Origin: Pseudomonadota bacterium
GTDB taxonomy: Bacteria; Desulfobacterota; Desulfobulbia; Desulfobulbales; JAGXFP01
Direction of reading: 5' to 3'
Assembly (NCBI GenBank): GCA_018814305.1
Contig: JAHJAA010000045.1
Coordinates: 1 to 64,000 of the forward strand
DNA length: 64,000 nt
Each line of letters begins with the position of its first letter. Within the stretch, counting starts at the first letter, position 1. A program made the translations under genes and the position numbers. This document shows, one piece after another, positions 1 to 64,000 of this stretch. The notes under the pieces were generated by a model, which saw nothing but the letters and a program-made list of their open reading frames with translations, was not told the DNA's origin and did not search any database.

Positions 1-135
1 ACCGCAACCAAAGATAATCGGCTATTGGGAATAACCTTCGCTCTTGTACGAAGCGAACAATACTGAAGAGCCTTGTGCGGGAAAACCGCACGCAGGGATC
101 TGTGAGAGGGCAGTCGGGTAACTGGCTGGTCTATC
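1..135 (+). mobile_element. 3' end of a group II intron (domains V and VI)
   Basis: Positions 68-100 have the form of a group II intron domain V: GAGCC, a stem of GTGCGG pairing with CCGCAC across a GAAA-type loop, and a closing GGGATC. The AGC catalytic triad lies at 69-71. It is followed by TGTGAGAGGG and an imperfect domain VI hairpin (CAGTC 111-115 pairing with GGCTG 124-128) that ends in a CTAT around 131-134, matching the usual 3' terminal AY of these introns. A short hairpin upstream (CTTCG/CGAAG, 36-53) would fit the domain IV-V linker. The reverse transcriptase ORF, if present, lies outside the window to the left. The intron boundary is inferred by pattern and not proven. Confidence 0.65.
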
Positions 136-297
136 TTAATTTCTGAATATATTTTTTTGCAGCAACTCCTTGTGAATCAATGCATAATAAAAAATTCCTG
201 GTACCGAAGGGTACGTATCCATCCACGAAACAATCATCAAGACAGAGGACATACCGGCGTGGAACCGCAATCAGCTGTCTCTTCCGATCCTTCCCCC

Positions 298-1203
298 ATG
301 GCTCAATCCCTGGAAAATTTTCATCAATGGCTTCAGGTCGAAAGGGGGTACTCAAAAAATACCGTTGAGAGCTACGGCAGGGATCTCACGGAATTCACCG
401 GTTTTGCCAAGATCCTTGATCCGGTGGCCATTGATACCCAGATAGTCCGTTCCTATGTTTATTCCCTGGCCGCCAAGAATAAAAGCTCTTCAGTGGCGAG
501 GAAACTCTCGGCTCTTCGGACCTTCTTTAATTTTCTTCTGAAGCGTAAGTTGATTGAAAAAAACCCGGTAGCGGCCATTTCCATGCCGAAACTTGATCGG
601 TACATGCCGGTTTTTTTGACCGTTGATGAAATGTTCGCCCTCTTGGAAGCCCCTGGCGAACAGGATACTTTTGCCCCTCGTGATCGAGCAATCCTGGAAT
701 TTCTCTATTCAACCGGGGTCCGAGTGGCGGAACTCGTTGGATTGACCATGAACGATCTTGATTTCGACACTGAAATTGTTAAAGTGCACGGCAAAGGAAA
801 CAAAGAGCGAATCGTCCCCATCGGCAAACCGGCCCTTGAGGCGTTACGAATGTCACTCCCACTCAGAGATAGGTTGATTGCCGCCTGTCTGCAGCGTGGT
901 AATCAACCTGATCGAAATGGACTTTTTTTAAACAGCCGAGGGCAACGTTTGACGGTTCGAAGTGTCGAGCGACTGGTCTCAAACTATGCCCTCCGGGCCG
1001 GAATCATCACCAGGGTAACCCCACACGCTCTGCGTCATTCATTTGCCACCCATCTTCTGGAGATGGGAGCAGACCTCCGGTCGGTCCAGGAATTGCTGGG
1101 GCATGCCAGTCTATCGACGACCCAGAAATATACCCATCTGAATATGGATTATCTGACGGAAGTGTATGATCGGGCCCATCCAATGGCCCGTAAAAAATCA
1201 TAA
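298..1203 (+). CDS. xerC: Tyrosine recombinase XerC
   Basis: Site-specific tyrosine recombinase that, with XerD, resolves chromosome dimers at dif near the septum. The N-terminal SAM-like core-binding domain (about residues 5-90, with the [17 protein letters not shown] segment) precedes the catalytic domain. The catalytic set is visible: Arg in STGVRVAEL, Lys in [12 protein letters not shown], His and Arg in [12 protein letters not shown], His in [11 protein letters not shown], and the nucleophile Tyr in QKYTHL. ATG 298 gives 301 residues, the normal XerC length. A GTG at 259, preceded by AGAGGA at 244-249, is an alternative start adding 13 residues. The reading frame stays open upstream to 157, but that stretch has no family-like sequence. 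The gene lies about 160 bp after a group II intron end and is followed 10 bp later by hslV, a common arrangement. Confidence 0.93.
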
Positions 1204-1213
1204 GAGGCAGGAG

Positions 1214-1789
1214 ATGATCGAACAGAATAAGAGAAGGGAGGGCGCTCCCGGACAGATCAGGTCGACGACGATCATCGCCGTTCGCCATAAAGGGTACGTG
1301 ACCGTTGGCGGAGATGGTCAGGTAACCTTAGGCAACACCGTGATGAAACATCAGGCTCGAAAGGTTCGGCGGCTCTATGACAATAAAGTAATAACCGGTT
1401 TTGCCGGGGCAACCGCCGATGCCTTCACCCTGTTTGACCGCTTGGAACAGAAACTTGAGCAATACAACGGCAATTTGATGCGGGCGGCGGTGGAATTAGC
1501 CAAGGACTGGCGTACCGATAAGATGCTGCGACGTCTGGAAGCGATGCTGGTGGCGGTTGACCATAAGCATTCTCTCCTGATTACCGGGACCGGGGACGTT
1601 ATTGAACCCGATGATGGAATCCTGGCCATCGGTTCCGGGGGCCCCTACGCCCAGGCCGCAGCAAGAGCACTGATCGGCCACAGTAACCTGGACGCCGAAA
1701 CCATCTGTCACGAGGCCATGAAGATAGCGGCCTCACTCTGTATCTATACCAATGACTCCATAATTCTTGAAACGATGAAGGTCGAATAA
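1214..1789 (+). CDS. hslV: ATP-dependent protease subunit HslV (ClpQ)
   Basis: Proteolytic threonine-peptidase core of the HslUV (ClpYQ) complex, a two-ring bacterial proteasome relative that degrades unfolded and regulatory proteins in the cytoplasm. The mature N-terminal Thr is the first Thr of [11 protein letters not shown] (Thr18 here), so a propeptide of about 17 residues is removed. The GDGQVTLG and [13 protein letters not shown] segments are typical of the family. The start at 1214 is chosen for the AGGCAGGAG just upstream. The open frame reaches back to 1166 inside xerC, but that extension is not family-like. hslU begins 3 bp after the stop, so the two are surely cotranscribed. Confidence 0.95.
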
Positions 1790-1792
1790 TTC

Positions 1793-3160
1793 ATGGAAAA
1801 TCCGCAAGCGCTTACCCCAAAAGAGATTGTCGCTGAACTTGACAAATATATCATCGGCCAGGAAAAGGCCAAGCGGTTTACCGCCGTAGCTCTCCGTAAT
1901 CGCTGGCGTCGACAACAGGTTCCTCCGCCCCTTCGTGATGAGATTGCACCGAAAAACATTATCATGATTGGACCAACCGGGGTAGGAAAGACTGAAATTG
2001 CAAGGCGTCTGGCCCGATTGGCCCAATCTCCGTTTTTAAAAATCGAGGCCTCTAAATTCACCGAGGTCGGCTATGTCGGGCGTGATGTGGAATCGATAAT
2101 TCGTGATCTGACCGAACTTGCAGTCAGTATGGTCAAGGAGGAAGAACAGGAAAAAGTGACAGCGCGGGCCGCTGAACTTGCCGAAGAACGTCTCCTTGAT
2201 GTCTTGGTTCCACCTCGACCACGATACACCTCAGAACCAGCTTCGATGCAGGTGGAAAGTCCAACTATTCAAGAGGATACCACTCGAGAAAAATTCCGGA
2301 GAATGCTACGCGAAAGCGAACTCGATGATCGTGAGGTGGAAATCGACATCGATCAACCCCAATCAATGCCGATGATCGAAATATTATCCGGAGGTGGCAT
2401 GGATGATATGGGTAATGGTCTGAAAGATGTCTTTGGTAAGATGTTCCCCCAAAAGTCCCAAAAGCGCAAGGTGCTGGTCAGTGAAGCCATGGTTTTGTTG
2501 ACCCACGAGGAAGCCGGGAAACTTATCGATATGGAAATGGTTGCCAGAATGGCGGTTAAACGAACGGAACAATCAGGGATAGTCTTTCTTGATGAAATTG
2601 ACAAGATCACCTCCCGATCCGGGGGCCAGCAAACCGCCGAAGTTTCCCGGGAAGGGGTCCAGCGTGATCTTCTCCCCATTGTCGAGGGAGCCAACGTCAC
2701 TACCAAATACGGCATGGTTAAAACCGATCATATTCTATTCATTGCCAGCGGGGCCTTTCATCTGAGCCGACCTTCAGATCTCATCCCGGAATTGCAGGGG
2801 AGATTCCCCATCAGGGTTGAGCTGGACGCTCTGACTGAAGAGGACTTTTTCCGAATATTGACCGAACCTCGGAATGCCCTCATCAGTCAGTATGTCGCGC
2901 TGATGGCCACCGAGGGAGTTGAACTGATTTTTGAAGAAGATGCCATTCGCGAAATAGCCAGGATCGCAGCCGATGTCAACAGCCGGACCGAGAACATTGG
3001 AGCCCGGCGACTCCATACCATTCTCGAACGGGTTCTGGAAAAAATCTCCTTCGAAGCCCCTGGAATGAAGGGAGAGGATTTGGTGATATCAGCGAACTAT
3101 GTTCTTGAACAATTGACGGATATTTCCGGCGACGAGGATTTGAGCCGGTTTATCTTATAA
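1793..3160 (+). CDS. hslU: ATP-dependent protease ATPase subunit HslU (ClpY)
   Basis: AAA+ unfoldase that recognises, unfolds and feeds substrates into HslV. The N-terminal segment [17 protein letters not shown] is the classic HslU opening. Walker [10 protein letters not shown] is at about residues 60-68, the pore loop GYVGRDVES follows, the I-domain insertion lies in the middle (about 110-230), and Walker [11 protein letters not shown] is at about 262. The sensor region and arginine finger part ([22 protein letters not shown]) are near the C-terminus, which ends in SRFIL; HslU inserts its C-terminal tail into HslV. At 455 residues it is slightly longer than the E. coli protein (443). It is the second gene of an hslVU pair. 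Confidence 0.96.
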
Positions 3161-3202
3161 TTTTTCAACCACTTATAAAAATATTGAAATAAGGAAAGAC
3201 GA

Positions 3203-3718
3203 ATGCAGGATTTTGATCCGGAACTGAAATATTGCCCAAAATGTAAAGATGAGTACCGAGCTGAAATTGAGCGGTGCGCCGGTTGTGGCGATCGGTTGTT
3301 ATCCGGGCTGGAGATGTTGAACGGTATGGAAGTCAGGAAATCCAGAAAAAGCCAGCGGAGCAACACCTTGAGCCCGGAGGATGATCTGGTCAAGGTCAGC
3401 CGTGGACCATTGAACGATATGAAAGTCTACCGGATGCTTCTTGAAGGAGAAGGCATCGCAACCCTCCTGGCCGGAGACGACAAATCATGTGGAAAAGGCT
3501 GCGGCTGCGGCAACTTCGATCTGGTGGTCCGGAGAAGCGATGGTGCTGATGCCATGCGGATGATTGAAGATGAAATCCGCCGGACGACCCGGTTGGCAGA
3601 CCATCAACATGAGGGTGACTCGGTTTATGATGCCTCAGCAAAGGAGGTTGTCTGCCCGGCATGCGGCCATCGGTTTGCCACAGCCGCCGAATGTCCTGAT
3701 TGTGGCTTATGCTTTTAA
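3203..3718 (+). CDS. Zinc-ribbon protein with a DUF2007-like central domain
   Basis: Small cytoplasmic protein of 171 residues. The N-terminus carries a zinc ribbon (CPKCKDEY...CAGCGDRL, residues 13-34). The middle (about 65-130) resembles the DUF2007 signal-transducing domain, which usually reads as 'can act in place of a missing ligand, acquired through aging sequences'; here the recognisable part is DMKVYRMLLEGEGIATLLAG. A cysteine-rich insert, CGKGCGCG, sits inside it. A second zinc ribbon (CPACGHRF...CPDCGLC) closes the protein. The function is unknown; protein-protein or metal-dependent signalling is inferred from domain type only. A clear AAGGAA Shine-Dalgarno precedes the ATG. It is 42 bp after hslU and may be read from the same transcript. 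Confidence 0.75.
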   Translation: MQDFDPELKYCPKCKDEYRAEIERCAGCGDRLLSGLEMLNGMEVRKSRKSQRSNTLSPEDDLVKVSRGPLNDMKVYRMLLEGEGIATLLAGDDKSCGKGCGCGNFDLVVRRSDGADAMRMIEDEIRRTTRLADHQHEGDSVYDASAKEVVCPACGHRFATAAECPDCGLCF

Positions 3719-3750
3719 GAATCGCCTCGGCAGAAGTGATGGAATAAACC

Positions 3751-3780
3751 GACTCTTGAGGGCATCTATCCTCAAGAGTC
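3751..3780. terminator. Hairpin between convergent genes
   Basis: A perfect 11-bp inverted repeat (GACTCTTGAGG at 3751-3761, CCTCAAGAGTC at 3770-3780, 8-nt loop) lies between the zinc-ribbon gene and the convergent CooC-type gene and touches the latter's stop codon. There is no good T-tract on either strand, so it may only be a 3'-end stabilising hairpin. Confidence 0.4.
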
Positions 3781-4537
3781 AGGTCGTTCCCTCCAGAGCC
3801 GTCAAGATTTTCTGAATTTCAGCCTCAACCGCTGACAATTGTGAGGGAATCGGTTGACCCTGGCGCTCGGCCCGGCGAATTGCCTTCGAATCGGGCAGGG
3901 CGGCAATCGTTTTTTCTCCCAGCCCTGATTCCAGAAAGACGAGGTCGTCGGGTTCCATTATCCGATTGCCCACAAAGTGAACGGAATGAATCCCCACATC
4001 ATTAGCAAGTTTCTTGACCTTGAGTGCGGTTCTGATACTGGACTGTGAAGGGATAACCACGGTGAGCAGATGATCTACCCCGGCGATGGTCCCTCGCCCC
4101 AGATGCTCAACACCAGCCTCCATATCCAACAGAACGTACTGGGTTGGTTTGAGCAGCATCTTTGTAAGCATCCGGCGGAGCACGGTATTCTCAGCACAGG
4201 CACAGCCCGAATCCCCGGTTTCTATGGAACCGAGAACCATGAGCCGGAGGCCGTTTTCTTCAACCATAAACTGGGCAAGCAGATCATCAACCTGGGGGTT
4301 GATATTGTAAAACGGTGAGCCCTCAGTTTTCCCGGATCGTTCGACCAGGAGAGTTTTCATCTCGGCGATGGGGACAATCCCACCGGGATTGGTTATTCCA
4401 ATGGTCTGGGCCATATGAGGACTGGAATCCGCATCAATGATCAGGACCTCCTTGCCGGCCCGTTTGAGCAGTTCGGCCAATAGGGCCATAATGGTGGTTT
4501 TACCCACGCCTCCCTTACCACTGATTGCAATTTTCAT
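3779..4537 (-). CDS. CooC-type P-loop ATPase (CODH nickel insertion / MinD family)
   Basis: A 252-residue ATPase of the MinD/ParA/Mrp superfamily. The N-terminus MKIAISGKGGVGKTT has the deviant Walker A with the signature Lys (KGGVGKT), followed by EVLIIDADSSPHMAQTIG (Walker A' Asp), DMEAGVEHLGRGT and a CACAE segment. This is the CooC/AcsF pattern: homologues mature the Ni-Fe-S cluster of carbon monoxide dehydrogenase. No CODH gene lies in this window, so the target cannot be confirmed here; related ATPases of unknown target are common in anaerobes. The start at 4537 is the first Met before the P-loop. It is transcribed away from the namZ-like gene. Confidence 0.75.
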   Translation of the reverse strand: MKIAISGKGGVGKTTIMALLAELLKRAGKEVLIIDADSSPHMAQTIGITNPGGIVPIAEMKTLLVERSGKTEGSPFYNINPQVDDLLAQFMVEENGLRLMVLGSIETGDSGCACAENTVLRRMLTKMLLKPTQYVLLDMEAGVEHLGRGTIAGVDHLLTVVIPSQSSIRTALKVKKLANDVGIHSVHFVGNRIMEPDDLVFLESGLGEKTIAALPDSKAIRRAERQGQPIPSQLSAVEAEIQKILTALEGTT

Positions 4538-4645
4538 GATTGATGAGTTCCCTGATCGATTTTTTGCAAGGCCTTCAACGGAATTTTATTTCCCACTGGG
4601 CGCCCAGGTTCTTGTCTGATTTATATCTTGAAGGAGTAAACCTTT

Positions 4646-4717
4646 ATGGCTTGGGCAAAACCAGTGTGGTTTGAAATCCAGATTATAATCACTTGGCGTG
4701 AAAAATATAGATTTTAA
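4646..4717 (+). CDS. Possible micropeptide, 23 residues, PqqA-like N-terminus
   Basis: A short reading frame starting at ATG 4646 with a strong Shine-Dalgarno AAGGAG at 4631-4636 encodes MAWAKPVWFEIQ and 11 more residues ending EKYRF. The opening W-x-KP-x-x-E-I resembles PqqA, the precursor of pyrroloquinoline quinone. However, the Glu-x3-Tyr pair that PqqE crosslinks is not in the PqqA position, and no pqq gene is visible nearby. A second micro-ORF (4732-4800, 22 residues, preceded by AAGGA at 4717-4721) follows directly. It may be a degenerate remnant, a leader peptide, or chance. Confidence 0.3.
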   Translation: MAWAKPVWFEIQIIITWREKYRF

Positions 4718-4813
4718 GGATAAATTACTGCATGAATGATCTGCAGAACACTGGAAGTTGGTTTTATAGAAATCCCCGGATTCATCCTTTATATTTATGA
4801 AAGTAGATTGATT

Positions 4814-5986
4814 ATGATTCAAACTGTGAAAACCGGGCTGGAACAACTGCTCGCAGATTCCACTCGGTTAAAAGGACAACGCCTCGGTTTGCTTTGTAAT
4901 CAGGCCTCAACTGATCGTTCATTCAGACACGGAAGGGATCTGATCAACCAAACTCTTCCGGGGCAACTCACCTCCCTGTTTACTCCCCAGCACGGCTTCT
5001 TTGGTGACAAACAGGATAACATGATCGAATCCGATCATACCGTTGATCAGATATCAGGTCTGCCGGTTTATAGTCTTTACGGTGAGGTGAGACGTCCAAC
5101 TCCTGAGATGTTCAGTTCGATTGATCTGCTGCTGGTGGATCTCCAGGATGTGGGGACCAGGGTCTATACCTTTATTTCCACTCTCGCCTACTGTCTTGAA
5201 GCAGCAAGAGAATCAGGGATCACGGTCGTGGTTCTTGATCGGCCCAATCCAATCGGAGGATTAACGATTGAAGGCAATCTCCTTGAAAAAGATTGTCGGT
5301 CCTTTGTCGGGCTCTATTCCCTGCCCATGCGCCACGGTCTGACCATGGGCGAAATCGCCTTGATTTTTAATGAACATTTTGGAATAGATGCCAAACTTGA
5401 AGTCATCCCCATGGCCGGCTGGCGGCGGGAGATGACCTTTCCCGAAACCGGGCTCCCCTGGCTCTTTCCGTCCCCCAATATGCCAAGTTTTAACACGGCC
5501 CTGGTCTATCCCGGGCAGGTTCTCTGGGAAGGAACCAACCTCTCCGAGGGAAGGGGTACCTGTTTGCCTTTCGAGATATTCGGGGCTCCGTTTATCGATC
5601 ATCAGGACGTTCTCAACTTGCTGCCGGAAGAGAGCTCTAGGGGTTGTATATTACGGCCCATCGCCTTTGAGCCCACCTCCAACAAACATTGCAGCGTCCT
5701 CTGCCAAGGATTTCAGATCCAGGTCACCGATCCACATCTGTTTGCTCCATACCGATTAAGCCTGAATCTCTTGCAGATCATACGTCATCTCTACCCTGAT
5801 CATTTTTTTTATAAAGATCCTCCCTATGAATATGAATATGAGAAACTACCGATGGATCTGATTATTGGCAGCCAAAAGGTTCGCCATGGTTTGGAACAGG
5901 GAGTGACGGTGGCCGATCTGGAAGGTGAATGGTTGAAGGATTTGGCGGATTTTGATTGCCTTCGGCGAAAATATTTTTTGTATTGA
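4814..5986 (+). CDS. NamZ-type exo-beta-N-acetylmuramidase (DUF1343 family)
   Basis: A 390-residue protein of the DUF1343 family, characterised in Bacillus as NamZ, which releases N-acetylmuramic acid from non-reducing ends of peptidoglycan fragments. Family segments visible are RLGLLCNQAS near the N-terminus, LFTPQHGFFGD, LLVDLQDVGTRVYTFISTL, VLDRPNPIGG, and FPSPNMPS and GTNLSEGRGT in the second half. No clear signal peptide follows this start, so the site of action is unsure. ATG 4814 is chosen because the family sequence begins soon after it (GLEQLL). The open frame reaches back to 4736, but that extension reads as non-coding. The likely role is peptidoglycan turnover or recycling. Confidence 0.85.
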   Translation: MIQTVKTGLEQLLADSTRLKGQRLGLLCNQASTDRSFRHGRDLINQTLPGQLTSLFTPQHGFFGDKQDNMIESDHTVDQISGLPVYSLYGEVRRPTPEMFSSIDLLLVDLQDVGTRVYTFISTLAYCLEAARESGITVVVLDRPNPIGGLTIEGNLLEKDCRSFVGLYSLPMRHGLTMGEIALIFNEHFGIDAKLEVIPMAGWRREMTFPETGLPWLFPSPNMPSFNTALVYPGQVLWEGTNLSEGRGTCLPFEIFGAPFIDHQDVLNLLPEESSRGCILRPIAFEPTSNKHCSVLCQGFQIQVTDPHLFAPYRLSLNLLQIIRHLYPDHFFYKDPPYEYEYEKLPMDLIIGSQKVRHGLEQGVTVADLEGEWLKDLADFDCLRRKYFLY

Positions 5987-6128
5987 TGTCTCAATCCCTG
6001 GTACAGCTGGATAAATAAGGATTACATTGGCCCTAATCCGGACTAGAATAGTTCATGACACACGACGAAAAGAAAAGAATATCTGTTGATTCCAAAAAAA
6101 TGGGACGAGCAAGAGGCCCCGCTGGATT

Positions 6129-6938
6129 ATGATTAGCTTTCCATTTTTCAAAACAACCCGACCAAAAAACCGTGGATCATCTGCACTGAACGAATCCCAT
6201 TCCGACGGAACGGGAGATCCGCGACATGATGTTGAAAAAGAACAGTTCAGAACCGTCCTGGAGACCATGCAGGCGACAAGGATCCAGGAAAGGCTGGAGA
6301 TCCTTGACCTCTTCCTGTCCATTGAACAGCATGTGACCTTACTGGAACTTGCCGTACTCGTGAGGGAGAAAAATCCTGCCCGTATTCATGATATGAACTT
6401 CCTGAAGGAAACCATGGAAATGTTCTGTCAGTGCGGGTTCGCCAGAAAAAGAATTTTTGAAAGTCAGGATCCAGTTTATGAACACCATCATCTGGGAGCG
6501 CATCATGACCATTTCATCTGTACTGCCTGCGGCGAAATCAGAGAATTTCACAATCCTGCCTTGGAACGGTTACAGCTTGAGATTGCCATGGAACATCATT
6601 TTCATCCATTGCAGCATAAGATGGAAATCTATGGTCTTTGTACCAACTGCCTTGAGCAACGGGAACCAAAGCCACCGCTGCTGCTGACCACGGTGGGTGA
6701 ACGGGTTAAAATCGTTGAAATAACCGGTAGCAGAGAGGTTCGTGGTCGTCTTGCCGCCATGGGTCTCTCGCCTGGAACAATCCTGGAGGTGATCAACCGG
6801 AATCCGGCCGGACCGGTTATAGTCGCCACCAATGATGTTCGAATTGCCCTTGATACCTCGTTAGCCGCAAACATCAGGGTTGTCCATTCATGTCGACACC
6901 CCCATTGCCTCGACCAGGAAAATCATCCCTTATCGTAA
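6129..6938 (+). CDS. Fur family regulator fused to a C-terminal FeoA domain
   Basis: A two-domain protein of 269 residues. The N-terminal half (about 35-180) is a Fur-type winged helix plus dimerisation domain: the metal-site cluster HHHLGAHHDHFICTACGEI, the dimer-face His run MEHHFHPLQHKMEIYGLC, and two CxxC pairs (CTAC and CTNC) for structural zinc. The C-terminal part (about 188-255) is an SH3-like FeoA domain (TVGERVKIVEITGSREVRGRLAAMGLSPGT... split across the domain). FeoA normally assists FeoB Fe(II) transport, so the fusion probably couples iron sensing with a FeoA-like module. No feoB is in the window. Start ATG 6129 is tentative; residues 1-35 are low in family similarity. It overlaps the convergent DUF2156 gene by 16 bp at 6923-6938. 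Confidence 0.85.
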   Translation: MISFPFFKTTRPKNRGSSALNESHSDGTGDPRHDVEKEQFRTVLETMQATRIQERLEILDLFLSIEQHVTLLELAVLVREKNPARIHDMNFLKETMEMFCQCGFARKRIFESQDPVYEHHHLGAHHDHFICTACGEIREFHNPALERLQLEIAMEHHFHPLQHKMEIYGLCTNCLEQREPKPPLLLTTVGERVKIVEITGSREVRGRLAAMGLSPGTILEVINRNPAGPVIVATNDVRIALDTSLAANIRVVHSCRHPHCLDQENHPLS

Positions 6939-7849
6939 CCATGGTCAACCTGGGTGGCGACATCCTTTCTATAGGCTGAAAACTTCACTATCATGTGATC
7001 TGGGTAATAGGTTTCCTTGGCCTGGCGGAGTCCTGGAATTCCCAAATCCTGCTCCCGGTTGACGTAGGTGTACTCCTGCAGACACTCCCGCGCCATCCAC
7101 TGATTGATCAATTGCCCCAGGCCAGTGAAGTGGGGAAGGGCCTTCTCAAAATGACAGACAGCGGTGTCATGGTTTAATCGTTCCCCGATACAGAACGCTG
7201 CGATGTCTCCATCTATCCGAATGGCGCCGCCAAACAGCCTGAAGTTGTTGAAGTGTTGAATGGTTTCAAGAATTGCTCGGGATTCATTCCGCAGCCCTGG
7301 ATCGAGATCACATTCCCTGATCGTGCACCACTGGGAAAGCAGTTCCAAGCATTCATCCGGGGTATCACCGACCAACCGTTCAAATTCACAGTGATACTTC
7401 CCCAGGCATTGTTTTATGTGATTCCTTTTACCGGCAAAATTTCTCCCTTTGAGTTCGATCAGATCCTGAACCCGATAAACATAATCGGCGTTATCCCGAT
7501 CAGGAGCGATAAAAAATCGAGTCGAGTCGAGTCCGCTGACCACATCAGCAGTCAGCCTCACTCCCCCGATAAGATCGGAACCAAGGTGGTTGAAAATATC
7601 CTGAATGGCCGCCGGACCGATGGGTGGGCCAAATAAAACCCATTTATTGGTGTGACAACGATCCGGTTTGATTAAAAAGATCAGGGTGTTGTCGATCTCA
7701 CAAAACCAGGTGGGGCGGGCCGTGCGCCAGACATAAATATTCGTCAGGGTCAACTCAGAGATAATCGGAGGGTAACGATCGAGATAATCATGGATTAATG
7801 GAAAAGACTGTTGATCGATGGGGATGACCGAATTCATTGAAGATGTCAT
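6923..7849 (-). CDS. DUF2156 protein (GNAT-fold, lysyl-phosphatidylglycerol synthase C-terminal type)
   Basis: A 308-residue protein matching the DUF2156 family, the soluble domain that in MprF transfers aminoacyl groups from charged tRNA to phosphatidylglycerol. Recognisable segments are PPIISELTLTNIYVWR, the DYVYRVQDLIELKGRNF core, KRNHIKQCLGKYH, and EKALPHFTGLGQLINQWMARE, followed by YVNREQDLGIPGLRQAKETY near the C-terminus. There is no transmembrane flippase domain, so it is a stand-alone soluble version and its substrate is not known. The last residues overlap the convergent Fur-FeoA gene. Confidence 0.8.
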   Translation of the reverse strand: MTSSMNSVIPIDQQSFPLIHDYLDRYPPIISELTLTNIYVWRTARPTWFCEIDNTLIFLIKPDRCHTNKWVLFGPPIGPAAIQDIFNHLGSDLIGGVRLTADVVSGLDSTRFFIAPDRDNADYVYRVQDLIELKGRNFAGKRNHIKQCLGKYHCEFERLVGDTPDECLELLSQWCTIRECDLDPGLRNESRAILETIQHFNNFRLFGGAIRIDGDIAAFCIGERLNHDTAVCHFEKALPHFTGLGQLINQWMARECLQEYTYVNREQDLGIPGLRQAKETYYPDHMIVKFSAYRKDVATQVDHGYDKG

Positions 7850-7956
7850 TGGGTTATGAATACTCAGAGCTGTCTTGCATTCGCGAAGGGGAGTGATTAG
7901 TATGGCTGATCCGTGGTTGATTCTCTCTATTATTTTTATCTTATTTTTGATTGATT

Positions 7957-9690
7957 ATGAAGGTAATTCTTGCCAAAAATGCCGGTTTTTGCATGGGTGT
8001 TCGCCGGGCAGTTGAAACAACCCTGGAAATGGTCCGTCAGGACGGTGAAGGGATTGCGACACTTGGTCCCCTGATCCACAATCCCCAGGTCCTTGATCTC
8101 TTGGGTGAAAGGGGCGTACAGATCCTGAGCGATATTCCCGAAACGAGTCAAGGCACCATCATTATCCGAGCCCATGGCGTACCGCCGGAAAGCAAAGCCA
8201 GGCTTGAGGCAAGCGGTGCCAAGGTTAAAGATGCCACCTGCCCAAGGGTACTCAAGGTTCAGGCGATTATCAAAAAGCATCATCAACAGGGGTATGCCAC
8301 AGTGATCATCGGCGACCGTAATCATGCCGAAGTCGAAGGTCTCCTGGGGTTTGCCGAAGGGACCGGTGTGGTGATCAGTAATGACGAAGAGGCCCGGAAC
8401 ATCCATCTGACTTCCCCTTATATTGTGGTCAGTCAAACCACCCAGGATAATGAATCATTCACCCGGATGAGCCAATTGATACTTGACCGTGTTCCCGAAG
8501 GGAAGGTCTTCAATACAATCTGTGATTCGACCCATAAACGTCAGGATGCAGTTCTCACCCTTTGTGATCAGGTTCAGGCTATGGTAGTCGTGGGCGGCAA
8601 GAACAGCGCCAACACCAAACGCCTTGGGGAGATCGTGAAAAAGAAGGGGTGTCCGGTCTATTTTGTTGAAACCGAAGACGATCTGGATCTGATGGCCTTT
8701 TCCCAATATGATACAGTCGGGGTAACCGCAGGGGCCTCAACCCCTTCATGGATGATAAATCGAGTAGTCAGGTCACTTGAGTCCATTCCCGGACAGGACG
8801 AAGGCTTTCTTTTTTCCTTACTCTATCAGGTGCAACGGTTTCTGCTGGCCTCAAATCTCTATGTCAGTGTGGGTGGAGGTTTCCTGGCCTGTGTTACCAT
8901 GGGACTCATGGGACGCTCATTCGGCTCGGTGGTCTTCATGGTCGTCTTCGGCTATCTTTTGGCAATGCACAATATCAACCGCTTTAAAGTTCCCGGAGGT
9001 GGTTTTTCCGACCCAAGTAGAGACCGCTTCCGCCGTAAATATGGCTGGATCCTCTGTGGCGGGTCAATCGTTTTTCTAATCAATTCATTCCACCTTGCCG
9101 CCACCCATAATGAATATTCCATACTGCTCCTTGCCCTTTTAAGCACCATGGGCATTTTATATACAGTCCGGATTATCCCCCGGGCGGTTTCTGGAATTAT
9201 CAAGGTCCGGCGGTTGAAGGAAATTCCCGGATCAAAGACTCTCTTTGTCTCCATGGCCTGGGCTGTGGTCATCGTTCTGGTCCCCACCTACCATTCGACG
9301 CCGCCTCTTGCAAAGGGTACCCTGGGTGCCGCTTTTTTAATGGTTTTTCTGGTGACCTACATAAGAAGTGCCCTTTTTGATGTTTTTGAAGTTCAGGGAG
9401 ATCGAATCGTTGGCAAAGAAACCTTGCCCGTTTTTTTGGGTCAGGAAAAAACCCTGAATATTTTATATACGCTTATTGGATTTCTTCTATCCCTGCTGAT
9501 TGCCGGGCCTCTACTGGGATTGTTAACCCCCCTCGCATACTGGCTCATTCCAGCAGTGGTATATCTCTTCCTGATCATGTATCTTTATCAACGGGGGAAG
9601 GTCAATAATGGTTTGCGGTTGGAATTCGCTCTTGACTCGTTGTATCTCATCGCGGCAGTTATGGTCGGAATCGGGTCATTTGTTGACTAG
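7957..9690 (+). CDS. ispH: IspH (LytB) fused to a UbiA-like prenyltransferase membrane domain
   Basis: Residues 1-280 are a complete 4-hydroxy-3-methylbut-2-enyl diphosphate reductase, the last step of the MEP isoprenoid pathway. The three cluster cysteines are present: KNAGFCMGV, KDATCPRV and NTICDSTHKRQ. Residues about 285-577 form a polytopic membrane domain with about 8 hydrophobic segments. Its FDVFEVQGDRIVGKETLPVFLG is like the second Asp-rich motif of UbiA prenyltransferases. The first motif region, LAMHNINRFKVPGG, lacks the normal Asp-rich signature, so catalysis is uncertain. ATG 7957 is preferred over the TTG at 7951. The fusion would put IPP/DMAPP production next to a membrane prenyltransferase-like fold. 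Confidence 0.9.
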   Translation: MKVILAKNAGFCMGVRRAVETTLEMVRQDGEGIATLGPLIHNPQVLDLLGERGVQILSDIPETSQGTIIIRAHGVPPESKARLEASGAKVKDATCPRVLKVQAIIKKHHQQGYATVIIGDRNHAEVEGLLGFAEGTGVVISNDEEARNIHLTSPYIVVSQTTQDNESFTRMSQLILDRVPEGKVFNTICDSTHKRQDAVLTLCDQVQAMVVVGGKNSANTKRLGEIVKKKGCPVYFVETEDDLDLMAFSQYDTVGVTAGASTPSWMINRVVRSLESIPGQDEGFLFSLLYQVQRFLLASNLYVSVGGGFLACVTMGLMGRSFGSVVFMVVFGYLLAMHNINRFKVPGGGFSDPSRDRFRRKYGWILCGGSIVFLINSFHLAATHNEYSILLLALLSTMGILYTVRIIPRAVSGIIKVRRLKEIPGSKTLFVSMAWAVVIVLVPTYHSTPPLAKGTLGAAFLMVFLVTYIRSALFDVFEVQGDRIVGKETLPVFLGQEKTLNILYTLIGFLLSLLIAGPLLGLLTPLAYWLIPAVVYLFLIMYLYQRGKVNNGLRLEFALDSLYLIAAVMVGIGSFVD

Positions 9691-9908
9691 GTCCCTGATA
9701 GGAATGATAGATCGAAAAGAAGAGTCCTTGAGATCGGGTTGTCTTCTGGATATGATCAAACGGTAAATGTAAGGAAACTTCATTTTTTGGTTTGAGTTTC
9801 GTTTCAAATACCCCTGCTTTTATAAATATGAAAATTATAGGCACCGCCCTGTAATCGGGCGAATAAAGCGATAATCCGGTTGTAAAATTGACTTAGGCGG
9901 GGTGAAGG

Positions 9909-10994
9909 ATGTTGGGTTGGTTTCGAAAAAACAAAAAGCAGGTTTCCCCATCAGAAAGCGAGGTATCCCTCGAAACTGAGTCGTCTCATTCCATCATTAA
10001 TAAAGAAGGGGGAGAACTCGAACCGAGGGATTTATCCCCTGAGAAAGGTAGCGAAGATCCTGTGAGTCGGGGAAGTCTCGCTTCTCGACTTAAGCGCGGT
10101 CTCTCCAGGACCCGTGAATCTTTTCTAAAAAAGATCGATGACCTTTTTCTTGGACGCAAAAAGATCGATCAGGATCTCCTGGACGAACTTGAGGAGATTT
10201 TGATCACCGCCGATCTGGGGGTGAAAACGGTTGAAGATTTGCTGGAAGCGGCCAGATCGCTGGCTGATCGTGATGAATTGGCCGATTCTTCAGCCTTGAA
10301 AAAAATTTTAAGGGACAAGGTCGTAGAATACCTTTCCGTCGCCCAGAACAAAGCAATGGCATTGCCTGATTCCGGACCTTTTGTGATTATGGTTCTGGGG
10401 GTCAACGGCGTGGGAAAGACCACAAGTATCGGAAAAATTGCCCACAAGTTCGTGGCCTCAGGCCAGAGTGTCTTACTGGTTGCCGCCGATACCTTCCGGG
10501 CTGCTGCCACTGAACAACTCCAGGTATGGGGAGAACGGATCGGGGTTGAGGTCGTGGCCCGCGAATCAGGCGTTGATCCATCATCGGTAATCTATGATGC
10601 CTTGGAGTCGGCTCGCGGACGAACCAGCGACGTGGTTATCGTCGATACCGCCGGTCGGATGCATACCAAGGTCAACCTGGTGGAAGAATTAAGAAAGATC
10701 AAGCGGGTCATGGGTAAGAAAATTTTTGGTGCCCCCCATGAGGTCATGCTGGTCATTGATGCCACCACCGGCCAAAATGCCATTTCCCAAGCCAAATTGT
10801 TCAATGATGCGGTTCAGATCACCGGCCTGACCCTGACCAAACTTGACGGGACCGCAAAGGGGGGAATCGTGGTCAATATCAGCCGGGAACTCTCAATCCC
10901 GATCCGATTCATCGGAGTCGGTGAACAACTTGATGACCTGCGCGATTTCGATCCGGAAGAGTTTGCTGAAGCGCTCTTTTCTTCGGTGAATTAA
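9909..10994 (+). CDS. ftsY: Signal recognition particle receptor FtsY
   Basis: SRP receptor GTPase that docks ribosome-SRP complexes on the inner membrane. The N-terminus is charged and variable (residues 1-70), followed by the NG domain: LSRTRESFLKKIDDLF at the start of N, G1 GVNGVGKTTSIGKIA, ADTFRAAATEQL, DTAGRMH, and TKLDGTAKGG, then GVGEQLDDLRDF near the end. At 361 residues it has a short A domain compared with E. coli. The stop codon TAA (10992-10994) is immediately followed by the terminal repeat of a 191-bp MITE-like element at 10996. Confidence 0.96.
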   Translation: MLGWFRKNKKQVSPSESEVSLETESSHSIINKEGGELEPRDLSPEKGSEDPVSRGSLASRLKRGLSRTRESFLKKIDDLFLGRKKIDQDLLDELEEILITADLGVKTVEDLLEAARSLADRDELADSSALKKILRDKVVEYLSVAQNKAMALPDSGPFVIMVLGVNGVGKTTSIGKIAHKFVASGQSVLLVAADTFRAAATEQLQVWGERIGVEVVARESGVDPSSVIYDALESARGRTSDVVIVDTAGRMHTKVNLVEELRKIKRVMGKKIFGAPHEVMLVIDATTGQNAISQAKLFNDAVQITGLTLTKLDGTAKGGIVVNISRELSIPIRFIGVGEQLDDLRDFDPEEFAEALFSSVN

Positions 10995-10995
10995 T

Positions 10996-11186
10996 TAGTT
11001 TCCATCCGGAAACGGTCTTTTTCGAGAATCTCTGGGTCAAACCGCACAGTTGCTTGTGCGGCGTACCTGTGTACGCCTCCGTGCAACTGTTTGTTTTCCT
11101 TGACCTTCTCGAAAAATCCTCGTTTCTGAATTGAAAACAACATGTTTCATCATCCTTAAAGTCTGCGACTTTAAGGATGGAAACTA
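10996..11186. mobile_element. MITE-like palindromic element, copy 1 (191 bp)
   Basis: A 191-bp element bounded by TAGTTTCCATCC and GGATGGAAACTA. With flanking bases the inverted repeat extends to 16 bp (TAATTAGTTTCCATCC). Excluding the terminal TA on each side leaves GTTTCCATCC...GGATGGAAAC, the TA-flanked organisation seen for Tc1/mariner-IS630-type MITEs. Inside are nested inverted repeats: TTTTTCGAGAA and TTCTCGAAAAA, CCGCACA and TTGTGCGG, GCGTAC and GTACGC, and a terminal hairpin around GACTTTAAGG. No coding capacity. A same-length copy lies at 56700-56890 and an expanded one at 12042-12429. It sits 1 bp after the ftsY stop. Confidence 0.8.
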
Positions 11187-11201
11187 ATTAGGTAATAACC
11201 C

Positions 11202-12044
11202 ATGGAATATCGATATCATAGTCAGCCCGGTTGTGGAGGTTGCCTTTTCATTTTCGCTCTGCTTCTGCTGATGACCGGCGGTTTACCGTTACTGTTCAAT
11301 GTACTTGGGGTTCTTTTTTTCTCCCTCCTGCTCCTTGTTTTTTTAGGCTTCGCCGTTTTCCTCGGTGGGAGTTATCTCCTGCGAAGTAAGATGGCAGCCT
11401 ATGAACGCTCCCAGACCGATGATCATAATCGCTTTGTTTTTCTGTTGATCCACATTCTAGTCAATATTGCCCGAATTGACGGGGTGGTCAGTCGTGAAGA
11501 AATCAATATCATCCACAATTTTTTCAAATACAACCTGCACTACAATCAAAGCCAACTCTTCTGGGTCAAAGAACTGACCCGCGAGGCCATCGCCTCGGAG
11601 ACGGGTCTCGAAACCCTGCTTGCCGATTTCAAAGAATCATTCCTCTACGAACCTCGACTGATCCTTCTTGAACTGATCTATCGGGTCATTACCTCCAAAG
11701 AATCAGTAAGTCCTGCCGAACTTGAAATTGCCGATCAGATCGCCCGGTTTCTCGAAATTTCCGAGTACGAACACCGGGCCATTCGCGCTCGCTATATGGG
11801 CCAAAGTGGATCCCGAAGCGGAAGGACCAGGGTCTCTCCCACCCAAGGTCCTGATGCCTATGATATCCTGGGACTCCAATCCGGTGCTTCGATGGAAGAG
11901 GTCAAAAAGGCGTACCGAGCTCTCAGCATGAAATACCATCCTGACAAGGTCAATCATCTTGGATCGGAGTTTAGAACGGTTGCAGAGGAAAAAATGAAAG
12001 AAATCAATGTTGCATACCAGCAACTAAAAGAGAGACTTAGTTAG
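11202..12044 (+). CDS. Membrane-anchored TerB/DnaJ protein (DjlA-like)
   Basis: A 280-residue protein with two hydrophobic segments near the N-terminus (about 12-32 and 34-58), a TerB-like helical domain (about 75-190; [21 protein letters not shown]) and a C-terminal J domain (about 215-280; [22 protein letters not shown] and the HPD motif in [11 protein letters not shown]). This is the layout of DjlA co-chaperones, which stimulate DnaK ATPase from the inner membrane. The start ATG 11202 lies 15 bp after a MITE-like element, so its promoter or leader may be influenced by that insertion. The stop codon TAG is the first part of the terminal repeat of a second element copy. Confidence 0.85.
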
Positions 12045-12429
12045 TTTTCATCCAGAAACGGTCTTTTTTGAGAATTTCTGCGTTAAACCGCACAGTTGCT
12101 TGTGCGGCGTAGCCATGTACGCCTCCGCGCAACTGTTTGTTTTCCTTGACCTTCTCGAAAAATCCTCGTTTCAGAATTAAAGACAACAAGTGTCTGTCCA
12201 AAATCAAAGAATCTTCCGCTCGAGAAAATCCGCTTCGGCCGGGGACAGGTCAAAACGAATCTCCGCCGCTTTAATCACTTTGTCCCTTTCTTTCTCGGGT
12301 TGTTCTTTGAGCGTTTCACTGATCCAGAGAACCGCCTTCTTGAACTTTTCCCCCTCGGGTTTAGGCAATTCGGTTGAAGCCATGAGTTATTCCTTTTCGA
12401 CGTCTGTCCATCCTTCCGGATGGAAACTA
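12042..12429. mobile_element. MITE-like element, copy 2, expanded by an internal gene segment
   Basis: The left part (12042 to about 12190) is a clear homologue of copies at 10996 and 56700, starting with TAGTTTTCATCC and keeping the nested palindromes. The right end (GGATGGAAACTA at 12418-12429) is also kept. Between them, where the other copies have about 40 bp, lies a segment of about 200 bp holding a 59-codon gene on the minus strand. This segment is bounded by the 9-bp direct repeat GTCTGTCCA at 12192-12200 and 12402-12410. The left end overlaps the stop codon of the DnaJ-like gene. Confidence 0.65.
12204..12383 (-). CDS. Small conserved-looking acidic/basic protein (59 residues)
   Basis: A short gene not easily seen by length filters. 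It starts at ATG 12383 with a good Shine-Dalgarno on the minus strand (AAAGGAAT, 7 bp before the start) and encodes a 59-residue charged helical protein: N-terminal LPKPEGEKFKKAVLWISE, a middle rich in Glu/Lys, and a C-terminal EIRFDLSPAEADFLERK. It looks like a family of uncharacterised small soluble proteins in Deltaproteobacteria, but I cannot confirm this without a search. It lies inside the expanded MITE-like copy and is flanked by 9-bp direct repeats, so it may be cargo or an ancestral gene caught between element halves. Confidence 0.7.
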   Translation of the reverse strand: MASTELPKPEGEKFKKAVLWISETLKEQPEKERDKVIKAAEIRFDLSPAEADFLERKIL

Positions 12430-12435
12430 TTCTAT

Positions 12436-12610
12436 GAGCCTGTCGGACTTAGAGAATCGTAGCGAAAATTTGAGAAATTGAGACCAGATTTTCATGGATT
12501 TGAGGCGAATAGCAGAAGACACCGCTTCGCTGTTATTTAACGAAAAACCATGGGAATATGGGCCGATTTCTCAAATTTGCAGTAGATTTATGTCTAAGTC
12601 CGACAGGCTC
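12436..12610. mobile_element. Second palindromic element (about 175 bp) next to glgB
   Basis: A 17-bp perfect terminal inverted repeat, GAGCCTGTCGGACTTAG at 12436-12452 and its complement at 12594-12610, encloses about 140 bp with a second inner inverted repeat (AAATTTGAGAAAT and ATTTCTCAAATTT). There is no coding capacity. CTA occurs near both outer edges. It is unrelated in sequence to the TAGTTTCCATCC family. The right edge is directly followed by the glgB stop codon (CTA at 12611-12613 on the plus strand), so it abuts glgB's 3' end and may act as a terminator-like hairpin for it. Confidence 0.6.
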
Positions 12611-14806
12611 CTAGCGAACAGGTTTTAAGATTATCCCACCCAACGGCGGGACAGAGACCTTTACATGATATTGGGCTTCACCAAAAGGTTCATCAAACAC
12701 CACCTTTTCTTCAAGGTTGTTGATTCCGCTACCGCCAAAGTCCTTTACATCCGTTGAAAAAACCTCACGGTAATTGACTTTATCCGGGACCCCCAGTCTG
12801 TAGTCATGAAAAACATTGGGGGTGAAATTCAACAGACAGACCACATGTTCACCACGATCTTTGCCGAATCTGGCAAAAGCGACGATACTGTTATCAACAT
12901 CCTTAAAATCCATCCAGCGGAATCCATCGTTGGAAAAATCTGTTTCCCACAGCGCCGGAGAATTACGATAAATTTTATTGAGTCTGGTTACAAAATATTG
13001 CATCTGAAGATGCAGAACATCCTGGCCGATCAAATGCCAATCAAGGCTGACTTTGCAATACCACTCAGAAATCTGGCCAAATTCACTGCCCATAAACAAT
13101 AGTTTTTTGCCAGGATGGGTCCAAAGAAAGAAAAAGAGTAATCGTAAATTGGCAAATTGCTGCCATTTGTCACCGGGCATCTTGCTCAAGAGTGAACGCT
13201 TTCCATGGACCACCTCATCATGGGATAAGGGGAGGATGAAATTTTCAGAAAAGGCATACAACAATGAAAAGGTCAGGGCGTTGTGATGAAATTTTCGGTA
13301 GAGCGGATCGCGTCCGAAATAATGGAGCATATCGTTCATCCAACCCATATTCCATTTAAAACCAAAACCCAAGCCACCCTGATCGGCCGGTTTGGATACC
13401 CCGAAAAAGCTGGTTGACTCCTCAGCGATAATCAGAGCATGGGGGTTCCTCTGGTATATGATGCTGTTCATGTGTTTGATAAATTCGATCGCTTCAATAT
13501 TTTCTTTGCCACCATGTTTATTCGGTAACCATTCACCATCGGTCTTGCCGTAATCAAGATAGAGCATGGCTGCAACCGCATCTACACGCAACCCGTCGAT
13601 ATGAAATCTCTCCAACCAGAAGAGGGCACTGGCAATGAGAAAATTGGTAACCTCATGCCGGCTGTAATTAAAAATAAGCGTACCCCACTCAGGATGGGCG
13701 CCAAGCCGGGGATCGTCATGTTCATATAAGGCGGTTCCGTCAAACCGGCCAAGACTATGACCATCAGTGGGGAAATGAGAGGGAACCCAATCCAGGATGA
13801 CGCCGATATCATTCCGGTGGCATTGGTCGATAAAGGCCATGAACTCCTGGGGGGTACCATGACGGCTGGTGACAGAGAAATAACCGGTGCTCTGATATCC
13901 CCAGGATTCATCAAGGGGATGCTCCATAATCGGCAGCAGTTCAAGATGGGTGAATCCCATTCGCTTTACGTAAGGAATGAGGGTTTCGCTAAGTTCACCA
14001 AAGGTAAGAAGACGGGTCGGGTCGGCCGGATCACGTTGCCATGACCCAAGATGAACTTCATAGATGGACATGGGGGAGGTGTAAGGGTTTTCCCTCCCAC
14101 GCCGCTCCAACCAATCATCATCATCCCATTCATATCCTTCCAGATCCCAGGCGACGGAAGCACTCTTGGGACGAACCTCGCTATAGAGCTGATACGGATC
14201 GGATTTTTCCAGTATACGTAAATCCTGGGTACGAATTTCATACTTATAAACTTCACCCCGGATCAAACCGGGAATAAAAAGTTCCCAGATTCCGGAATCA
14301 TCAAGAACCCTCATCTGGTGGACCCGGCCATCCCAGACATTGAAGTCGCCAATCACACTGACCCGCCTCGCATTAGGGGCCCAAACCCGAAACATGATGC
14401 CGTCAACCCCGTCGATGATTGCCGGATGGGCGCCAAGATGATTGTATATCTGATAATTGGTACCCCTGTTAAAAAGGAACTTGTCATCTTCAGAAAGTTG
14501 AGGAAGAAATGAATACGGATCTCTAAAGCTATGGGTGACTCCATTAAAATAGGTGGCCTCCAGCAAATACGCACAGTCATCCTGGTGGGGAATGACCAGC
14601 TCGAAGAGCCCTTCTTCCCGCATTTTGTACATGTCAAGTTTTTGGTCGCCGAGGATAAGTCGCATGGATTCGGCATGGGGCTGAAATGATCGGACAACTG
14701 CCTTGAAAGGTTCATCAATGATCTGATGATATCCCAAGACCCGAAAAGGATCATGCAGGTCCGACTGAAGTACTTTCTCGATAAGTTGGCTAATTTCAAC
14801 TGACAT
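12611..14806 (-). CDS. glgB: 1,4-alpha-glucan branching enzyme GlgB
   Basis: Glycogen branching enzyme of GH13 family, 731 residues, near the E. coli length (728). It has the N-terminal carbohydrate-binding segments (DPFRVLGYHQ; AHPAIIDGVDGIMFRVWAPNARRVSVIGDFN... split over the second module) and the catalytic barrel with LLPIMEHPLDESWGYQ, GLRVDAVAAMLYLDY (nucleophile Asp), IIAEEST (acid Glu) and LSHDEVVHGK. The start at 14806 fits the family N-terminus. No other glycogen gene is adjacent. Confidence 0.96.
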   Translation of the reverse strand: MSVEISQLIEKVLQSDLHDPFRVLGYHQIIDEPFKAVVRSFQPHAESMRLILGDQKLDMYKMREEGLFELVIPHQDDCAYLLEATYFNGVTHSFRDPYSFLPQLSEDDKFLFNRGTNYQIYNHLGAHPAIIDGVDGIMFRVWAPNARRVSVIGDFNVWDGRVHQMRVLDDSGIWELFIPGLIRGEVYKYEIRTQDLRILEKSDPYQLYSEVRPKSASVAWDLEGYEWDDDDWLERRGRENPYTSPMSIYEVHLGSWQRDPADPTRLLTFGELSETLIPYVKRMGFTHLELLPIMEHPLDESWGYQSTGYFSVTSRHGTPQEFMAFIDQCHRNDIGVILDWVPSHFPTDGHSLGRFDGTALYEHDDPRLGAHPEWGTLIFNYSRHEVTNFLIASALFWLERFHIDGLRVDAVAAMLYLDYGKTDGEWLPNKHGGKENIEAIEFIKHMNSIIYQRNPHALIIAEESTSFFGVSKPADQGGLGFGFKWNMGWMNDMLHYFGRDPLYRKFHHNALTFSLLYAFSENFILPLSHDEVVHGKRSLLSKMPGDKWQQFANLRLLFFFLWTHPGKKLLFMGSEFGQISEWYCKVSLDWHLIGQDVLHLQMQYFVTRLNKIYRNSPALWETDFSNDGFRWMDFKDVDNSIVAFARFGKDRGEHVVCLLNFTPNVFHDYRLGVPDKVNYREVFSTDVKDFGGSGINNLEEKVVFDEPFGEAQYHVKVSVPPLGGIILKPVR

Positions 14807-15232
14807 TTCTAGGATCCTTGAAAAAGAACATTATGAACAACTAAATTGGAAGATAGGTTGTCAAATTAATTGTGCTGATTTCATAGTGAATTCAACGGTT
14901 ACTTTCGGTCATCTCTTTTTTTGCTACCATACCACAATCTAATTCAGGCAAAATGTTTTTTTGACAGAGTCATTAAATAAAAATGGTACAATGGATTAAA
15001 CAAATTTTTCCAAATAACCAGCTTCAACTAACAAATTTCGTAACTATCCAGCATGATCGCACAGAGGGAACAAGAACCACCGAACCATAAATGTTCAGAT
15101 GTGCCCCTGAATTGCGCCATCTGGCCGACCAGTCTATACTCCCCGTACACTGGGTGGGCAGATGGTGCGGAGATGGAGTGCTGCTGGAAAGTTACCAAAT
15201 TTCAAACATGCAAGGCGAGGAGTTTCGATTCC
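14807..15232. other. Intergenic region between glgB and yqgE
   Basis: About 425 bp between divergent starts. It is AT-rich in the left part. A TTGACA at 14961-14966 and a TACAAT at 14987-14992 lie 20 bp apart, somewhat wide for a sigma70 promoter toward yqgE. The frame open from 15053 into yqgE shows no family-like protein before 15233. Nothing else recognised. Confidence 0.4.
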
Positions 15233-15784
15233 ATGGAGAGTCTTCAAGGATGTTTCCTCATTGCCACCACCCGGATGCCCGACCCACGCTTCCAGAAACA
15301 GGTGGTTTATATCTGTGCCCATAGCACGGAAGAAGGCGCCATGGGTCTGGTGATCAATCACCCGACCGACCATAACCTGGCCGAAGTCATGGCCGGAGCC
15401 GATCTGCCTGTGCCACCTGGAGGACTACCGGAAATATACCTTGGAGGACCGGTTGAGCCTGAAGCAGGCTTCTTTCTCTTTTCATCGGAATATGAAACGG
15501 AACAGTGTATAAAGATCACAGAATCGACCTGTTTGTCAAATGACATTGAAATCTTACGGAATATATCCAGGGGATGCCCACCGGCCCGATATCTGTTTGC
15601 CCTGGGTTATTCAGGTTGGGCCCCGGGGCAACTGGAATCTGAATTAACCAATAACGGCTGGTTGACCCTTCCGGCCAATGACGACATTATTTTCGACACC
15701 CCAGACTCTCTTAAATGGCAGAAGGCGGCAAACCTGCTCGGTATTGACATCACAACCTTTGACGATATGCCCGGCAGGGCTTGA
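15233..15784 (+). CDS. YqgE/AlgH family protein (UPF0301)
   Basis: A 183-residue member of the YqgE/AlgH family. The characteristic parts are LQGCFLIATTRMPDPRF at the N-terminus, VVYICAHSTEEGAMGLVINHP, LGGPVEPEAGFFLFS, and RYLFALGYSGWAPGQLESEL. The biochemical role is unsettled; AlgH was first named in Pseudomonas alginate regulation. ATG 15233 is preferred over upstream starts because the family begins there and the sequence GGCGAGGAG at 15213-15221 provides a ribosome site. speB follows after 27 bp. Confidence 0.87.
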   Translation: MESLQGCFLIATTRMPDPRFQKQVVYICAHSTEEGAMGLVINHPTDHNLAEVMAGADLPVPPGGLPEIYLGGPVEPEAGFFLFSSEYETEQCIKITESTCLSNDIEILRNISRGCPPARYLFALGYSGWAPGQLESELTNNGWLTLPANDDIIFDTPDSLKWQKAANLLGIDITTFDDMPGRA

Positions 15785-15811
15785 TGTTCATTTTTTAAAG
15801 GAAGTTCCACT

Positions 15812-16717
15812 ATGGATTTTAAAAAATTTCTCGGGGACGAAGCCCCAGATCTCGAACCAAAAAGAATTGCCTTCATCCTTGCCCCCCTGGCAAAAACTCT
15901 TTCCTGGGAGGGGGGGACGGATAAAGGACCGGAAGCGATCATCGCCGCATCTCCCGCTCTTGAGGTTTTTGATGATGAACTCCTCTTTGCCACCTGTGAA
16001 AAAATTGGGATCACCACTCTTCCTCCCCTCGACTTCAGCAACCTTGACCCGACCGGATCCTGCGAACTAATCTGCCGCAAGGTACGCGAGGTCCTTGCTG
16101 ATGACATGCTGCCGATCCTGCTGGGTGGGGAGCATACCGTTACCCTTCCAGGGGTTGCCGCCTGTCTTTCAAAATATCCAGACCTTCATGTCCTCCAGTT
16201 TGATGCCCACCTTGACCTCCGTATCTCCTATGGAGGGACGGAGCTCAGCCATGCCTGTGTCATGCGGCGGCTTCATGATCTCGGAGTCCCTTTTACCCAG
16301 GTCGGCATCCGGTCTTTTTCCCAGGAGGAATGGGAATTTGTCCGGGAACATCAACTCCGTCCATTTCACAGCAGATACATAAGAAACGACCAGAAATGGG
16401 CTGAAAAAGTTTGTGCATCGATCACCGGTCCTGTATATATCACCTTCGATGTTGATGCCTTGGACCCTAGCGTGATGCCTGCCACCGGGACCCCGGAACC
16501 CGATGGTCTTTCCTGGCACGAAGCGACGAGAATACTCAGGCTGGTTGCTGAAAACCACCAGGTTGTAGGAATGGATTTCACCGAATTTGCTCCGACTGCG
16601 GGAGCCCACCATGCCGCCTTTACCGTGGCGAAACTGATCTATCGGATGCTTGGATATATCCATTCGGCGTCCGACCGCTCAATTGCGGATCCGTTCCTCA
16701 AAGGAGGGCTTTATTAA
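15812..16717 (+). CDS. speB: Agmatinase (ureohydrolase family)
   Basis: Binuclear manganese ureohydrolase of 301 residues converting agmatine to putrescine and urea. The metal ligands are visible: LGGEHTVTLP, QFDAHLDLR, and FDVDALDPSVMPATGTPEPDGL with the Asp pair; HACVMRRL and TEFAPT fit the family. An AAGGAAG site precedes the ATG. Arginase and other ureohydrolases share these motifs, so substrate assignment as agmatine rests on overall family resemblance. The N-terminal part is shorter than in arginases. Confidence 0.88.
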   Translation: MDFKKFLGDEAPDLEPKRIAFILAPLAKTLSWEGGTDKGPEAIIAASPALEVFDDELLFATCEKIGITTLPPLDFSNLDPTGSCELICRKVREVLADDMLPILLGGEHTVTLPGVAACLSKYPDLHVLQFDAHLDLRISYGGTELSHACVMRRLHDLGVPFTQVGIRSFSQEEWEFVREHQLRPFHSRYIRNDQKWAEKVCASITGPVYITFDVDALDPSVMPATGTPEPDGLSWHEATRILRLVAENHQVVGMDFTEFAPTAGAHHAAFTVAKLIYRMLGYIHSASDRSIADPFLKGGLY

Positions 16718-16811
16718 GCCAAGTTACGGGTGGATTAAATTTTGATTAAGCTGATTGTAGAACCACGCTTTTGAAGACATTTATTCATTTTTTCAAACAG
16801 GAGCAGTGACG

Positions 16812-17204
16812 TTGCAAGAAGATTTTTTCAGATGCAAACAGTGCGGGTATTGCTGTCATGGTGAGACCACCGTTTCCCTGACCCAGAACGATGTTGAACG
16901 GTTGGTCGATTACCTGCGACTCCCCCTTGAGGAAGTCACCAGAAAGTACTTAAGGATTACTGACAATGTGATCCAGATGCAGACAGTTGATGGTCATTGC
17001 ATCTTCTTTAGAGATGGCTGCACGGTCCACCCGGGAAAGCCCTGGCGTTGTCGGGAATGGCCCCTCCATCCAAGCATTATGAAGGATACCTCTAATTTCG
17101 AGGCAATCAAAAAGTCCTGTCCGGGGATAACCCGTGATCATTCCTATGACGAATTCCGCGACAAATTGGCAGACTTCCTGGGAAGGGTCACTTATGACAA
17201 GTGA
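16812..17204 (+). CDS. YkgJ family Fe/Zn-cysteine cluster protein
   Basis: A 130-residue protein of the CxxCxxCC (YkgJ/UPF0153) type: FRCKQCGYCCHGETTVSL near the N-terminus, then HCIFFRDGCTVHPGKPWRCREWPL with further cysteines. This family is predicted to bind a zinc or iron-sulphur centre; function unknown. The TTG at 16812 is preferred because AGGAG (16799-16803) is 8 bp before it; a GTG at 16806 is possible but only 2 bp from that site. Its end touches the alternative start region of rlmH. Confidence 0.8.
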   Translation: MQEDFFRCKQCGYCCHGETTVSLTQNDVERLVDYLRLPLEEVTRKYLRITDNVIQMQTVDGHCIFFRDGCTVHPGKPWRCREWPLHPSIMKDTSNFEAIKKSCPGITRDHSYDEFRDKLADFLGRVTYDK

Positions 17205-17224
17205 CCCTTCACCTTGGTAATGAG

Positions 17225-17692
17225 ATGCGGTTTGATTTTCTCTTTCTTGGTAAGACCAAGAAATCCTATCTAGCCGAAGGAATCGAGGATTTTCGCCTCA
17301 GACTGCAGCATTTTGCCCAGGTTGAGGTCAAAATACTGAAGGAAATTAAACCAGGCCGAAAGACTGATCGCCAGATCAAAGAAGAAGAAGCGGCTATTCT
17401 CCTCTCCCATCTTCCTGAAAGCGGAATTAATCTTGTCCTTGATCCGGGGGGAAAACAGTTAAGTTCGGAAAAATTGTCCGATCAACTGCAAAAATGGGAA
17501 GAGCGAGGAACCCGCAGGATCTCAGTCATCATTGGAGGCCCCCTTGGTCTCTCCGAAAGTATTCTGGCCAAGGCGGATCAAGTTCTATCCCTGTCAAAGA
17601 TGACCTTCACCCATGAGATGGCCCGTATGGTTATTATGGAACAACTCTATCGAGCCTATCAGATCCGGGCCAATACCGGATATCACAAGTAA
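17225..17692 (+). CDS. rlmH: 23S rRNA pseudouridine-1915 N3-methyltransferase RlmH
   Basis: SPOUT-class methyltransferase that modifies pseudouridine 1915 in helix 69 of 23S rRNA in assembled 70S ribosomes. MRFDFLFLGKTKKSYLAEGI opens the family sequence, followed by LDPGGKQLSSEKLSDQL, IGGPLGLSESIL (SAM knot) and LSKMTFTHEMARMVIMEQLYRA. From ATG 17225 the protein has 155 residues, the exact typical length. The frame is open to 17201 upstream. Confidence 0.94.
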   Translation: MRFDFLFLGKTKKSYLAEGIEDFRLRLQHFAQVEVKILKEIKPGRKTDRQIKEEEAAILLSHLPESGINLVLDPGGKQLSSEKLSDQLQKWEERGTRRISVIIGGPLGLSESILAKADQVLSLSKMTFTHEMARMVIMEQLYRAYQIRANTGYHK

Positions 17693-17900
17693 TTTTCCAA
17701 CCCAGATAAACTGGAAAGCAAATAATTCCTCAAGCAACTACCGCAAATACACACCACAAGTAGTTAAAATTTCATACTTTATCGCCGTTGGTTAGCTGAG
17801 GGACTGAACCACCAATGACGAACTCCAAACATGGCTCGGGATGGTGTTGCAAGGACGCGAATCTCTTGAAATGCACCTCTGATTAAAAAACAATCTTTTA

Positions 17901-18122
17901 TCAAACCGCTTCTACTGCAGTGACCTCTGGAACTTCACTCCGTAAAAATTTTTCAATCCCCTGCTTCAGAGTGACGTCGGACATCTGACACCCGCGACAG
18001 GCTCCGGTCAACTTCACCTTGACTACACCTTGGTCGGTAACGTCAACCAGCAGGACATCACCACCATCTTTCTGTAAGGTCGGCCGAATTTGATTCAGGG
18101 CAGCTTCCACCAAGTCTCTCAT
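17901..18122 (-). CDS. NifU-like C-terminal (Nfu) domain protein
   Basis: A 73-residue single-domain Nfu protein, an iron-sulphur cluster carrier. It shows QIRPTLQKDGGDVLLVDV and the cluster CxxC in LTGACRGCQMSDVTLKQGIE. An AGGTG site is 5 bp ahead of the start. It is probably cotranscribed with the phosphohexomutase gene upstream (108 bp apart). Confidence 0.9.
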   Translation of the reverse strand: MRDLVEAALNQIRPTLQKDGGDVLLVDVTDQGVVKVKLTGACRGCQMSDVTLKQGIEKFLRSEVPEVTAVEAV

Positions 18123-18230
18123 GTTTTCACCTGTCTCTTTTAATCATTTGATGTCGTTTCAGGGGGAGGGCTTTGTTTTTCGCCATTGAAACTAGCATAT
18201 GCTTCGGCCGGTGGCAATCAGGATTATCTT

Positions 18231-19985
18231 TTACTCACCATCTCCGACTGCGAGGTCGATCAGTCCAATTTCCGCCAACAATCGCCGGGCGATATTAAAA
18301 AGATCCCGACGACCCTCAGAGGTCCTGGCTTCCACATAAAAACGCACCTTCGGTTCAGTCCCCGAGGGACGAATCATAAACCAGCTGCCATCCTCAAGAA
18401 TCATTTTACGGCCATCAATATCTATGACTTTTGCAATGGACATCATTTTATTGCCGACCTGTATTTTTTCACCAACGGTGTACCGCTCAAGGAGGGACAG
18501 AGCCTCGCGTAGAGAGTCCCCACCGGCAGAAACGGCAACTGCGGCACGGTCAGGAAAGAACCGACCATATTCCTCTTCGAGCTGTTCAATATAATCCCCG
18601 AGGTTCATACCCAAGGTCAAGGTCATATCCATAGCCAGCAGCAAACCGATATAGGCATCCTTCTCCGGGGTATGACCAATGATCGAAATCCCATCCGATT
18701 CCTCGAAACAGACAACCGCCTGGCCAATGACCGGCTTAAACTCCTTAAAACCGACCCTGGACTCGAACACCTTCTCGCCCAACCGTTCTGCGATGATATT
18801 GGCGAAATTACTAGTGGCGACACTCTTGGCCACCAATCCTTTAACATTTTTTTCCTCATGTAGGTAATGGTAGGCCGCTGCTCCGAACTGATTCATCTCG
18901 ATTTCCTTACGACCATCGGTAAACCGAATCCGGTCGGCATCAGGATCGATGATGACTCCCAGCTTCAACTGTTCCGGACGTTCGTTTAAAGTTCGAATAA
19001 CAGCCTGCATATTGACAGAAGACGGTTCAGGAGCAATTCCTCCGAAGGTGGGGTCGACCGTATTTCTTAGAGGTATGAGTCGATCAGAATGACGGTTTAA
19101 AAAAAGTCCCTTGCCATGAACCCGACTGGCTCCATGGACTGAATCAATAACCACAACCATCGATTCAGTCTCAAAAAAACGATCTATGATTTCATCATAA
19201 TCCAAATGGTGCTGCCTTTTCCCTCGACGCACCAGGGATTGCCAGGAGGCCAGGGCATCAAACGGTTTGACAAATGTCGGTACAGGGATAGGCAGGGCAA
19301 GAGGAGTTGCTGAGTCCAAAATACGATTAACATTGAATCCTATTTGATCAGTGACAATCTTGGCAGCTGGACCGGCATCGGCCCCGTTGAATTTAAAACC
19401 GCCATACTCCATGGGATTATGGCTCGGGGTTAAATTAATCGAGAAAGCCGCCTTAAGTTCCATTAAGGCCGCAGAAAGGACCCCGGTGGTCGATTCACCG
19501 GCAAAATGAACAATAAATCCATTGGTGGTGAGCAGGGCACAGACCCTCTCGGCCATCAAGGCACCACCAAATCGATTATCATATCCAAGAACACATCCTC
19601 TTTTTTGCGCCTCAGCCAGAGATTCAACCCCCAAGGCTTCTCGAAGGTTGGAATCAGAGGTGATTTGACGATACAGATCAATAATGGCCAAGGTGACTAC
19701 GGTAATGGATTGTATAAAAAAATCCTTGCCGATAATGCCGCGCCATCCAGAGGTGCCAAAAGAAATCCGATGGACGGCAGGACCTGGATTTGTTCTGATT
19801 TCATCTTCGATCAACAGATAGACCTCGGAAATTGCCTTATCCCATTCGGCAGGGCCGTGATGAGTTTGATTGAGGTCCCGATGTTGAATCAATTTACGAA
19901 TGAGGGAGAAATAATCATTTGCTTGATGTTTTCCGGGGGTAATATTCAGCGAAAAAAGCTGGGCAATCGCATCGGTATCGGTCAT
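18231..19985 (-). CDS. Phosphoglucomutase/phosphomannomutase family (alpha-D-phosphohexomutase)
   Basis: A 584-residue phosphohexomutase interconverting hexose 1- and 6-phosphates. Key sites are visible: SFGTSGWRGIIG at the N-terminus, the active-site phospho-Ser in LTPSHNPMEYGGFKFNGADA, the magnesium loop DPDADRIRFTD, the sugar-specific GFKEFKPV and EESDGISI loops, and RPSGTEPKVRFYVE at the C-terminus. ATG 19985 is preferred, with AAGGGA just upstream; the open frame reaches 20111 without family match. Whether it acts on glucose, mannose or both cannot be told from sequence alone. Confidence 0.9.
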   Translation of the reverse strand: MTDTDAIAQLFSLNITPGKHQANDYFSLIRKLIQHRDLNQTHHGPAEWDKAISEVYLLIEDEIRTNPGPAVHRISFGTSGWRGIIGKDFFIQSITVVTLAIIDLYRQITSDSNLREALGVESLAEAQKRGCVLGYDNRFGGALMAERVCALLTTNGFIVHFAGESTTGVLSAALMELKAAFSINLTPSHNPMEYGGFKFNGADAGPAAKIVTDQIGFNVNRILDSATPLALPIPVPTFVKPFDALASWQSLVRRGKRQHHLDYDEIIDRFFETESMVVVIDSVHGASRVHGKGLFLNRHSDRLIPLRNTVDPTFGGIAPEPSSVNMQAVIRTLNERPEQLKLGVIIDPDADRIRFTDGRKEIEMNQFGAAAYHYLHEEKNVKGLVAKSVATSNFANIIAERLGEKVFESRVGFKEFKPVIGQAVVCFEESDGISIIGHTPEKDAYIGLLLAMDMTLTLGMNLGDYIEQLEEEYGRFFPDRAAVAVSAGGDSLREALSLLERYTVGEKIQVGNKMMSIAKVIDIDGRKMILEDGSWFMIRPSGTEPKVRFYVEARTSEGRRDLFNIARRLLAEIGLIDLAVGDGE

Positions 19986-20114
19986 GGTGGGTCCCTTGGG
20001 ATTATCCTGGTTTTGTTTCGAAAACAGCTTATTTGAAAAATTCAACAGCCCATGTTCAGACATATAAAATATAAAAAAAGTTTGCGAACCGGCAAAAAGT
20101 AAACTTATCATAGT

Positions 20115-20294
20115 TCAGAGGCAAATTTCCTGACATTTTTTTAACAAAGTACCATAACCCACGAAATTCCTGACAACCAACACGCCCAAACCGACAGCAA
20201 CAAGACTTAAAAGAGCTTGCAAATAAAGGAAGAAGGTAAGGTTTCGGTTGACCCTATGTAAATGATTCGCTATAAAATGATGCTGATGTACCAA
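20115..20294 (-). CDS. Possible small membrane protein (about 59 residues)
   Basis: An open frame on the minus strand runs from a stop near 20360 to the stop at 20115. Its downstream half encodes one clear hydrophobic segment (LTFFLYLQALLSLVAVGLGV) followed by LVVRNFVGYGTLLKKC. There is no ATG or GTG at a useful place; TTG 20294 is the likely start but lacks a Shine-Dalgarno. It ends about 130 bp before the phosphohexomutase start and could be an upstream gene of that operon. It may also be a fragment or chance. Confidence 0.3.
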   Translation of the reverse strand: MVHQHHFIANHLHRVNRNLTFFLYLQALLSLVAVGLGVLVVRNFVGYGTLLKKCQEICL

Positions 20295-20517
20295 ACAGTA
20301 GATACTTATGTATAGATGTTTTTTATGCCAATCTCGGGAGAGATGAGTCCCGGCCTTTGGTTATTAATTCAACTTTTTAGCAATAATCGCCGGTTGATCA
20401 TCGATATCAGCCGCAAATGATGATCGTTTTAACTTTTTTACCTTGGCTTTTCAAACGCTTGAATTTTTCTGGCCCTTCCATAAAAAGAAGTTTTATTTTG
20501 GTCAACAGGAGAAAAAA

Positions 20518-22965
20518 ATGGGAAAACATGATGAAGAATTAATCCTTTGGTTTGATGATATCGGAATTGATGATGTACCATTGGTCGGCGGGAAAAACGC
20601 CTCCCTCGGTGAAATGTATCGTAATCTGACCTCAAAAGGGGTGGCCGTTCCCCATGGTTTCGCCATCACCGCCTATGCGTACCGATACCTCCTCAAATCC
20701 GCCGGGATTGAAGATGCGATCAAAGACGCGCTGGCAGGTCTGGACACCCATGATCTCCGGAATCTTCAGGCCCGCGGCGAGAAGGCCCGAGACATTATTC
20801 GAAATACGGAATTCCCCGACGACCTGAGACAGGCCATCATCGAATCGTACCAGAAGATGGAAGCGGAGTACGGTAAAGATGTTGACGTTGCCGTTCGGTC
20901 CTCCGCCACCGCTGAAGATCTTCCGGACGCCTCCTTTGCCGGTCAGCAGGAGACCTATCTCAATATCCGTGGGGTCGATGCCCTGATCGATAACTGCAAG
21001 AAATGTTTTGCCAGTCTTTTTACCAATCGGGCTATCTCTTATCGCCATGATAAAGGTTTCGGGCAATTTGATGTTTATCTCTCCATAACAATCCAGAAAA
21101 TGGTTCGAAGTGACTCTGCTTCCTCTGGGGTTATGTTCTCTATCGATACCGAAAGTGGCTTCAAGGATGCGGTCTTTCTCACCGGGGCTTGGGGCCTCGG
21201 TGAGAATGTGGTACAGGGTGCGGTTAATCCTGATGAGTACTACATTTTCAAACCGACCCTCAAGGAAGGAAAACGCCCCATTGTCGGCAGGAGAGTCGGA
21301 AGTAAAGAGATCAAGATGATCTATGACAACGACCCAGCCACCACCGAACCGGTTAAAAATATCCCCACGACCCCAGCAGAACGGGGTTCCTATGTGATCA
21401 ACGATGACGAAATTCTCCAATTGGCACGCTGGGCCTGTATCATTGAAGATCATTACAATAAGGGAATGGATATCGAATGGGCCAAGGACGGCGACGGCGT
21501 CAAGGTAGGCACCGGAAAATTGTTCATTGTCCAAGCTCGCCCAGAGACCGTTCACTCCCAGGACACCAGAAAAGTAATGGAGACCTATGTCCTGAAAGAG
21601 ACCGGACCGATCATTGCAACCGGCCAGGCGGTCGGGGCAAAAATAGGTCAGGGTGTTGCCAATGTCATCGAAGAAGTTGTCGATATTCATGATTTCAAGA
21701 AGGGGGATGTCCTGGTTACCGATATGACCGACCCCGACTGGGAACCAATTATGAAAATTGCAGCGGCCATCGTTACCAACCGGGGTGGTCGGACCTGTCA
21801 TGCAGCCATTATTTCACGTGAATTGGGGATCCCCTGTGTCATCGGCACCGAAAATGGCTCAAAAAGAATCAAAGCTGGTTCGGAGGTCACGGTCTCCTGC
21901 GCAGAAGGAGAAGCGGGCCATATCTATGATGGACTATTGAAATTTGAAATTGACCGTCTTGATCTGGAAACCATCCCCGAGACCCGCACCAAGATCATGA
22001 TGAACGTGGGTATTCCCGAAAAGGCCTTTACCGAATCCCAGATTCCCAATGAAGGGGTTGGGTTGGCCCGCGAGGAGTTTATCATCAACTCCCATATCGG
22101 TATTCATCCCCTGGCGCTCTACAATTATGAAGAGCTTAAGGCCAAGGCTGCCGGGGATCGGGAAATTGCTTCTGTAATCGAGGAAATTGATCGCCGGACC
22201 AGCGCCTATCCTGGAGACAAAAAGCAATTTTTTATCGATAAACTGGCCGAAGGAGTCGGTCGGATCGGCGCCGGGTTTTATCCCAAGGATGTTATTGTCC
22301 GTTTATCCGATTTCAAGAGTAACGAATACGCCAACCTGGTTGGTGGCAAATACTACGAGCCGGTAGAAAGTAATCCGATGATCGGCTGGCGTGGGGCGTC
22401 ACGTTACTATGATCCAAAATACAAATTGGCTTTTGAGATGGAATGCAAGGCCCTGCTCAAGGTCCGCAATGAAATGGGCTTGACCAATGTTAAGCTCATG
22501 GTTCCCTTCTGCCGGACCCCGGAAGAGGGGAGAAAGGTTATTGAGGTCATGCGTGAATTCGGGCTGGTTCAGGGAGAAAACGAGCTGGAGGTCTACGTTA
22601 TGTGTGAGATTCCCAGCAACGTCATTTCTGCCGATGCCTTTGCCGATGTCTTTGACGGATTCTCCATCGGATCAAATGACCTTACCCAGTTAACCCTGGG
22701 TCTTGATCGTGATTCCGATCTGGTTGCACATATCTACGATGAACGCAACGATGCGGTGAAAACCATGGTCAAGATGGTGATTGACACCGCCAAGAGAAGA
22801 GGACGAAAGATCGGCATCTGCGGGCAGGCCCCCAGTGACTTCCCCGAATTTGCCACCTTCCTGGTTGAATGCGGTATTGATTCCATAAGCCTGATCTCCG
22901 ACACGGTTATCAAAACCAGACTGGCCATCGCCCAGAAAGAAAAAGAACTGGGGATTAACCCCTAA
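20518..22965 (+). CDS. ppsA: Phosphoenolpyruvate synthase
   Basis: Makes phosphoenolpyruvate from pyruvate and ATP for gluconeogenesis. Three modules in order: N-terminal ATP-binding (LVGGKNASLGEMYRNL; VAVRSSATAEDLPDASFAGQQETYL), the phospho-His swivel domain (TNRGGRTCHAAIISRELGIPC), and the C-terminal PEP-binding barrel (GVGLAREEF; CEIPSNVISADAFADVFDGFS; GICGQAPSDFPEF). 815 residues, close to E. coli PpsA. ATG 20518 follows CAGGAGAAAAAA; the open frame to 20443 is not needed. A strong terminator follows at 22991. Confidence 0.95.
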   Translation: MGKHDEELILWFDDIGIDDVPLVGGKNASLGEMYRNLTSKGVAVPHGFAITAYAYRYLLKSAGIEDAIKDALAGLDTHDLRNLQARGEKARDIIRNTEFPDDLRQAIIESYQKMEAEYGKDVDVAVRSSATAEDLPDASFAGQQETYLNIRGVDALIDNCKKCFASLFTNRAISYRHDKGFGQFDVYLSITIQKMVRSDSASSGVMFSIDTESGFKDAVFLTGAWGLGENVVQGAVNPDEYYIFKPTLKEGKRPIVGRRVGSKEIKMIYDNDPATTEPVKNIPTTPAERGSYVINDDEILQLARWACIIEDHYNKGMDIEWAKDGDGVKVGTGKLFIVQARPETVHSQDTRKVMETYVLKETGPIIATGQAVGAKIGQGVANVIEEVVDIHDFKKGDVLVTDMTDPDWEPIMKIAAAIVTNRGGRTCHAAIISRELGIPCVIGTENGSKRIKAGSEVTVSCAEGEAGHIYDGLLKFEIDRLDLETIPETRTKIMMNVGIPEKAFTESQIPNEGVGLAREEFIINSHIGIHPLALYNYEELKAKAAGDREIASVIEEIDRRTSAYPGDKKQFFIDKLAEGVGRIGAGFYPKDVIVRLSDFKSNEYANLVGGKYYEPVESNPMIGWRGASRYYDPKYKLAFEMECKALLKVRNEMGLTNVKLMVPFCRTPEEGRKVIEVMREFGLVQGENELEVYVMCEIPSNVISADAFADVFDGFSIGSNDLTQLTLGLDRDSDLVAHIYDERNDAVKTMVKMVIDTAKRRGRKIGICGQAPSDFPEFATFLVECGIDSISLISDTVIKTRLAIAQKEKELGINP

Positions 22966-22990
22966 TCCAGATAGTGTACGTTTATTTATA

Positions 22991-23035
22991 AAGAGGTTGA
23001 TCCGAAAGTATTCGGGTCAACCTCTTTTTTTTTTT
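22991..23035 (+). terminator. Rho-independent terminator of ppsA
   Basis: A 16-bp stem (22991-23006 with 23011-23026, one G-U pair) with a 4-nt loop AGTA is followed by a run of T to 23035. It lies 25 bp after the ppsA stop. Confidence 0.9.
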
Positions 23036-23227
23036 AGAGCAATACTATCCCGGTTACGATTGCCAGCATAGACGATTCGACCCTGGCCTTAGCTTAAGAG
23101 ACGCCAGTGCGTTGACACTTCGTTTCATGCGATCATTTTATATTAATCCCGAGACAATCCATCGAAGGCAATTGTATTATCTCGTTTTTCATCAATAAAG
23201 GTATTCTTTTACTGACCGCCAGGGTGC

Positions 23228-24436
23228 ATGGTCACCCCGACCAGACGGTCCCGGAGAGCTATGAAACGCAACCTGCTGATTCTCACCACAAGCCAAGCTT
23301 TGGGGATGGCGGCTGCACCGATGATCGTCCTCATCGGCGGCATCATCGGCCAGGAATTATCCCCCGATGTATCAAAATCAACCCTGCCCATTGCCGCAAT
23401 GGTGGTGGGAGGAGCTGCCTGTAGCGCCCCCGCCGCTCTGTTAATGGGGCGGGTCGGTCGCCGAAACGGATTTATGGCCGGAAGCCTGTTGAGTCTGATC
23501 TCTTCTCTGGTGGCATATCACGCCATCACCATCAGCAGCTTTCCCCTTTTTTGCTTAGGCACCTTTGGAATCGGCGCCAACATGGCCTTTATCCAACAAT
23601 ACCGTTTTGCAGCCGTTGAAAGTGTAACCTCAGATCTGGTGGGCAGGGCCGTCTCCTTTGTCCTGCTTGGCGGTATCGTAGCCGCCTTTCTGGGACCTGA
23701 AATAGCCAAACACACCCGGGATTTCATCGTTGCGAAACCATATGCCGGCAGTTTTATCGCCTTGGCAGGTCTTTCGAGTTTGAATATTCTTATCCTTTCC
23801 CTCTTGAAATTCCCCCCCTCTCTTACCGATCAGACCAGAGGCCCTGGACACACAGGGCGTAAACTCAGCGAAATCATCTCCCAACCATTGTTCATAACCG
23901 CTATTTTGTCTGGACTTGTTGCCTACGCAGGAATGACCCTGATCATGACGGCCACTCCAGTCAGCATGAGGCTCATTGACGGATACTCCCTGGGTGACAC
24001 GGCGTGGGTCATTCAAAGCCATGTCATGGCCATGTTCATACCTTCGTTGTTCAGCGGTCTACTCATCGACCGAATTGGATTGAGACGAGTCATGCTGGGG
24101 GGGATTGTCCTGATGGCAACGTGCGGAATCATTGCCCAGATCAACCATCAGCTTATCCATTACTGGCTTGGCTTGGTCATGCTGGGAGTTGGTTGGAATT
24201 TTCTTTTTGTAGGGGGGACCGCTCTATTGACCAGAAGCTATCGTCCAGCGGAACGGTTCCGAGCCCAAGGCGTCAATGACCTGATTGTATACAGTGGTCA
24301 GGCCGCCGCCTCTTTTTTAGCAGGGGCGCTCATTTTCACCAGTGGCTGGCAATTTGTCAATTTGATCATTCTGCCAATGTTGCTGGTCATCACTGTGGTT
24401 ATTTTTAAAATGGGTGCGGTGATCAACCATAAATGA
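23228..24436 (+). CDS. MFS family transporter
   Basis: A 402-residue integral inner-membrane protein with about 12 hydrophobic segments and an MFS-type cytoplasmic loop after helix 2 (LLMGRVGRRNGFMAG). The second half repeats the pattern (SGLLIDRIGLRRVMLGG). Substrate cannot be assigned. The start is uncertain: ATG 23228 is used, while ATG 23261 (MKRNLLIL), preceded by CGGAGAG, would also leave a complete first helix. It is flanked by the ppsA terminator and the convergent cpoB gene. Confidence 0.8.
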   Translation: MVTPTRRSRRAMKRNLLILTTSQALGMAAAPMIVLIGGIIGQELSPDVSKSTLPIAAMVVGGAACSAPAALLMGRVGRRNGFMAGSLLSLISSLVAYHAITISSFPLFCLGTFGIGANMAFIQQYRFAAVESVTSDLVGRAVSFVLLGGIVAAFLGPEIAKHTRDFIVAKPYAGSFIALAGLSSLNILILSLLKFPPSLTDQTRGPGHTGRKLSEIISQPLFITAILSGLVAYAGMTLIMTATPVSMRLIDGYSLGDTAWVIQSHVMAMFIPSLFSGLLIDRIGLRRVMLGGIVLMATCGIIAQINHQLIHYWLGLVMLGVGWNFLFVGGTALLTRSYRPAERFRAQGVNDLIVYSGQAAASFLAGALIFTSGWQFVNLIILPMLLVITVVIFKMGAVINHK

Positions 24437-24466
24437 CCTGTACCGAGTGGAGACTCTTACGGATCG

Positions 24467-25582
24467 CTATTTGTTTAATTTGCTTTTAGCGGAGGTCGCT
24501 TCTTTGCTGCCGGGGAACTGATCGATGAGTTTTTGGAAGACCAGCCGGGCCGTGCCCTTGTCATTCAATTCTTCAAAGGCGAGACCTTGTTTGAAAAGGG
24601 CCGCCGGCACCTTGGAGTGACCAGCATGGCCATCAATAACCTTTTGATACTCTAATATGGCGAGTTCAAATTCATCCTGGTTGTAGAGGCAATCACCAAG
24701 CCAATATTGAGCATTGGCCCGAAGCTTATCTTTGGGATATTTTTCGATAAACTCGGTGAAGATTTGAGAGGCGTTCTTGTATTTGTCCTGCTTAAATACA
24801 GCGAGCCCTGAATTATAGAGGGTCTCAGCCGGGGATATCGACTCCTGCAGGGCGATCGTGGCGGTCTCATTACCTGAAGAAGATACCTGGCTGCCAGGTT
24901 TTTTTGCCTTTTCCGGTGAGAGTGTGGGAATCCGCCCCGAGGCATTCAACCTGGCCCGCGCCTCTTCAGCTTCACGAGCGGCTTTGGCAGCGAGCCTGGC
25001 CTCTTCCGCTTCCAAGGCCGCCTGGGCAGCCTTCCGGGCTGCTTCTGCGGCTCTGGACGAAGCTTCTGCGGCTATATCACCTTTCAATTTTCCCAACACG
25101 TCACTATTGCTCTTTACCTGATCTGCCAAGGTATTCATTCGGCTTTCGAGGGCAATAACTTTTTTCTGCAATTCAGCCAAACCGCTCTGCTGGGTGTTCA
25201 TGGCCTCGGTGAAGTCATGGAGTTGGATGCTGAGATTATCACGATAATCGACAGTATCCTCCTGCAAATTCCGGTAATGATGGGAATTTTCCTCTAGCTG
25301 CCCTTTTATTTGCAAAAGCTGAGTCCTGAGCTGATCAACGGTATTATCCGTGGAGGCTTGCTGTTTTTGCAAGGCCTCGACACTGTTCTTATTGGCCCGG
25401 GTTGTGGTCTGCTCCTGGAGATCGCTAAAATTTCGATCCATACTCAACAACCGGTTGTCCATGGTCCGGAGGCGGAGATCGAGATTTTTAACATCCTGCT
25501 CGGTGGCAATGCTGCAATGCAGGAGGAGAGGGGAGAGCAAAGAGATGAGGATCAAAGATCGTTTCTGAATTATTTTTTTCAT
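24467..25582 (-). CDS. cpoB: Tol-Pal system protein CpoB (YbgF)
   Basis: Periplasmic TPR and coiled-coil protein that coordinates Tol function with PBP1B during division. ATG 25582 gives an N-terminal signal (MKKIIQKRSLILISLLSPLLLHC...; the Cys may be a weak lipobox). The next part is a long coiled coil (about 40-180), an Ala/Glu-rich helical stretch (about 180-220), and C-terminal TPRs with TLYNSGLAVFKQDKYKNASQ, NAQYWLGDCLYNQDEFELAILEYQ and KVPAALFKQGLAFEELNDKGTAR in tandem. It is the last gene of tolQRA-tolB-cpoB. No pal gene lies between tolB and cpoB. Confidence 0.88.
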   Translation of the reverse strand: MKKIIQKRSLILISLLSPLLLHCSIATEQDVKNLDLRLRTMDNRLLSMDRNFSDLQEQTTTRANKNSVEALQKQQASTDNTVDQLRTQLLQIKGQLEENSHHYRNLQEDTVDYRDNLSIQLHDFTEAMNTQQSGLAELQKKVIALESRMNTLADQVKSNSDVLGKLKGDIAAEASSRAAEAARKAAQAALEAEEARLAAKAAREAEEARARLNASGRIPTLSPEKAKKPGSQVSSSGNETATIALQESISPAETLYNSGLAVFKQDKYKNASQIFTEFIEKYPKDKLRANAQYWLGDCLYNQDEFELAILEYQKVIDGHAGHSKVPAALFKQGLAFEELNDKGTARLVFQKLIDQFPGSKEATSAKSKLNK

Positions 25583-25673
25583 GTAGGATGCCTTATATAC
25601 CAACGAAAACACTTTTATCTTGAGCCTTTTGCAAAATGAACGTCGTAGCGAGATCGATCACAACGATTCAACC

Positions 25674-25702
25674 GAAAACGTATTTATAAATAATACGTTT
25701 TC
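25674..25702. repeat. Inverted repeat between tolB and cpoB
   Basis: GAAAACGTATT, a 7-nt AT-rich loop, then AATACGTTTTC: a perfect 11-bp stem in the 168-bp gap where pal usually lies. No T-tract. It may be an RNA processing or stabilising hairpin. Confidence 0.45.
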
Positions 25703-25750
25703 CAGTTCAGATTACCAGCAAAATCCCTTTTTAGACCAAAACTGACGGGT

Positions 25751-27079
25751 TTATTCTTCCAGTCGTGGTGACCATTGGGGGAATGATTCCTGCCCATCCC
25801 AGTCAAACAAAATCCGGAAGCCTTCACCATTTCTGAAAATTGCACAGATCTGTTGATCATCTTTACGTTTTCGGGAGAATACAATTTGGCGACCATCAGG
25901 GGACCAGGAAGGAGACTCATGATCCCCCCAAAACTTGGTTAAACGGGTGGGACGTCCACCTTCCGGACTGATAACATAGATATGATACATGTTTTCATAA
26001 TTGCCTGAATAAGCGATGAGATCCCCCTGCGGAGACCAGGATGGGGTGCTGTTGTAATTACCCAGATAGGTAATCCGGCGAACCGTCTTGTTTTTAAGTT
26101 CCATGATATAGATCTGGGGTGTTCCACTTCGATCGGAAACAAAGGCGAGACGACTCCCATCCGGGGACCAGGAAGGCGAGACATTGAGTCCTTCCTTATT
26201 GGTTAACCGATCAATAATATCACCCTTGGTATTGATAAGATAGAGATCAGGATTGCCATCGGGACTCAAGGTTACTGCAAGAGTTTTCCCGTCCGGAGAC
26301 CAGTCGGGAGCCATATTAAGCCCCTGACGCCGCGAAATCGCAGTGGTTGTTTTGCCCTGGGTCAAGTCTGTGACATAGAGATTGGGATTCCCCCGATGAT
26401 AAGAGGTATAGGAAAGCAAACGACCGTCAGGGGAGAAGCGGGGAGATACGGCCAATTTTTTATGGTTCGTGACCTGACGGAGTTCATCTCCGAAAATGTC
26501 GGTGAGATAAATTTCCTTCAGACCACTCTTATCTGAAACAAAGGCTATCCTGGTCCGGCTTATCCCGGGTTCCCCGGTGATAGTATTAATGACCTCATCA
26601 CAATATTTGAGAATCATCTCTCGCTGTTTTTCCACTCGACCACGATAGCGCCGGCCAAGGATCATACCTCCCGAACTGTTATCAACCAACCGGCATTCGA
26701 CCGTCATTTCATCTCCTTCCACCTTGAAATTGCCAAGTACGGTGAAGTCGAGATCCAATTCACGCCAGTCATTTTTTTGGCCCCCTCCGTAAGTCTCGGG
26801 TGAGATAACCGTAATGAATCCATGGAACACCAAACTCTTGGTGAGGGTAGCCGCCATTTCCTTCCCAATGATGGTCATTTCATCGGGATTATCCTTATCA
26901 ACAAAATAAGGAACTGCCATGGGGACCTTCCGGAGTTCAGCGGAGGTAATATCAATAACAATTCGGGCTGCGACCAAAGAAGGAAAGCAGAACAGAATCA
27001 CCAAACCAAGGGGAAGGGCAACAACAAAACGGCGGATCTGTCTGGGAAGTAAAACGAGTTTATTTTTCATAGAATACAT
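25751..27079 (-). CDS. tolB: Tol-Pal system beta-propeller protein TolB
   Basis: Periplasmic protein of the Tol envelope complex. The N-terminus has a signal peptide (hydrophobic core VVALPLGLVILFCFPSLVAA). TolB N-domain residues (about 40-180) are followed by WD40-like/PD40 repeats, visible as repeated FSPDGRLLSYTS, WSPDGKTLAVTLSPDGNPDLYLI, WSPDGSRLAFVSDRSGTPQIYIM and WSPQGDLIAYSG. It normally binds Pal and TolA. It is 442 residues with the start at 27079 (or 27070). No Pal partner is encoded here. Confidence 0.93.
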   Translation of the reverse strand: MYSMKNKLVLLPRQIRRFVVALPLGLVILFCFPSLVAARIVIDITSAELRKVPMAVPYFVDKDNPDEMTIIGKEMAATLTKSLVFHGFITVISPETYGGGQKNDWRELDLDFTVLGNFKVEGDEMTVECRLVDNSSGGMILGRRYRGRVEKQREMILKYCDEVINTITGEPGISRTRIAFVSDKSGLKEIYLTDIFGDELRQVTNHKKLAVSPRFSPDGRLLSYTSYHRGNPNLYVTDLTQGKTTTAISRRQGLNMAPDWSPDGKTLAVTLSPDGNPDLYLINTKGDIIDRLTNKEGLNVSPSWSPDGSRLAFVSDRSGTPQIYIMELKNKTVRRITYLGNYNSTPSWSPQGDLIAYSGNYENMYHIYVISPEGGRPTRLTKFWGDHESPSWSPDGRQIVFSRKRKDDQQICAIFRNGEGFRILFDWDGQESFPQWSPRLEE

Positions 27080-27082
27080 ATC

Positions 27083-27949
27083 TTACATTAAGCCTCCGGG
27101 GAAGAATGTCACGACAATTTCCTCCTTTTGGGCCTTCAAGTCAACAGGGAAGGGGGGAAGGGGGGAGGATTTCTCCATGGCCTTGGTTACATGTTTATTG
27201 AACCGAGCATCTTTTGATTTTTTTTCGAAATGACTTGAAATAACAGTTCCATTACGTTGAACTTCCAACACAATCACCGCTTCGAGCGTTTCATCCCACT
27301 TGTGCAACTCCGGCAGTTCCCAGTTTTTTTGGATGTGCTCAATCAACCTGGCTTTATACCGCTCAATTGCCTCCAGCAGGGCAGGATCGAGTCCGTTGAT
27401 CGAAGCTGGAAGTGGGGTGCCATTAATTGGAGTTGATTCTCCGGGCTTCACAATCTGCTCGGCCCGATTCGTCGTTCGGTAAAGGTCGGCGAGCTTGGAA
27501 ATCGCCTCTTTAGCCTTGGCCCTGGCCTCCTCTTCCGCCTGTTGACTTTTGACCTCCATTTCAACCTGCTCGAGCCGACGAGCCAAAGTGCGAGACTTTC
27601 TGGCCTTGTCTTCTTTTTGCTCCTGCTCCTTAGCCAATCTTTTTTTCAATGGGGCAAGCGATACGGCTTTTGGTGCTTGAACCTCAACTGGTTGCTGTAT
27701 CTTGACCGGTTGCGACTGAACCTCCACCGGGGGCGCTTGAATCTCCACAGAGGGCGGCACAACTGGAGCCGTTTTTGCCGGAGGAGGTGAGGGTATCGGT
27801 TGCGGTGGGGTGTACAACCGAACCTGATAGACTTCCGGAATATGTCGATGGGTTTTCAGCAGGAGAGGGGCGACCAAGGCAAACAGGACCACCCCAAGAT
27901 GGATACCTACAGCCAAAATCAATGAAGGGGTGTGATAACTGTTATTCAT
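27083..27949 (-). CDS. tolA: TolA/TonB-type energy transducer
   Basis: A 288-residue inner-membrane protein spanning the periplasm. One transmembrane helix at the N-terminus (LILAVGIHLGVVLFALVAPLL) precedes a proline-rich stretch (PPQPIPSPPPAKTAPVVPP), a Lys/Glu-rich helical region (KEQEQKEDKARK), and a TonB/TolA-like C-terminal domain (IEHIQKNWELPELHKWDETLEAV, FEKKSKDARFNKHV). ATG 27949 is preferred, with GAGGGGG ahead; ATG 28039, overlapping the tolR stop as ATGA, would add 30 residues. Position between tolR and tolB supports TolA over TonB. Confidence 0.85.
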   Translation of the reverse strand: MNNSYHTPSLILAVGIHLGVVLFALVAPLLLKTHRHIPEVYQVRLYTPPQPIPSPPPAKTAPVVPPSVEIQAPPVEVQSQPVKIQQPVEVQAPKAVSLAPLKKRLAKEQEQKEDKARKSRTLARRLEQVEMEVKSQQAEEEARAKAKEAISKLADLYRTTNRAEQIVKPGESTPINGTPLPASINGLDPALLEAIERYKARLIEHIQKNWELPELHKWDETLEAVIVLEVQRNGTVISSHFEKKSKDARFNKHVTKAMEKSSPLPPFPVDLKAQKEEIVVTFFPGGLM

Positions 27950-28035
27950 TGCTGCCCCCTCAAAGCTGGTTAGGCAGGTGGATCGAAAAAAGAATGAGTT
28001 AAAATATACCTTTAAATTTCGGAACAGCCTTCGCT

Positions 28036-28461
28036 TCATTGTCCGGCTTTATCGTAAAGAGGCTGGGTCATCATTCCCAAATTGTCAAAACCTGCTTTTT
28101 TTATGATATCCATTACTTGTACGACCTGACCATACGCTACATTCTTGTCAGCATTCAAAAAAATCGGACTTTCGGGGTTCTGCCGGGCCAACTCGGTTAA
28201 TTTCTGTTCAAGACCCTTAAACTTATATTTAATACGGTCCATGGTCAATTCACCCTTGTCATTTACGGTGATGATAACCGGAGTCGTCTTCTGTGGAAGT
28301 GGTTTAGACGTCACTTCAGGGAGGGCGACGTCTATTCCTTGACTCATCATCGGCGCGGTAATCATGAAGATGATCAACAGGACGAGCATGACATCAACCA
28401 AAGGCGTGACGTTAATCTCGGCCACCAGATTACGATGCCCTTTATGAGGTGAAAAACCCAT
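28036..28461 (-). CDS. tolR: TolR/ExbD biopolymer transport protein
   Basis: A 141-residue protein with a single N-terminal membrane helix carrying the essential proton-path Asp in NVTPLVDVMLVLLIIFMIT, then a periplasmic domain. It forms the proton motor with TolQ that energises TolA. AAGGAAG precedes the ATG. The gene overlaps the alternative tolA start. Confidence 0.92.
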   Translation of the reverse strand: MGFSPHKGHRNLVAEINVTPLVDVMLVLLIIFMITAPMMSQGIDVALPEVTSKPLPQKTTPVIITVNDKGELTMDRIKYKFKGLEQKLTELARQNPESPIFLNADKNVAYGQVVQVMDIIKKAGFDNLGMMTQPLYDKAGQ

Positions 28462-28497
28462 CTATCTTCCTTCCCGGCAGTAATTGAGAGCCATAAT

Positions 28498-29193
28498 TTA
28501 TTTTTTCGAAATACAATCGCGTTCGATCAGGTTCAACAGGTCCGAGGAAAAGGATTGCATCCGTTCCTCCAAGGCAGTGAGTTGATTGGCATAAAAATTA
28601 TAAAAAACAACCGCCGGAATCGCCACGGCAAGACCGGCAGCCGTAGCCACCAGAGCTTCGGAGATCCCCGGCGCAACAACCGCCAGGGAGGCGGAACCCA
28701 TTTTCCCGATCTCCTGAAATGAGGTCATAATCCCCCAGACGGTTCCAAACAGGCCGATAAATGGGGTGGCACTGCCAGTTGTGGCCAAAAAGGGCAGCAG
28801 TTTCCCGAGCCTGGCCGTTTCCATGGCCTCTGCCTTATCGATACTCCGCTTGATATTTTCGATCCCGGCAAACCGCATCTCCAGGGAATCTCCATCCGTT
28901 CCAGTGGGTTTGCTCTTGGTGATCTTCTGGAGCTCAAGGTACCCGAGACGAAATATCGTTGCCTCGGGGCAGATAAAATCATTGCTGGTGGCCTGGTTGA
29001 CTTCGGCAAGATTTTTGCTGCCCCAAAAAGTTTTGAGGAACTTGCCCGAGTCCAAGCGAACCTTTCGGTAGAGCATAAATTTATTGAAAATGATATACCA
29101 GGACCCAAATGAAAAAAAGAGCAGCAGAAGCATGACGAATTTCACCATGATTCCAGCATGATAGAACATGGCAAAAAGGTTTAACTGTTCCAA
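28498..29193 (-). CDS. tolQ: TolQ/ExbB proton channel protein
   Basis: A 231-residue TolQ/MotA/ExbB family membrane protein. It has a first helix (VMLLLLFFSFGSWYIIFNKF), a cytoplasmic loop, and the conserved paired helices (LATTGSATPFIGLFGTVWGIM; ISEALVATAAGLAVAIPAVV). The start is TTG (29193), with the good Shine-Dalgarno GAGGAA 8 bp away. It is the first gene of tolQRA-tolB-cpoB; 287 bp separate it from the divergent hom gene. Confidence 0.92.
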   Translation of the reverse strand: MEQLNLFAMFYHAGIMVKFVMLLLLFFSFGSWYIIFNKFMLYRKVRLDSGKFLKTFWGSKNLAEVNQATSNDFICPEATIFRLGYLELQKITKSKPTGTDGDSLEMRFAGIENIKRSIDKAEAMETARLGKLLPFLATTGSATPFIGLFGTVWGIMTSFQEIGKMGSASLAVVAPGISEALVATAAGLAVAIPAVVFYNFYANQLTALEERMQSFSSDLLNLIERDCISKK

Positions 29194-29480
29194 AAGCTTG
29201 TTCCTCGATTATGGCTGTTGCGGGTGAGTTAAAATTATCCGGTAGAATCCCAGGCCTCTGGGGATGGGGTGATGAATTCGCCCAAGGGTGAGGAGGCAAA
29301 GCCCATCTCTTGCCTTCGCTGAATTTGGTTACGATATCTTTAATTTTTTTTATCGCTGATGTCAATGAGCCATCCCTGCTGAAGTTGACATCTTTTCCCA
29401 ATGAAGGTATTTATTGTCGACTCTTGTCTCTGTGATTTTCAGGGTTTTTCCCCTTGATAAAAAGATTATGAAGGATTGAT

Positions 29481-30800
29481 ATGAGAACTATTAATGTAGG
29501 CCTGATCGGATTTGGGACTGTGGGCAGTGGCACCGCCGAAGTTTTGCTCCAACAGGCAGCCCGCCTGGAGCGTCGAACCGGATTTCAGCTTCGGTTGAAA
29601 AGCGTTGCCGATATATATGTTGACCGACTCCCCGACCACTTCAAGGACACTCGCCTGGTCAAAGATGCCAAGCAGATCTTTACCGATCCAGAAATCGACA
29701 TCGTAGTGGAACTGATCGGTGGCATTGAACCAGCCCGAACCTTTATCCTGGAAGCCATCAAGCATGGCAAACACGTGGTTACTGCCAACAAGGCGCTAAT
29801 CTCCCAGTATGGCATGGAGATCTTCCAGGCGGCGGCGGCAAAAAATGTGGAAGTTGGTTTTGAGGCCAGTGTCGGTGGGGGAATACCGGTTATTAAATCT
29901 CTCAAGGAAGGTCTGGCCGCCAATCGGATATTATCGATCATGGGTATCATGAACGGAACTGCCAATTACATCCTGAACAAAATGACCGACGAGGGAGTTC
30001 CGTTCCAGGAGGTCCTCAAAGAGGCCCAGGCCAAAGGCTTTGCCGAGGCCGACCCGACCTATGACGTGGAAGGCATCGACACCGCCCACAAACTCGTCAT
30101 CCTGATGACCATGGCCTACGGCATGGAGATAAAACTCAGTGATATCACCATCGAAGGGATCAGCAATATCGATCCCATTGATATTGATTTTGCCAGGGAT
30201 TTTGGTTTCAGAATAAAACTGCTGGCGATCAGCAATAATCATGGTGATCACGTTGAGGCCCGAGTTCATCCCACCATGGTCCCGGAACACCATATGCTCG
30301 CCAATATCGGAGGGGCGTATAACGGCATCCACTTCCAGGGTGACATGGTCGGTAATGTTCTTCTGTACGGCTTGGGGGCCGGCAAGATGCCCACCGGCAG
30401 CGCCGTGGTCGCCGACGTGGTGGATATCTCCCGAAATATTGTCAATAATGCTGTGAACCGGGTTCCCAGCCTTTCCTATCTTCCGGATCAAATAAAACCT
30501 GGTCGGATAACCCCCATGGAGGACCTGCGCTGTCCGTTTTATTTTCGGATATCCGCCCTGGATAAACCAGGAGTTCTGTCGACCCTGGCCGGGATTCTCG
30601 GCAATAACGGAATCTGTATTAAATCGGTCATTCAAAAGGGGCGCCAGAAGGGGGGGGTCGTGCCTGTGGTGATCAGAACCTATGAAGCCTCAGAATCATC
30701 CGTACAAAAGGCCCTGGCCGAGATCGACAGCCTCGATATCTGCCCCGAAAAAACCGTTAAAATTCGTATTCTCCAAGATGAGCAAGACTCTCAAGCATAA
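29481..30800 (+). CDS. hom: Homoserine dehydrogenase
   Basis: NAD(P)-dependent enzyme reducing aspartate semialdehyde to homoserine. The N-terminal Rossmann motif is VGLIGFGTVGSGTAEVL; the core has GIMNGTANYILNKMTDEG and AKGFAEADPTYDVEGIDTAHK; a C-terminal ACT domain (ISALDKPGVLSTLAGILGNNGI) provides feedback control, probably by threonine. 439 residues, typical of stand-alone Hom. Its last 23 bp overlap the start of the next gene, so translation is probably coupled. Confidence 0.95.
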   Translation: MRTINVGLIGFGTVGSGTAEVLLQQAARLERRTGFQLRLKSVADIYVDRLPDHFKDTRLVKDAKQIFTDPEIDIVVELIGGIEPARTFILEAIKHGKHVVTANKALISQYGMEIFQAAAAKNVEVGFEASVGGGIPVIKSLKEGLAANRILSIMGIMNGTANYILNKMTDEGVPFQEVLKEAQAKGFAEADPTYDVEGIDTAHKLVILMTMAYGMEIKLSDITIEGISNIDPIDIDFARDFGFRIKLLAISNNHGDHVEARVHPTMVPEHHMLANIGGAYNGIHFQGDMVGNVLLYGLGAGKMPTGSAVVADVVDISRNIVNNAVNRVPSLSYLPDQIKPGRITPMEDLRCPFYFRISALDKPGVLSTLAGILGNNGICIKSVIQKGRQKGGVVPVVIRTYEASESSVQKALAEIDSLDICPEKTVKIRILQDEQDSQA

Positions 30801-31995
30801 AACAATCATCCTGATCGGTGACGGCATGGGCGATCTCCCCATCGCCGAACTGGGAGGAAAAACGCCCCTGGAAGCTGCCGCTATCCCCGCCATGGACCTG
30901 CTGGCCCAAGGAGGGGAATTGGCCCTCATGCAAAGCGTCCCCGAGGGACTTCCCCCGGGGAGCGATGTGGCCAATCTTTCCCTGCTTGGATATCGACCGG
31001 AAAAGATCTATTCCGGTCGGGCTCCCCTTGAGGCGGCCAGCATGGGGGTGGCGCTTGGCGAGAGAGACATCGCCTTCCGCTGCAACCTGGTGACCCTTGA
31101 AGAGGGAGCGAATGGCAGGATCAAGATGGTTGATTACAGTGCCGGCCATATCACCACTGAAGAGGCCGGGATTTTGATCAACGACTTGGGGAGTGAATTC
31201 AACTCTGAAAAAATCCATTTCTATCCCGGGGTCAGTTATCGCCATCTGCTGGTGATTGAAGACGGCCCCCGTGATTTGGCGACCGAACCACCCCATGATC
31301 ACACCGGCAGGGATGTCAGCCGATTCTGGGCCGGTTATCAGTCTGGATTCCTAAAAAATCTGATGGAAGAATCACGGAGGATTTTAGCCAATCATCCGAT
31401 TAATGACGCGAGAAAAAATGCCGGTCTCCTCCCAGCCAATGCCATTTGGCTCTGGGGACAGGGCCAGGCCCCGGCCATGCCTTCATTGATTTCCCAGTAC
31501 AGCATCAACGGCTCACTGATTTCTGCGGTGGACCTCCTCAAGGGAATCGGGGTCTATGCCGGCCTGAAAGTGATCAATGTTCCCGGAGCCACCGGATATC
31601 TGGATACCAATTATGCCGGTAAGGTTGAGGCGGCTCTTGACGCAATTATTGATGATGATCTGGTGATCATCCATGTGGAAGCCCCCGACGAGGCAGGACA
31701 TCAAGGCTTGCTCAAGGAGAAAATCAGAGCCATTGAAGACTTTGATCGTCTGGTTGTAAAACCGATTCATGATGGGCTTCTTGCCCTTAGCCAGGACTTC
31801 CAACTGGTGGTTGCAATGGATCACTTTACTCCGCTGGCGACCCGCACCCATGACAGTCGGCCCGTGCCGATTATTCTTTTCGATGGGCAAAAAAAATTCG
31901 CCCCATCCCAGCGATCTTTCTCAGAAGCAAACGCCATCACCACTGGAATCTATTACTCTAATGGTGCCGAATACTTTCGCCGCCTGATCGACTGA
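30778..31995 (+). CDS. Cofactor-independent PGM-like homoserine kinase
   Basis: A 405-residue alkaline-phosphatase-superfamily protein of the cofactor-independent phosphoglycerate mutase (ApgM) type: ILIGDGMGDLPIAELGGKTPLEAA at the N-terminus, DVANLSLLGYRPEKIYSGRAPLEAA, and the metal-binding HVEAPDEAGHQG and MDHFTPLATRTHDS. Members encoded next to hom are proposed homoserine kinases replacing ThrB. The overlap with hom supports this. It could still be a phosphoglycerate mutase. Confidence 0.8.
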   Translation: MSKTLKHKTIILIGDGMGDLPIAELGGKTPLEAAAIPAMDLLAQGGELALMQSVPEGLPPGSDVANLSLLGYRPEKIYSGRAPLEAASMGVALGERDIAFRCNLVTLEEGANGRIKMVDYSAGHITTEEAGILINDLGSEFNSEKIHFYPGVSYRHLLVIEDGPRDLATEPPHDHTGRDVSRFWAGYQSGFLKNLMEESRRILANHPINDARKNAGLLPANAIWLWGQGQAPAMPSLISQYSINGSLISAVDLLKGIGVYAGLKVINVPGATGYLDTNYAGKVEAALDAIIDDDLVIIHVEAPDEAGHQGLLKEKIRAIEDFDRLVVKPIHDGLLALSQDFQLVVAMDHFTPLATRTHDSRPVPIILFDGQKKFAPSQRSFSEANAITTGIYYSNGAEYFRRLID

Positions 31996-32005
31996 TCGCA
32001 ACTCC

Positions 32006-32455
32006 ATGAACTGCCACCTACCTGCTCCAATCAGATCGGTGCAATACCGAGTCCTTTATGGGGATACTGACTCCGGCGGCGTGGTCTATTATGGAAATTA
32101 CCTCCGTTTTTTTGAGATTGGGCGGACCGAATTTCTCCGTGATTTTGGGGCATCTTACCGAGAACTGGAGGAGCGAGGATATATCATGCCGGTTGTTGAG
32201 TGCTCCAGTCGCTATAAGGCATCTGCTCGATACGATGATCTTCTTACCATTGAAACATCCCTCCTGGAGGTAAAGAAATATTCCTGTCGTTTCAACCATC
32301 GAATTCTCAGGGATAACGACGGGCAGCTCCTGGTCAAGGGCTTCACCATTCATGCCTGTACCGATCTGCACGGCAAACTCAGTCGCTTTCCAGACTATTT
32401 TCAAGCGCGGCTTCTGGCAGTTACCTCAGGATTATCGCCACTCACCCAATCGTAA
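32006..32455 (+). CDS. ybgC: YbgC/FadM-type acyl-CoA thioesterase
   Basis: A 149-residue hotdog-fold thioesterase. The catalytic Asp region is VLYGDTDSGGVVYYGNYLRFFEIGRTEF, close to YbgC, a gene commonly associated with tol-pal. The tol operon is 3 kb away on the other strand. It hydrolyses short- or medium-chain acyl-CoA; no ribosome site is evident. It may be transcribed with hom and the PGM-like gene. Confidence 0.88.
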   Translation: MNCHLPAPIRSVQYRVLYGDTDSGGVVYYGNYLRFFEIGRTEFLRDFGASYRELEERGYIMPVVECSSRYKASARYDDLLTIETSLLEVKKYSCRFNHRILRDNDGQLLVKGFTIHACTDLHGKLSRFPDYFQARLLAVTSGLSPLTQS

Positions 32456-32778
32456 CACCCTGAATCACACACGGCTTTGCCTTCTGGCTTCATTTTTGAG
32501 GGGATAACTCCAGCGAACGGAATTAATCAATCCCCAATGCGGATTTAAACCCATAGGGGGCTATATCTGTTCTTATGGAAATATTCTTTGCAGATATCTC
32601 CATTGGGACAATTACACTCTCACCAAGCGTTTTAATCTTATGACAATGATGCCCCGGTTCAAGAGGGACGATCCTTGTAGTCCCTTGTCCTACATACAAA
32701 TATAGTGAAATGGCGATTGAAAATTGATATTAAGATTTATCAAACTTCAGATCATTAATTCAAAATATGGGAGGGGAG
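32456..32778. other. Intergenic region before the FISUMP lipoprotein
   Basis: About 320 bp. On the minus strand, frame 32523-32729 is open for 68 codons; its only ATG is at 32603 (26 residues, EISAKNISIRTDIAPYGFKS). With no ribosome site and no ATG for most of it, it may be a gene fragment or chance. No terminator recognised. Confidence 0.3.
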
Positions 32779-34062
32779 ATGAACATCAGAAAATATGTCA
32801 GTCTCATATTGCTGGGGCTGGCCATTGTTTTACCTCTATCAGGCTGTGGTGGAGGTGGTGGTGAAACGGATTCGCCTGTTTCTGAAAATTCAACAGGTGG
32901 GCAGAATTCCGGAGGAGGAAGCAACACCTCAAGTATCGTCGGTACATGGGCATGTAATTGTAATTGGTATAATACCGGTGCTGATAATGCGACCGGCAGC
33001 TGTTCGTCACAGCTCACCTTTAATTCCGATAAAACCTATACCGAAGACAATGGCATCTGGCGATACGATATTGGCAATTATACTATGGCCTTCAATGGTT
33101 CTGGAATATGGGCATCGTCCGGCAGCGGCTATCTCTTAACTCAGCATATATTTAATGGTGAAACAGATCTGCAAACATATCCGTTTACCGTTAGTAATAA
33201 TACATTGACGATGAGTATTAACGGGGATGTCGGAAATGGTATTACAAACCATATCAATACAACATGTACTGGGGGAGGTAGCACCTCTCCTGCTAATAAT
33301 AGTATCGGGTCAAGCACAACAACCAACTCGACAACCACCACGACCTCCTCTGCGGCAGGCACAAGCACCACCAACAGTTCCTTTACGACTACCACTGGGT
33401 GGCCAGCATATACAACCACAACAAACAGTTACGTCACGACTACCACTTTAAATAATAGTAATACACCCTCCTCAGGCATATATGGGACTGTCACCTCCAA
33501 AACCGGTCGTGTCTGGATGGACCGTAACCTTGGCGCATCCCGGGTGGCCACAAGCTTGACGGATTCGGCCGCCTATGGCGATCTCTACCAATGGGGCCGG
33601 GGGGCAGATGGTCATCAGAGACGCACAAGTCGGACGACAAGTATTAGGAGCAGCACTAATGATCCTGGCCATGGGGCTTTTATTACGCCACCTGACGCCT
33701 GGATTGACTGGCTGAATCCACCGCACAACGCTCTGTGGAATACAGCTATAGGCAATATCAATAACCCCTGCCCCTCTGGCTTCAGAGTTCCGACTCAGGA
33801 AGAGTGGACTGTCGAAAAACGTTCGTGGAGCAGCTCCGGATCATCAGGCGCATGGGATTCCCCATTAAAGTTAGTTTTGGGAGGTGGCCGCGCCGGCAAG
33901 GATGGTCAGCTCTTTCAGGTCGGTACAGATGGTTTCTACTGGAGTAGTTCGGGATACGCGGACCCCGACATGCATTCATACTCTTGGCGGATGAGAATTA
34001 GCGAATGGGTTATGTTCGAAGCAAGGCAGCACGGTTTCAGCGTCCGTTGCATCCAGGATTGA
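32779..34062 (+). CDS. Lipoprotein with a C-terminal FISUMP domain
   Basis: A 427-residue exported lipoprotein. The signal peptide ends in the lipobox LPLSGC followed by a run of Gly. Then comes a domain (about 55-165) with a few Cys and Trp, a Thr/Ser-rich linker of about 70 residues, and a C-terminal domain of the 'Fibrobacter succinogenes major paralogous domain' type: GRVWMDRNLGASRVATS, YGDLYQWGRGADGH, NPCPSGFRVPTQEEW, FYWSSSG and GFSVRCIQD. Probably a surface-exposed anchor. GGAGGGGAG lies before ATG 32779. AT-rich composition and low-complexity linker make it look unlike its neighbours. Confidence 0.85.
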   Translation: MNIRKYVSLILLGLAIVLPLSGCGGGGGETDSPVSENSTGGQNSGGGSNTSSIVGTWACNCNWYNTGADNATGSCSSQLTFNSDKTYTEDNGIWRYDIGNYTMAFNGSGIWASSGSGYLLTQHIFNGETDLQTYPFTVSNNTLTMSINGDVGNGITNHINTTCTGGGSTSPANNSIGSSTTTNSTTTTTSSAAGTSTTNSSFTTTTGWPAYTTTTNSYVTTTTLNNSNTPSSGIYGTVTSKTGRVWMDRNLGASRVATSLTDSAAYGDLYQWGRGADGHQRRTSRTTSIRSSTNDPGHGAFITPPDAWIDWLNPPHNALWNTAIGNINNPCPSGFRVPTQEEWTVEKRSWSSSGSSGAWDSPLKLVLGGGRAGKDGQLFQVGTDGFYWSSSGYADPDMHSYSWRMRISEWVMFEARQHGFSVRCIQD

Positions 34063-34276
34063 GTATGACCAGAAGAAAAGTCAAAGACAAACCGCAAGGA
34101 TATTTCATGATATCCAAGAGATGGTGAAATAATAGAATGGCGCAGAATGAGAAAATCTCTTCCTTGGAAGCGCAGAACGACAGATAGCTTCTCTGACTGC
34201 TCCTGTATGTGCAGACCACCCAGAGGCTGATATCTGCCAGAAATAAGCCCTATCGTCCATATGGTCATCTTTTAAT

Positions 34277-34320
34277 AGGTGCTAGCTCTTTCTCCTTGGG
34301 GCTGGCACCTTTTTCTTTTT
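34277..34320 (+). terminator. Rho-independent terminator after the lipoprotein
   Basis: AGGTGCTAGC (34277-34286) pairs with GCTGGCACCT (34301-34310, one G-U pair), loop 14 nt, followed by TTTTTCTTTTT. It lies about 215 bp after the lipoprotein stop. Confidence 0.75.
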
Positions 34321-34796
34321 GTATCGATATCATCGTCCTGACCGTCTATTATCAGTTTATGAAAGCATAAACACCCCCCAATTACTCACCACCATTGGCT
34401 TTCCAGCATTTTCTATTGCCCTTGAGGGTTAATGGCAGTTCCGACCAAGAAAACGCCGGTTTTTGCTGAATCAAAATCAAGACAGAAATACAGCGATATT
34501 TTGATGAAACAACGAAAGTGTTTCGCTTGACGTATTGAAAGTACGCACTAATTTAACTATTGATGTGTATGCTATACTATTATTGTGTACAGTGAACACG
34601 GTGGGAGAGGGTGGGGATTTCACACACTGTATTTGGTGTAAATTTGGTGTAAAAAATCGTTTTACGATTACGCGTTAATTTTACTTATTCTATATATTTT
34701 AGAATTATTTTTCAGAACAGTAAGGGCAGGGAAAAGCCCGTGGCAAAAGCCTATTGACATAATTTTTTAAACGAGTAATATGTCCGCTCACTGTGA
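34321..34796. other. AT-rich intergenic region upstream of the initiator tRNA
   Basis: No gene recognised. It contains an 11-bp tandem duplication (ATTTGGTGTAA at 34631-34641 and 34642-34652) and ends in the tRNA promoter. It may be a remnant of inserted DNA but shows no integrase or transposase. Confidence 0.4.
34754..34781 (+). promoter_or_regulatory. Sigma70-type promoter of the initiator tRNA
   Basis: TTGACA (34754-34759) and TAATAT (34776-34781) are 16 bp apart and lie about 16 bp before the tRNA 5' end. Confidence 0.7.
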
Positions 34797-34873
<77 letters not shown>

Positions 34874-34883
34874 AGTATTTCCT

Positions 34884-34915
34884 AGGACTTGGGCCAAAAG
34901 CCCAGGTCCTTTTTT
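34884..34915 (+). terminator. Terminator of the initiator tRNA
   Basis: AGGACTTGGGC (34884-34894) pairs fully with GCCCAGGTCCT (34900-34910, one G-U pair), loop CAAAA, then six T. Confidence 0.9.
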
Positions 34916-34984
34916 ATACCTAAGGTTTGATGTTTTTTCAAAAGGATCAACCTTCAAACAATTTTTAAGCCAGAAGGAGTTGTG

Positions 34985-35536
34985 ATGAAAACTTTCCCGA
35001 GAATGATCTGTACCTTAATTGTGACTTTGGCCGCCATCGGCTGGTCAACCATGGCATTTGCCGCCGGTCCCCACGATGCGGATTGTATGGACTGCCACAG
35101 TCCCCATTATGCCAAAGGAAATTTCATTTTTGGGGCAACCCCCAACACCGTTTTGGAAAATCCCGCGTCCAGTCGGACCAGCCCCTCGGTCCAAGGGGTC
35201 GACGCCCTTTGCCTTGGTTGCCATAACGATGATCAGGGAATCATGCCCATTCACCTTTCGACGACCCATCCCACTGGAGTAACTCCCTCCTATGTTACGG
35301 TCCCGACCCAATTGCTCAATAACGGCCAGCTCGTTTGTATCAGCTGTCATAATCCCCACCCGGCCAATTCCAACTATAAATATCTGGTCGTTGATACCAA
35401 TAACGGATCCCAGATGGGTAAATTCTGTGTGGTCTGCCATTCAGAACAGTCCGACCCGGAAATGGTCAATCAAACCCCGGAGATTGTCTTGAACCTTGGT
35501 CCCCGTGCCGAGCCCCGGGTACTGGTCAACAACTGA
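34985..35536 (+). CDS. Periplasmic tetraheme c-type cytochrome (paired CXXCH)
   Basis: A 183-residue exported protein. A signal peptide ends near AFAAG. Four heme c sites are visible: CMDCH, CLGCH, CISCH and CVVCH, arranged like the doubled-CXXCH (Paired_CXXCH) family. Distal His ligands cannot be assigned with confidence. Such proteins shuttle electrons in the periplasm of sulphate reducers and metal reducers. AAGGAG precedes ATG 34985 (GTG 34982 is an alternative). It is followed by a terminator at 35566, which overlaps the ribosome site region of the next gene. Confidence 0.9.
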   Translation: MKTFPRMICTLIVTLAAIGWSTMAFAAGPHDADCMDCHSPHYAKGNFIFGATPNTVLENPASSRTSPSVQGVDALCLGCHNDDQGIMPIHLSTTHPTGVTPSYVTVPTQLLNNGQLVCISCHNPHPANSNYKYLVVDTNNGSQMGKFCVVCHSEQSDPEMVNQTPEIVLNLGPRAEPRVLVNN

Positions 35537-35565
35537 GCAACATCCTCTGCTGTTTGTTCTTTTTT

Positions 35566-35609
35566 GGGGCCGGATTACCTCCCACGAGGTATCCGGCCCC
35601 TTTTTTTTT
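35566..35609 (+). terminator. Terminator after the tetraheme cytochrome
   Basis: GGGGCCGGA/TCCGGCCCC (9 bp), one bulged T, and TACCTC/GAGGTA (6 bp) with loop CCAC, then nine T (35601-35609). The Shine-Dalgarno GAGGT (35610-35614) of the following YkgJ-type gene begins at the very end of the T-run. Confidence 0.9.
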
Positions 35610-35621
35610 GAGGTATTCATT

Positions 35622-36317
35622 ATGGCTGCCGATTCCCAATGCACCCGCTGCGGCACCTGTTGCCGGAATGGAGGGCCGGCCTTACACCAATTGGATAGGG
35701 AGACCGTGGTCAATGGTTTCATTGGCCCGCACCAGATGATTACTATCCGCAAAGGTGAGCCGGTGATCAATCCAATTACCGGCGCACTGGCATATTATGA
35801 GACTGATTTTATCAAAATCAGAGGCCGTGATGCCTCATGGACCTGCCTTTTCTGGCAAGATGACGAAGGATGCGGCATCTACAGTAACCGCCCCCAGGAA
35901 TGCAGTCTCTTGTTCTGTCGAAATCCTGGCCCAGTCACCGAAATCATGGGCCGTAACTTTCTGACCGTTCGAGATCTGATTCCACCGGATGAAAAAATAC
36001 TGACCTATCTGGAAAGGCTTGAGCATGAATGCGGGTACCCCGAAGTGTTTAATCTCATCCAAAAACTAAACACCTCCGACGATCACAACAACATTTCCGC
36101 CCAGTTGACCCATCTCCTCCAAAAAGATATATCGATTCGGTCAGATTTTTATGATACTTATTCAACTATCAGCAATTGGGAATTGTTCATTCTAGGGCGC
36201 CCCCTTTTTAAGGTTCTTGCACCAATGGGGTATCGAATCCATCAGGGAGAGAACGGTCCTTCTTTTTCTAAAGACTCGGATAGCGATCTCAATATTTCGC
36301 ATTCGGACCCGGAATGA
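35622..36317 (+). CDS. YkgJ-type CxxCxxCC cysteine cluster protein
   Basis: A 231-residue protein of the same family as the gene at 16812. The N-terminal cluster is CTRCGTCCRNGGPAL; a second Cys-rich part is WTCLFWQDDEGCGIYSNRPQECSLLFC. The rest (about 120-231) is soluble and uncharacterised. A zinc or Fe-S site is predicted from the family. ATG 35622 is chosen because GAGGT lies 7 bp ahead; the frame is open to 35496 inside the cytochrome gene. The ribosome site lies directly after the cytochrome terminator, so expression probably depends on read-through. Confidence 0.8.
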   Translation: MAADSQCTRCGTCCRNGGPALHQLDRETVVNGFIGPHQMITIRKGEPVINPITGALAYYETDFIKIRGRDASWTCLFWQDDEGCGIYSNRPQECSLLFCRNPGPVTEIMGRNFLTVRDLIPPDEKILTYLERLEHECGYPEVFNLIQKLNTSDDHNNISAQLTHLLQKDISIRSDFYDTYSTISNWELFILGRPLFKVLAPMGYRIHQGENGPSFSKDSDSDLNISHSDPE

Positions 36318-36371
36318 AATGTATTAATTGACAAACACCTTGTAACGGAAATTAATAGAGAACAAAACGAG

Positions 36372-38468
36372 ATGGCGGATCAGGCACGAAAAATCAAAGA
36401 GCTTGAGCAACAAATCGCCATTCTGCAAAAAAAGTTGGCCCGACATAACCATGTCGAACCATTGCCGCAGTTGACCGCCCTGGATTATCGCGTCCTCTTT
36501 GAGCATGCCTTTGACCCGATGTTTGTCCTTGATGCCGACCAGAACTATGTCGATGCCAATCTGCGAGCCGTTGAGCTCATAGAATATGATCGCCAAGAAC
36601 TCCTGACCATGAGTGTTTTCGATTTAATCCCGGAAGAACAACAAGAACGCTCAAGGCAACAATTCTCCCAATTGAAAGCCCGTGGGCATTATGAAAGTTT
36701 TATCGGAAAACTCGTCTGTAAAGACGGGAAACAGCTTGATATTGAAGTCAATTCTTCGGCAATCTATGCCGAAGACAAAATCATCGGCTCCATCGACATC
36801 TGCCGGGATATTACCGAACGGCTCAAAGTAGATGCTGAGATCAAGTCCCGTCTGGAGTCCCTGGTAAATAACCGAACCACCGATCTGGAAAAGACCAACC
36901 GACTCTTAATTGAAAAAATAAAACAACGGCAACTTGCTGAAGAGGCCTGGCAGGCCAGTGAAGATAAACTTCGCCGGATTATTGATAACATGAGGAAGGA
37001 TTATTTCCTTTATTCACGAAATCACTCCGGCGAGTACGCCTATGTCAGTCCTTCCATCCGAGACGTTCTCGGTTACAGTCCTCACACATTTCAACTCCAT
37101 TCGAAGAATTTTCTCACCACGAGTTCGTTGAACGAAAGAGCTCTCAAGGCTATTCACAAGTGCCTCAAAGGACAGCAACAACCTTTTATCGAACAGGAGT
37201 ATTTTGATAAAGATGGTAATATCCATATTCTTGAGCTCAGTGAAGTTCCACTCTATGACGCCAAAGGAAATATTTCAGGGTCTGAGGGAATAGCCCACGA
37301 TATAACCAACCGTAAAAAAATGGAACTGGAACTGCTCAAGACCCAGAAGCTGGAATCAACGGGTCTTCTAGCCGGAGGAATTGCTCATGATTTCAACAAT
37401 ATGCTATCGGCTATCCTGGGCAACATCTCCCTTGCCAAGATCTATGCCGAGCCGGACAGCAAGGTTTATAAAAAATTAGAGGAAACCGAGAAAGCTTCCT
37501 GGCGGGCTCGCGATCTTACTCAACAGCTCCTGACTTTTGCCAAGGGAGGTGCCCCGGTCACCCGACCCGAATCCATTGAACTCATGGTTAAGGATTCGGC
37601 CTGGTTTACCCTCAGGGGCTCGAACGTAAAATGTGACTATACAGCGGAACAAGGGCTGTGGTCTGTGGAAGTTGACGAAGGACAAATCTGTCAGGTAATT
37701 CAGAACATCGCCCATAATGCCGACCAGTGCATGCCGAATGGTGGAACCTTTACCATCCATGCCGAAAATACTGTCATTGATGAAGACTCCATCCTCCCAA
37801 TTGAGGGGGGCCGTTATGTCAAAATTACCTTGACCGATACCGGACCCGGTATCCCCAAAAAAGTTCTCTCAAAGATTTTTGACCCTTACTATACCACCAA
37901 AAAGCAGGGGAGTGGCCTGGGACTAGCCATCAGTTATTCCATAATCAAAAATCATGGAGGACTGCTCACTGCTGAATCAAAGGTGGGTAAAGGCACCACC
38001 TTCCATATCTATCTCCCATTTTCAGGTGTGGTGCCGATCACCACCCACCAGAAAGAAGATCAGGTCATTAGAACCGGCACCGGTCGGATTCTGATCATGG
38101 ATGACGATCAAGTTGTTCGGGAGATCGGCAAAGAAATGTTGGAACATCTGGGCTATCGGCCGGCAACCGCCTCCGATGGGGATCAAGCAATCAAAATGTA
38201 CCGAGAGGCAATGGCTGACAATGCACCTTTTGATGCCGTCATTATGGATCTAACCATCCCCGGCGGAATGGGAGGGCAGGAAACCATGGATCAGCTGCTC
38301 AAAATCGACCCTCTGGTCAAGGGAATTGTTTCCAGCGGCTATGCCAATGACGAGATAATGAATAATTATGAGCAATATGGATTCAAGGCCATTATTCCCA
38401 AGCCATACAAGATTGAACGTTTAGGAATGGTCCTTGACAGTGTCCTCAAAAACAGTCATCGTCCTTAA
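36372..38468 (+). CDS. Hybrid sensor histidine kinase (PAS-PAS-HisKA-HATPase-REC)
   Basis: A 698-residue soluble kinase. Residues 1-35 form a coiled coil; PAS 1 is about 40-155 (VLFEHAFDPMFVLDADQNYVDA); a coiled-coil linker is 155-200; PAS 2 is about 200-320 (DYFLYSRNHSGEYAYVSPSI). The H-box is ESTGLLAGGIAHDFNNMLSA with the phospho-His; the ATPase has IAHNADQCMPNGG, DTGPGIPKKVLSKIFDPYYT and GSGLGLAISYSI. The C-terminal receiver (about 570-690) has ILIMDDDQVV, the phosphoacceptor in VIMDLTIPGG and PKPYK. No transmembrane segment is seen, so it senses a cytoplasmic signal. No partner regulator is adjacent. Confidence 0.93.
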   Translation: MADQARKIKELEQQIAILQKKLARHNHVEPLPQLTALDYRVLFEHAFDPMFVLDADQNYVDANLRAVELIEYDRQELLTMSVFDLIPEEQQERSRQQFSQLKARGHYESFIGKLVCKDGKQLDIEVNSSAIYAEDKIIGSIDICRDITERLKVDAEIKSRLESLVNNRTTDLEKTNRLLIEKIKQRQLAEEAWQASEDKLRRIIDNMRKDYFLYSRNHSGEYAYVSPSIRDVLGYSPHTFQLHSKNFLTTSSLNERALKAIHKCLKGQQQPFIEQEYFDKDGNIHILELSEVPLYDAKGNISGSEGIAHDITNRKKMELELLKTQKLESTGLLAGGIAHDFNNMLSAILGNISLAKIYAEPDSKVYKKLEETEKASWRARDLTQQLLTFAKGGAPVTRPESIELMVKDSAWFTLRGSNVKCDYTAEQGLWSVEVDEGQICQVIQNIAHNADQCMPNGGTFTIHAENTVIDEDSILPIEGGRYVKITLTDTGPGIPKKVLSKIFDPYYTTKKQGSGLGLAISYSIIKNHGGLLTAESKVGKGTTFHIYLPFSGVVPITTHQKEDQVIRTGTGRILIMDDDQVVREIGKEMLEHLGYRPATASDGDQAIKMYREAMADNAPFDAVIMDLTIPGGMGGQETMDQLLKIDPLVKGIVSSGYANDEIMNNYEQYGFKAIIPKPYKIERLGMVLDSVLKNSHRP

Positions 38469-38510
38469 TTATTTCTCCCCGGTTCACCCCAATACCGAAA
38501 CGGATTTTCC

Positions 38511-39896
38511 ATGAAAGTTAAAACCAAAAAAGAACTGGTTGGTAAAGAGGGGACGGTGATCCTTGACACCTTTCGGCGACTTATCCGCCGGAATGCCGTG
38601 GAAAACCTCCTCAAGGTGATCAACAAAACCCATCCAGCTGATATTGCTTGGGTATTCCGTCATTTCACCTCGGATGAACGAAAGTTCGTCTTCAATATTA
38701 TTGCCCAGACCGCTAACGCCGGAGAATTTCTCAGCGAACTCGATCAAGCCATCCTCCTCGAACTTATCGAAAATTTGACCCCACAGTTCATGGTTTCGAT
38801 CTTGAAGGAAGTGGCCTCCGACGATGCTGCCGATATTCTTGAGATTCTTCCTGATTCCTTTGCCGAAGAGACCAGACGTCTCATGGGTAAAGAAGATCGG
38901 GAAGAGGTTGAAGACCTGCTCCAATACCCCCCGGACACCGCTGGTGGAATCATGTCGCCCGACTATATGGCGATGAATGAGGAAATGAGCGTTGGCGATG
39001 CCATCAAAAAACTCCAGGACCTCAGTGAAGAGATGGAGATGGCCTTTTATCTCTATATTACCCGAGGCGAGGAAGGGAAACTGTCCGGAGTCCTTTCCCT
39101 GCGCCAACTGCTGATGCATCCGCCGTACCGGATATTAAAAAACATTATGAATCCCAATGTTCTGGCGGTCACCACCGATACCGACCAAAATGAAGTCGCC
39201 CACATGGTCGCCCAATATAACTTCCTGGCAATTCCGGTTATTGATACCACCTATAAACTGGTGGGAATCGTAACGGTGGATGATGTCATTGATGTCATCA
39301 GAGCTGAAGCCACCGAGGAATTTTTACAGATGGCCGGTGCCGGTAAGGATAGAGAGATCCTTTTAAAATCAACCATTGAAAATGCCATGACGCGGGCCCC
39401 CTGGCTTTTCGCCAGCTGGCTCGGCGGGATCGTCGCCATGGTGATTATCAATGTATTTCAAAATGAACTCAGCAAAGTCCTGGCCCTTGCTTCATTTATC
39501 CCTATCGTCATGGGCATGGGAGGGAACATTGCCACCCAGTCAAGCACCATTGTGGTTCGGGGTATGGCCACCGGCCGGATCAATATGCAGGAATTGACGA
39601 AGATCATTTTAAAGGAAATGCGGGTCGGCCTGCTACTGGGAACGGTCTATGGCCTCTTGTTGGGTGTGCTGGCCCATTTCGGATACGGCGAGATCACGCA
39701 TTTCGGTTTGGTTATCGGACTGTCGGTATTGTTCTCCATGACCCTGGCTGCCACCGTCGGCACCTCGGTTCCCCTGATCATGCGTCGTCTTGATATAGAT
39801 GCAGCCATTGCCACCGGTCCATTTGTCACCACGACCATTGATATTCTGGGAGTATCGGCATATTTTCTAGTGGCCAAATTAATCCTGAGTCTTTAA
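38511..39896 (+). CDS. mgtE: Magnesium transporter MgtE
   Basis: A 461-residue Mg2+ channel. The N-terminal superhelical MgtE_N domain (about 15-125; VLEIL-type helices such as DDAADILEILPDSFAEETRRL) and two CBS domains (about 135-255, IPVIDTTYKLVGIVTVDDVIDVI) form the magnesium sensor. The C-terminal membrane domain (about 285-455) has five hydrophobic segments with GMGGNIATQSSTIVVRGMATG, the family's pore signature. No magnesium riboswitch is seen in the 42 bp before it. Confidence 0.93.
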   Translation: MKVKTKKELVGKEGTVILDTFRRLIRRNAVENLLKVINKTHPADIAWVFRHFTSDERKFVFNIIAQTANAGEFLSELDQAILLELIENLTPQFMVSILKEVASDDAADILEILPDSFAEETRRLMGKEDREEVEDLLQYPPDTAGGIMSPDYMAMNEEMSVGDAIKKLQDLSEEMEMAFYLYITRGEEGKLSGVLSLRQLLMHPPYRILKNIMNPNVLAVTTDTDQNEVAHMVAQYNFLAIPVIDTTYKLVGIVTVDDVIDVIRAEATEEFLQMAGAGKDREILLKSTIENAMTRAPWLFASWLGGIVAMVIINVFQNELSKVLALASFIPIVMGMGGNIATQSSTIVVRGMATGRINMQELTKIILKEMRVGLLLGTVYGLLLGVLAHFGYGEITHFGLVIGLSVLFSMTLAATVGTSVPLIMRRLDIDAAIATGPFVTTTIDILGVSAYFLVAKLILSL

Positions 39897-40066
39897 CGAA
39901 GACGCCGCAGAGGGTATCTTTAGCCAATCGGAGCAGATATTCATTTTGCAAAAAGCTCCATAGGCTACAAATATCATATGCCAAAACCGTATTGGGTCTT
40001 TGGGCCTTTCCTGTGACATGAATCAAGTACAAGACCTTAATCCCCCACTATAAAGCTCCGGACCAA

Positions 40067-41185
40067 ATGCTTTCACATCCCCACCCGCCCCCAAGAAAAT
40101 TTCCAGTCACCCTGGTCATCATCATATTGATTATAGGGGTCTGGTTTTTCAGGGAGAAACAATGGCAAGAGGTGACCAATCCCGAGGCCAGGCCCAGGAT
40201 AGTTACTCCCAGTGGAGAGCTGGCCGCTGAAGAGACCAATACTATCAATGTTTTCAAAGAAGGTTCTCCCTCGGTGGTCTTCATCAACAGTATCGAAGTT
40301 CGCCGTGATTTCTTTTCTCTAAATGTCTATGAAATCCCCAAGGGTACCGGTTCCGGGTTTATTTGGGATACTGACGGACGAATCGTCACCAATTATCATG
40401 TGATCGATGATGCCGCCCGGGTTGAGGTCACCCTGGCGGATAACTCCACCTGGAAAGCCGTCCTGGTCGGGGCAGCACCGGACAAAGACCTTGCTGTCTT
40501 GAAAATCAACGCCCCAGCCGACCGGCTCCAGCCGATATTGGTGGGTGACGCTAAAACCCTGCAGGTTGGACAAAAGGTCTTTGCCATCGGGAATCCCTTC
40601 GGTCTGGATCATACCATGACCGCTGGAATCGTAAGCGCCCTGGGGCGCGAGATTAACTCGGTAGGTGGCAGAACGATTCAAGGTGTCATTCAAACCGACG
40701 CGGCAATCAATCCAGGTAACTCGGGCGGTCCTTTGCTGGACAGTTCCGCCAGACTCATCGGGGTTAACACGGCAATTTACAGTCCATCAGGTGCGAGTTC
40801 GGGGATAGGATTTGCCGTCCCGGTGGAAGAAATCAACCGGGTGGTGCCGCAACTTATTCGATACGGCAAGATGATTCGTCCCGGTTTCGGGGTTACTCTG
40901 GCCGATACCAGAATCGCCGAACGGCTGGGGATAGAAGGGGTACTGATCATTACCGTTCTCCCCGGTAGTGCCGCCGACAAAGCCGGACTGCAGGGAACCC
41001 GGCGAGTCCTTGGAGAAATCATCATGGGGGATATCATCACTTCCGTAAATGATCGGAGAGTCAAAGATTATGACGAGCTCAGAACTATACTGGATGACCA
41101 TCAGGTCGGCGATCTGGTGGTGGTAAAATTAATGCGAAATTCCAAGCAGATGTCGTTATCTGTCAAGTTGGAAGAGGTGGAATGA
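40067..41185 (+). CDS. HtrA/DegS-type membrane-anchored serine protease
   Basis: A 372-residue periplasmic protease. One N-terminal membrane helix (FPVTLVIIILIIGVWFF) anchors a trypsin-like domain with the triad His (IVTNYHVIDDAA), Asp (DKDLAVLKI) and Ser (NPGNSGGPLL), then one PDZ domain (about 285-370; FGVTLADTRIAERLG, VLPGSAADKAGLQG). A single PDZ and membrane anchor resemble DegS. The next gene begins 2 bp after its stop, suggesting coexpression with a NapH-like protein. Confidence 0.9.
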   Translation: MLSHPHPPPRKFPVTLVIIILIIGVWFFREKQWQEVTNPEARPRIVTPSGELAAEETNTINVFKEGSPSVVFINSIEVRRDFFSLNVYEIPKGTGSGFIWDTDGRIVTNYHVIDDAARVEVTLADNSTWKAVLVGAAPDKDLAVLKINAPADRLQPILVGDAKTLQVGQKVFAIGNPFGLDHTMTAGIVSALGREINSVGGRTIQGVIQTDAAINPGNSGGPLLDSSARLIGVNTAIYSPSGASSGIGFAVPVEEINRVVPQLIRYGKMIRPGFGVTLADTRIAERLGIEGVLIITVLPGSAADKAGLQGTRRVLGEIIMGDIITSVNDRRVKDYDELRTILDDHQVGDLVVVKLMRNSKQMSLSVKLEEVE

Positions 41186-41186
41186 A

Positions 41187-42545
41187 ATGACTTGGTGGAC
41201 CAAAGCCATTCGGAGTCTGATCTCCTCCAACGAGGGCGACCAGCTGGATCTCTTCCGAATCTTTCCCGGAGTCAGGAGATTCCTGGCCGCCCGCCATCAC
41301 TATGCCTACATCCGGACCGGGGCTGATGTGCTCTTTGTCCTGGTCGTCGTTTCCGGACTTTTCGGCCCGGCAAGTCCCGATGGCAATATCGCCGTCTTTT
41401 TAACCTGGGGACTCCTCTGGCCCTCCATTGTCCTGAGCTGGTTTTTTGTAGGGCGGATGTGGTGCGGCATCTGTCCTTTTCCCGGTCTCGGCGTTTTTCT
41501 CCAAAGACGCGGTCTGAGCCTGTCCCGGCCGGTTCCTAAATTTCTCCAGAAATACGGGGTCTACACCTCGGTCTTTCTGCTGGCCCTGATCATCTGGATC
41601 GAGGTGGTTGCAGGACTCGACCAATCTCCCAAGGGAACCTCATATCTGGTCATGTCCATCGCCTTTGGTGCGGCACTCCTTGCAGTTCTCTACCCAGGAC
41701 AGGCTTGGTGCCGCCATCTCTGTCCATTGGGCAGGATAAGCGGCGCCGCCGCCACCCTGTCCATCACCGAGTTCCGACCGGATCACAACCGATGCAAGGT
41801 ATGCAAATCATTCGCCTGTAAGCGAGGGAGTAAAAGCAACCGGGGTTGCCCGGTTTATCTGGGGGCCTACAGTGTCCAAAACAATCTCCATTGCCTGATT
41901 TGCGGTCATTGCCTGCCTTTATGTGATCTCGATTCTCCACAACTGCTTTTGCGAAATCCCTACTCTGAACTCATTCGGAACAAGGGCCGTTATATTACCT
42001 GCACCTACATTGTTCCCTTTTTGATTGGTTCGCAATTAGCCAGATTCTTCCGTTTGAAACCGCAATTCGGGATTTTTGAATCATGGATGGGACTCCCCGA
42101 TGCCATGGCCTTCAGCATCCTGCTGGTGACTGGTTTCGGGCTTATTCTGTTGCTGTTACGATTCGGCAGCCGACTCTTCGGGATTACCGAAGATCCGATG
42201 TTCGGTAAATTCTCCCCCCTGGTACCAATCTTTATTCCCATGGCCTTTACCGGAGAACTGGTCTATCGGATGTCATTCTTCGCCTCAGGGGTGGGCGATT
42301 TTCTGCCCACGGTTGGTAATCAATTCGGGATTTCCTGGTTACATGAATTCGTCTTTCGAATTCCTGATTTCCCGATCCAGATCCTCTCCGCATTCTTTAT
42401 GCTCAACGGAGCCATCGCTGGAACCTATATCCTGTGGAGGATGAGCTTGGAGGACTTTGAAGGACTGGTCAGCCTGAAAAACTTTATCATGATCAACTTC
42501 CTGATCATCGCCCTGCTGGTTACTTACCTGGCGGTAATCTTTTAA
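41187..42545 (+). CDS. NapH/MauN-type 4Fe-4S membrane protein
   Basis: A 452-residue polytopic inner-membrane protein. Paired cysteine motifs are MWCGICPFPGLG and WCRHLCPLGR, as in NapH, CcoG and related quinol-oxidising or electron-relay proteins. Two further cysteine clusters are CKVCKSFACKRG...GCPV and CLICGHCLPLCD, the latter close to a 4Fe-4S ferredoxin motif. It probably moves electrons between membrane quinol and a periplasmic acceptor. Its neighbour is a membrane-bound HtrA protease; no reductase is adjacent. Confidence 0.8.
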   Translation: MTWWTKAIRSLISSNEGDQLDLFRIFPGVRRFLAARHHYAYIRTGADVLFVLVVVSGLFGPASPDGNIAVFLTWGLLWPSIVLSWFFVGRMWCGICPFPGLGVFLQRRGLSLSRPVPKFLQKYGVYTSVFLLALIIWIEVVAGLDQSPKGTSYLVMSIAFGAALLAVLYPGQAWCRHLCPLGRISGAAATLSITEFRPDHNRCKVCKSFACKRGSKSNRGCPVYLGAYSVQNNLHCLICGHCLPLCDLDSPQLLLRNPYSELIRNKGRYITCTYIVPFLIGSQLARFFRLKPQFGIFESWMGLPDAMAFSILLVTGFGLILLLLRFGSRLFGITEDPMFGKFSPLVPIFIPMAFTGELVYRMSFFASGVGDFLPTVGNQFGISWLHEFVFRIPDFPIQILSAFFMLNGAIAGTYILWRMSLEDFEGLVSLKNFIMINFLIIALLVTYLAVIF

Positions 42546-42571
42546 GGCCGACCACCCGCAGATACGTTGGC

Positions 42572-42619
42572 ATCAAGAATACAACGGGGCAGGGGACTCT
42601 GTTTCGTTGTATTCTTGAT
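42572..42619. repeat. 15-bp inverted repeat between convergent genes
   Basis: ATCAAGAATACAACG (42572-42586) and CGTTGTATTCTTGAT (42605-42619) form a perfect 15-bp stem with an 18-nt loop between the NapH-like gene and the convergent CNNM-type gene. There is no T-tract. Confidence 0.55.
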
Positions 42620-42624
42620 ATCAA

Positions 42625-43692
42625 CTATCTGCTTACCGCATTCCCCTCCGTGCGTTTTTTTCTCTCCATCTTGGCAAGGGTGCGCATATCCCGGGTTTGA
42701 TCCGACTCATCCATTATTTCCTGCCCGACTATCTCCTCGATAATATCTTCCAGACTGATAACCCCAGTTACACTGCCGTACTCGTCTACAACCACAAAAA
42801 GATGCCGGCGTTTTTCAAAAAAATCCATCATGACCCTGCTGAGCGGAACCGACTCGGGTACAAAATGAACCGGGCGAGAGAGGGCTGAGAGATGCAATGA
42901 ATCCATCCCCCCGGCGGCGGTCTGCATAACATCCTGACGGATAATAATTCCAACGATATTATCAGAATCTTTGTGATAAACCGGGACCCGGCTATGGCGG
43001 TTCCACTGATCTCGATAATTTTCCCAGGCCTGGGCCACAGTAAGGTCGTCACTCAAGGTGAAGGTCACGGTCCGGGGGGTCATCACATCAATCACATATT
43101 TATTCTTGAGATCAAGGATATTCGTGATCACCATTTCCTCCTGACTCCCAATTTCACCGGACTGTTTACTTAAGGCGGCAATGGCGCTGACCTCATCGGC
43201 GGAGACCAGAGGAACTCCGGTTCTTCGAGGGATCAGTCGGGTCAGTGCATGGCAAAAGCGAATGGCCGGATGAAGTATCTTGACCAGGAACATCATGGGA
43301 TAGGCCATGATCGGCGCCAATTCCCGGCAATAGGCGACTCCGATGGTTTTGGGAAATATTTCAGCAAAAACAAGAATGAGCAAGGTGAATATTGCCGAAA
43401 ACAAGCCTAAAATATTCGAACCAAATATCGAAGCGGCCAGGGCTCCAGCCACTGAGGCCCCCATGGTGTTGGCGATGGTGTTCAAGGTAAGAATTGCGGT
43501 AATAGGTTTATGAATTTCTGCTTTTAACTGTTTTAAAATTCGTCCTGAGGCCAGCCCTTTTTTTTCAAGAAGGATAACCTGTCCCATGGGAACTGAGTAC
43601 AGGGCCGCCTCCATCACACTGCAAAGGGCAGAGACCACTATGGCCAGGGTCATCACAATAATCAGTTGGATAATCAAAAAACACCTCATCAT
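42625..43692 (-). CDS. CNNM/CorC-type transporter (DUF21 plus CBS pair)
   Basis: A 355-residue protein with a DUF21 membrane domain (about 1-170, four hydrophobic segments; LALSALC-type helix, SVMEAALYSVPMGQV) and a CBS pair (about 195-320; VMTPRTVTFTLSDDLTV, VPVYHKDSDNIVGIIIRQDV, VVVDEYGSVTGVISLEDIIEEIVG). Family members move Mg2+, Co2+ or other cations. The usual C-terminal CorC_HlyC domain seems absent. Start 43692 is tentative (43725 or 43791 are possible). Confidence 0.85.
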   Translation of the reverse strand: MMRCFLIIQLIIVMTLAIVVSALCSVMEAALYSVPMGQVILLEKKGLASGRILKQLKAEIHKPITAILTLNTIANTMGASVAGALAASIFGSNILGLFSAIFTLLILVFAEIFPKTIGVAYCRELAPIMAYPMMFLVKILHPAIRFCHALTRLIPRRTGVPLVSADEVSAIAALSKQSGEIGSQEEMVITNILDLKNKYVIDVMTPRTVTFTLSDDLTVAQAWENYRDQWNRHSRVPVYHKDSDNIVGIIIRQDVMQTAAGGMDSLHLSALSRPVHFVPESVPLSRVMMDFFEKRRHLFVVVDEYGSVTGVISLEDIIEEIVGQEIMDESDQTRDMRTLAKMERKKRTEGNAVSR

Positions 43693-43985
43693 TTTCGTAT
43701 TGTCGACTGCTGCAGAGACAGTCATTTTATTATGATCCGCAATATACGAACAAAACATCTTCAAATGCACAAAAAAATGTGTATTGGTCAAATACAGCTT
43801 CCAAACAGACCGGTTTTATTGGAATAGACCGGGGAAATACCGATTGAATCTGCTATAGTGAGGCCGCTGCAAACTAGTACAATTAAACCGAATAGATCAA
43901 CCGCGACCACAGATTCCGTCTTTTATGAAAGCCGGAATGAGATCAGGAGCGTTTTGATTACGGTAGACCCTCTGCTGGAGATTTT

Positions 43986-45497
43986 ATGATGATTACGACA
44001 ACAGCCCACCCACTTTCGGAACGGTCCGGTGATGCGTTGGTATATTTTGTGAGAGAACGAAACGGAAAAATTTCGTCCTGTCCGGATCGAACCTTGAACA
44101 TTCTCATCAAAAGGGCCCAGGCGGCTGGTGATTTTTCGGCAAAAACCGGAGAAACGCTCATAAGTTATCCCCTGGTACAAACAAATTCTACTACCCCAGC
44201 GGCCACTACCACGGTTCGGATTATGGTGGTGGGACTGGGCAGCGATCCAATTGACGAAGAACTCCTTCGAACAGTGGGCGGCAATACCGCCCAGGCCCTG
44301 GTCAAGACCCGTGCCACCAGACCAGGACTCATCCTGCCAACCGGCCTCCGCCGTTCCGAGGAAAATCTCAGTCGCCATCTCGTTGAAGGCCTCATCCTCG
44401 GCGATTATCGTTTTCACAAATACCAAAAAGCCCAGGAAGACGATGAGGAGAAAGGGCGAGGGCTTGAGACCATCCAGATCCATGGCCGTGATCTCCCTGG
44501 CATTAAAAAGGGGATTCGAACCGGTCTGGTCTTCGCTCATGCGACCTGCCAGGCTCGAGATATGGCCAATGAACCGGGAAATCTCTGGACCCCGGACCAA
44601 TTCGAAGAGGAAGGCCGCCGGGTTGCTGAAAAATACAATTTAACCTGCGAGGTTTTGGACCGACCCCAGATGGAGGAAATGGGCATGGGCGGACTCCTCG
44701 GAGTGAGTCGTGGGTCGTCCCAGCCCCCAAAATTGGTGAGTTTGACCTATCGATCCGGCAAGAAGGTGCCCACACTTCTTCTGGTCGGGAAAGGGCTGAC
44801 CTTCGACTCAGGGGGGATTTCGATCAAGCCGGGGGAAGGCATGGCGGATATGAAATACGATATGTGCGGAGGGGCCGCCGTTCTGGCCGCTATGCAGGCC
44901 ATCGGCGAGTTGCAACCTGAAACCCTGGATGTGGTCGGAATGATTCCCGCCTCGGAAAACCTGCCGGGTCCCGATGCTTTAAAACCAGGTGATATCATCA
45001 CCCAGTACAATGGAACAACGGTGGAAGTGGCCAACACCGATGCCGAAGGGCGACTCATCCTGGCCGATGCTCTGGCCTATGGTATTAAAACGTATCAACC
45101 GGATTATGTCATCGATATTGCCACCCTGACCGGGGCGGCAATAATTGGTCTCGGTCATCATACCACCGCTCTCCTTGGCAATGACGATACCCTGGCCGAG
45201 AAAATTCTGAAGATCAGCGAACGCTGTGGTGAGCCCTGCTGGCGGCTCCCCCTGGGTAAGGAATATCGGAAACAGCTCAAATCCAAGGTCGCCGACCTGA
45301 AGAACATTGGGGGACGGCCGGGGGGGACCATAACCGCTGCCTGTTTTCTGGAAGAATTCGTCGGAAAAACACCTTGGGTCCATCTGGATATCGCCGGCAC
45401 GGCCTGGAATTATACCAAGAAGTCCTATATTCCGGAAGGCCCGTCCGGGGTAGGGGTGCGAACCATAATCGAACTCATCCGAACCTGGGCAACCTGA
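43986..45497 (+). CDS. pepA: Cytosol (leucyl) aminopeptidase PepA
   Basis: M17 metallo-aminopeptidase with two zinc or manganese ions, 503 residues. The N-terminal domain (1-170) is variable. The catalytic half has LLLVGKGLTFDSGGISIKPG (Lys, Asp), YDMCGGAAVLAAM, NTDAEGRLILADALAYG (Asp, Glu, Arg), LTGAAIIGLGHHTTALLGND and HLDIAGTAW. GGAG lies 6-7 bp before the ATG. Its stop is 6 bp from the convergent yejF stop. Confidence 0.94.
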   Translation: MMITTTAHPLSERSGDALVYFVRERNGKISSCPDRTLNILIKRAQAAGDFSAKTGETLISYPLVQTNSTTPAATTTVRIMVVGLGSDPIDEELLRTVGGNTAQALVKTRATRPGLILPTGLRRSEENLSRHLVEGLILGDYRFHKYQKAQEDDEEKGRGLETIQIHGRDLPGIKKGIRTGLVFAHATCQARDMANEPGNLWTPDQFEEEGRRVAEKYNLTCEVLDRPQMEEMGMGGLLGVSRGSSQPPKLVSLTYRSGKKVPTLLLVGKGLTFDSGGISIKPGEGMADMKYDMCGGAAVLAAMQAIGELQPETLDVVGMIPASENLPGPDALKPGDIITQYNGTTVEVANTDAEGRLILADALAYGIKTYQPDYVIDIATLTGAAIIGLGHHTTALLGNDDTLAEKILKISERCGEPCWRLPLGKEYRKQLKSKVADLKNIGGRPGGTITAACFLEEFVGKTPWVHLDIAGTAWNYTKKSYIPEGPSGVGVRTIIELIRTWAT

Positions 45498-45503
45498 GCT
45501 CTT

Positions 45504-47111
45504 TTACGGATTCAGATCAAAGGCTGCCGCAAAAAGTTTACGGCTATAAGGATGGGTCGGTTGATCAAATATTGAAGCCGGACCATATTCCACAACCCGA
45601 CCGTCCAGCATAACGGCGACCTCGTCGGCCATGGCCCTGACCACCCGCAAGTCGTGTGAAATAAACAGGTAGGTCATGTTGAATCGGGCTTGCAGATCCC
45701 GAAGTAAATCGATGATCTGGGACTGAACCGTCATATCAAGGGCGCTGGTCGGTTCATCCAGCACCAAGAAACGCGGTTGCAAGACCACGGCCCGGGCAAT
45801 GGCGATTCGCTGACGTTGACCACCAGAGAACTCATGGGGATAGCGTTCCGCCATTCCCTGATCAAGTCCGACCGTTTCGAGAACCGCTTCGATCAATTTC
45901 CTCCGCGCGGTACGATTACCACCGATACCATGAACAATCATGCCTTCGGCAATGATCTGTTCAATGGTCATTCGAGGGGAGAGAGAAGAGAATGGATCCT
46001 GAAAAACAACCTGTAACTCCTTACGTAAGGGTCGCATCCGTCGCTGGTCGTACCCCAGGAGATCCTCACCCCGGTAGAAAATCTCACCCCGGCAACCGGT
46101 TAATCGAAGGAGACAAAGTCCCAGCGTGGATTTACCCGAACCCGATTCTCCGACCAAGCCCAGGGTGGTTCCCTGCCGAATAGTCAGATTGACTCCGTCG
46201 ACCGCCCGATGAACCGAAACAATTCGTCGAAGGAATCCACGGCGAACCGGAAAATCGCATACCAGCTTGCGGATTTCCAACAGGGGCTGACCTTCTTCCT
46301 TGGGGGCCGGGCCTCCTTTGGGAAAACACTCCAGCAGATGTTTGGTATAGGGATCTTGGGGGGAGGAGAAGATTTGGGTGGTGGCTCCGGATTCAACGAT
46401 CTTTCCTTGATGCATAATATGGACGGTCAGAGCGGTTTTTCGGACCATGGCCAGATCATGGGTGATAAGCAGCACAGCCATCTCCATTTCGGCCTGAAGA
46501 TCCTTGATAAGTTGCAGAATCTGGGCCTGGATCGTTACATCAAGGGCCGTGGTAGGCTCATCGGCAATGAGGAGAACAGGACGGCAGGCCAAGGCCATGG
46601 CGATCATCACCCTCTGACGCTGGCCACCGGATAACTGATGGGGATAGCTATCGATTCGTTGCCCGGCATTACCGATCCCGGTCCGTTCCAGGAGCTCGAT
46701 CGCCTTGGTACGGGCCGTTTTCGAGTCGAGCCCCTGATGGATCGCCAACGATTCCATCACCTGAGCTCCCACCGAGTACACCGGGTTCAGTGAGGTCATG
46801 GGTTCTTGAAAGATCATGGCAATCCGGTTGCCCCTGATCCTCCGCATGGCCTCCTCATCAAGGGTGTTGAGATCCTGACCCTCGAAAAGAATCTTTCCGG
46901 AAACCTTCGACACCTCAGGATCCAACAGACGAAGGATTGAAAGGGCAGTTACCGATTTTCCGGAACCGGATTCACCGGCCAGGGCGATGGTTTTTCCCCG
47001 CGGAATGGTAAAATTTACCCGATGCAGCACCTGGGCGGTCTGCTCGTCCGTCTGGAATGAAAGATCCAGGTCACGAACTTCAATAATATTTTCCGAGTGG
47101 ACTGCCATCAA
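45504..47111 (-). CDS. yejF: ABC transporter, duplicated ATPase (YejF-type)
   Basis: A 535-residue protein of two fused ABC ATPase domains. Walker A motifs are [15 protein letters not shown] (about 45) and [15 protein letters not shown] (about 330); signatures are [12 protein letters not shown] and [12 protein letters not shown]; Walker B parts are [12 protein letters not shown] and [12 protein letters not shown]. It energises the YejABE importer of peptides (microcin C in E. coli). It overlaps yejE by 4 bp (ATGA). Confidence 0.92.
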
Positions 47112-48136
47112 TTCTTCCTGGGATCAAAGGTTTCGCGCAAGGCTTCACCGATAAAGATCAGCAGAATCAAGGTGCCGACCAGAACAACAAAGGTACTCAC
47201 CGACAGCCACCAGGCCTCAATATTGTTCTTCCCCTGGGAAAGGAGTTCTCCAAGACTCGGGGTGGGTGGAGGAACGCCCAAACCAAGGAAATCAAGACTC
47301 GTAAGAGCAAGAATTGCTCCCGACATCCGAAACGGCAAGAAAGTGATGACCGGGGTCATGCCGTTGGGTAGCAAGTGACGATACATGATGGAAAGATTAC
47401 CGACCCCCAAGGCCCGGGCCGCGGTGACATAATCCATGTTCCGCCCCTTGAGAAATTCCGCCCGGACGTAGTCAGCCAGACCCATCCAGCCGAACATGGA
47501 CAAGAGAACAATCAACAGGATGGCACTCGGTTTAAAAATTGCCGCAAAGATGATCAAGAGATAGAGCTCGGGCATTGCCCCCCAGATCTCGATGAACCGC
47601 TGGAAAAACAGATCGGTTTTTCCACCGAAATACCCTTGCACCGCCCCAGCAATGATCCCGAACAGAGTTCCGATGATGGTCAGGGTGAGACCGAAGAGGA
47701 CCGAAAGCCTGAATCCGTAGATGAGCCGGGCAAGGACATCCCGACCCCGGTCATCCGTCCCGAGATAATTCTCTTGGTCCGGGTGAGAAGGAACTGGCCG
47801 GTCCAGTTGAGTATTGATCGTGTCGTAGCTGTAGGGATTCAACGGAAAGAGGACCCAATTGGGATCTCTGGTGATTTTTTCAAGGATATACGGATCACGG
47901 TAATCGGCCTCCGAATCAAAATCCCCCCCAAACGTAGTTTCCGGATAGGAATAGAGAATAGGACAAAAGTAGTGGTTGTCATATTTGACCAGGAACGGTT
48001 TATCGTTACTGATTACTTCGGCGACAAGGCTCGTGGTAAAGAGGAGGGAGAAAATCAGGAGACTGTAATAGCCCCGGCGGATTTTCTTGAATTTCCGCCA
48101 GCGACGGCCGTTCTTCCCCGATTCGATGGAGTTCAT
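47108..48136 (-). CDS. yejE: ABC peptide transporter permease YejE
   Basis: A 342-residue DppC-like permease. It has a long periplasmic insertion after the first helix, then the BPD_transp_1 domain with LGTDDRGRDVLARLIYG, IEIWGAMPELYLLIIFA and the EAA loop AARALGVGNLSIMYRHLLPNGM. It overlaps both yejB and yejF by 4 bp. Confidence 0.92.
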   Translation of the reverse strand: MNSIESGKNGRRWRKFKKIRRGYYSLLIFSLLFTTSLVAEVISNDKPFLVKYDNHYFCPILYSYPETTFGGDFDSEADYRDPYILEKITRDPNWVLFPLNPYSYDTINTQLDRPVPSHPDQENYLGTDDRGRDVLARLIYGFRLSVLFGLTLTIIGTLFGIIAGAVQGYFGGKTDLFFQRFIEIWGAMPELYLLIIFAAIFKPSAILLIVLLSMFGWMGLADYVRAEFLKGRNMDYVTAARALGVGNLSIMYRHLLPNGMTPVITFLPFRMSGAILALTSLDFLGLGVPPPTPSLGELLSQGKNNIEAWWLSVSTFVVLVGTLILLIFIGEALRETFDPRKN

Positions 48137-49194
48137 TGGGTTTCCACACTTTCAAAGGTAATCCGTGGATCGACCATAACATAGCTCAAATCGGAAAGGA
48201 GTCGAGAGATTAACCCGATGATTGTAAAAAAGTAGAGCGTGCCTAAGACCACCGGATAATCCCGATTTAAAATGGATTCATAGGCCAAAAGACCCATACC
48301 ATCCAGAGAAAAAATGGTTTCGATGAGGAGGCTGCCGGAAAAAAAGGCGGTGACAAAGGATCCGGGAAAACCGGTGATAATTGGAATGATGGCATTGCGG
48401 AAAATGTGGCGGTAGAGCACCTGGTTCTCTGAAAGCCCTTTGGCCCTAGCGGTTAGGACGTACTGTTTGCGGATCTCTTCCAGAAAGCTGTTCTTGGTCA
48501 ATAAGGTCATGACGGCAAAACTCCCCACCGCAATGGAGGTAATGGGGAGAACCATATGCCAGAGATAATCGAGAATTTTGGAGATAAAGCCCAGTTCAGA
48601 CCAGTTATCGGAAACCAGTCCCCTCAAAGGAAAGATATTCCAGAAACTCCCGCCCCCGAACAGGACAATAAGGAGAATAGCCAGAACAAAACCAGGTATC
48701 GCATAACCGACCAAGATAACGGAGCTTGAGAAAATATCGAACCGACTGCCGTCTCGCACCGCCTTTTTAATGCCCAGAGGGATACAGGTGAGATAGACCA
48801 GAAAAAACGACCAGAGGCCAAGTGACATGGATACCGGCAGTTTTGATTTAACCAGGGCAACCACACTCTTATGGTGATAATAACTTTCACCGAAATCAAA
48901 GAGGAGATAGTTTTTCATCATCAACAGAAACCGCTCAACTGGTGGCCGGTCAAAGCCGTATAGGGCCTTGAGCTGGGCCAACCTTTCCCGGTCCAGGCCT
49001 TGGGAACCCTGATAGAGCCCGGAAGTGGTAGAGCTTCTGACTTCGCCAGCATGACCGCTGCGACCTTCAAGTTGAGCGACCAGCTGTTCCACCGGTCCAC
49101 CGGGAACAAATTGAGTCACCACAAAGGTTACCAGCATGATCCCAAACAGGGTAGGGATCATCAACAGGATTCGACGGAGGATATAACCGGCCAT
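48133..49194 (-). CDS. yejB: ABC peptide transporter permease YejB
   Basis: A 353-residue DppB-like permease. MAGYILRRILLMIPTLFGIMLVTF opens the family; PGGPVEQL follows, a long loop with FGESYYHHKSV, the EAA loop ARAKGLSENQVLYRHIFRNAI, and LDGMGLLAYESILNRDYPVV near the end. It pairs with YejE. Confidence 0.92.
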   Translation of the reverse strand: MAGYILRRILLMIPTLFGIMLVTFVVTQFVPGGPVEQLVAQLEGRSGHAGEVRSSTTSGLYQGSQGLDRERLAQLKALYGFDRPPVERFLLMMKNYLLFDFGESYYHHKSVVALVKSKLPVSMSLGLWSFFLVYLTCIPLGIKKAVRDGSRFDIFSSSVILVGYAIPGFVLAILLIVLFGGGSFWNIFPLRGLVSDNWSELGFISKILDYLWHMVLPITSIAVGSFAVMTLLTKNSFLEEIRKQYVLTARAKGLSENQVLYRHIFRNAIIPIITGFPGSFVTAFFSGSLLIETIFSLDGMGLLAYESILNRDYPVVLGTLYFFTIIGLISRLLSDLSYVMVDPRITFESVETQ

Positions 49195-49302
49195 GGCAAA
49201 GGGGAGATCTCCGAAGGATTGAAGAAAGAGAAAATTAATGAATTCTGCAGTTCAGGGGTATACGTACCATTATTCCGAAACATAATCCCAGAATCAGTTG
49301 TT

Positions 49303-51156
49303 TCATTGTCCTTGCTCTGGCTGATCCGCAATCCACCAGGTCATGAGGGCCTGAAGAGGAGTATAGAAAGAAGGAGCAGTATCCGGCTGACCAAAACGAT
49401 TCCAGTAGGCGACTCGATGATAGGCGAGATACCAGTTGGGGACGACATAATACCCATACCATAAAACCCGATCCAGCGCCTTGCAGGTAGCGGTAAGATC
49501 TTCACGGGTCTCGGCATAAATAATTTTATCGACCAACGCATCGACCACTGGATCTTTCAGCCCGATCAGATTCTGGGCCCCTTTACGGTCAGCCGAGGAA
49601 GAGTGCCAGAAATCACGTTGTTCATTCCCCGGAGATTGGGATTGCCCATAGACGTTGACCACCATGTCATAGTCGAATTCTTGCAAACGTCTGGTGAACA
49701 GAGCGGGATCAATTGTTCGATATGTGGCGCGAACTCCAAGTTTGTGAAGATTACTCACAAACTGGGCCATAACCCTTTCGAATGAGGGCGAGACCAGCAC
49801 GATCTCAAACTCAAAGGGTTGCCCTGAATCGTTGGTCAAAACTCCATCCTTAAAACCCCAACCAGCTTCCTTGAAGAGCCGGTTGGCCTCGCGAAGATTG
49901 CTGCGGGTTGAAGAAGGAGGGGCGGTGGAAGGGGGAGCAAGTGGTAGAGAAAAGACTTCTTTCGGGAGTTGGGTTTTGAAAGGAGTAAGGATTTCCAGTT
50001 CCATTCCTTGAGGCACGCCAGTCGCGGCCAGATCAGAGTTGCTGAAAAAACTGTGACTTCGGGTGTATTGATCGAAGAAAAGCGCCTGATTGGCCCACTC
50101 GAAGTCAAAGGCCAGACCGATAGCCTGGCGAACCCTCCTGTCCTGGAAAAGGGGCCGTCTGAGGTTAAAGACGAAACCCTGCATGCCCTGATTGTTTTTA
50201 TGATCAAGGGTTTTTTTGATAATCTCATGTTTTTCAAACCTGGGCCCGGTGAGATCCCTGACCCATTGCTTGGCGATATTAATGGGCATAAAATCAAATT
50301 CATGGGCCTTAAAGGCCTCCACCGAGACGATCTGATCTTTGAAATATTTAATGGTGATGGTGTCAAAATTAAACATGTTCTTGCGAACCGGGAGATCTCG
50401 AGCCCAATACTTGGGATTTCTCCGATAGGTGATCGACTTTCCCGGATTGATGTCTTGGATAAGATAAGGTCCGGAGCCTACCGGAGGGTTCATGGTGGGA
50501 TCATCAAATTGATTGGATTCATAAAATTTGCGGGACAGGATCGGCAACTGACTGGCAATCATGTGTAATTCACGATTTTTTTTCAAAAAGAAAAAACGTA
50601 CCTTGCCGGGGCCGATGACCTCCGCTCGATCGATATCAGCCAAATAGCTCTGATAAAAAGGATGGGCGGCATCACTCTTTAAAACAGTAAGGGAAAAAAC
50701 CACGTCTTCGGTTGTAACAGGGGTTTCATCTGAAAATCGAGCGGCTGGGTCCAATGTATAGGTCACGGAAAGTCCGTCCTGGGCCGTTTCGATATCCTGG
50801 GCCAAGAGACCGTATTCGGCGAAGGGTTCATCAAGACTCGGTGCGGCAAGGGTTTCAAAAACGAGCATTTCCAGAGCATCTGGAGCGCTCCCTTTCAGGG
50901 TAAAAGGGTTCATCTTATCAAAGCTGCCCAGCCCGTGCAGGACCAAATCGCCCCCCTTGACGGCTTGAGCAGAAGTGTAGTCAAATTGTTTGAAATCGGA
51001 AGGGTATTTCAAGTGACCATCGATACTGACCCCGTGGGCTGCATTTACCGGCGAGGGTCGATAGCCAATGAAAATCGCAATGGCGCTGAAGAGGACCATC
51101 AGGGGAATATATCCAGTGGAACGAGAGGATAGGGCTGGAGCTGATATTCTGTTCAT
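49303..51156 (-). CDS. yejA: ABC peptide transporter substrate-binding protein YejA
   Basis: A 617-residue periplasmic SBP family 5 protein. ATG 51156 gives a signal peptide (IPLMVLFSAIAIFIG, cleavage after VNA-A). Core parts are GLLAQDIETAQDGLSVTYTLDPAARFSDE across the N-lobe, VGSGPYLIQDINPGKSITYRRNPKYWARDLP, and the C-lobe FDFEWANQALFF and KGAQNLIGLKDPVVDALVDKI. It delivers oligopeptides to YejBE. The frame is open to 51252 upstream without a family match. Confidence 0.92.
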   Translation of the reverse strand: MNRISAPALSSRSTGYIPLMVLFSAIAIFIGYRPSPVNAAHGVSIDGHLKYPSDFKQFDYTSAQAVKGGDLVLHGLGSFDKMNPFTLKGSAPDALEMLVFETLAAPSLDEPFAEYGLLAQDIETAQDGLSVTYTLDPAARFSDETPVTTEDVVFSLTVLKSDAAHPFYQSYLADIDRAEVIGPGKVRFFFLKKNRELHMIASQLPILSRKFYESNQFDDPTMNPPVGSGPYLIQDINPGKSITYRRNPKYWARDLPVRKNMFNFDTITIKYFKDQIVSVEAFKAHEFDFMPINIAKQWVRDLTGPRFEKHEIIKKTLDHKNNQGMQGFVFNLRRPLFQDRRVRQAIGLAFDFEWANQALFFDQYTRSHSFFSNSDLAATGVPQGMELEILTPFKTQLPKEVFSLPLAPPSTAPPSSTRSNLREANRLFKEAGWGFKDGVLTNDSGQPFEFEIVLVSPSFERVMAQFVSNLHKLGVRATYRTIDPALFTRRLQEFDYDMVVNVYGQSQSPGNEQRDFWHSSSADRKGAQNLIGLKDPVVDALVDKIIYAETREDLTATCKALDRVLWYGYYVVPNWYLAYHRVAYWNRFGQPDTAPSFYTPLQALMTWWIADQPEQGQ

Positions 51157-51373
51157 TATGGGTAACCTGATGAATGATGACCAAAAAAAATCGTTGCCAG
51201 AAGTTAAAACATTGCAGTCAAAGATGCAAGCAGCCAGACCCATCGCCATCAATGGTCAAAAAAAGATGGCTTACCTGCAGTATTAAAAAACACACTGCTG
51301 CCAACGGCCGCCAGCCTTCACGGTTATTGTAATATCATGGGAATCGGGATGATCGATGAGGATATGGTGGTGT

Positions 51374-53050
51374 TTACGACGGCATTTCCTGGAGACGGAA
51401 AACTCCGTCGAGGGAGACGGCGAAGACATTGGCCAGGAGGGTAAGAATCTCCATATCATGCTTGGAAAAATTACCGTTTTTCTTGTTGATAATCTCCATG
51501 ACCCCGATGAGCTCGCCGTTAATATGCAGGGGAACCGCAAGGACCGAACGGGTTTCAAAACCGGCTCTCACCCTTTGGTCGACCTCGGAATCAAAACGAT
51601 CGTCAAACCTTACATTGGAAACGCGGGCCGGTTGTCCGTGGCTGTATACCCATCCCGCCAAACCTTTGTCTGAAGGGATGGTCCGCCCGTCCAATAAATC
51701 CTTGTTGGGACCGGTGGGGATGGCGATCAACATCTCATGATTCTCCGGATTGGCCAGCAGAATATAACTACCTTCACAATCGAGTAACTCATTGGTCATC
51801 TCAAGGATCTGATCAAAAAGCCAGGGTCCTCTCCCTATGGATTGAAGAAGCATGGCAATACGGAGGAGGTACAGAAGTTCGCTGCGGGACAATCGGTTAA
51901 CCATTGCCTCCGGAAGAACCTGATGGAGGAGACCGGTCCGGAGATCAATGGGGCCGATGGCCTTCATTTCCATCAGAATCTCACCAATACACTTTTCCCG
52001 ATACTGTGACCCTCCCATCCAGGCCAGTAAACGTTGGCGCAAAGACCCGGTATACCCTCTTTTTCGGAGTGACGATTCTTTTTCCTGTTCCTGAACATTC
52101 AAAGCGGATTTCAGTTTTTCACTGGAGACAAAACCACGATCGTGGAGGACGTCCCCGAGACGACGCCAATGACTGTTTTGGTCAAGGACCTGATCGGAGA
52201 GATTTGCCGTGATATTTTCCAGATATGGATTGCGGCCATCGCCGAAGAAAGAAACGAGATATTGATCCATTCGTCCCAGCGAGGCAAGGCGGGGTAAGAC
52301 GAACTTTTCATAAAAATCAACGGTTCCTTCAATCATCTCCTGGGCGGAATTAAAGACTCGGATTCCTTTCGCTTGAATGACCTCACGGGTCTCGACCTCA
52401 TAAGCCTCTTGAAGTTCACCGTATAAGTCATTGATTCTCTTTATGTAATCAACATCGGCCATCTGGGCGACCAAGTCAGCAGAGGCCACCATGCGGCCAA
52501 TGATTTCTTCTTGCCGATTGGCAAAGAGGCCTTCTAGCTGAAGGGGACCGTGAAATTTTGTAGTCGAAATAATATTAGGGGCCAGCACCCGGCTTCGCTC
52601 AGGCCAAGGATGAGAGGTGAGATACTCTCTGGCTAATTCCATACTTCTGTCTTCATGGGAGAAAGAAAATTTTCCGCCACTACCAAAAGTATCCCCTTTC
52701 TCTTTAATATACCCAGTATCATGGAAGAGGGCAGCGGCAATAGCGTTTAAGAACATCGGTTCATCGATAACCGGGTGCTCCTCACTCAGGGGAAGCTTGT
52801 TCCAACCACTAATCATCCTGGCAGTCAAAAGAGCAACATCAATGGCATGACCATGATTGTGATACCCTGTTTGACAGGCTTCATGGGACGGCCATTCCCC
52901 TTGATAGAGATCAGCAACATCAGTAAGAAGGGAAGTAAGAAGCGGATTGACCAGGCCATATTCATGGCCGGTAATGTCAAGAATCAAACCAGTCCTGTTT
53001 TGAATGTCGGAGTGCCCATTCGTATTATTATTGGGACCAGTCAGTGACAT
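51374..53050 (-). CDS. HD-domain and GAF-domain signalling protein
   Basis: A 558-residue soluble protein. The N-terminal part has an HD-type metal site (YHNHGHAIDVALLTARM; AAALFHDTGYIKEKGD; FSFSHEDRSMELA), like PDEase/HD phosphohydrolases. The middle (about 300-390) is uncharacterised, with VLHDRGFVSSEKLKSAL and a repeated GEILMEM pattern. The C-terminal GAF domain is about 400-550 (EMTNELLDCEGSYILLAN; SDKGLAGWVYSHGQPARVSNV; AVPLHINGELIGVMEIINKK). Function unknown; probably nucleotide-second-messenger sensing or hydrolysis. No ribosome site is evident. Confidence 0.8.
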   Translation of the reverse strand: MSLTGPNNNTNGHSDIQNRTGLILDITGHEYGLVNPLLTSLLTDVADLYQGEWPSHEACQTGYHNHGHAIDVALLTARMISGWNKLPLSEEHPVIDEPMFLNAIAAALFHDTGYIKEKGDTFGSGGKFSFSHEDRSMELAREYLTSHPWPERSRVLAPNIISTTKFHGPLQLEGLFANRQEEIIGRMVASADLVAQMADVDYIKRINDLYGELQEAYEVETREVIQAKGIRVFNSAQEMIEGTVDFYEKFVLPRLASLGRMDQYLVSFFGDGRNPYLENITANLSDQVLDQNSHWRRLGDVLHDRGFVSSEKLKSALNVQEQEKESSLRKRGYTGSLRQRLLAWMGGSQYREKCIGEILMEMKAIGPIDLRTGLLHQVLPEAMVNRLSRSELLYLLRIAMLLQSIGRGPWLFDQILEMTNELLDCEGSYILLANPENHEMLIAIPTGPNKDLLDGRTIPSDKGLAGWVYSHGQPARVSNVRFDDRFDSEVDQRVRAGFETRSVLAVPLHINGELIGVMEIINKKNGNFSKHDMEILTLLANVFAVSLDGVFRLQEMPS

Positions 53051-53338
53051 AAAGTATTGACTCTCTAAGGAAGGAAATTCTATCGTAAAGAACCGAGTAA
53101 CGTGTAAAACGTTAGCAGTATTTTATAAAAAAGGTCAAGTTCTTTCAAGAAGATGCATCAAATTCGCCGTGGTTCAAATCTTCATTGTCAGCCTAATAGC
53201 CTGGGATCAAACGAAGATAAGCCTAAATTGAACAATTATACGAAATGATCCTTGCAAACTTTTCAAGTTGCACTAAAATTAAACGTTTTGACCGAATTTT
53301 CTGACAAACAACACTCCAAATTACAGGGAGGCACGGTA

Positions 53339-54625
53339 ATGGGGATGACCATTGCTCAAAAAATTTTCGCGGCCCACACTCGGGATAACCCCTCGGCCGA
53401 CAATGTGGTTCTCGACCTTGATGTAGTCATGTGCCATGAGATCACCACCCCCATAGCCATCAACGACCTTGTTGCCCGTGGAATGGACCGGGTTTTTGAT
53501 CCTGACAAAATCAAAGTGGTTATCGATCACGTAACCCCCTCCAAGGATACCAAGACCGCTACCCAGGCCAAGATTCTTCGCGACTGGGCCAAAAGAAATG
53601 GGATTAAAGATTTTTTTGATATCGGGGCCAACGGGGTCTGTCACGCGCTGTTCCCAGAAAAGGGCTTTATTCGACCAGGGTATACCGTAATCATGGGCGA
53701 TTCACACACCTGCACCCATGGGGCCTTCGGAGCATTTGCCGCCGGGATAGGCACCACCGACCTGGAAGTCGGTATTCTAAAGGGGGTATGCTCCTTTCGG
53801 ATGCCGGATAGCCTCCTGGTGAATCTCACCGGATCGCTCCCGGATGGGACCTCAGCCAAGGATGTGATCCTCAAGATCATCAAGGAACTCACAGTCAACG
53901 GTGCCACCGATCTGGTTATGGAATTCAGAGGTCCGGTGATCGATGCCATGAGCATGGAGTCAAGGATGACCCTCTGTAATATGGCCATTGAAGCCGGCGG
54001 AACATGCGGAATCTGCCTGCCCGACCGGGTCACCGCAGAGTACCTTTGGCCTTTTATCAAAGATCAGTACGTAACCCTTGATGATGCCATAGCCGATTTT
54101 CACAAATGGCATTCAGATGCTGATGCGCACTACCTGAAAGAATTCAAGCTTGACGTGTCCAATCTTGTCCCCCAGGTGACCTTCGGTTTTAAACCAGACG
54201 AGGTCAAGGATGTCACGGAAATGGAAGGTACGTTAGTTGATCAGGTTTATATCGGATCTTGCACCAATGGCCGCATTGAAGATCTTCGACAGGCCGCCAG
54301 AATTATCAACGGCCGGAAACTGGCCGACTCGGTTCGAGGTATTCTTTCACCGGCAACACCTGCAGTTTACAATCAGGCTCTGGCCGAAGGGATTTTGCAA
54401 CAGTTCATGGCTGCCGGGTTCTGCGTGACGAATCCAACCTGTGGCGCCTGTCTAGGGATGAGTAACGGAGTCCTTGCTCCTGATGAGGTCTGTGCATCAA
54501 CAACCAATCGAAATTTTAATGGACGGATGGGAAAAGGCGGGATGGTACACTTGATGAGCCCCCTGTCAGCGGCCGCAGCCGCCGTGGCTGGTCGGATTAC
54601 CGACCCGAGACAATACCTTAAATAA
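53339..54625 (+). CDS. leuC: 3-isopropylmalate dehydratase large subunit (LeuC)
   Basis: Aconitase-family large subunit carrying the 4Fe-4S cluster, for leucine synthesis. Motifs: MGDSHTCTHGAFGAFAAGIG, VYIGSCTNGRIEDL and NPTCGACLGMSNG (cluster Cys). 428 residues is the shorter archaeal/deltaproteobacterial type, not the E. coli type of 466. CAGGGAGG precedes ATG 53339. The upstream frame to 53252 is non-family. It is followed by leuD after 23 bp. Homoaconitase or dimethylmalate dehydratase activities in this family cannot be excluded. Confidence 0.92.
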   Translation: MGMTIAQKIFAAHTRDNPSADNVVLDLDVVMCHEITTPIAINDLVARGMDRVFDPDKIKVVIDHVTPSKDTKTATQAKILRDWAKRNGIKDFFDIGANGVCHALFPEKGFIRPGYTVIMGDSHTCTHGAFGAFAAGIGTTDLEVGILKGVCSFRMPDSLLVNLTGSLPDGTSAKDVILKIIKELTVNGATDLVMEFRGPVIDAMSMESRMTLCNMAIEAGGTCGICLPDRVTAEYLWPFIKDQYVTLDDAIADFHKWHSDADAHYLKEFKLDVSNLVPQVTFGFKPDEVKDVTEMEGTLVDQVYIGSCTNGRIEDLRQAARIINGRKLADSVRGILSPATPAVYNQALAEGILQQFMAAGFCVTNPTCGACLGMSNGVLAPDEVCASTTNRNFNGRMGKGGMVHLMSPLSAAAAAVAGRITDPRQYLK

Positions 54626-54648
54626 TCAAGCTGGATGGAGGAAGTCTG

Positions 54649-55170
54649 ATGAAGAAGTTCGGCGGACCGGCCATTTGCCTCAATAGAAATGACATCAATA
54701 CCGATGAAATTATTCCTGCGAAGTACCTGACCGAAAACAGCAAAGAGGCCTTGAAGCCCTTTATCTTAGAGGATCTAAAACTAGATGGGTTTGATGCAAA
54801 ATCAAACAAATTAACCGATGCCAAGGTCATCTTGACCAGGGCAAATTTCGGGTGCGGTTCCTCACGGGAACACGCAGTCTGGGTTTTTGAAGTAAATGGG
54901 ATCAACACGGTGATCGCGGAGAGTTTCGCCCGGATATTCCGTCAGAATATGTTCAACTGCGGCATGCTGGCCATTGAACTTGCACGTGACCAGATCGAAA
55001 AAATCATCGACTTAGGCGACGATATCACGATCATGGTCGACCTTGACACCAACCAGATTACCGCCAAAGGCGGAACCGGTGAGTTGACCTTTGCCTTTAC
55101 CCTGAACTCCTTTGATCGTGACCTGGTGGTGGCTGGGGGTTGGCTGGCCTACGCTGATCGAAATTACTAA
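54649..55170 (+). CDS. leuD: 3-isopropylmalate dehydratase small subunit (LeuD)
   Basis: A 173-residue swivel-domain partner of LeuC: LNRNDINTDEIIPAKYLTEN, ANFGCGSSREHAVWVFEVNGI, and IAESFARIFRQNMFNCGMLAIEL. The length matches the short LeuD type. GGAGG is ahead of the ATG. Confidence 0.93.
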   Translation: MKKFGGPAICLNRNDINTDEIIPAKYLTENSKEALKPFILEDLKLDGFDAKSNKLTDAKVILTRANFGCGSSREHAVWVFEVNGINTVIAESFARIFRQNMFNCGMLAIELARDQIEKIIDLGDDITIMVDLDTNQITAKGGTGELTFAFTLNSFDRDLVVAGGWLAYADRNY

Positions 55171-55373
55171 TCAGGGGTGGTGATAAGATTAAGAGATTTG
55201 TTGTGAATATTTTTAATGCCTCTTAACGAAACTCAACGAATAAAGCGAATACTTAAATGACGAGGCAGGGAGAGGTTCACCTGTTCGAATATTCGTAACT
55301 CGTTTGTTCGTCAATCAAAGGTTCGTTGTTTCAATGGAACATAACGCTGAACGAAACTTAGTCCAACAAGCCC

Positions 55374-56639
55374 TTAAAGGTCAACCCCTAGATCAGAAGC
55401 GATCTCCTTCAAAAACTTGCTGATCATCATTTTGGCCAGCCCCAGGCTGTTGCTACTGGCCAAAATCAGCATCAGGTTGACCTGGCAACATCCACCAATG
55501 AATAGATGCCCCGATGAATTGGTGTCGACTTGCACAAAACGTCCCAATCCCAGGCCGATATTTCGAGTTGAATTCTGGGCGGTTACCAACAGATTGTTGG
55601 CAAAAACCCCAGCTTGTTCCAATTTAATATTACTCCCGTCAGTCCTCACCAGTTGTAATATTTCTCCATTGGAGGTAAGCAGGGCAGCCCCGGCAAAGCC
55701 ATCAATGGAAGAGAACTCCTTAAGTTTCGCCTGAAGTTTGATTAAATCGAGCTTATCAAGATTAGCCGCTTTCTCTGGCGACTGTTGATGGACCGGGGCA
55801 GGGGGGGGAGAGACGGATCCTTTTTTTTCGGTTAAAGGAACCACCGGGTCTTGCAAGACTTCTTCAGGTTGGCCGTGAACCTCATCCTCTTCATACTCAT
55901 CATCCTCATATTCTTCTTCTTCGTCACTCAGTTCACCCGACGCCATCTTTTCATCCTGTAATCGAGCCGCCTCCATGAGGAGGCTCATAATGGTAAGTTG
56001 GCATTTTCGATCAGTAACATCCAGTTCATGATCTATCTCAATGTGCATTCCTTTGCTGCTCCAGGTTACAATCTCTTGAGCGGCTTCATCGCCTTCCATT
56101 TTGTCGGCAGCGGCATTCAACAGATCTCCTTTGTCGAGATACATGGTGCCAATTTTCTTCCCTGACTTGATCGTCAGGGTGCAGGTTTTTGATTCGATGT
56201 TGATAAGCTGGAGAAAGGATTGGAGTGATATGCCGTTCACATGACCCTTTTTTTTCTTACGTGGCGGAGCAAAAATCTTGCTGAAATCTATTTCCTCCAA
56301 ATCCTCAAAGGAAAAGGGTTTGGAAATAAAACGAAGCACCCCCATGTCGGTAACCTTCTTTTTAATCTCGGGAGTGGCGAAGGCAGACATGACGATAATC
56401 GGAGTGGAAGGGTAGGTGTTATTCATATGGGCGAGTAATTCGAACCCATCCATCTTGGGCATATTCAAATCGGTCATCAGAAGATCGACGTTATGACTTA
56501 CCAAGGCCTTGACAGCTTCAAGACCATTCACGGCCATCACTACCTCGAAACCGGCATCAGCATGGGTTGCGGCTAACCACTCAGATAGGGTAATCCGAAT
56601 AGTTTCTTCGTCGTCGACAATTAAAATGGTTTTATTCAT
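55374..56639 (-). CDS. Response regulator with DUF4388 and roadblock-like domains
   Basis: A 421-residue protein. The N-terminal receiver (about 1-125) has TILIVDDEETIRITL, the phosphoacceptor LLMTDLNMPKMDG and FISKPFSFEDL. DUF4388 (about 135-235; GHVNGISLQSFLQLINIESKTC) is a PatA-type module. An acidic low-complexity stretch (GELSDEEEEYEDDEYEEDEV) and a Roadblock/LC7-like C-terminal domain (about 300-415; KEFSSIDGFAGAALLTSNGEI; HLFIGGCCQVNLMLIL) follow. Such domains occur with GTPase/motility or gliding-type polarity signalling. The partner kinase is not adjacent. Confidence 0.87.
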   Translation of the reverse strand: MNKTILIVDDEETIRITLSEWLAATHADAGFEVVMAVNGLEAVKALVSHNVDLLMTDLNMPKMDGFELLAHMNNTYPSTPIIVMSAFATPEIKKKVTDMGVLRFISKPFSFEDLEEIDFSKIFAPPRKKKKGHVNGISLQSFLQLINIESKTCTLTIKSGKKIGTMYLDKGDLLNAAADKMEGDEAAQEIVTWSSKGMHIEIDHELDVTDRKCQLTIMSLLMEAARLQDEKMASGELSDEEEEYEDDEYEEDEVHGQPEEVLQDPVVPLTEKKGSVSPPPAPVHQQSPEKAANLDKLDLIKLQAKLKEFSSIDGFAGAALLTSNGEILQLVRTDGSNIKLEQAGVFANNLLVTAQNSTRNIGLGLGRFVQVDTNSSGHLFIGGCCQVNLMLILASSNSLGLAKMMISKFLKEIASDLGVDL

Positions 56640-56699
56640 TAGATGATTTCCATATTCAGGCGGGTTAGATTATGACATTGTAGCATGCCACCCCTTAGA

Positions 56700-56890
56700 T
56701 AGTTTTCATCCAGAAACGGTCTTTTTCGAGAATCTCTGCGTCAAACCGCACAGTTGCTTGTGCGGCGTACCCATGTACGCCTCCGCTCAACTGTTTGTTT
56801 TACTGGACCTTCTCGAAAAATCCTCGTTTATGAATTGAAAACAACACGTTTCATCATCCGCAAAGTCTACGACTTTACGGATGGAAACTA
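56700..56890. mobile_element. MITE-like palindromic element, copy 3 (191 bp)
   Basis: Same length as copy 1 and high similarity across the whole 191 bp, from TAGTTTTCATCC to GGATGGAAACTA. Internal hairpins are kept: TTTTTCGAGAA/TTCTCGAAAAA, CCGCACA/TGTGCGG, and CAAAGTC/GACTTT near the right end. It lies in the 429-bp gap between the response regulator start and the RumA-type methyltransferase start. The remaining gap sequence shows nothing recognised. Confidence 0.8.
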
Positions 56891-57068
56891 GATAAACCGG
56901 GATTTTCCGGCGCTTCGGTAAGACTCTGTAGGTGATTCTTAGAAAATAGTATATATACAAAGTCGTATTGACTGACAAGCAGGTTTACCGGAAAACCCTG
57001 TTTTTTCAAGGAATGCTGCTCGTTTTTATAAAAAAACCGGTAAATTTCCCCTTTCCACTCGATTCCAC

Positions 57069-58463
57069 ATGCATACCCATACACTCTTTATAGAAAAAAT
57101 CATCAGCGGCGGTTTGGGATTAGGACACCTGCCCGATGGCCTGGTGGTCATGATCCCCGATGTTCTTCCTGAGGAAGAAGTAACCTGCAGACTCCATACC
57201 AAAAAAAAAGGATACGCCCTGGCTGATCTGGTCCAGGTAGTCGTACCGTCCCCCCATCGCATAAAGCCGACATGCCCGGTGGCCGATCAATGTGGGGGGT
57301 GCGATCTCCAACATGCCGATTATGATCTTCAGCTCCAGATCAAGGGATCAATTCTCACCGACCATCTCCTCTCGGCCCGAATTATTCAAAATAATGAAGT
57401 AACGAACGTTATTCAACCGCCCATTGCTTCTCCCCAGACTTTTGGCTATCGTCAGCGCATTCGAATGAGGGTCGAACACGGGCGTCCAGGGTTTCTCCAA
57501 GTGCATTCCAAAACCATGGTTGCTGTGAACCACTGCCCCCTTGCCCGGCCTGAAATCAACGAATTTCTGGCCACGATTCACAATAAAACCGTTCTGCCCG
57601 AAATTCTCAGAAAATGCCTTGAATTAGAAATTCTATTCAACCAGGCCGACGGAGGAGTTGTACTCTTGCTTCATTTGGCCGCAAAACCTCGCGCCGCAGA
57701 TATTAAAACAGCAGAGCTCATCCCAAAACAACTGCCCATGGTTCAGACTGTATTTCTGAAGCATCCCGACCAACACCAGATGGGACCTTTTGGTGCCTCG
57801 GACCCATATCAGATGGGACTGAACTTTCCAGCCCACCAAGAGGGGAGGCTCCCGGAATATTCCCTGCACTTTGAACCTGGCGGTTTTTGTCAGGTCAACC
57901 TGGAACAGAACCGGAATATGATCAACCAGCTCTTAACCTGGTCTTCCTCGACGCCACCACGACGGGTACTTGACCTGTTCTGCGGTATGGGCAATTTTTC
58001 AATCCCCATGGCCTATGTTGCTGACCGGGTGGTTGGGATGGACCTCCAACGTTCGTCAATCAGGAGCGCCAGACGGAATGCCGAAACCCTCGGACTCACC
58101 AACTGCAATTTTGAAAGAATCAGCGCCGAAGACGGCATCCGGGAAGTGACCTGCACCGGGCAGCAATTTGATCTGCTTCTACTGGACCCGCCCCGACGAG
58201 GATGTAAAGAAATCATTCAAGAAATCAAGTCCCTCGGCAGACCGCCAATCATTATGATCTCCTGTGACCCGGCAACCTTAACCCGGGATCTTGCCGGGAT
58301 CTTACCCCTGGGATACAGATTGAATAAGGCTGGTTTGGTCGACATGTTTCCCCAAACCCACCATCTTGAAACGATGGTCCAACTCCTCCCCCACGAACCC
58401 AACCTGAACCACCAAACATACGACAACCCGCCTCAAGGGTCTCTTGGAAAGGTTTCCGTCTGA
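57069..58463 (+). CDS. RumA/TrmA-type RNA (uracil-5-)-methyltransferase
   Basis: A 464-residue SAM-dependent m5U methyltransferase with an N-terminal TRAM-like domain (IEKIISGGLGLGHLPDG), an Fe-S motif (CPVADQCGGCDLQHADY), then the methyltransferase fold (VLDLFCGMGNFSIPMA; LLLLDPPRRGCKEII) and the nucleophile Cys in ISCDPATLTRDL. It modifies U in 23S rRNA or tRNA; the exact site is not predictable. Its end overlaps the convergent PBP4 gene by 31 bp. Confidence 0.9.
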   Translation: MHTHTLFIEKIISGGLGLGHLPDGLVVMIPDVLPEEEVTCRLHTKKKGYALADLVQVVVPSPHRIKPTCPVADQCGGCDLQHADYDLQLQIKGSILTDHLLSARIIQNNEVTNVIQPPIASPQTFGYRQRIRMRVEHGRPGFLQVHSKTMVAVNHCPLARPEINEFLATIHNKTVLPEILRKCLELEILFNQADGGVVLLLHLAAKPRAADIKTAELIPKQLPMVQTVFLKHPDQHQMGPFGASDPYQMGLNFPAHQEGRLPEYSLHFEPGGFCQVNLEQNRNMINQLLTWSSSTPPRRVLDLFCGMGNFSIPMAYVADRVVGMDLQRSSIRSARRNAETLGLTNCNFERISAEDGIREVTCTGQQFDLLLLDPPRRGCKEIIQEIKSLGRPPIIMISCDPATLTRDLAGILPLGYRLNKAGLVDMFPQTHHLETMVQLLPHEPNLNHQTYDNPPQGSLGKVSV

Positions 58464-59668
58464 TACTTTCGCAGCAATAACAGCAACCGATCCCTATTAT
58501 TATCAGGCTGATTCAGGATTATGGCAAAACTGTCCCCATCCGGAAGATATCCAGCGTAAGAATATACTCCGGACAGGGTTCCCGATTTCACCAATAGCCC
58601 GTCCCTCTCGGGAAGCAGTTCAGCATATGGACGAAATCGCTCCAGAAGAGCAAGCATCCCTCGAACACTCAGGCGATTTTCTCCGGCCAACCCTGATCCT
58701 TCAATTACTGAGATTTCATCGTCTAAATCCAAGTCCCGGATGCAATCCGCCATGGCGGCCCTGGCCTTGGCCCAGGTTGCAGGGGGGCCAAACTCCTTCA
58801 TCCCCAGGGTGAGAAAGAGTTGATTTGCCACATAATTATTGGAATAACGCAGTAGATCGCGAACCAGATCGGTCAGAGTTCTGCTTGATTGATGACGATA
58901 GATCAGGGTTGCCTGATCAGGTGTCACTCCATTCTGAATAACACCATTCCCGGGGATGGCCGACTCCTGTTGTGCCCAGCGAAAAAGCTGACCGGTGAGC
59001 TCAGAGATCCTTGCTGGAACGGTGGATATATTGACCCGATGAACTCCCCTCGGCAATTTTCCGCCAACAGAAAGCATCATCGGGAGCAAAGGTGTCTGGG
59101 GCTCAGCCGACCGTACCGATCCGTCCTCCATGACCTGGATATTAATGGTATTGAAGTTGACCGCCAGCCCACCGTTAAGGACATCATAAGGGTTAAGACT
59201 ATCGCTGGCGCCTTTTGGAGATGGATCTTCCAAGGCGAAAGTCGATCCGTCTAAAATGATCCGATTGATCGCGGGGATCCCTTGACTCTTCAGGTGCTCC
59301 ATGATCAAAGCAACCTCTTCTGAGACCAGGAGGGGATCACCATGGCCACGGATAAAAAGATCGTTTTGCCCGTTCATCAGAAAATCGGTGGTAAACCGGT
59401 ACGTAGGTCCCAGACGATCAAAGGCAGCCAGTGAAATGAGAACCTTTAAGATACTGGCAGGGGTGAACAGTTGGTCCGGATTATGGGAAAAGAGCAGGGT
59501 CCCGTTCCGGCTGACCCCAAACCCTCCGTTAGTGACAAGTTCTTTCATGGCAGCCGGAAGTTCCCTCTTTGCGGCCGCTGCCTGGCCAATGCCCGACAGA
59601 AAGAATATTCCGGCCAGTAAAACCACCTGAATTAACCGCATCGCAGGGGATTTATTGACAAAGCGCAT
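58433..59668 (-). CDS. Penicillin-binding protein 4 type D-Ala-D-Ala carboxypeptidase/endopeptidase
   Basis: Peptidase family S13 (DacB/PBP4 type), 411 residues from ATG 59668. The signal peptide (LIQVVLLAGIFFLSGIGQAAAA) leads to the periplasm. The catalytic SxxK is FTPASILKVL, SxN is YSNNYVANQL, and KSG is LVKSGTLSG. It trims or cleaves peptidoglycan peptides. ATG 59698, with GGAAG upstream, would add 10 residues. It diverges from gmhA with very little space between starts. Confidence 0.88.
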   Translation of the reverse strand: MRFVNKSPAMRLIQVVLLAGIFFLSGIGQAAAAKRELPAAMKELVTNGGFGVSRNGTLLFSHNPDQLFTPASILKVLISLAAFDRLGPTYRFTTDFLMNGQNDLFIRGHGDPLLVSEEVALIMEHLKSQGIPAINRIILDGSTFALEDPSPKGASDSLNPYDVLNGGLAVNFNTINIQVMEDGSVRSAEPQTPLLPMMLSVGGKLPRGVHRVNISTVPARISELTGQLFRWAQQESAIPGNGVIQNGVTPDQATLIYRHQSSRTLTDLVRDLLRYSNNYVANQLFLTLGMKEFGPPATWAKARAAMADCIRDLDLDDEISVIEGSGLAGENRLSVRGMLALLERFRPYAELLPERDGLLVKSGTLSGVYSYAGYLPDGDSFAIILNQPDNNRDRLLLLLRKYQTETFPRDP

Positions 59669-59731
59669 CCGCTGTACTATGTTTTCGGCTTCATTCATAT
59701 CAATGATAACTTCCGGATATTTCTCAAAATC

Positions 59732-60310
59732 ATGAAAGAATTTCTTCTCGAAAAACTGAACCATTCGATTGAAGCCAAACAGAAGCTGGTCGAGACCCAG
59801 AGCGAGACCATCATCGCCCTTGCCAAACTTATGGCCGAAATCTTTCAAAACGGCAATAAGCTTCTGATTTTTGGTAACGGCGGGAGTGCTGCCGATGCCC
59901 AACATATGGCGGCGGAATTCGTCAATCGTTTCATGATGGACCGCGCTCCCCTTGCCGCCATTGCCTTAACCACAGACACCTCCAACCTGACCAGTATCGG
60001 CAATGACTTCAGCTTTGACGAGATCTTCGTCAAACAGGTCCAAGCCTTGGGCAAACCGGGGGATCTGGTGATGGGTATTTCCACCAGCGGCAACTCCCCC
60101 AATGTAATCCAGGCCATTCGGTACGCCGCCAGCCATGAAATGAAAACCGTTGTTCTGACCGGTGGCACCGGCGGACACCTGGCCGAACTGGCAGAAATAG
60201 TGGTCAACGTACCGGTAACCACAACCCCGCATATCCAGGAAGCCCATCTTTTTGTCGAACATGTTTTATGCTGGCTGGTTGACGAAATTCTCTTCGGGAA
60301 ATTCCGATGA
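59732..60310 (+). CDS. gmhA: Phosphoheptose isomerase GmhA (SIS domain)
   Basis: A 192-residue SIS-domain isomerase converting sedoheptulose 7-phosphate to D-glycero-D-manno-heptose 7-phosphate for LPS core. Visible: KLLIFGNGGSAADAQHMAAEFVNRF, LTTDTSNLTSIGNDFSF, VMGISTSGNSPNV and HIQEAHLFVEHVLC with the metal-binding His/Glu. Its stop overlaps the next start (ATGA). Confidence 0.95.
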   Translation: MKEFLLEKLNHSIEAKQKLVETQSETIIALAKLMAEIFQNGNKLLIFGNGGSAADAQHMAAEFVNRFMMDRAPLAAIALTTDTSNLTSIGNDFSFDEIFVKQVQALGKPGDLVMGISTSGNSPNVIQAIRYAASHEMKTVVLTGGTGGHLAELAEIVVNVPVTTTPHIQEAHLFVEHVLCWLVDEILFGKFR

Positions 60311-61257
60311 CCCTTACCCCGCTTAAATTTGACCAGCTGAAGACTTACTCAGTCCACGACCGGTTCAGCAAGGTGACCGTGGATAACTTTGCCACTCCCG
60401 TGCAACCTGGGGTGTCCCTGGCGGATTTCATCAAATCCCTTCCCGACCAGTTGTGCGGTCGTGATCTGCCCGAATTGATTGAACGACTAGCCAAAGGTCA
60501 CCGGAACAATCGTCCCTTAATCATTGGGATGGGCGCCCATGTGATCAAAGTAGGCCTGAACCCCTTGCTGATCGACCTGATGGAAAAAGGAATCCTGACT
60601 GGCCTCGCCCTAAACGGGGCCGGGATAGTTCACGATACGGAAATAGCCATGGTCGGTCGAACCTCGGAAGATGTCGACCAGGTCTTGAGCTTAGGGGAAT
60701 TCGGGGCTGCCCGGGAGACCGGAGAGGCCGTCAACGCAGCAATCGTTGCCGGGGCTGCGGCCAATCATGGCATGGGCGAATCAATCGGAGACTATCTCCT
60801 GAAGCAGGATTTTCCCTATAATCGATATAGCCTCCTGGCCTCGGCTCGCCGCCTGGGTATCCCCGTAACCGTTCACGTGGCAATCGGCACCGACATCGTC
60901 CACATCCATCCCTCGGCCGATGGAGCTGCCATCGGCACAACCAGCTATCTTGATTTTCAACTCTTCTGCCGGTTGATTTCACAATTGGAGCAGGGTGCAT
61001 ATATCAACATCGGATCCGCCGTCATTCTGCCGGAAATCTTTCTCAAGGCCTTGACCGTGGTTCGCAACCTTGGCAATGTGGTGAACGATTTCACCACCGC
61101 CAATTTCGATTTTATCCGTCATTATCGAACCATGACCAATGTGGTCAATCGTCCCACCGCCGGTGGTGGCAAAGGGTATAACTTCATCGGGCATCATGAA
61201 ATCATGATCCCCCTGCTCATCGCCGGTCTCCTGGAACGATTGGCCGATCATGGCTGA
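60307..61257 (+). CDS. Conserved unknown, possibly deoxyhypusine-synthase-like fold
   Basis: A 316-residue soluble protein overlapping gmhA by 4 bp. The central part (IIGMGAHVIKVGLNPLLIDLMEKG, LALNGAGIVHDTEIAMVGRTSEDV, and IGTDIVHIHPSADGAAIG) recalls the deoxyhypusine synthase / NAD-binding Rossmann-like proteins, but bacteria have no eIF5A substrate in the standard sense. No clear function is assignable. Coupling with gmhA suggests a role near heptose or nucleotide-sugar metabolism; this is inference only. Confidence 0.55.
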   Translation: MTLTPLKFDQLKTYSVHDRFSKVTVDNFATPVQPGVSLADFIKSLPDQLCGRDLPELIERLAKGHRNNRPLIIGMGAHVIKVGLNPLLIDLMEKGILTGLALNGAGIVHDTEIAMVGRTSEDVDQVLSLGEFGAARETGEAVNAAIVAGAAANHGMGESIGDYLLKQDFPYNRYSLLASARRLGIPVTVHVAIGTDIVHIHPSADGAAIGTTSYLDFQLFCRLISQLEQGAYINIGSAVILPEIFLKALTVVRNLGNVVNDFTTANFDFIRHYRTMTNVVNRPTAGGGKGYNFIGHHEIMIPLLIAGLLERLADHG

Positions 61258-61313
61258 TTTCGAGTTGAAAGGGTTATGCTTTTATCATCCACCACTTTCA
61301 GGTATAGTAGCTC

Positions 61314-61535
61314 ATGCCTTTATTTGATTTTATCTGTCAAAAATGCGGCAAGGAGTTTGAAGAACTGGTGTCAGGCTCCATCAAACCCGTTTGCCCTTTT
61401 TGCGGAAGTAGTAATCTAAAAAAGCTCATGTCATCCTTTGCCTATCGAAGCCAAGGGAAAGGCAATGGTAGCTCAAGCAGTTCGGGATCTCAATGTTCCG
61501 GGTGCGCCGGAGGAAGTTGCAGCAGTTGTCACTAA
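61314..61535 (+). CDS. FmdB-family zinc-ribbon protein
   Basis: A 73-residue protein opening MPLFDFICQKCGKEFEELV, with a zinc ribbon CQKC...CPFCGSSNL and a Ser/Gly-rich tail ending in CSGCAGGSCSSCH. FmdB-type proteins were named from formamidase regulation, but the function is generally unknown. Confidence 0.85.
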   Translation: MPLFDFICQKCGKEFEELVSGSIKPVCPFCGSSNLKKLMSSFAYRSQGKGNGSSSSSGSQCSGCAGGSCSSCH

Positions 61536-61618
61536 ATGGAATATCTTCGTTTCGAAACGATCATCTTTAAGATGATTCAGTACTCTTTTGATAATTTCAG
61601 CAGCCAAGGAAACTACCG

Positions 61619-62554
61619 ATGCAGAAAACAGTTAAAATCGGAACCAGGGCAAGCCTCCTGGCCATGACCCAAAGCACAACCATCAAAAATCTCATCGAGA
61701 AGCAGTATCCCGGAACCACCGTAGAATTGGTGAAGATCATCACCAAAGGAGACAAGATCCTCGATGTTCCGCTGGCCAAGGTCGGCGGCAAAGGTCTGTT
61801 TGTCAAAGAGCTGGAAGATGCCTTGTTAAATCGAGAGGTTGATATCGCTGTGCACAGCATGAAGGATGTCCCCTCGGAACTCCCCGAGGAACTCCACATC
61901 GGCATCGTGACCAAAAGGGAAGACCCCAGTGATGCGTTTATGGCAACCAAATACGCCTCCTTGAAGGATCTGCCCAATGGCGCCAAAATTGGCACCAGCA
62001 GTCTGCGACGAAAGGCCCAGTTGGCCCATCTCCGACCAGATGTGGTCATTGATGATCTGCGGGGCAATCTGGACACCCGTTTACGGAAATTGAATGAGGG
62101 CATGTATGACGCCATTATTCTGGCCACCGCCGGCTTGAACCGGATGAACTGGTCGGACCAAATCACCGATCGCTTCACCCCGGAAGAGATGTTACCAGCA
62201 GTTGCTCAAGGGGCCAATGGCATTGAACTCCGCAAGGACTGCGGGGAACTTCTGGCTGGCCTGAGCTTTTTAAACCATGACGAGACGGCTATTGCCGTTG
62301 TCGGTGAACGGGCCTTCCTCCATCGACTGGAAGGAGGGTGCCAGGTTCCCATCGGCGCATACGCCACGATCGACGGCAATACCATAACCATTACCGGCCT
62401 AATTGCCTCAGTGGATGGAAAGGAAATGCTTAAAAAATCCGTATCCGGATCCATCGCCGACGCTGCAAGTCTGGGGCGTGGACTTGCTGAAGATCTTCTT
62501 ACCATGGGTGGTCGGCGGATTCTTGAAGAGGTTTATGGAGCCTCCATTCAATAA
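61619..62554 (+). CDS. hemC: Porphobilinogen deaminase HemC
   Basis: Hydroxymethylbilane synthase, 311 residues, joining four porphobilinogens. Typical parts: KIGTRASLLAMTQSTTIKN, VGGKGLFVKELEDALL, DIAVHSMKDVPSELPE, GTSSLRRKAQL, RGNLDTRLRKL, and the dipyrromethane cofactor Cys in RLEGGCQVPIGAYA. AAGGAA precedes the ATG. The next gene, cobA-hemD, continues the pathway. Confidence 0.96.
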   Translation: MQKTVKIGTRASLLAMTQSTTIKNLIEKQYPGTTVELVKIITKGDKILDVPLAKVGGKGLFVKELEDALLNREVDIAVHSMKDVPSELPEELHIGIVTKREDPSDAFMATKYASLKDLPNGAKIGTSSLRRKAQLAHLRPDVVIDDLRGNLDTRLRKLNEGMYDAIILATAGLNRMNWSDQITDRFTPEEMLPAVAQGANGIELRKDCGELLAGLSFLNHDETAIAVVGERAFLHRLEGGCQVPIGAYATIDGNTITITGLIASVDGKEMLKKSVSGSIADAASLGRGLAEDLLTMGGRRILEEVYGASIQ

Positions 62555-62597
62555 CCAAACAACAACTATTCCTGGACCGAGCGGGAATTAACACTCT

Positions 62598-62658
62598 ACA
62601 GCCGGACACGGAAAGAGCGCAGGAAGCGAATCCCTGCGCTCTTTCCGTGTCCGGCTGT
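62598..62658. repeat. 26-bp perfect inverted repeat between hemC and cobA-hemD
   Basis: Two arms of 26 bp (62598-62623 and 62633-62658) are perfectly complementary around a 9-nt loop; the arms begin ACAGCCGGACACGG. No T-run follows, so it is not a standard Rho-independent terminator. It lies 44 bp after the hemC stop. Confidence 0.85.
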
Positions 62659-62681
62659 CATAATAAATGGATGTGATTGTT

Positions 62682-64000
62682 ATGACAGTCCAAGAAAATT
62701 CACCGGTATCAGGCAAGGTTTATCTGGTTGGAGCAGGGCCCGGTGATCCTGGTTTGATTACGGTCAAAGGGAAGAAGCTGCTGAAGCAGGCTGAGGTAGT
62801 AGTTTATGACCATTTGGCCAATAAGAGGCTCTTGAAGCTCGTACCGCAACAGGCTGAACTTATCTATGCCGGAAAAAGGGGCAACGTCCACCACGCCTTC
62901 ACCCAGGACGCGATCAATCAAATTTTGATTGATCGCGCTCAAGCAGGGAAGCGGGTGATTCGCCTCAAGGGTGGCGACCCCTTTATCTTTGGCCGGGGTG
63001 GAGAGGAAGTCGAAAAACTGGTGGCCGCTGGAATCGCCTTCGAAGTGGTCCCCGGGGTAACTTCAGCCACCGCTGCTGCAACCTATGCCGGCATTCCGAT
63101 CACCCATCGAGACTACACCTCCTCGGTAGCCTTTATCACTGGCCATGAGGATCCGACCAAAACAAACAGTCGAATTGCCTGGGACAAAATCTCCACTGGA
63201 ATCGGGACCCTGGTCTTTTACATGGGCATCAAAAACCTTGCTTCCATTGCCGAACGCCTGATGGAGCATGGTCGACCGGCCGATACCAAAGTCGCCGTTA
63301 TCCGTTGGGCATCAACCCCGATGCAACGTTCCGTGGTCGGAACCCTGGCAAATATTGCCGAACGGGTCATAGAAGAAGGAATCACTCCTCCGGCCCTGGT
63401 GGTGGTCGGTGAAGTCGTCGCGTTGAGAGATACGATCAACTGGTATGAAAAAAAGCCTCTCCTCGGGAAACGAATCCTGGTTACTCGAACCCGAGAACAG
63501 GCCAGCGAACTGATCGATCTTCTTGAAGAGGATGGGGCGGCCTGCCTTGAAGGAGCGACCATCGCTCTGGTTCCCCCTGATTCCTGGCAAGAACTGGACG
63601 AATGTCTGGCCCGACTCAACACCTATGACTGGATCCTGTTCACCAGCATCAATGCAATTCAATTTTTCTTCAAGCGTCTCCAGGAGAAGGGGATGGATGC
63701 CAGGGCACTGAGTGGATCCCAGGTGGGTGTCGTCGGAACCACTACCGCAAAAATCCTCCTTGGGTATGGCATCAAGGCGGATCTTCTGCCGGAAGAGTTT
63801 ACCGGAGAAGGCTTAGCCCAAGCAATGCTGGAGAAAGGGGTCACCGGGAAGAAGATTCTTATCCCCAGGGCCCTCGAAGCCAGGGAAATCCTCCCTAAAA
63901 AACTCCAGGAGGCAGGAGCCGAAGTCACAGTGGCCCCAGTCTACAAGAACATAATGCCCGAGGGATTTGACGAGGTCCGTAAGGCCTTGGAAGACAAGGA
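62682..64000 (+). CDS. Uroporphyrinogen-III C-methyltransferase fused to uroporphyrinogen-III synthase (CobA-HemD), partial
   Basis: Runs off the right edge. The CobA (SUMT) part (about 1-245) has VYLVGAGPGDPGLITVKG, IRLKGGDPFIFGRGGEE, FEVVPGVTSATAAATYAGIP and AVIRWASTPMQ. The HemD part starts at about residue 255 (GKRILVTRTREQASELIDLL) and continues to TAKILLGYGIKADLLPEEFTGEGL and IPRALEAREILPKKLQEAGAE. The fused enzyme closes uroporphyrinogen III and methylates it to precorrin-2 for siroheme, B12 or alternative heme. ATG 62682 is used; ATG 62667 is in frame. Confidence 0.93.
   Translation, partial: MTVQENSPVSGKVYLVGAGPGDPGLITVKGKKLLKQAEVVVYDHLANKRLLKLVPQQAELIYAGKRGNVHHAFTQDAINQILIDRAQAGKRVIRLKGGDPFIFGRGGEEVEKLVAAGIAFEVVPGVTSATAAATYAGIPITHRDYTSSVAFITGHEDPTKTNSRIAWDKISTGIGTLVFYMGIKNLASIAERLMEHGRPADTKVAVIRWASTPMQRSVVGTLANIAERVIEEGITPPALVVVGEVVALRDTINWYEKKPLLGKRILVTRTREQASELIDLLEEDGAACLEGATIALVPPDSWQELDECLARLNTYDWILFTSINAIQFFFKRLQEKGMDARALSGSQVGVVGTTTAKILLGYGIKADLLPEEFTGEGLAQAMLEKGVTGKKILIPRALEAREILPKKLQEAGAEVTVAPVYKNIMPEGFDEVRKALEDK

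Follow-up and report, generated by a model that had tools for sequence, protein, structure and literature searches.

The membrane half of an IspH-UbiA fusion protein lacks the first-motif aspartate that binds Mg in a characterized UbiA enzyme, and this half is nonetheless conserved. We found the fusion in a 64,000-nt stretch of DNA (the window; contig JAHJAA010000045.1), and all positions below refer to that stretch. On the sequence comparisons described here, we give roughly even weight to the reading that, in the window lineage, this half is a UbiA-derived membrane module that holds, and possibly regulates, IspH and is not a standard Mg-dependent prenyltransferase. The fusion itself has been known since 2015, when Rao et al. 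(Chem Sci, PMC4746011) reported 47 IspH-UbiA proteins in sulfate reducers with two DXXXD repeats, and proposed that IspH either feeds a prenyltransferase or is localised to the membrane by the fusion. Our literature search found no later study of the IspH-UbiA fusion; one later paper merely cites Rao et al. New here are the family-wide erosion of the motifs, the continued purifying selection, the domain deletions and the extension to Syntrophales.

A single reading frame encodes a complete IspH and a UbiA-fold membrane domain

The fusion gene (7957..9690, + strand) is a single open frame of 577 amino acids without internal stop. It starts at an ATG at 7957 and its stop codon ends at 9690; frame reading also places an in-frame TTG at 7951. 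The IspH (LytB) domain spans residues 3-274 (7963..8778, +) and is supported by PF02401 (E 1e-90) and PDB 3dnf (E 1e-58), with 277 bits against TIGR00216 (cut-off 188). The AlphaFold2 model of the whole protein has a pLDDT of 88.7, and a Foldseek search of the PDB with its first half returned IspH structures (3dnf, E 3e-20). The cluster ligands Cys12 (7990..7992, +), Cys95 (8239..8241, +) and Cys189 (8521..8523, +) are shared by all 94 distinct fusions that were aligned. The complete LYTB domain and its three cluster cysteines identify this half as IspH, as a preliminary description of this DNA had claimed. The top-scoring NCBIfam IspH model for the half (7957-8793, +) is the IspH-S1 fusion NF000907, which suggests that the window's type of IspH may be prone to acquiring C-terminal partners.

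The fusion is the only IspH of the window genome, and HMBPP reductase activity would therefore be expected of it. When 38 genomes were searched for IspH, 36 had exactly one match, G019 had one match and, at a contig edge, a further short fragment, and none was found in G028. Wherever the fusion is present, it is the only IspH.

The C-terminal half, which the preliminary description had called UbiA-like, covers residues 284-577 (8806..9687, +) and belongs to the UbiA superfamily by both profile and predicted fold. PF01040 matches residues 370-547 with 48.1 bits (cut-off 34.2). AlphaFold2 predicts 12 helices for this half with a mean pLDDT of 92, and the best Foldseek matches of the model are archaeal ApUbiA (4od4, E 7e-6) and AfUbiA (4tq4), with E values for the two structures of about 1e-5 to 1e-6. 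Further down the list is a weak match to UBIAD1 of the HMGCR-UBIAD1 complex (8djk, E 0.009). Against PDB sequences, profile A2 gave no match at E 1 and the wider profile A4 matched AfUbiA at E 0.002. The above-threshold PF01040 match and the Foldseek results rule out an unrelated membrane family. With a UbiA-like domain at the C-terminus of IspH in one frame, the protein falls within the family of Rao et al. and is securely identified as an IspH-UbiA fusion.

The fusion is widespread, and its membrane domain has most likely been deleted in some relatives

Full-length homologues of the window protein, in single frames with 48-62% identity, were found in 33 of 58 genomes, the window's own included. 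Together with the one open frame in the window, they exclude a frameshift between the domains, a point on which the preliminary description depended. A profile of the C-terminal half matched 126 of 297 genomes across the phylum. About 111 of these matches are strong (E 1e-33 or better; count by reading of the table), and all but four of the strong ones lie in frames of at least 567 aa. Two of the four short frames were inspected; one ends at a contig edge and one has in-frame stops. The eleven weak matches that were read individually likewise proved to be IspH fusions, their C-terminal halves being very divergent. At two loci the frame is broken: stops separate IspH from the remaining UbiA half at L174:1360-3156 (G075), and at L130:481-2312 (G005) the reading frame shifts inside the UbiA half. 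The congener of G005, G019, is intact, and the G005 change would be either a sequencing error or a recent pseudogene.

A scan of named genomes returned 66 loci, mainly from Desulfobulbales-type MAGs but also from Syntrophales/Syntrophus and Thermodesulfatator. Matches also came from single MAGs that carry the labels Planctomycetota, Spirochaetota and Candidatus Wallbacteria, each as a single contig with the label as given. IspH precedes the UbiA half in every frame long enough to judge, and a fusion architecture with a UbiA-like half is far beyond chance. Across the family, IspH distances correlate with UbiA distances (r 0.85). This is consistent with one long-standing fusion whose halves would have been inherited together.

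Nine relatives in the order encode an IspH about 56-66% identical to that of the window and lack the UbiA half. These unfused genes occupy the same kind of locus, beside ftsY and usually with a DnaJ/TerB gene. In the window, ftsY (9909..10994, +; TIGR00064) is the downstream neighbor, and synteny shows that it is kept in fused and unfused relatives. Because the unfused relatives fall inside the fused clade on the IspH tree, the UbiA domain was most likely deleted there; the best tree has three changes between the fused and unfused states, whereas a single change is required if well-supported branches alone are counted. In the four of the nine unfused genomes that were listed in the profile search, no UbiA relative of the fused type was found. 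The domain is thus dispensable for IspH in some backgrounds. A distant unfused IspH (about 34% identity) occurs at L139, L140, L143 and L144, which belong to families f12 and f13 of the same order, where IspH was probably replaced.

The first aspartate-rich motif is eroded in the window lineage and beyond

In AfUbiA, Mg is coordinated by N68 and D72 of motif 1 and by D198 and D202 of motif 2. The substitutions N68A and D72A abolish GPP binding, and in E. coli MenA the mutation equivalent to the motif-1 Asp (N+4) abolishes activity. D76 is no direct ligand, and conservation in the family is highest at Tyr139 (PMC4106721). By alignment, AfUbiA N68, D72, D198, D202, D76 and Tyr139 correspond to N341, N+4, position 478, D482, N+8 and Y402 of the window protein.

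The first motif of the window protein (H338-N339-x-N341-R342 ... D352-P353; 8968..9015, +) reads HNINRFKVPGGG. N341 is kept, N+4 is Val, and Asp is at neither N+4 nor N+8, leaving the protein without the NxxxD of a catalytic UbiA prenyltransferase. The second motif (D475-x-x-E478-x-x-x-D482 ... G486-x-E488; 9379..9420, +) is recognisable as D475-VFEVQG-D482, with ExxxD (E478, D482) at the DxxxD position. The conserved TM4 tyrosine of catalytic UbiA proteins is present as Y402 (9160..9162, +). The preliminary description had judged the first motif degenerate and the second recognisable, and both judgments hold.

We compared these positions across 94 distinct fusions. D482, G486 and E488 occur in all 94, Tyr402 in 93 and N341 in 89. 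The N+4 Asp is present in 62, lost in 32 and absent from the window clade, and parsimony on the IspH tree gives 11 changes at this position. Only 10 fusions have the N+8 Asp. Position 478 is Asp in 54 and Glu in another 24, and N+4 Asp and Asp at 478 occur together in 31. In the window protein and its family, N+4 is Val or Gly, N+8 is Gly and position 478 is Glu. The main family shows next to no variation at the pocket positions N341, Y402, R470, D482 and E488. As a control, MqnP-type UbiA paralogues of the same order were compared, and all four Asp are present in each of the 20. Some relatives, such as L008 and L037-L040, still have NxxxDxxxD, and the erosion thus squares with the two motifs reported by Rao et al. 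Groups f28 and f15 likewise include fusions whose motifs are canonical. Judged from these alignments, the degeneration of the first motif is real, lineage-specific and one part of a wider erosion in the family.

Arg at N+1 ("N then Arg, not Asp") was considered as the telling defect and rejected, as the MqnP-type paralogues also read NR..D; it is N+4 that matters. Metal might still be bound through E478, or through the Asn that some other members have at N+4. A second UbiA paralogue of the window genome (L032:1348-2346) has the sequence NDYLGLEED, in which N+4 is Gly; its gene adjoins one that is Old Yellow Enzyme-like. Because this protein (NDxxG), another UbiA type, also lacks the N+4 Asp, absence of that residue alone is no proof of inactivity.

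The membrane domain is under purifying selection with or without the first motif

The fused domain of group f43 (seven genomes) has neither the first-motif loop nor a Tyr402 equivalent, and in group f48 the first motif and the Tyr402 equivalent are likewise missing. Alignment to the family with hhalign gave probabilities of 95.6 for f43, 99.6 for f48 and 99.8 for f89, and 1.7 for a reversed f43 control. Despite this link, the f43 and f48 domains score below the Pfam UbiA cut-off. The f43 domain has a dN/dS of 0.07-0.36, indicating purifying selection. Classical prenyl transfer is not plausible for a domain of this type, yet the domain has been kept.

By the Nei-Gojobori method, with pairs of saturated dS left out of the interpretation, close pairs have a dN/dS of 0.08-0.23 across the UbiA half, alike with or without the N+4 Asp; clades without it range from 0.11 to 0.23. 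In the window-family pair L003/L007, dN/dS is 0.20 for the UbiA half versus 0.12 for IspH. These values rule out a decaying, unconstrained UbiA domain.

Gene neighborhood and other UbiA genes

The Desulfobulbales neighbors, ftsY and the DnaJ/TerB gene, give no hint of function. In Syntrophales, genes for exonuclease VII, polyprenyl synthase (ispA), DXS (dxs) and an FtsJ/TlyA-like methyltransferase (tlyA) are followed by the fusion, and this gene order speaks for a role in isoprenoid metabolism. The window genome encodes two other UbiA proteins, one of them MqnP-like. The MqnP-like gene adjoins ubiX-like and ubiE-like genes, named from our reading of their sequences, which makes the fusion unlikely as the menaquinone prenyltransferase. 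Upstream in the window, at 6129-6938 (+), a Fur-type regulator domain and a FeoA domain are joined in one protein (PF01475 + PF04023). At 9 of the loci compared, this Fur-FeoA protein recurs close to the fusion.

Possible functions of the membrane half

We propose that the IspH half, as the sole IspH, would make IPP and DMAPP, while the UbiA half, which retains the UbiA fold and some pocket residues (N341, Y402, D482) without the first-motif Mg ligand, would tether IspH at the membrane. The UbiA half may also bind a prenyl compound and so affect IspH. The preliminary description had suggested both scaffolding of IspH and coupling of precursor supply to membrane prenyl transfer, the two roles already published by Rao et al. 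For the window lineage, scaffolding or regulation is favored over catalysis because the N+4 Asp is absent from its protein and has been lost repeatedly across the family, and the domain is conserved nonetheless; coupling to prenyl transfer becomes the less favored of the two. The tether or regulator reading is further favored by the retention of motif-less domains in f43 and f48, under purifying selection in f43, and by the contrast between eroding fusions and MqnP-type paralogues that keep all four Asp. The relatives in which IspH persists beside ftsY after deletion of the domain point the same way, as does the separate MqnP-like prenyltransferase in the genome.

The proposal of Rao et al. 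that the membrane half is an active prenyltransferase, with unspecified acceptor and fed by prenyl diphosphates from the IspH product, is possible but in our view doubtful. It draws on the UbiA fold found by Foldseek, on purifying selection and on the nearly invariant N, Tyr and last Asp. The near invariance of N341, Y402, R470, D482 and E488 suits retained chemistry and weakens the tether or regulator reading, as do the 31 of 94 members that keep all four ligands thought essential and the Syntrophales fusion beside ispA and dxs in an isoprenoid operon (ispA-dxs-tlyA-fusion). However, AfUbiA requires the N+4 Asp to bind GPP and EcMenA requires it for activity (PMC4106721), and this residue is gone from 32 of 94 fusions and from the window clade. 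Fused domains that lack the motif are maintained by selection, and the expression attempts of Rao et al. failed, no full-length active fusion protein being obtained (PMC4746011). The domain could still be an unconventional enzyme because the five pocket residues are so well kept.

That conservation also bears on whether the domain is a pure membrane anchor in which hydrophobic helices alone matter. The retained f43 and f48 domains and the loss of the entire domain in some relatives would suit an anchor, but main-family conservation peaks at the former pocket and not across the helices, and we regard this explanation as improbable. By analogy with UBIAD1 and HMG CoA reductase, the membrane half might be a pseudo-prenyltransferase that senses an isoprenoid in the membrane, such as a prenyl diphosphate, and tunes IspH; the fusion would then be the bacterial, single-chain equivalent of that pair in the MEP pathway. 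This reading also seems rather unlikely. An assembly or annotation artefact, or a frameshift between two genes, deserves practically no credence. Nothing in the window speaks for it, one relative (G005) has a frame change in the UbiA part, and the identical architecture in more than 100 genomes refutes it.

In the 2015 reading, the fusion linked a prenyltransferase to the supply of its precursors. The membrane half seems unable to act as a prenyltransferase in many lineages, yet it is under selection. What had been named a "Rosetta stone" protein would thus become a test case of membrane tethering or control of an essential MEP-pathway enzyme, and these data caution against annotating IspH-UbiA fusions as prenyltransferases.

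Comparison with known systems

The fusions of Rao et al. 2015 share domain order, size, sulfate-reducer setting and a separate UbiA/MenA in the genome with the window protein. They were reported with two DXXXD motifs, whereas the window protein lacks the first, and the family described here reaches Syntrophales and includes motif-less forms. AfUbiA and ApUbiA (4tq3/4tq4, 4od4/4od5) resemble the UbiA half of the window protein in fold and in the conserved N, Tyr and last Asp. Unlike these enzymes, that half lacks the N+4 and N+8 Asp, has Glu in place of the first motif-2 Asp and is fused to IspH. The IspH-RPS1 fusions (NF000907), the closest NCBIfam IspH model by score, also carry a C-terminal extension on IspH; their partner is soluble ribosomal protein S1, unlike the membrane UbiA half. 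UBIAD1 senses GGpp and binds to HMG CoA reductase (PMC9314443). The complex (8djk) resembles the fusion, as an analogy only, in that a UbiA-fold protein is bound to an isoprenoid-supply enzyme. It differs in that the partners are separate eukaryotic proteins of the mevalonate pathway and UBIAD1 is catalytic.
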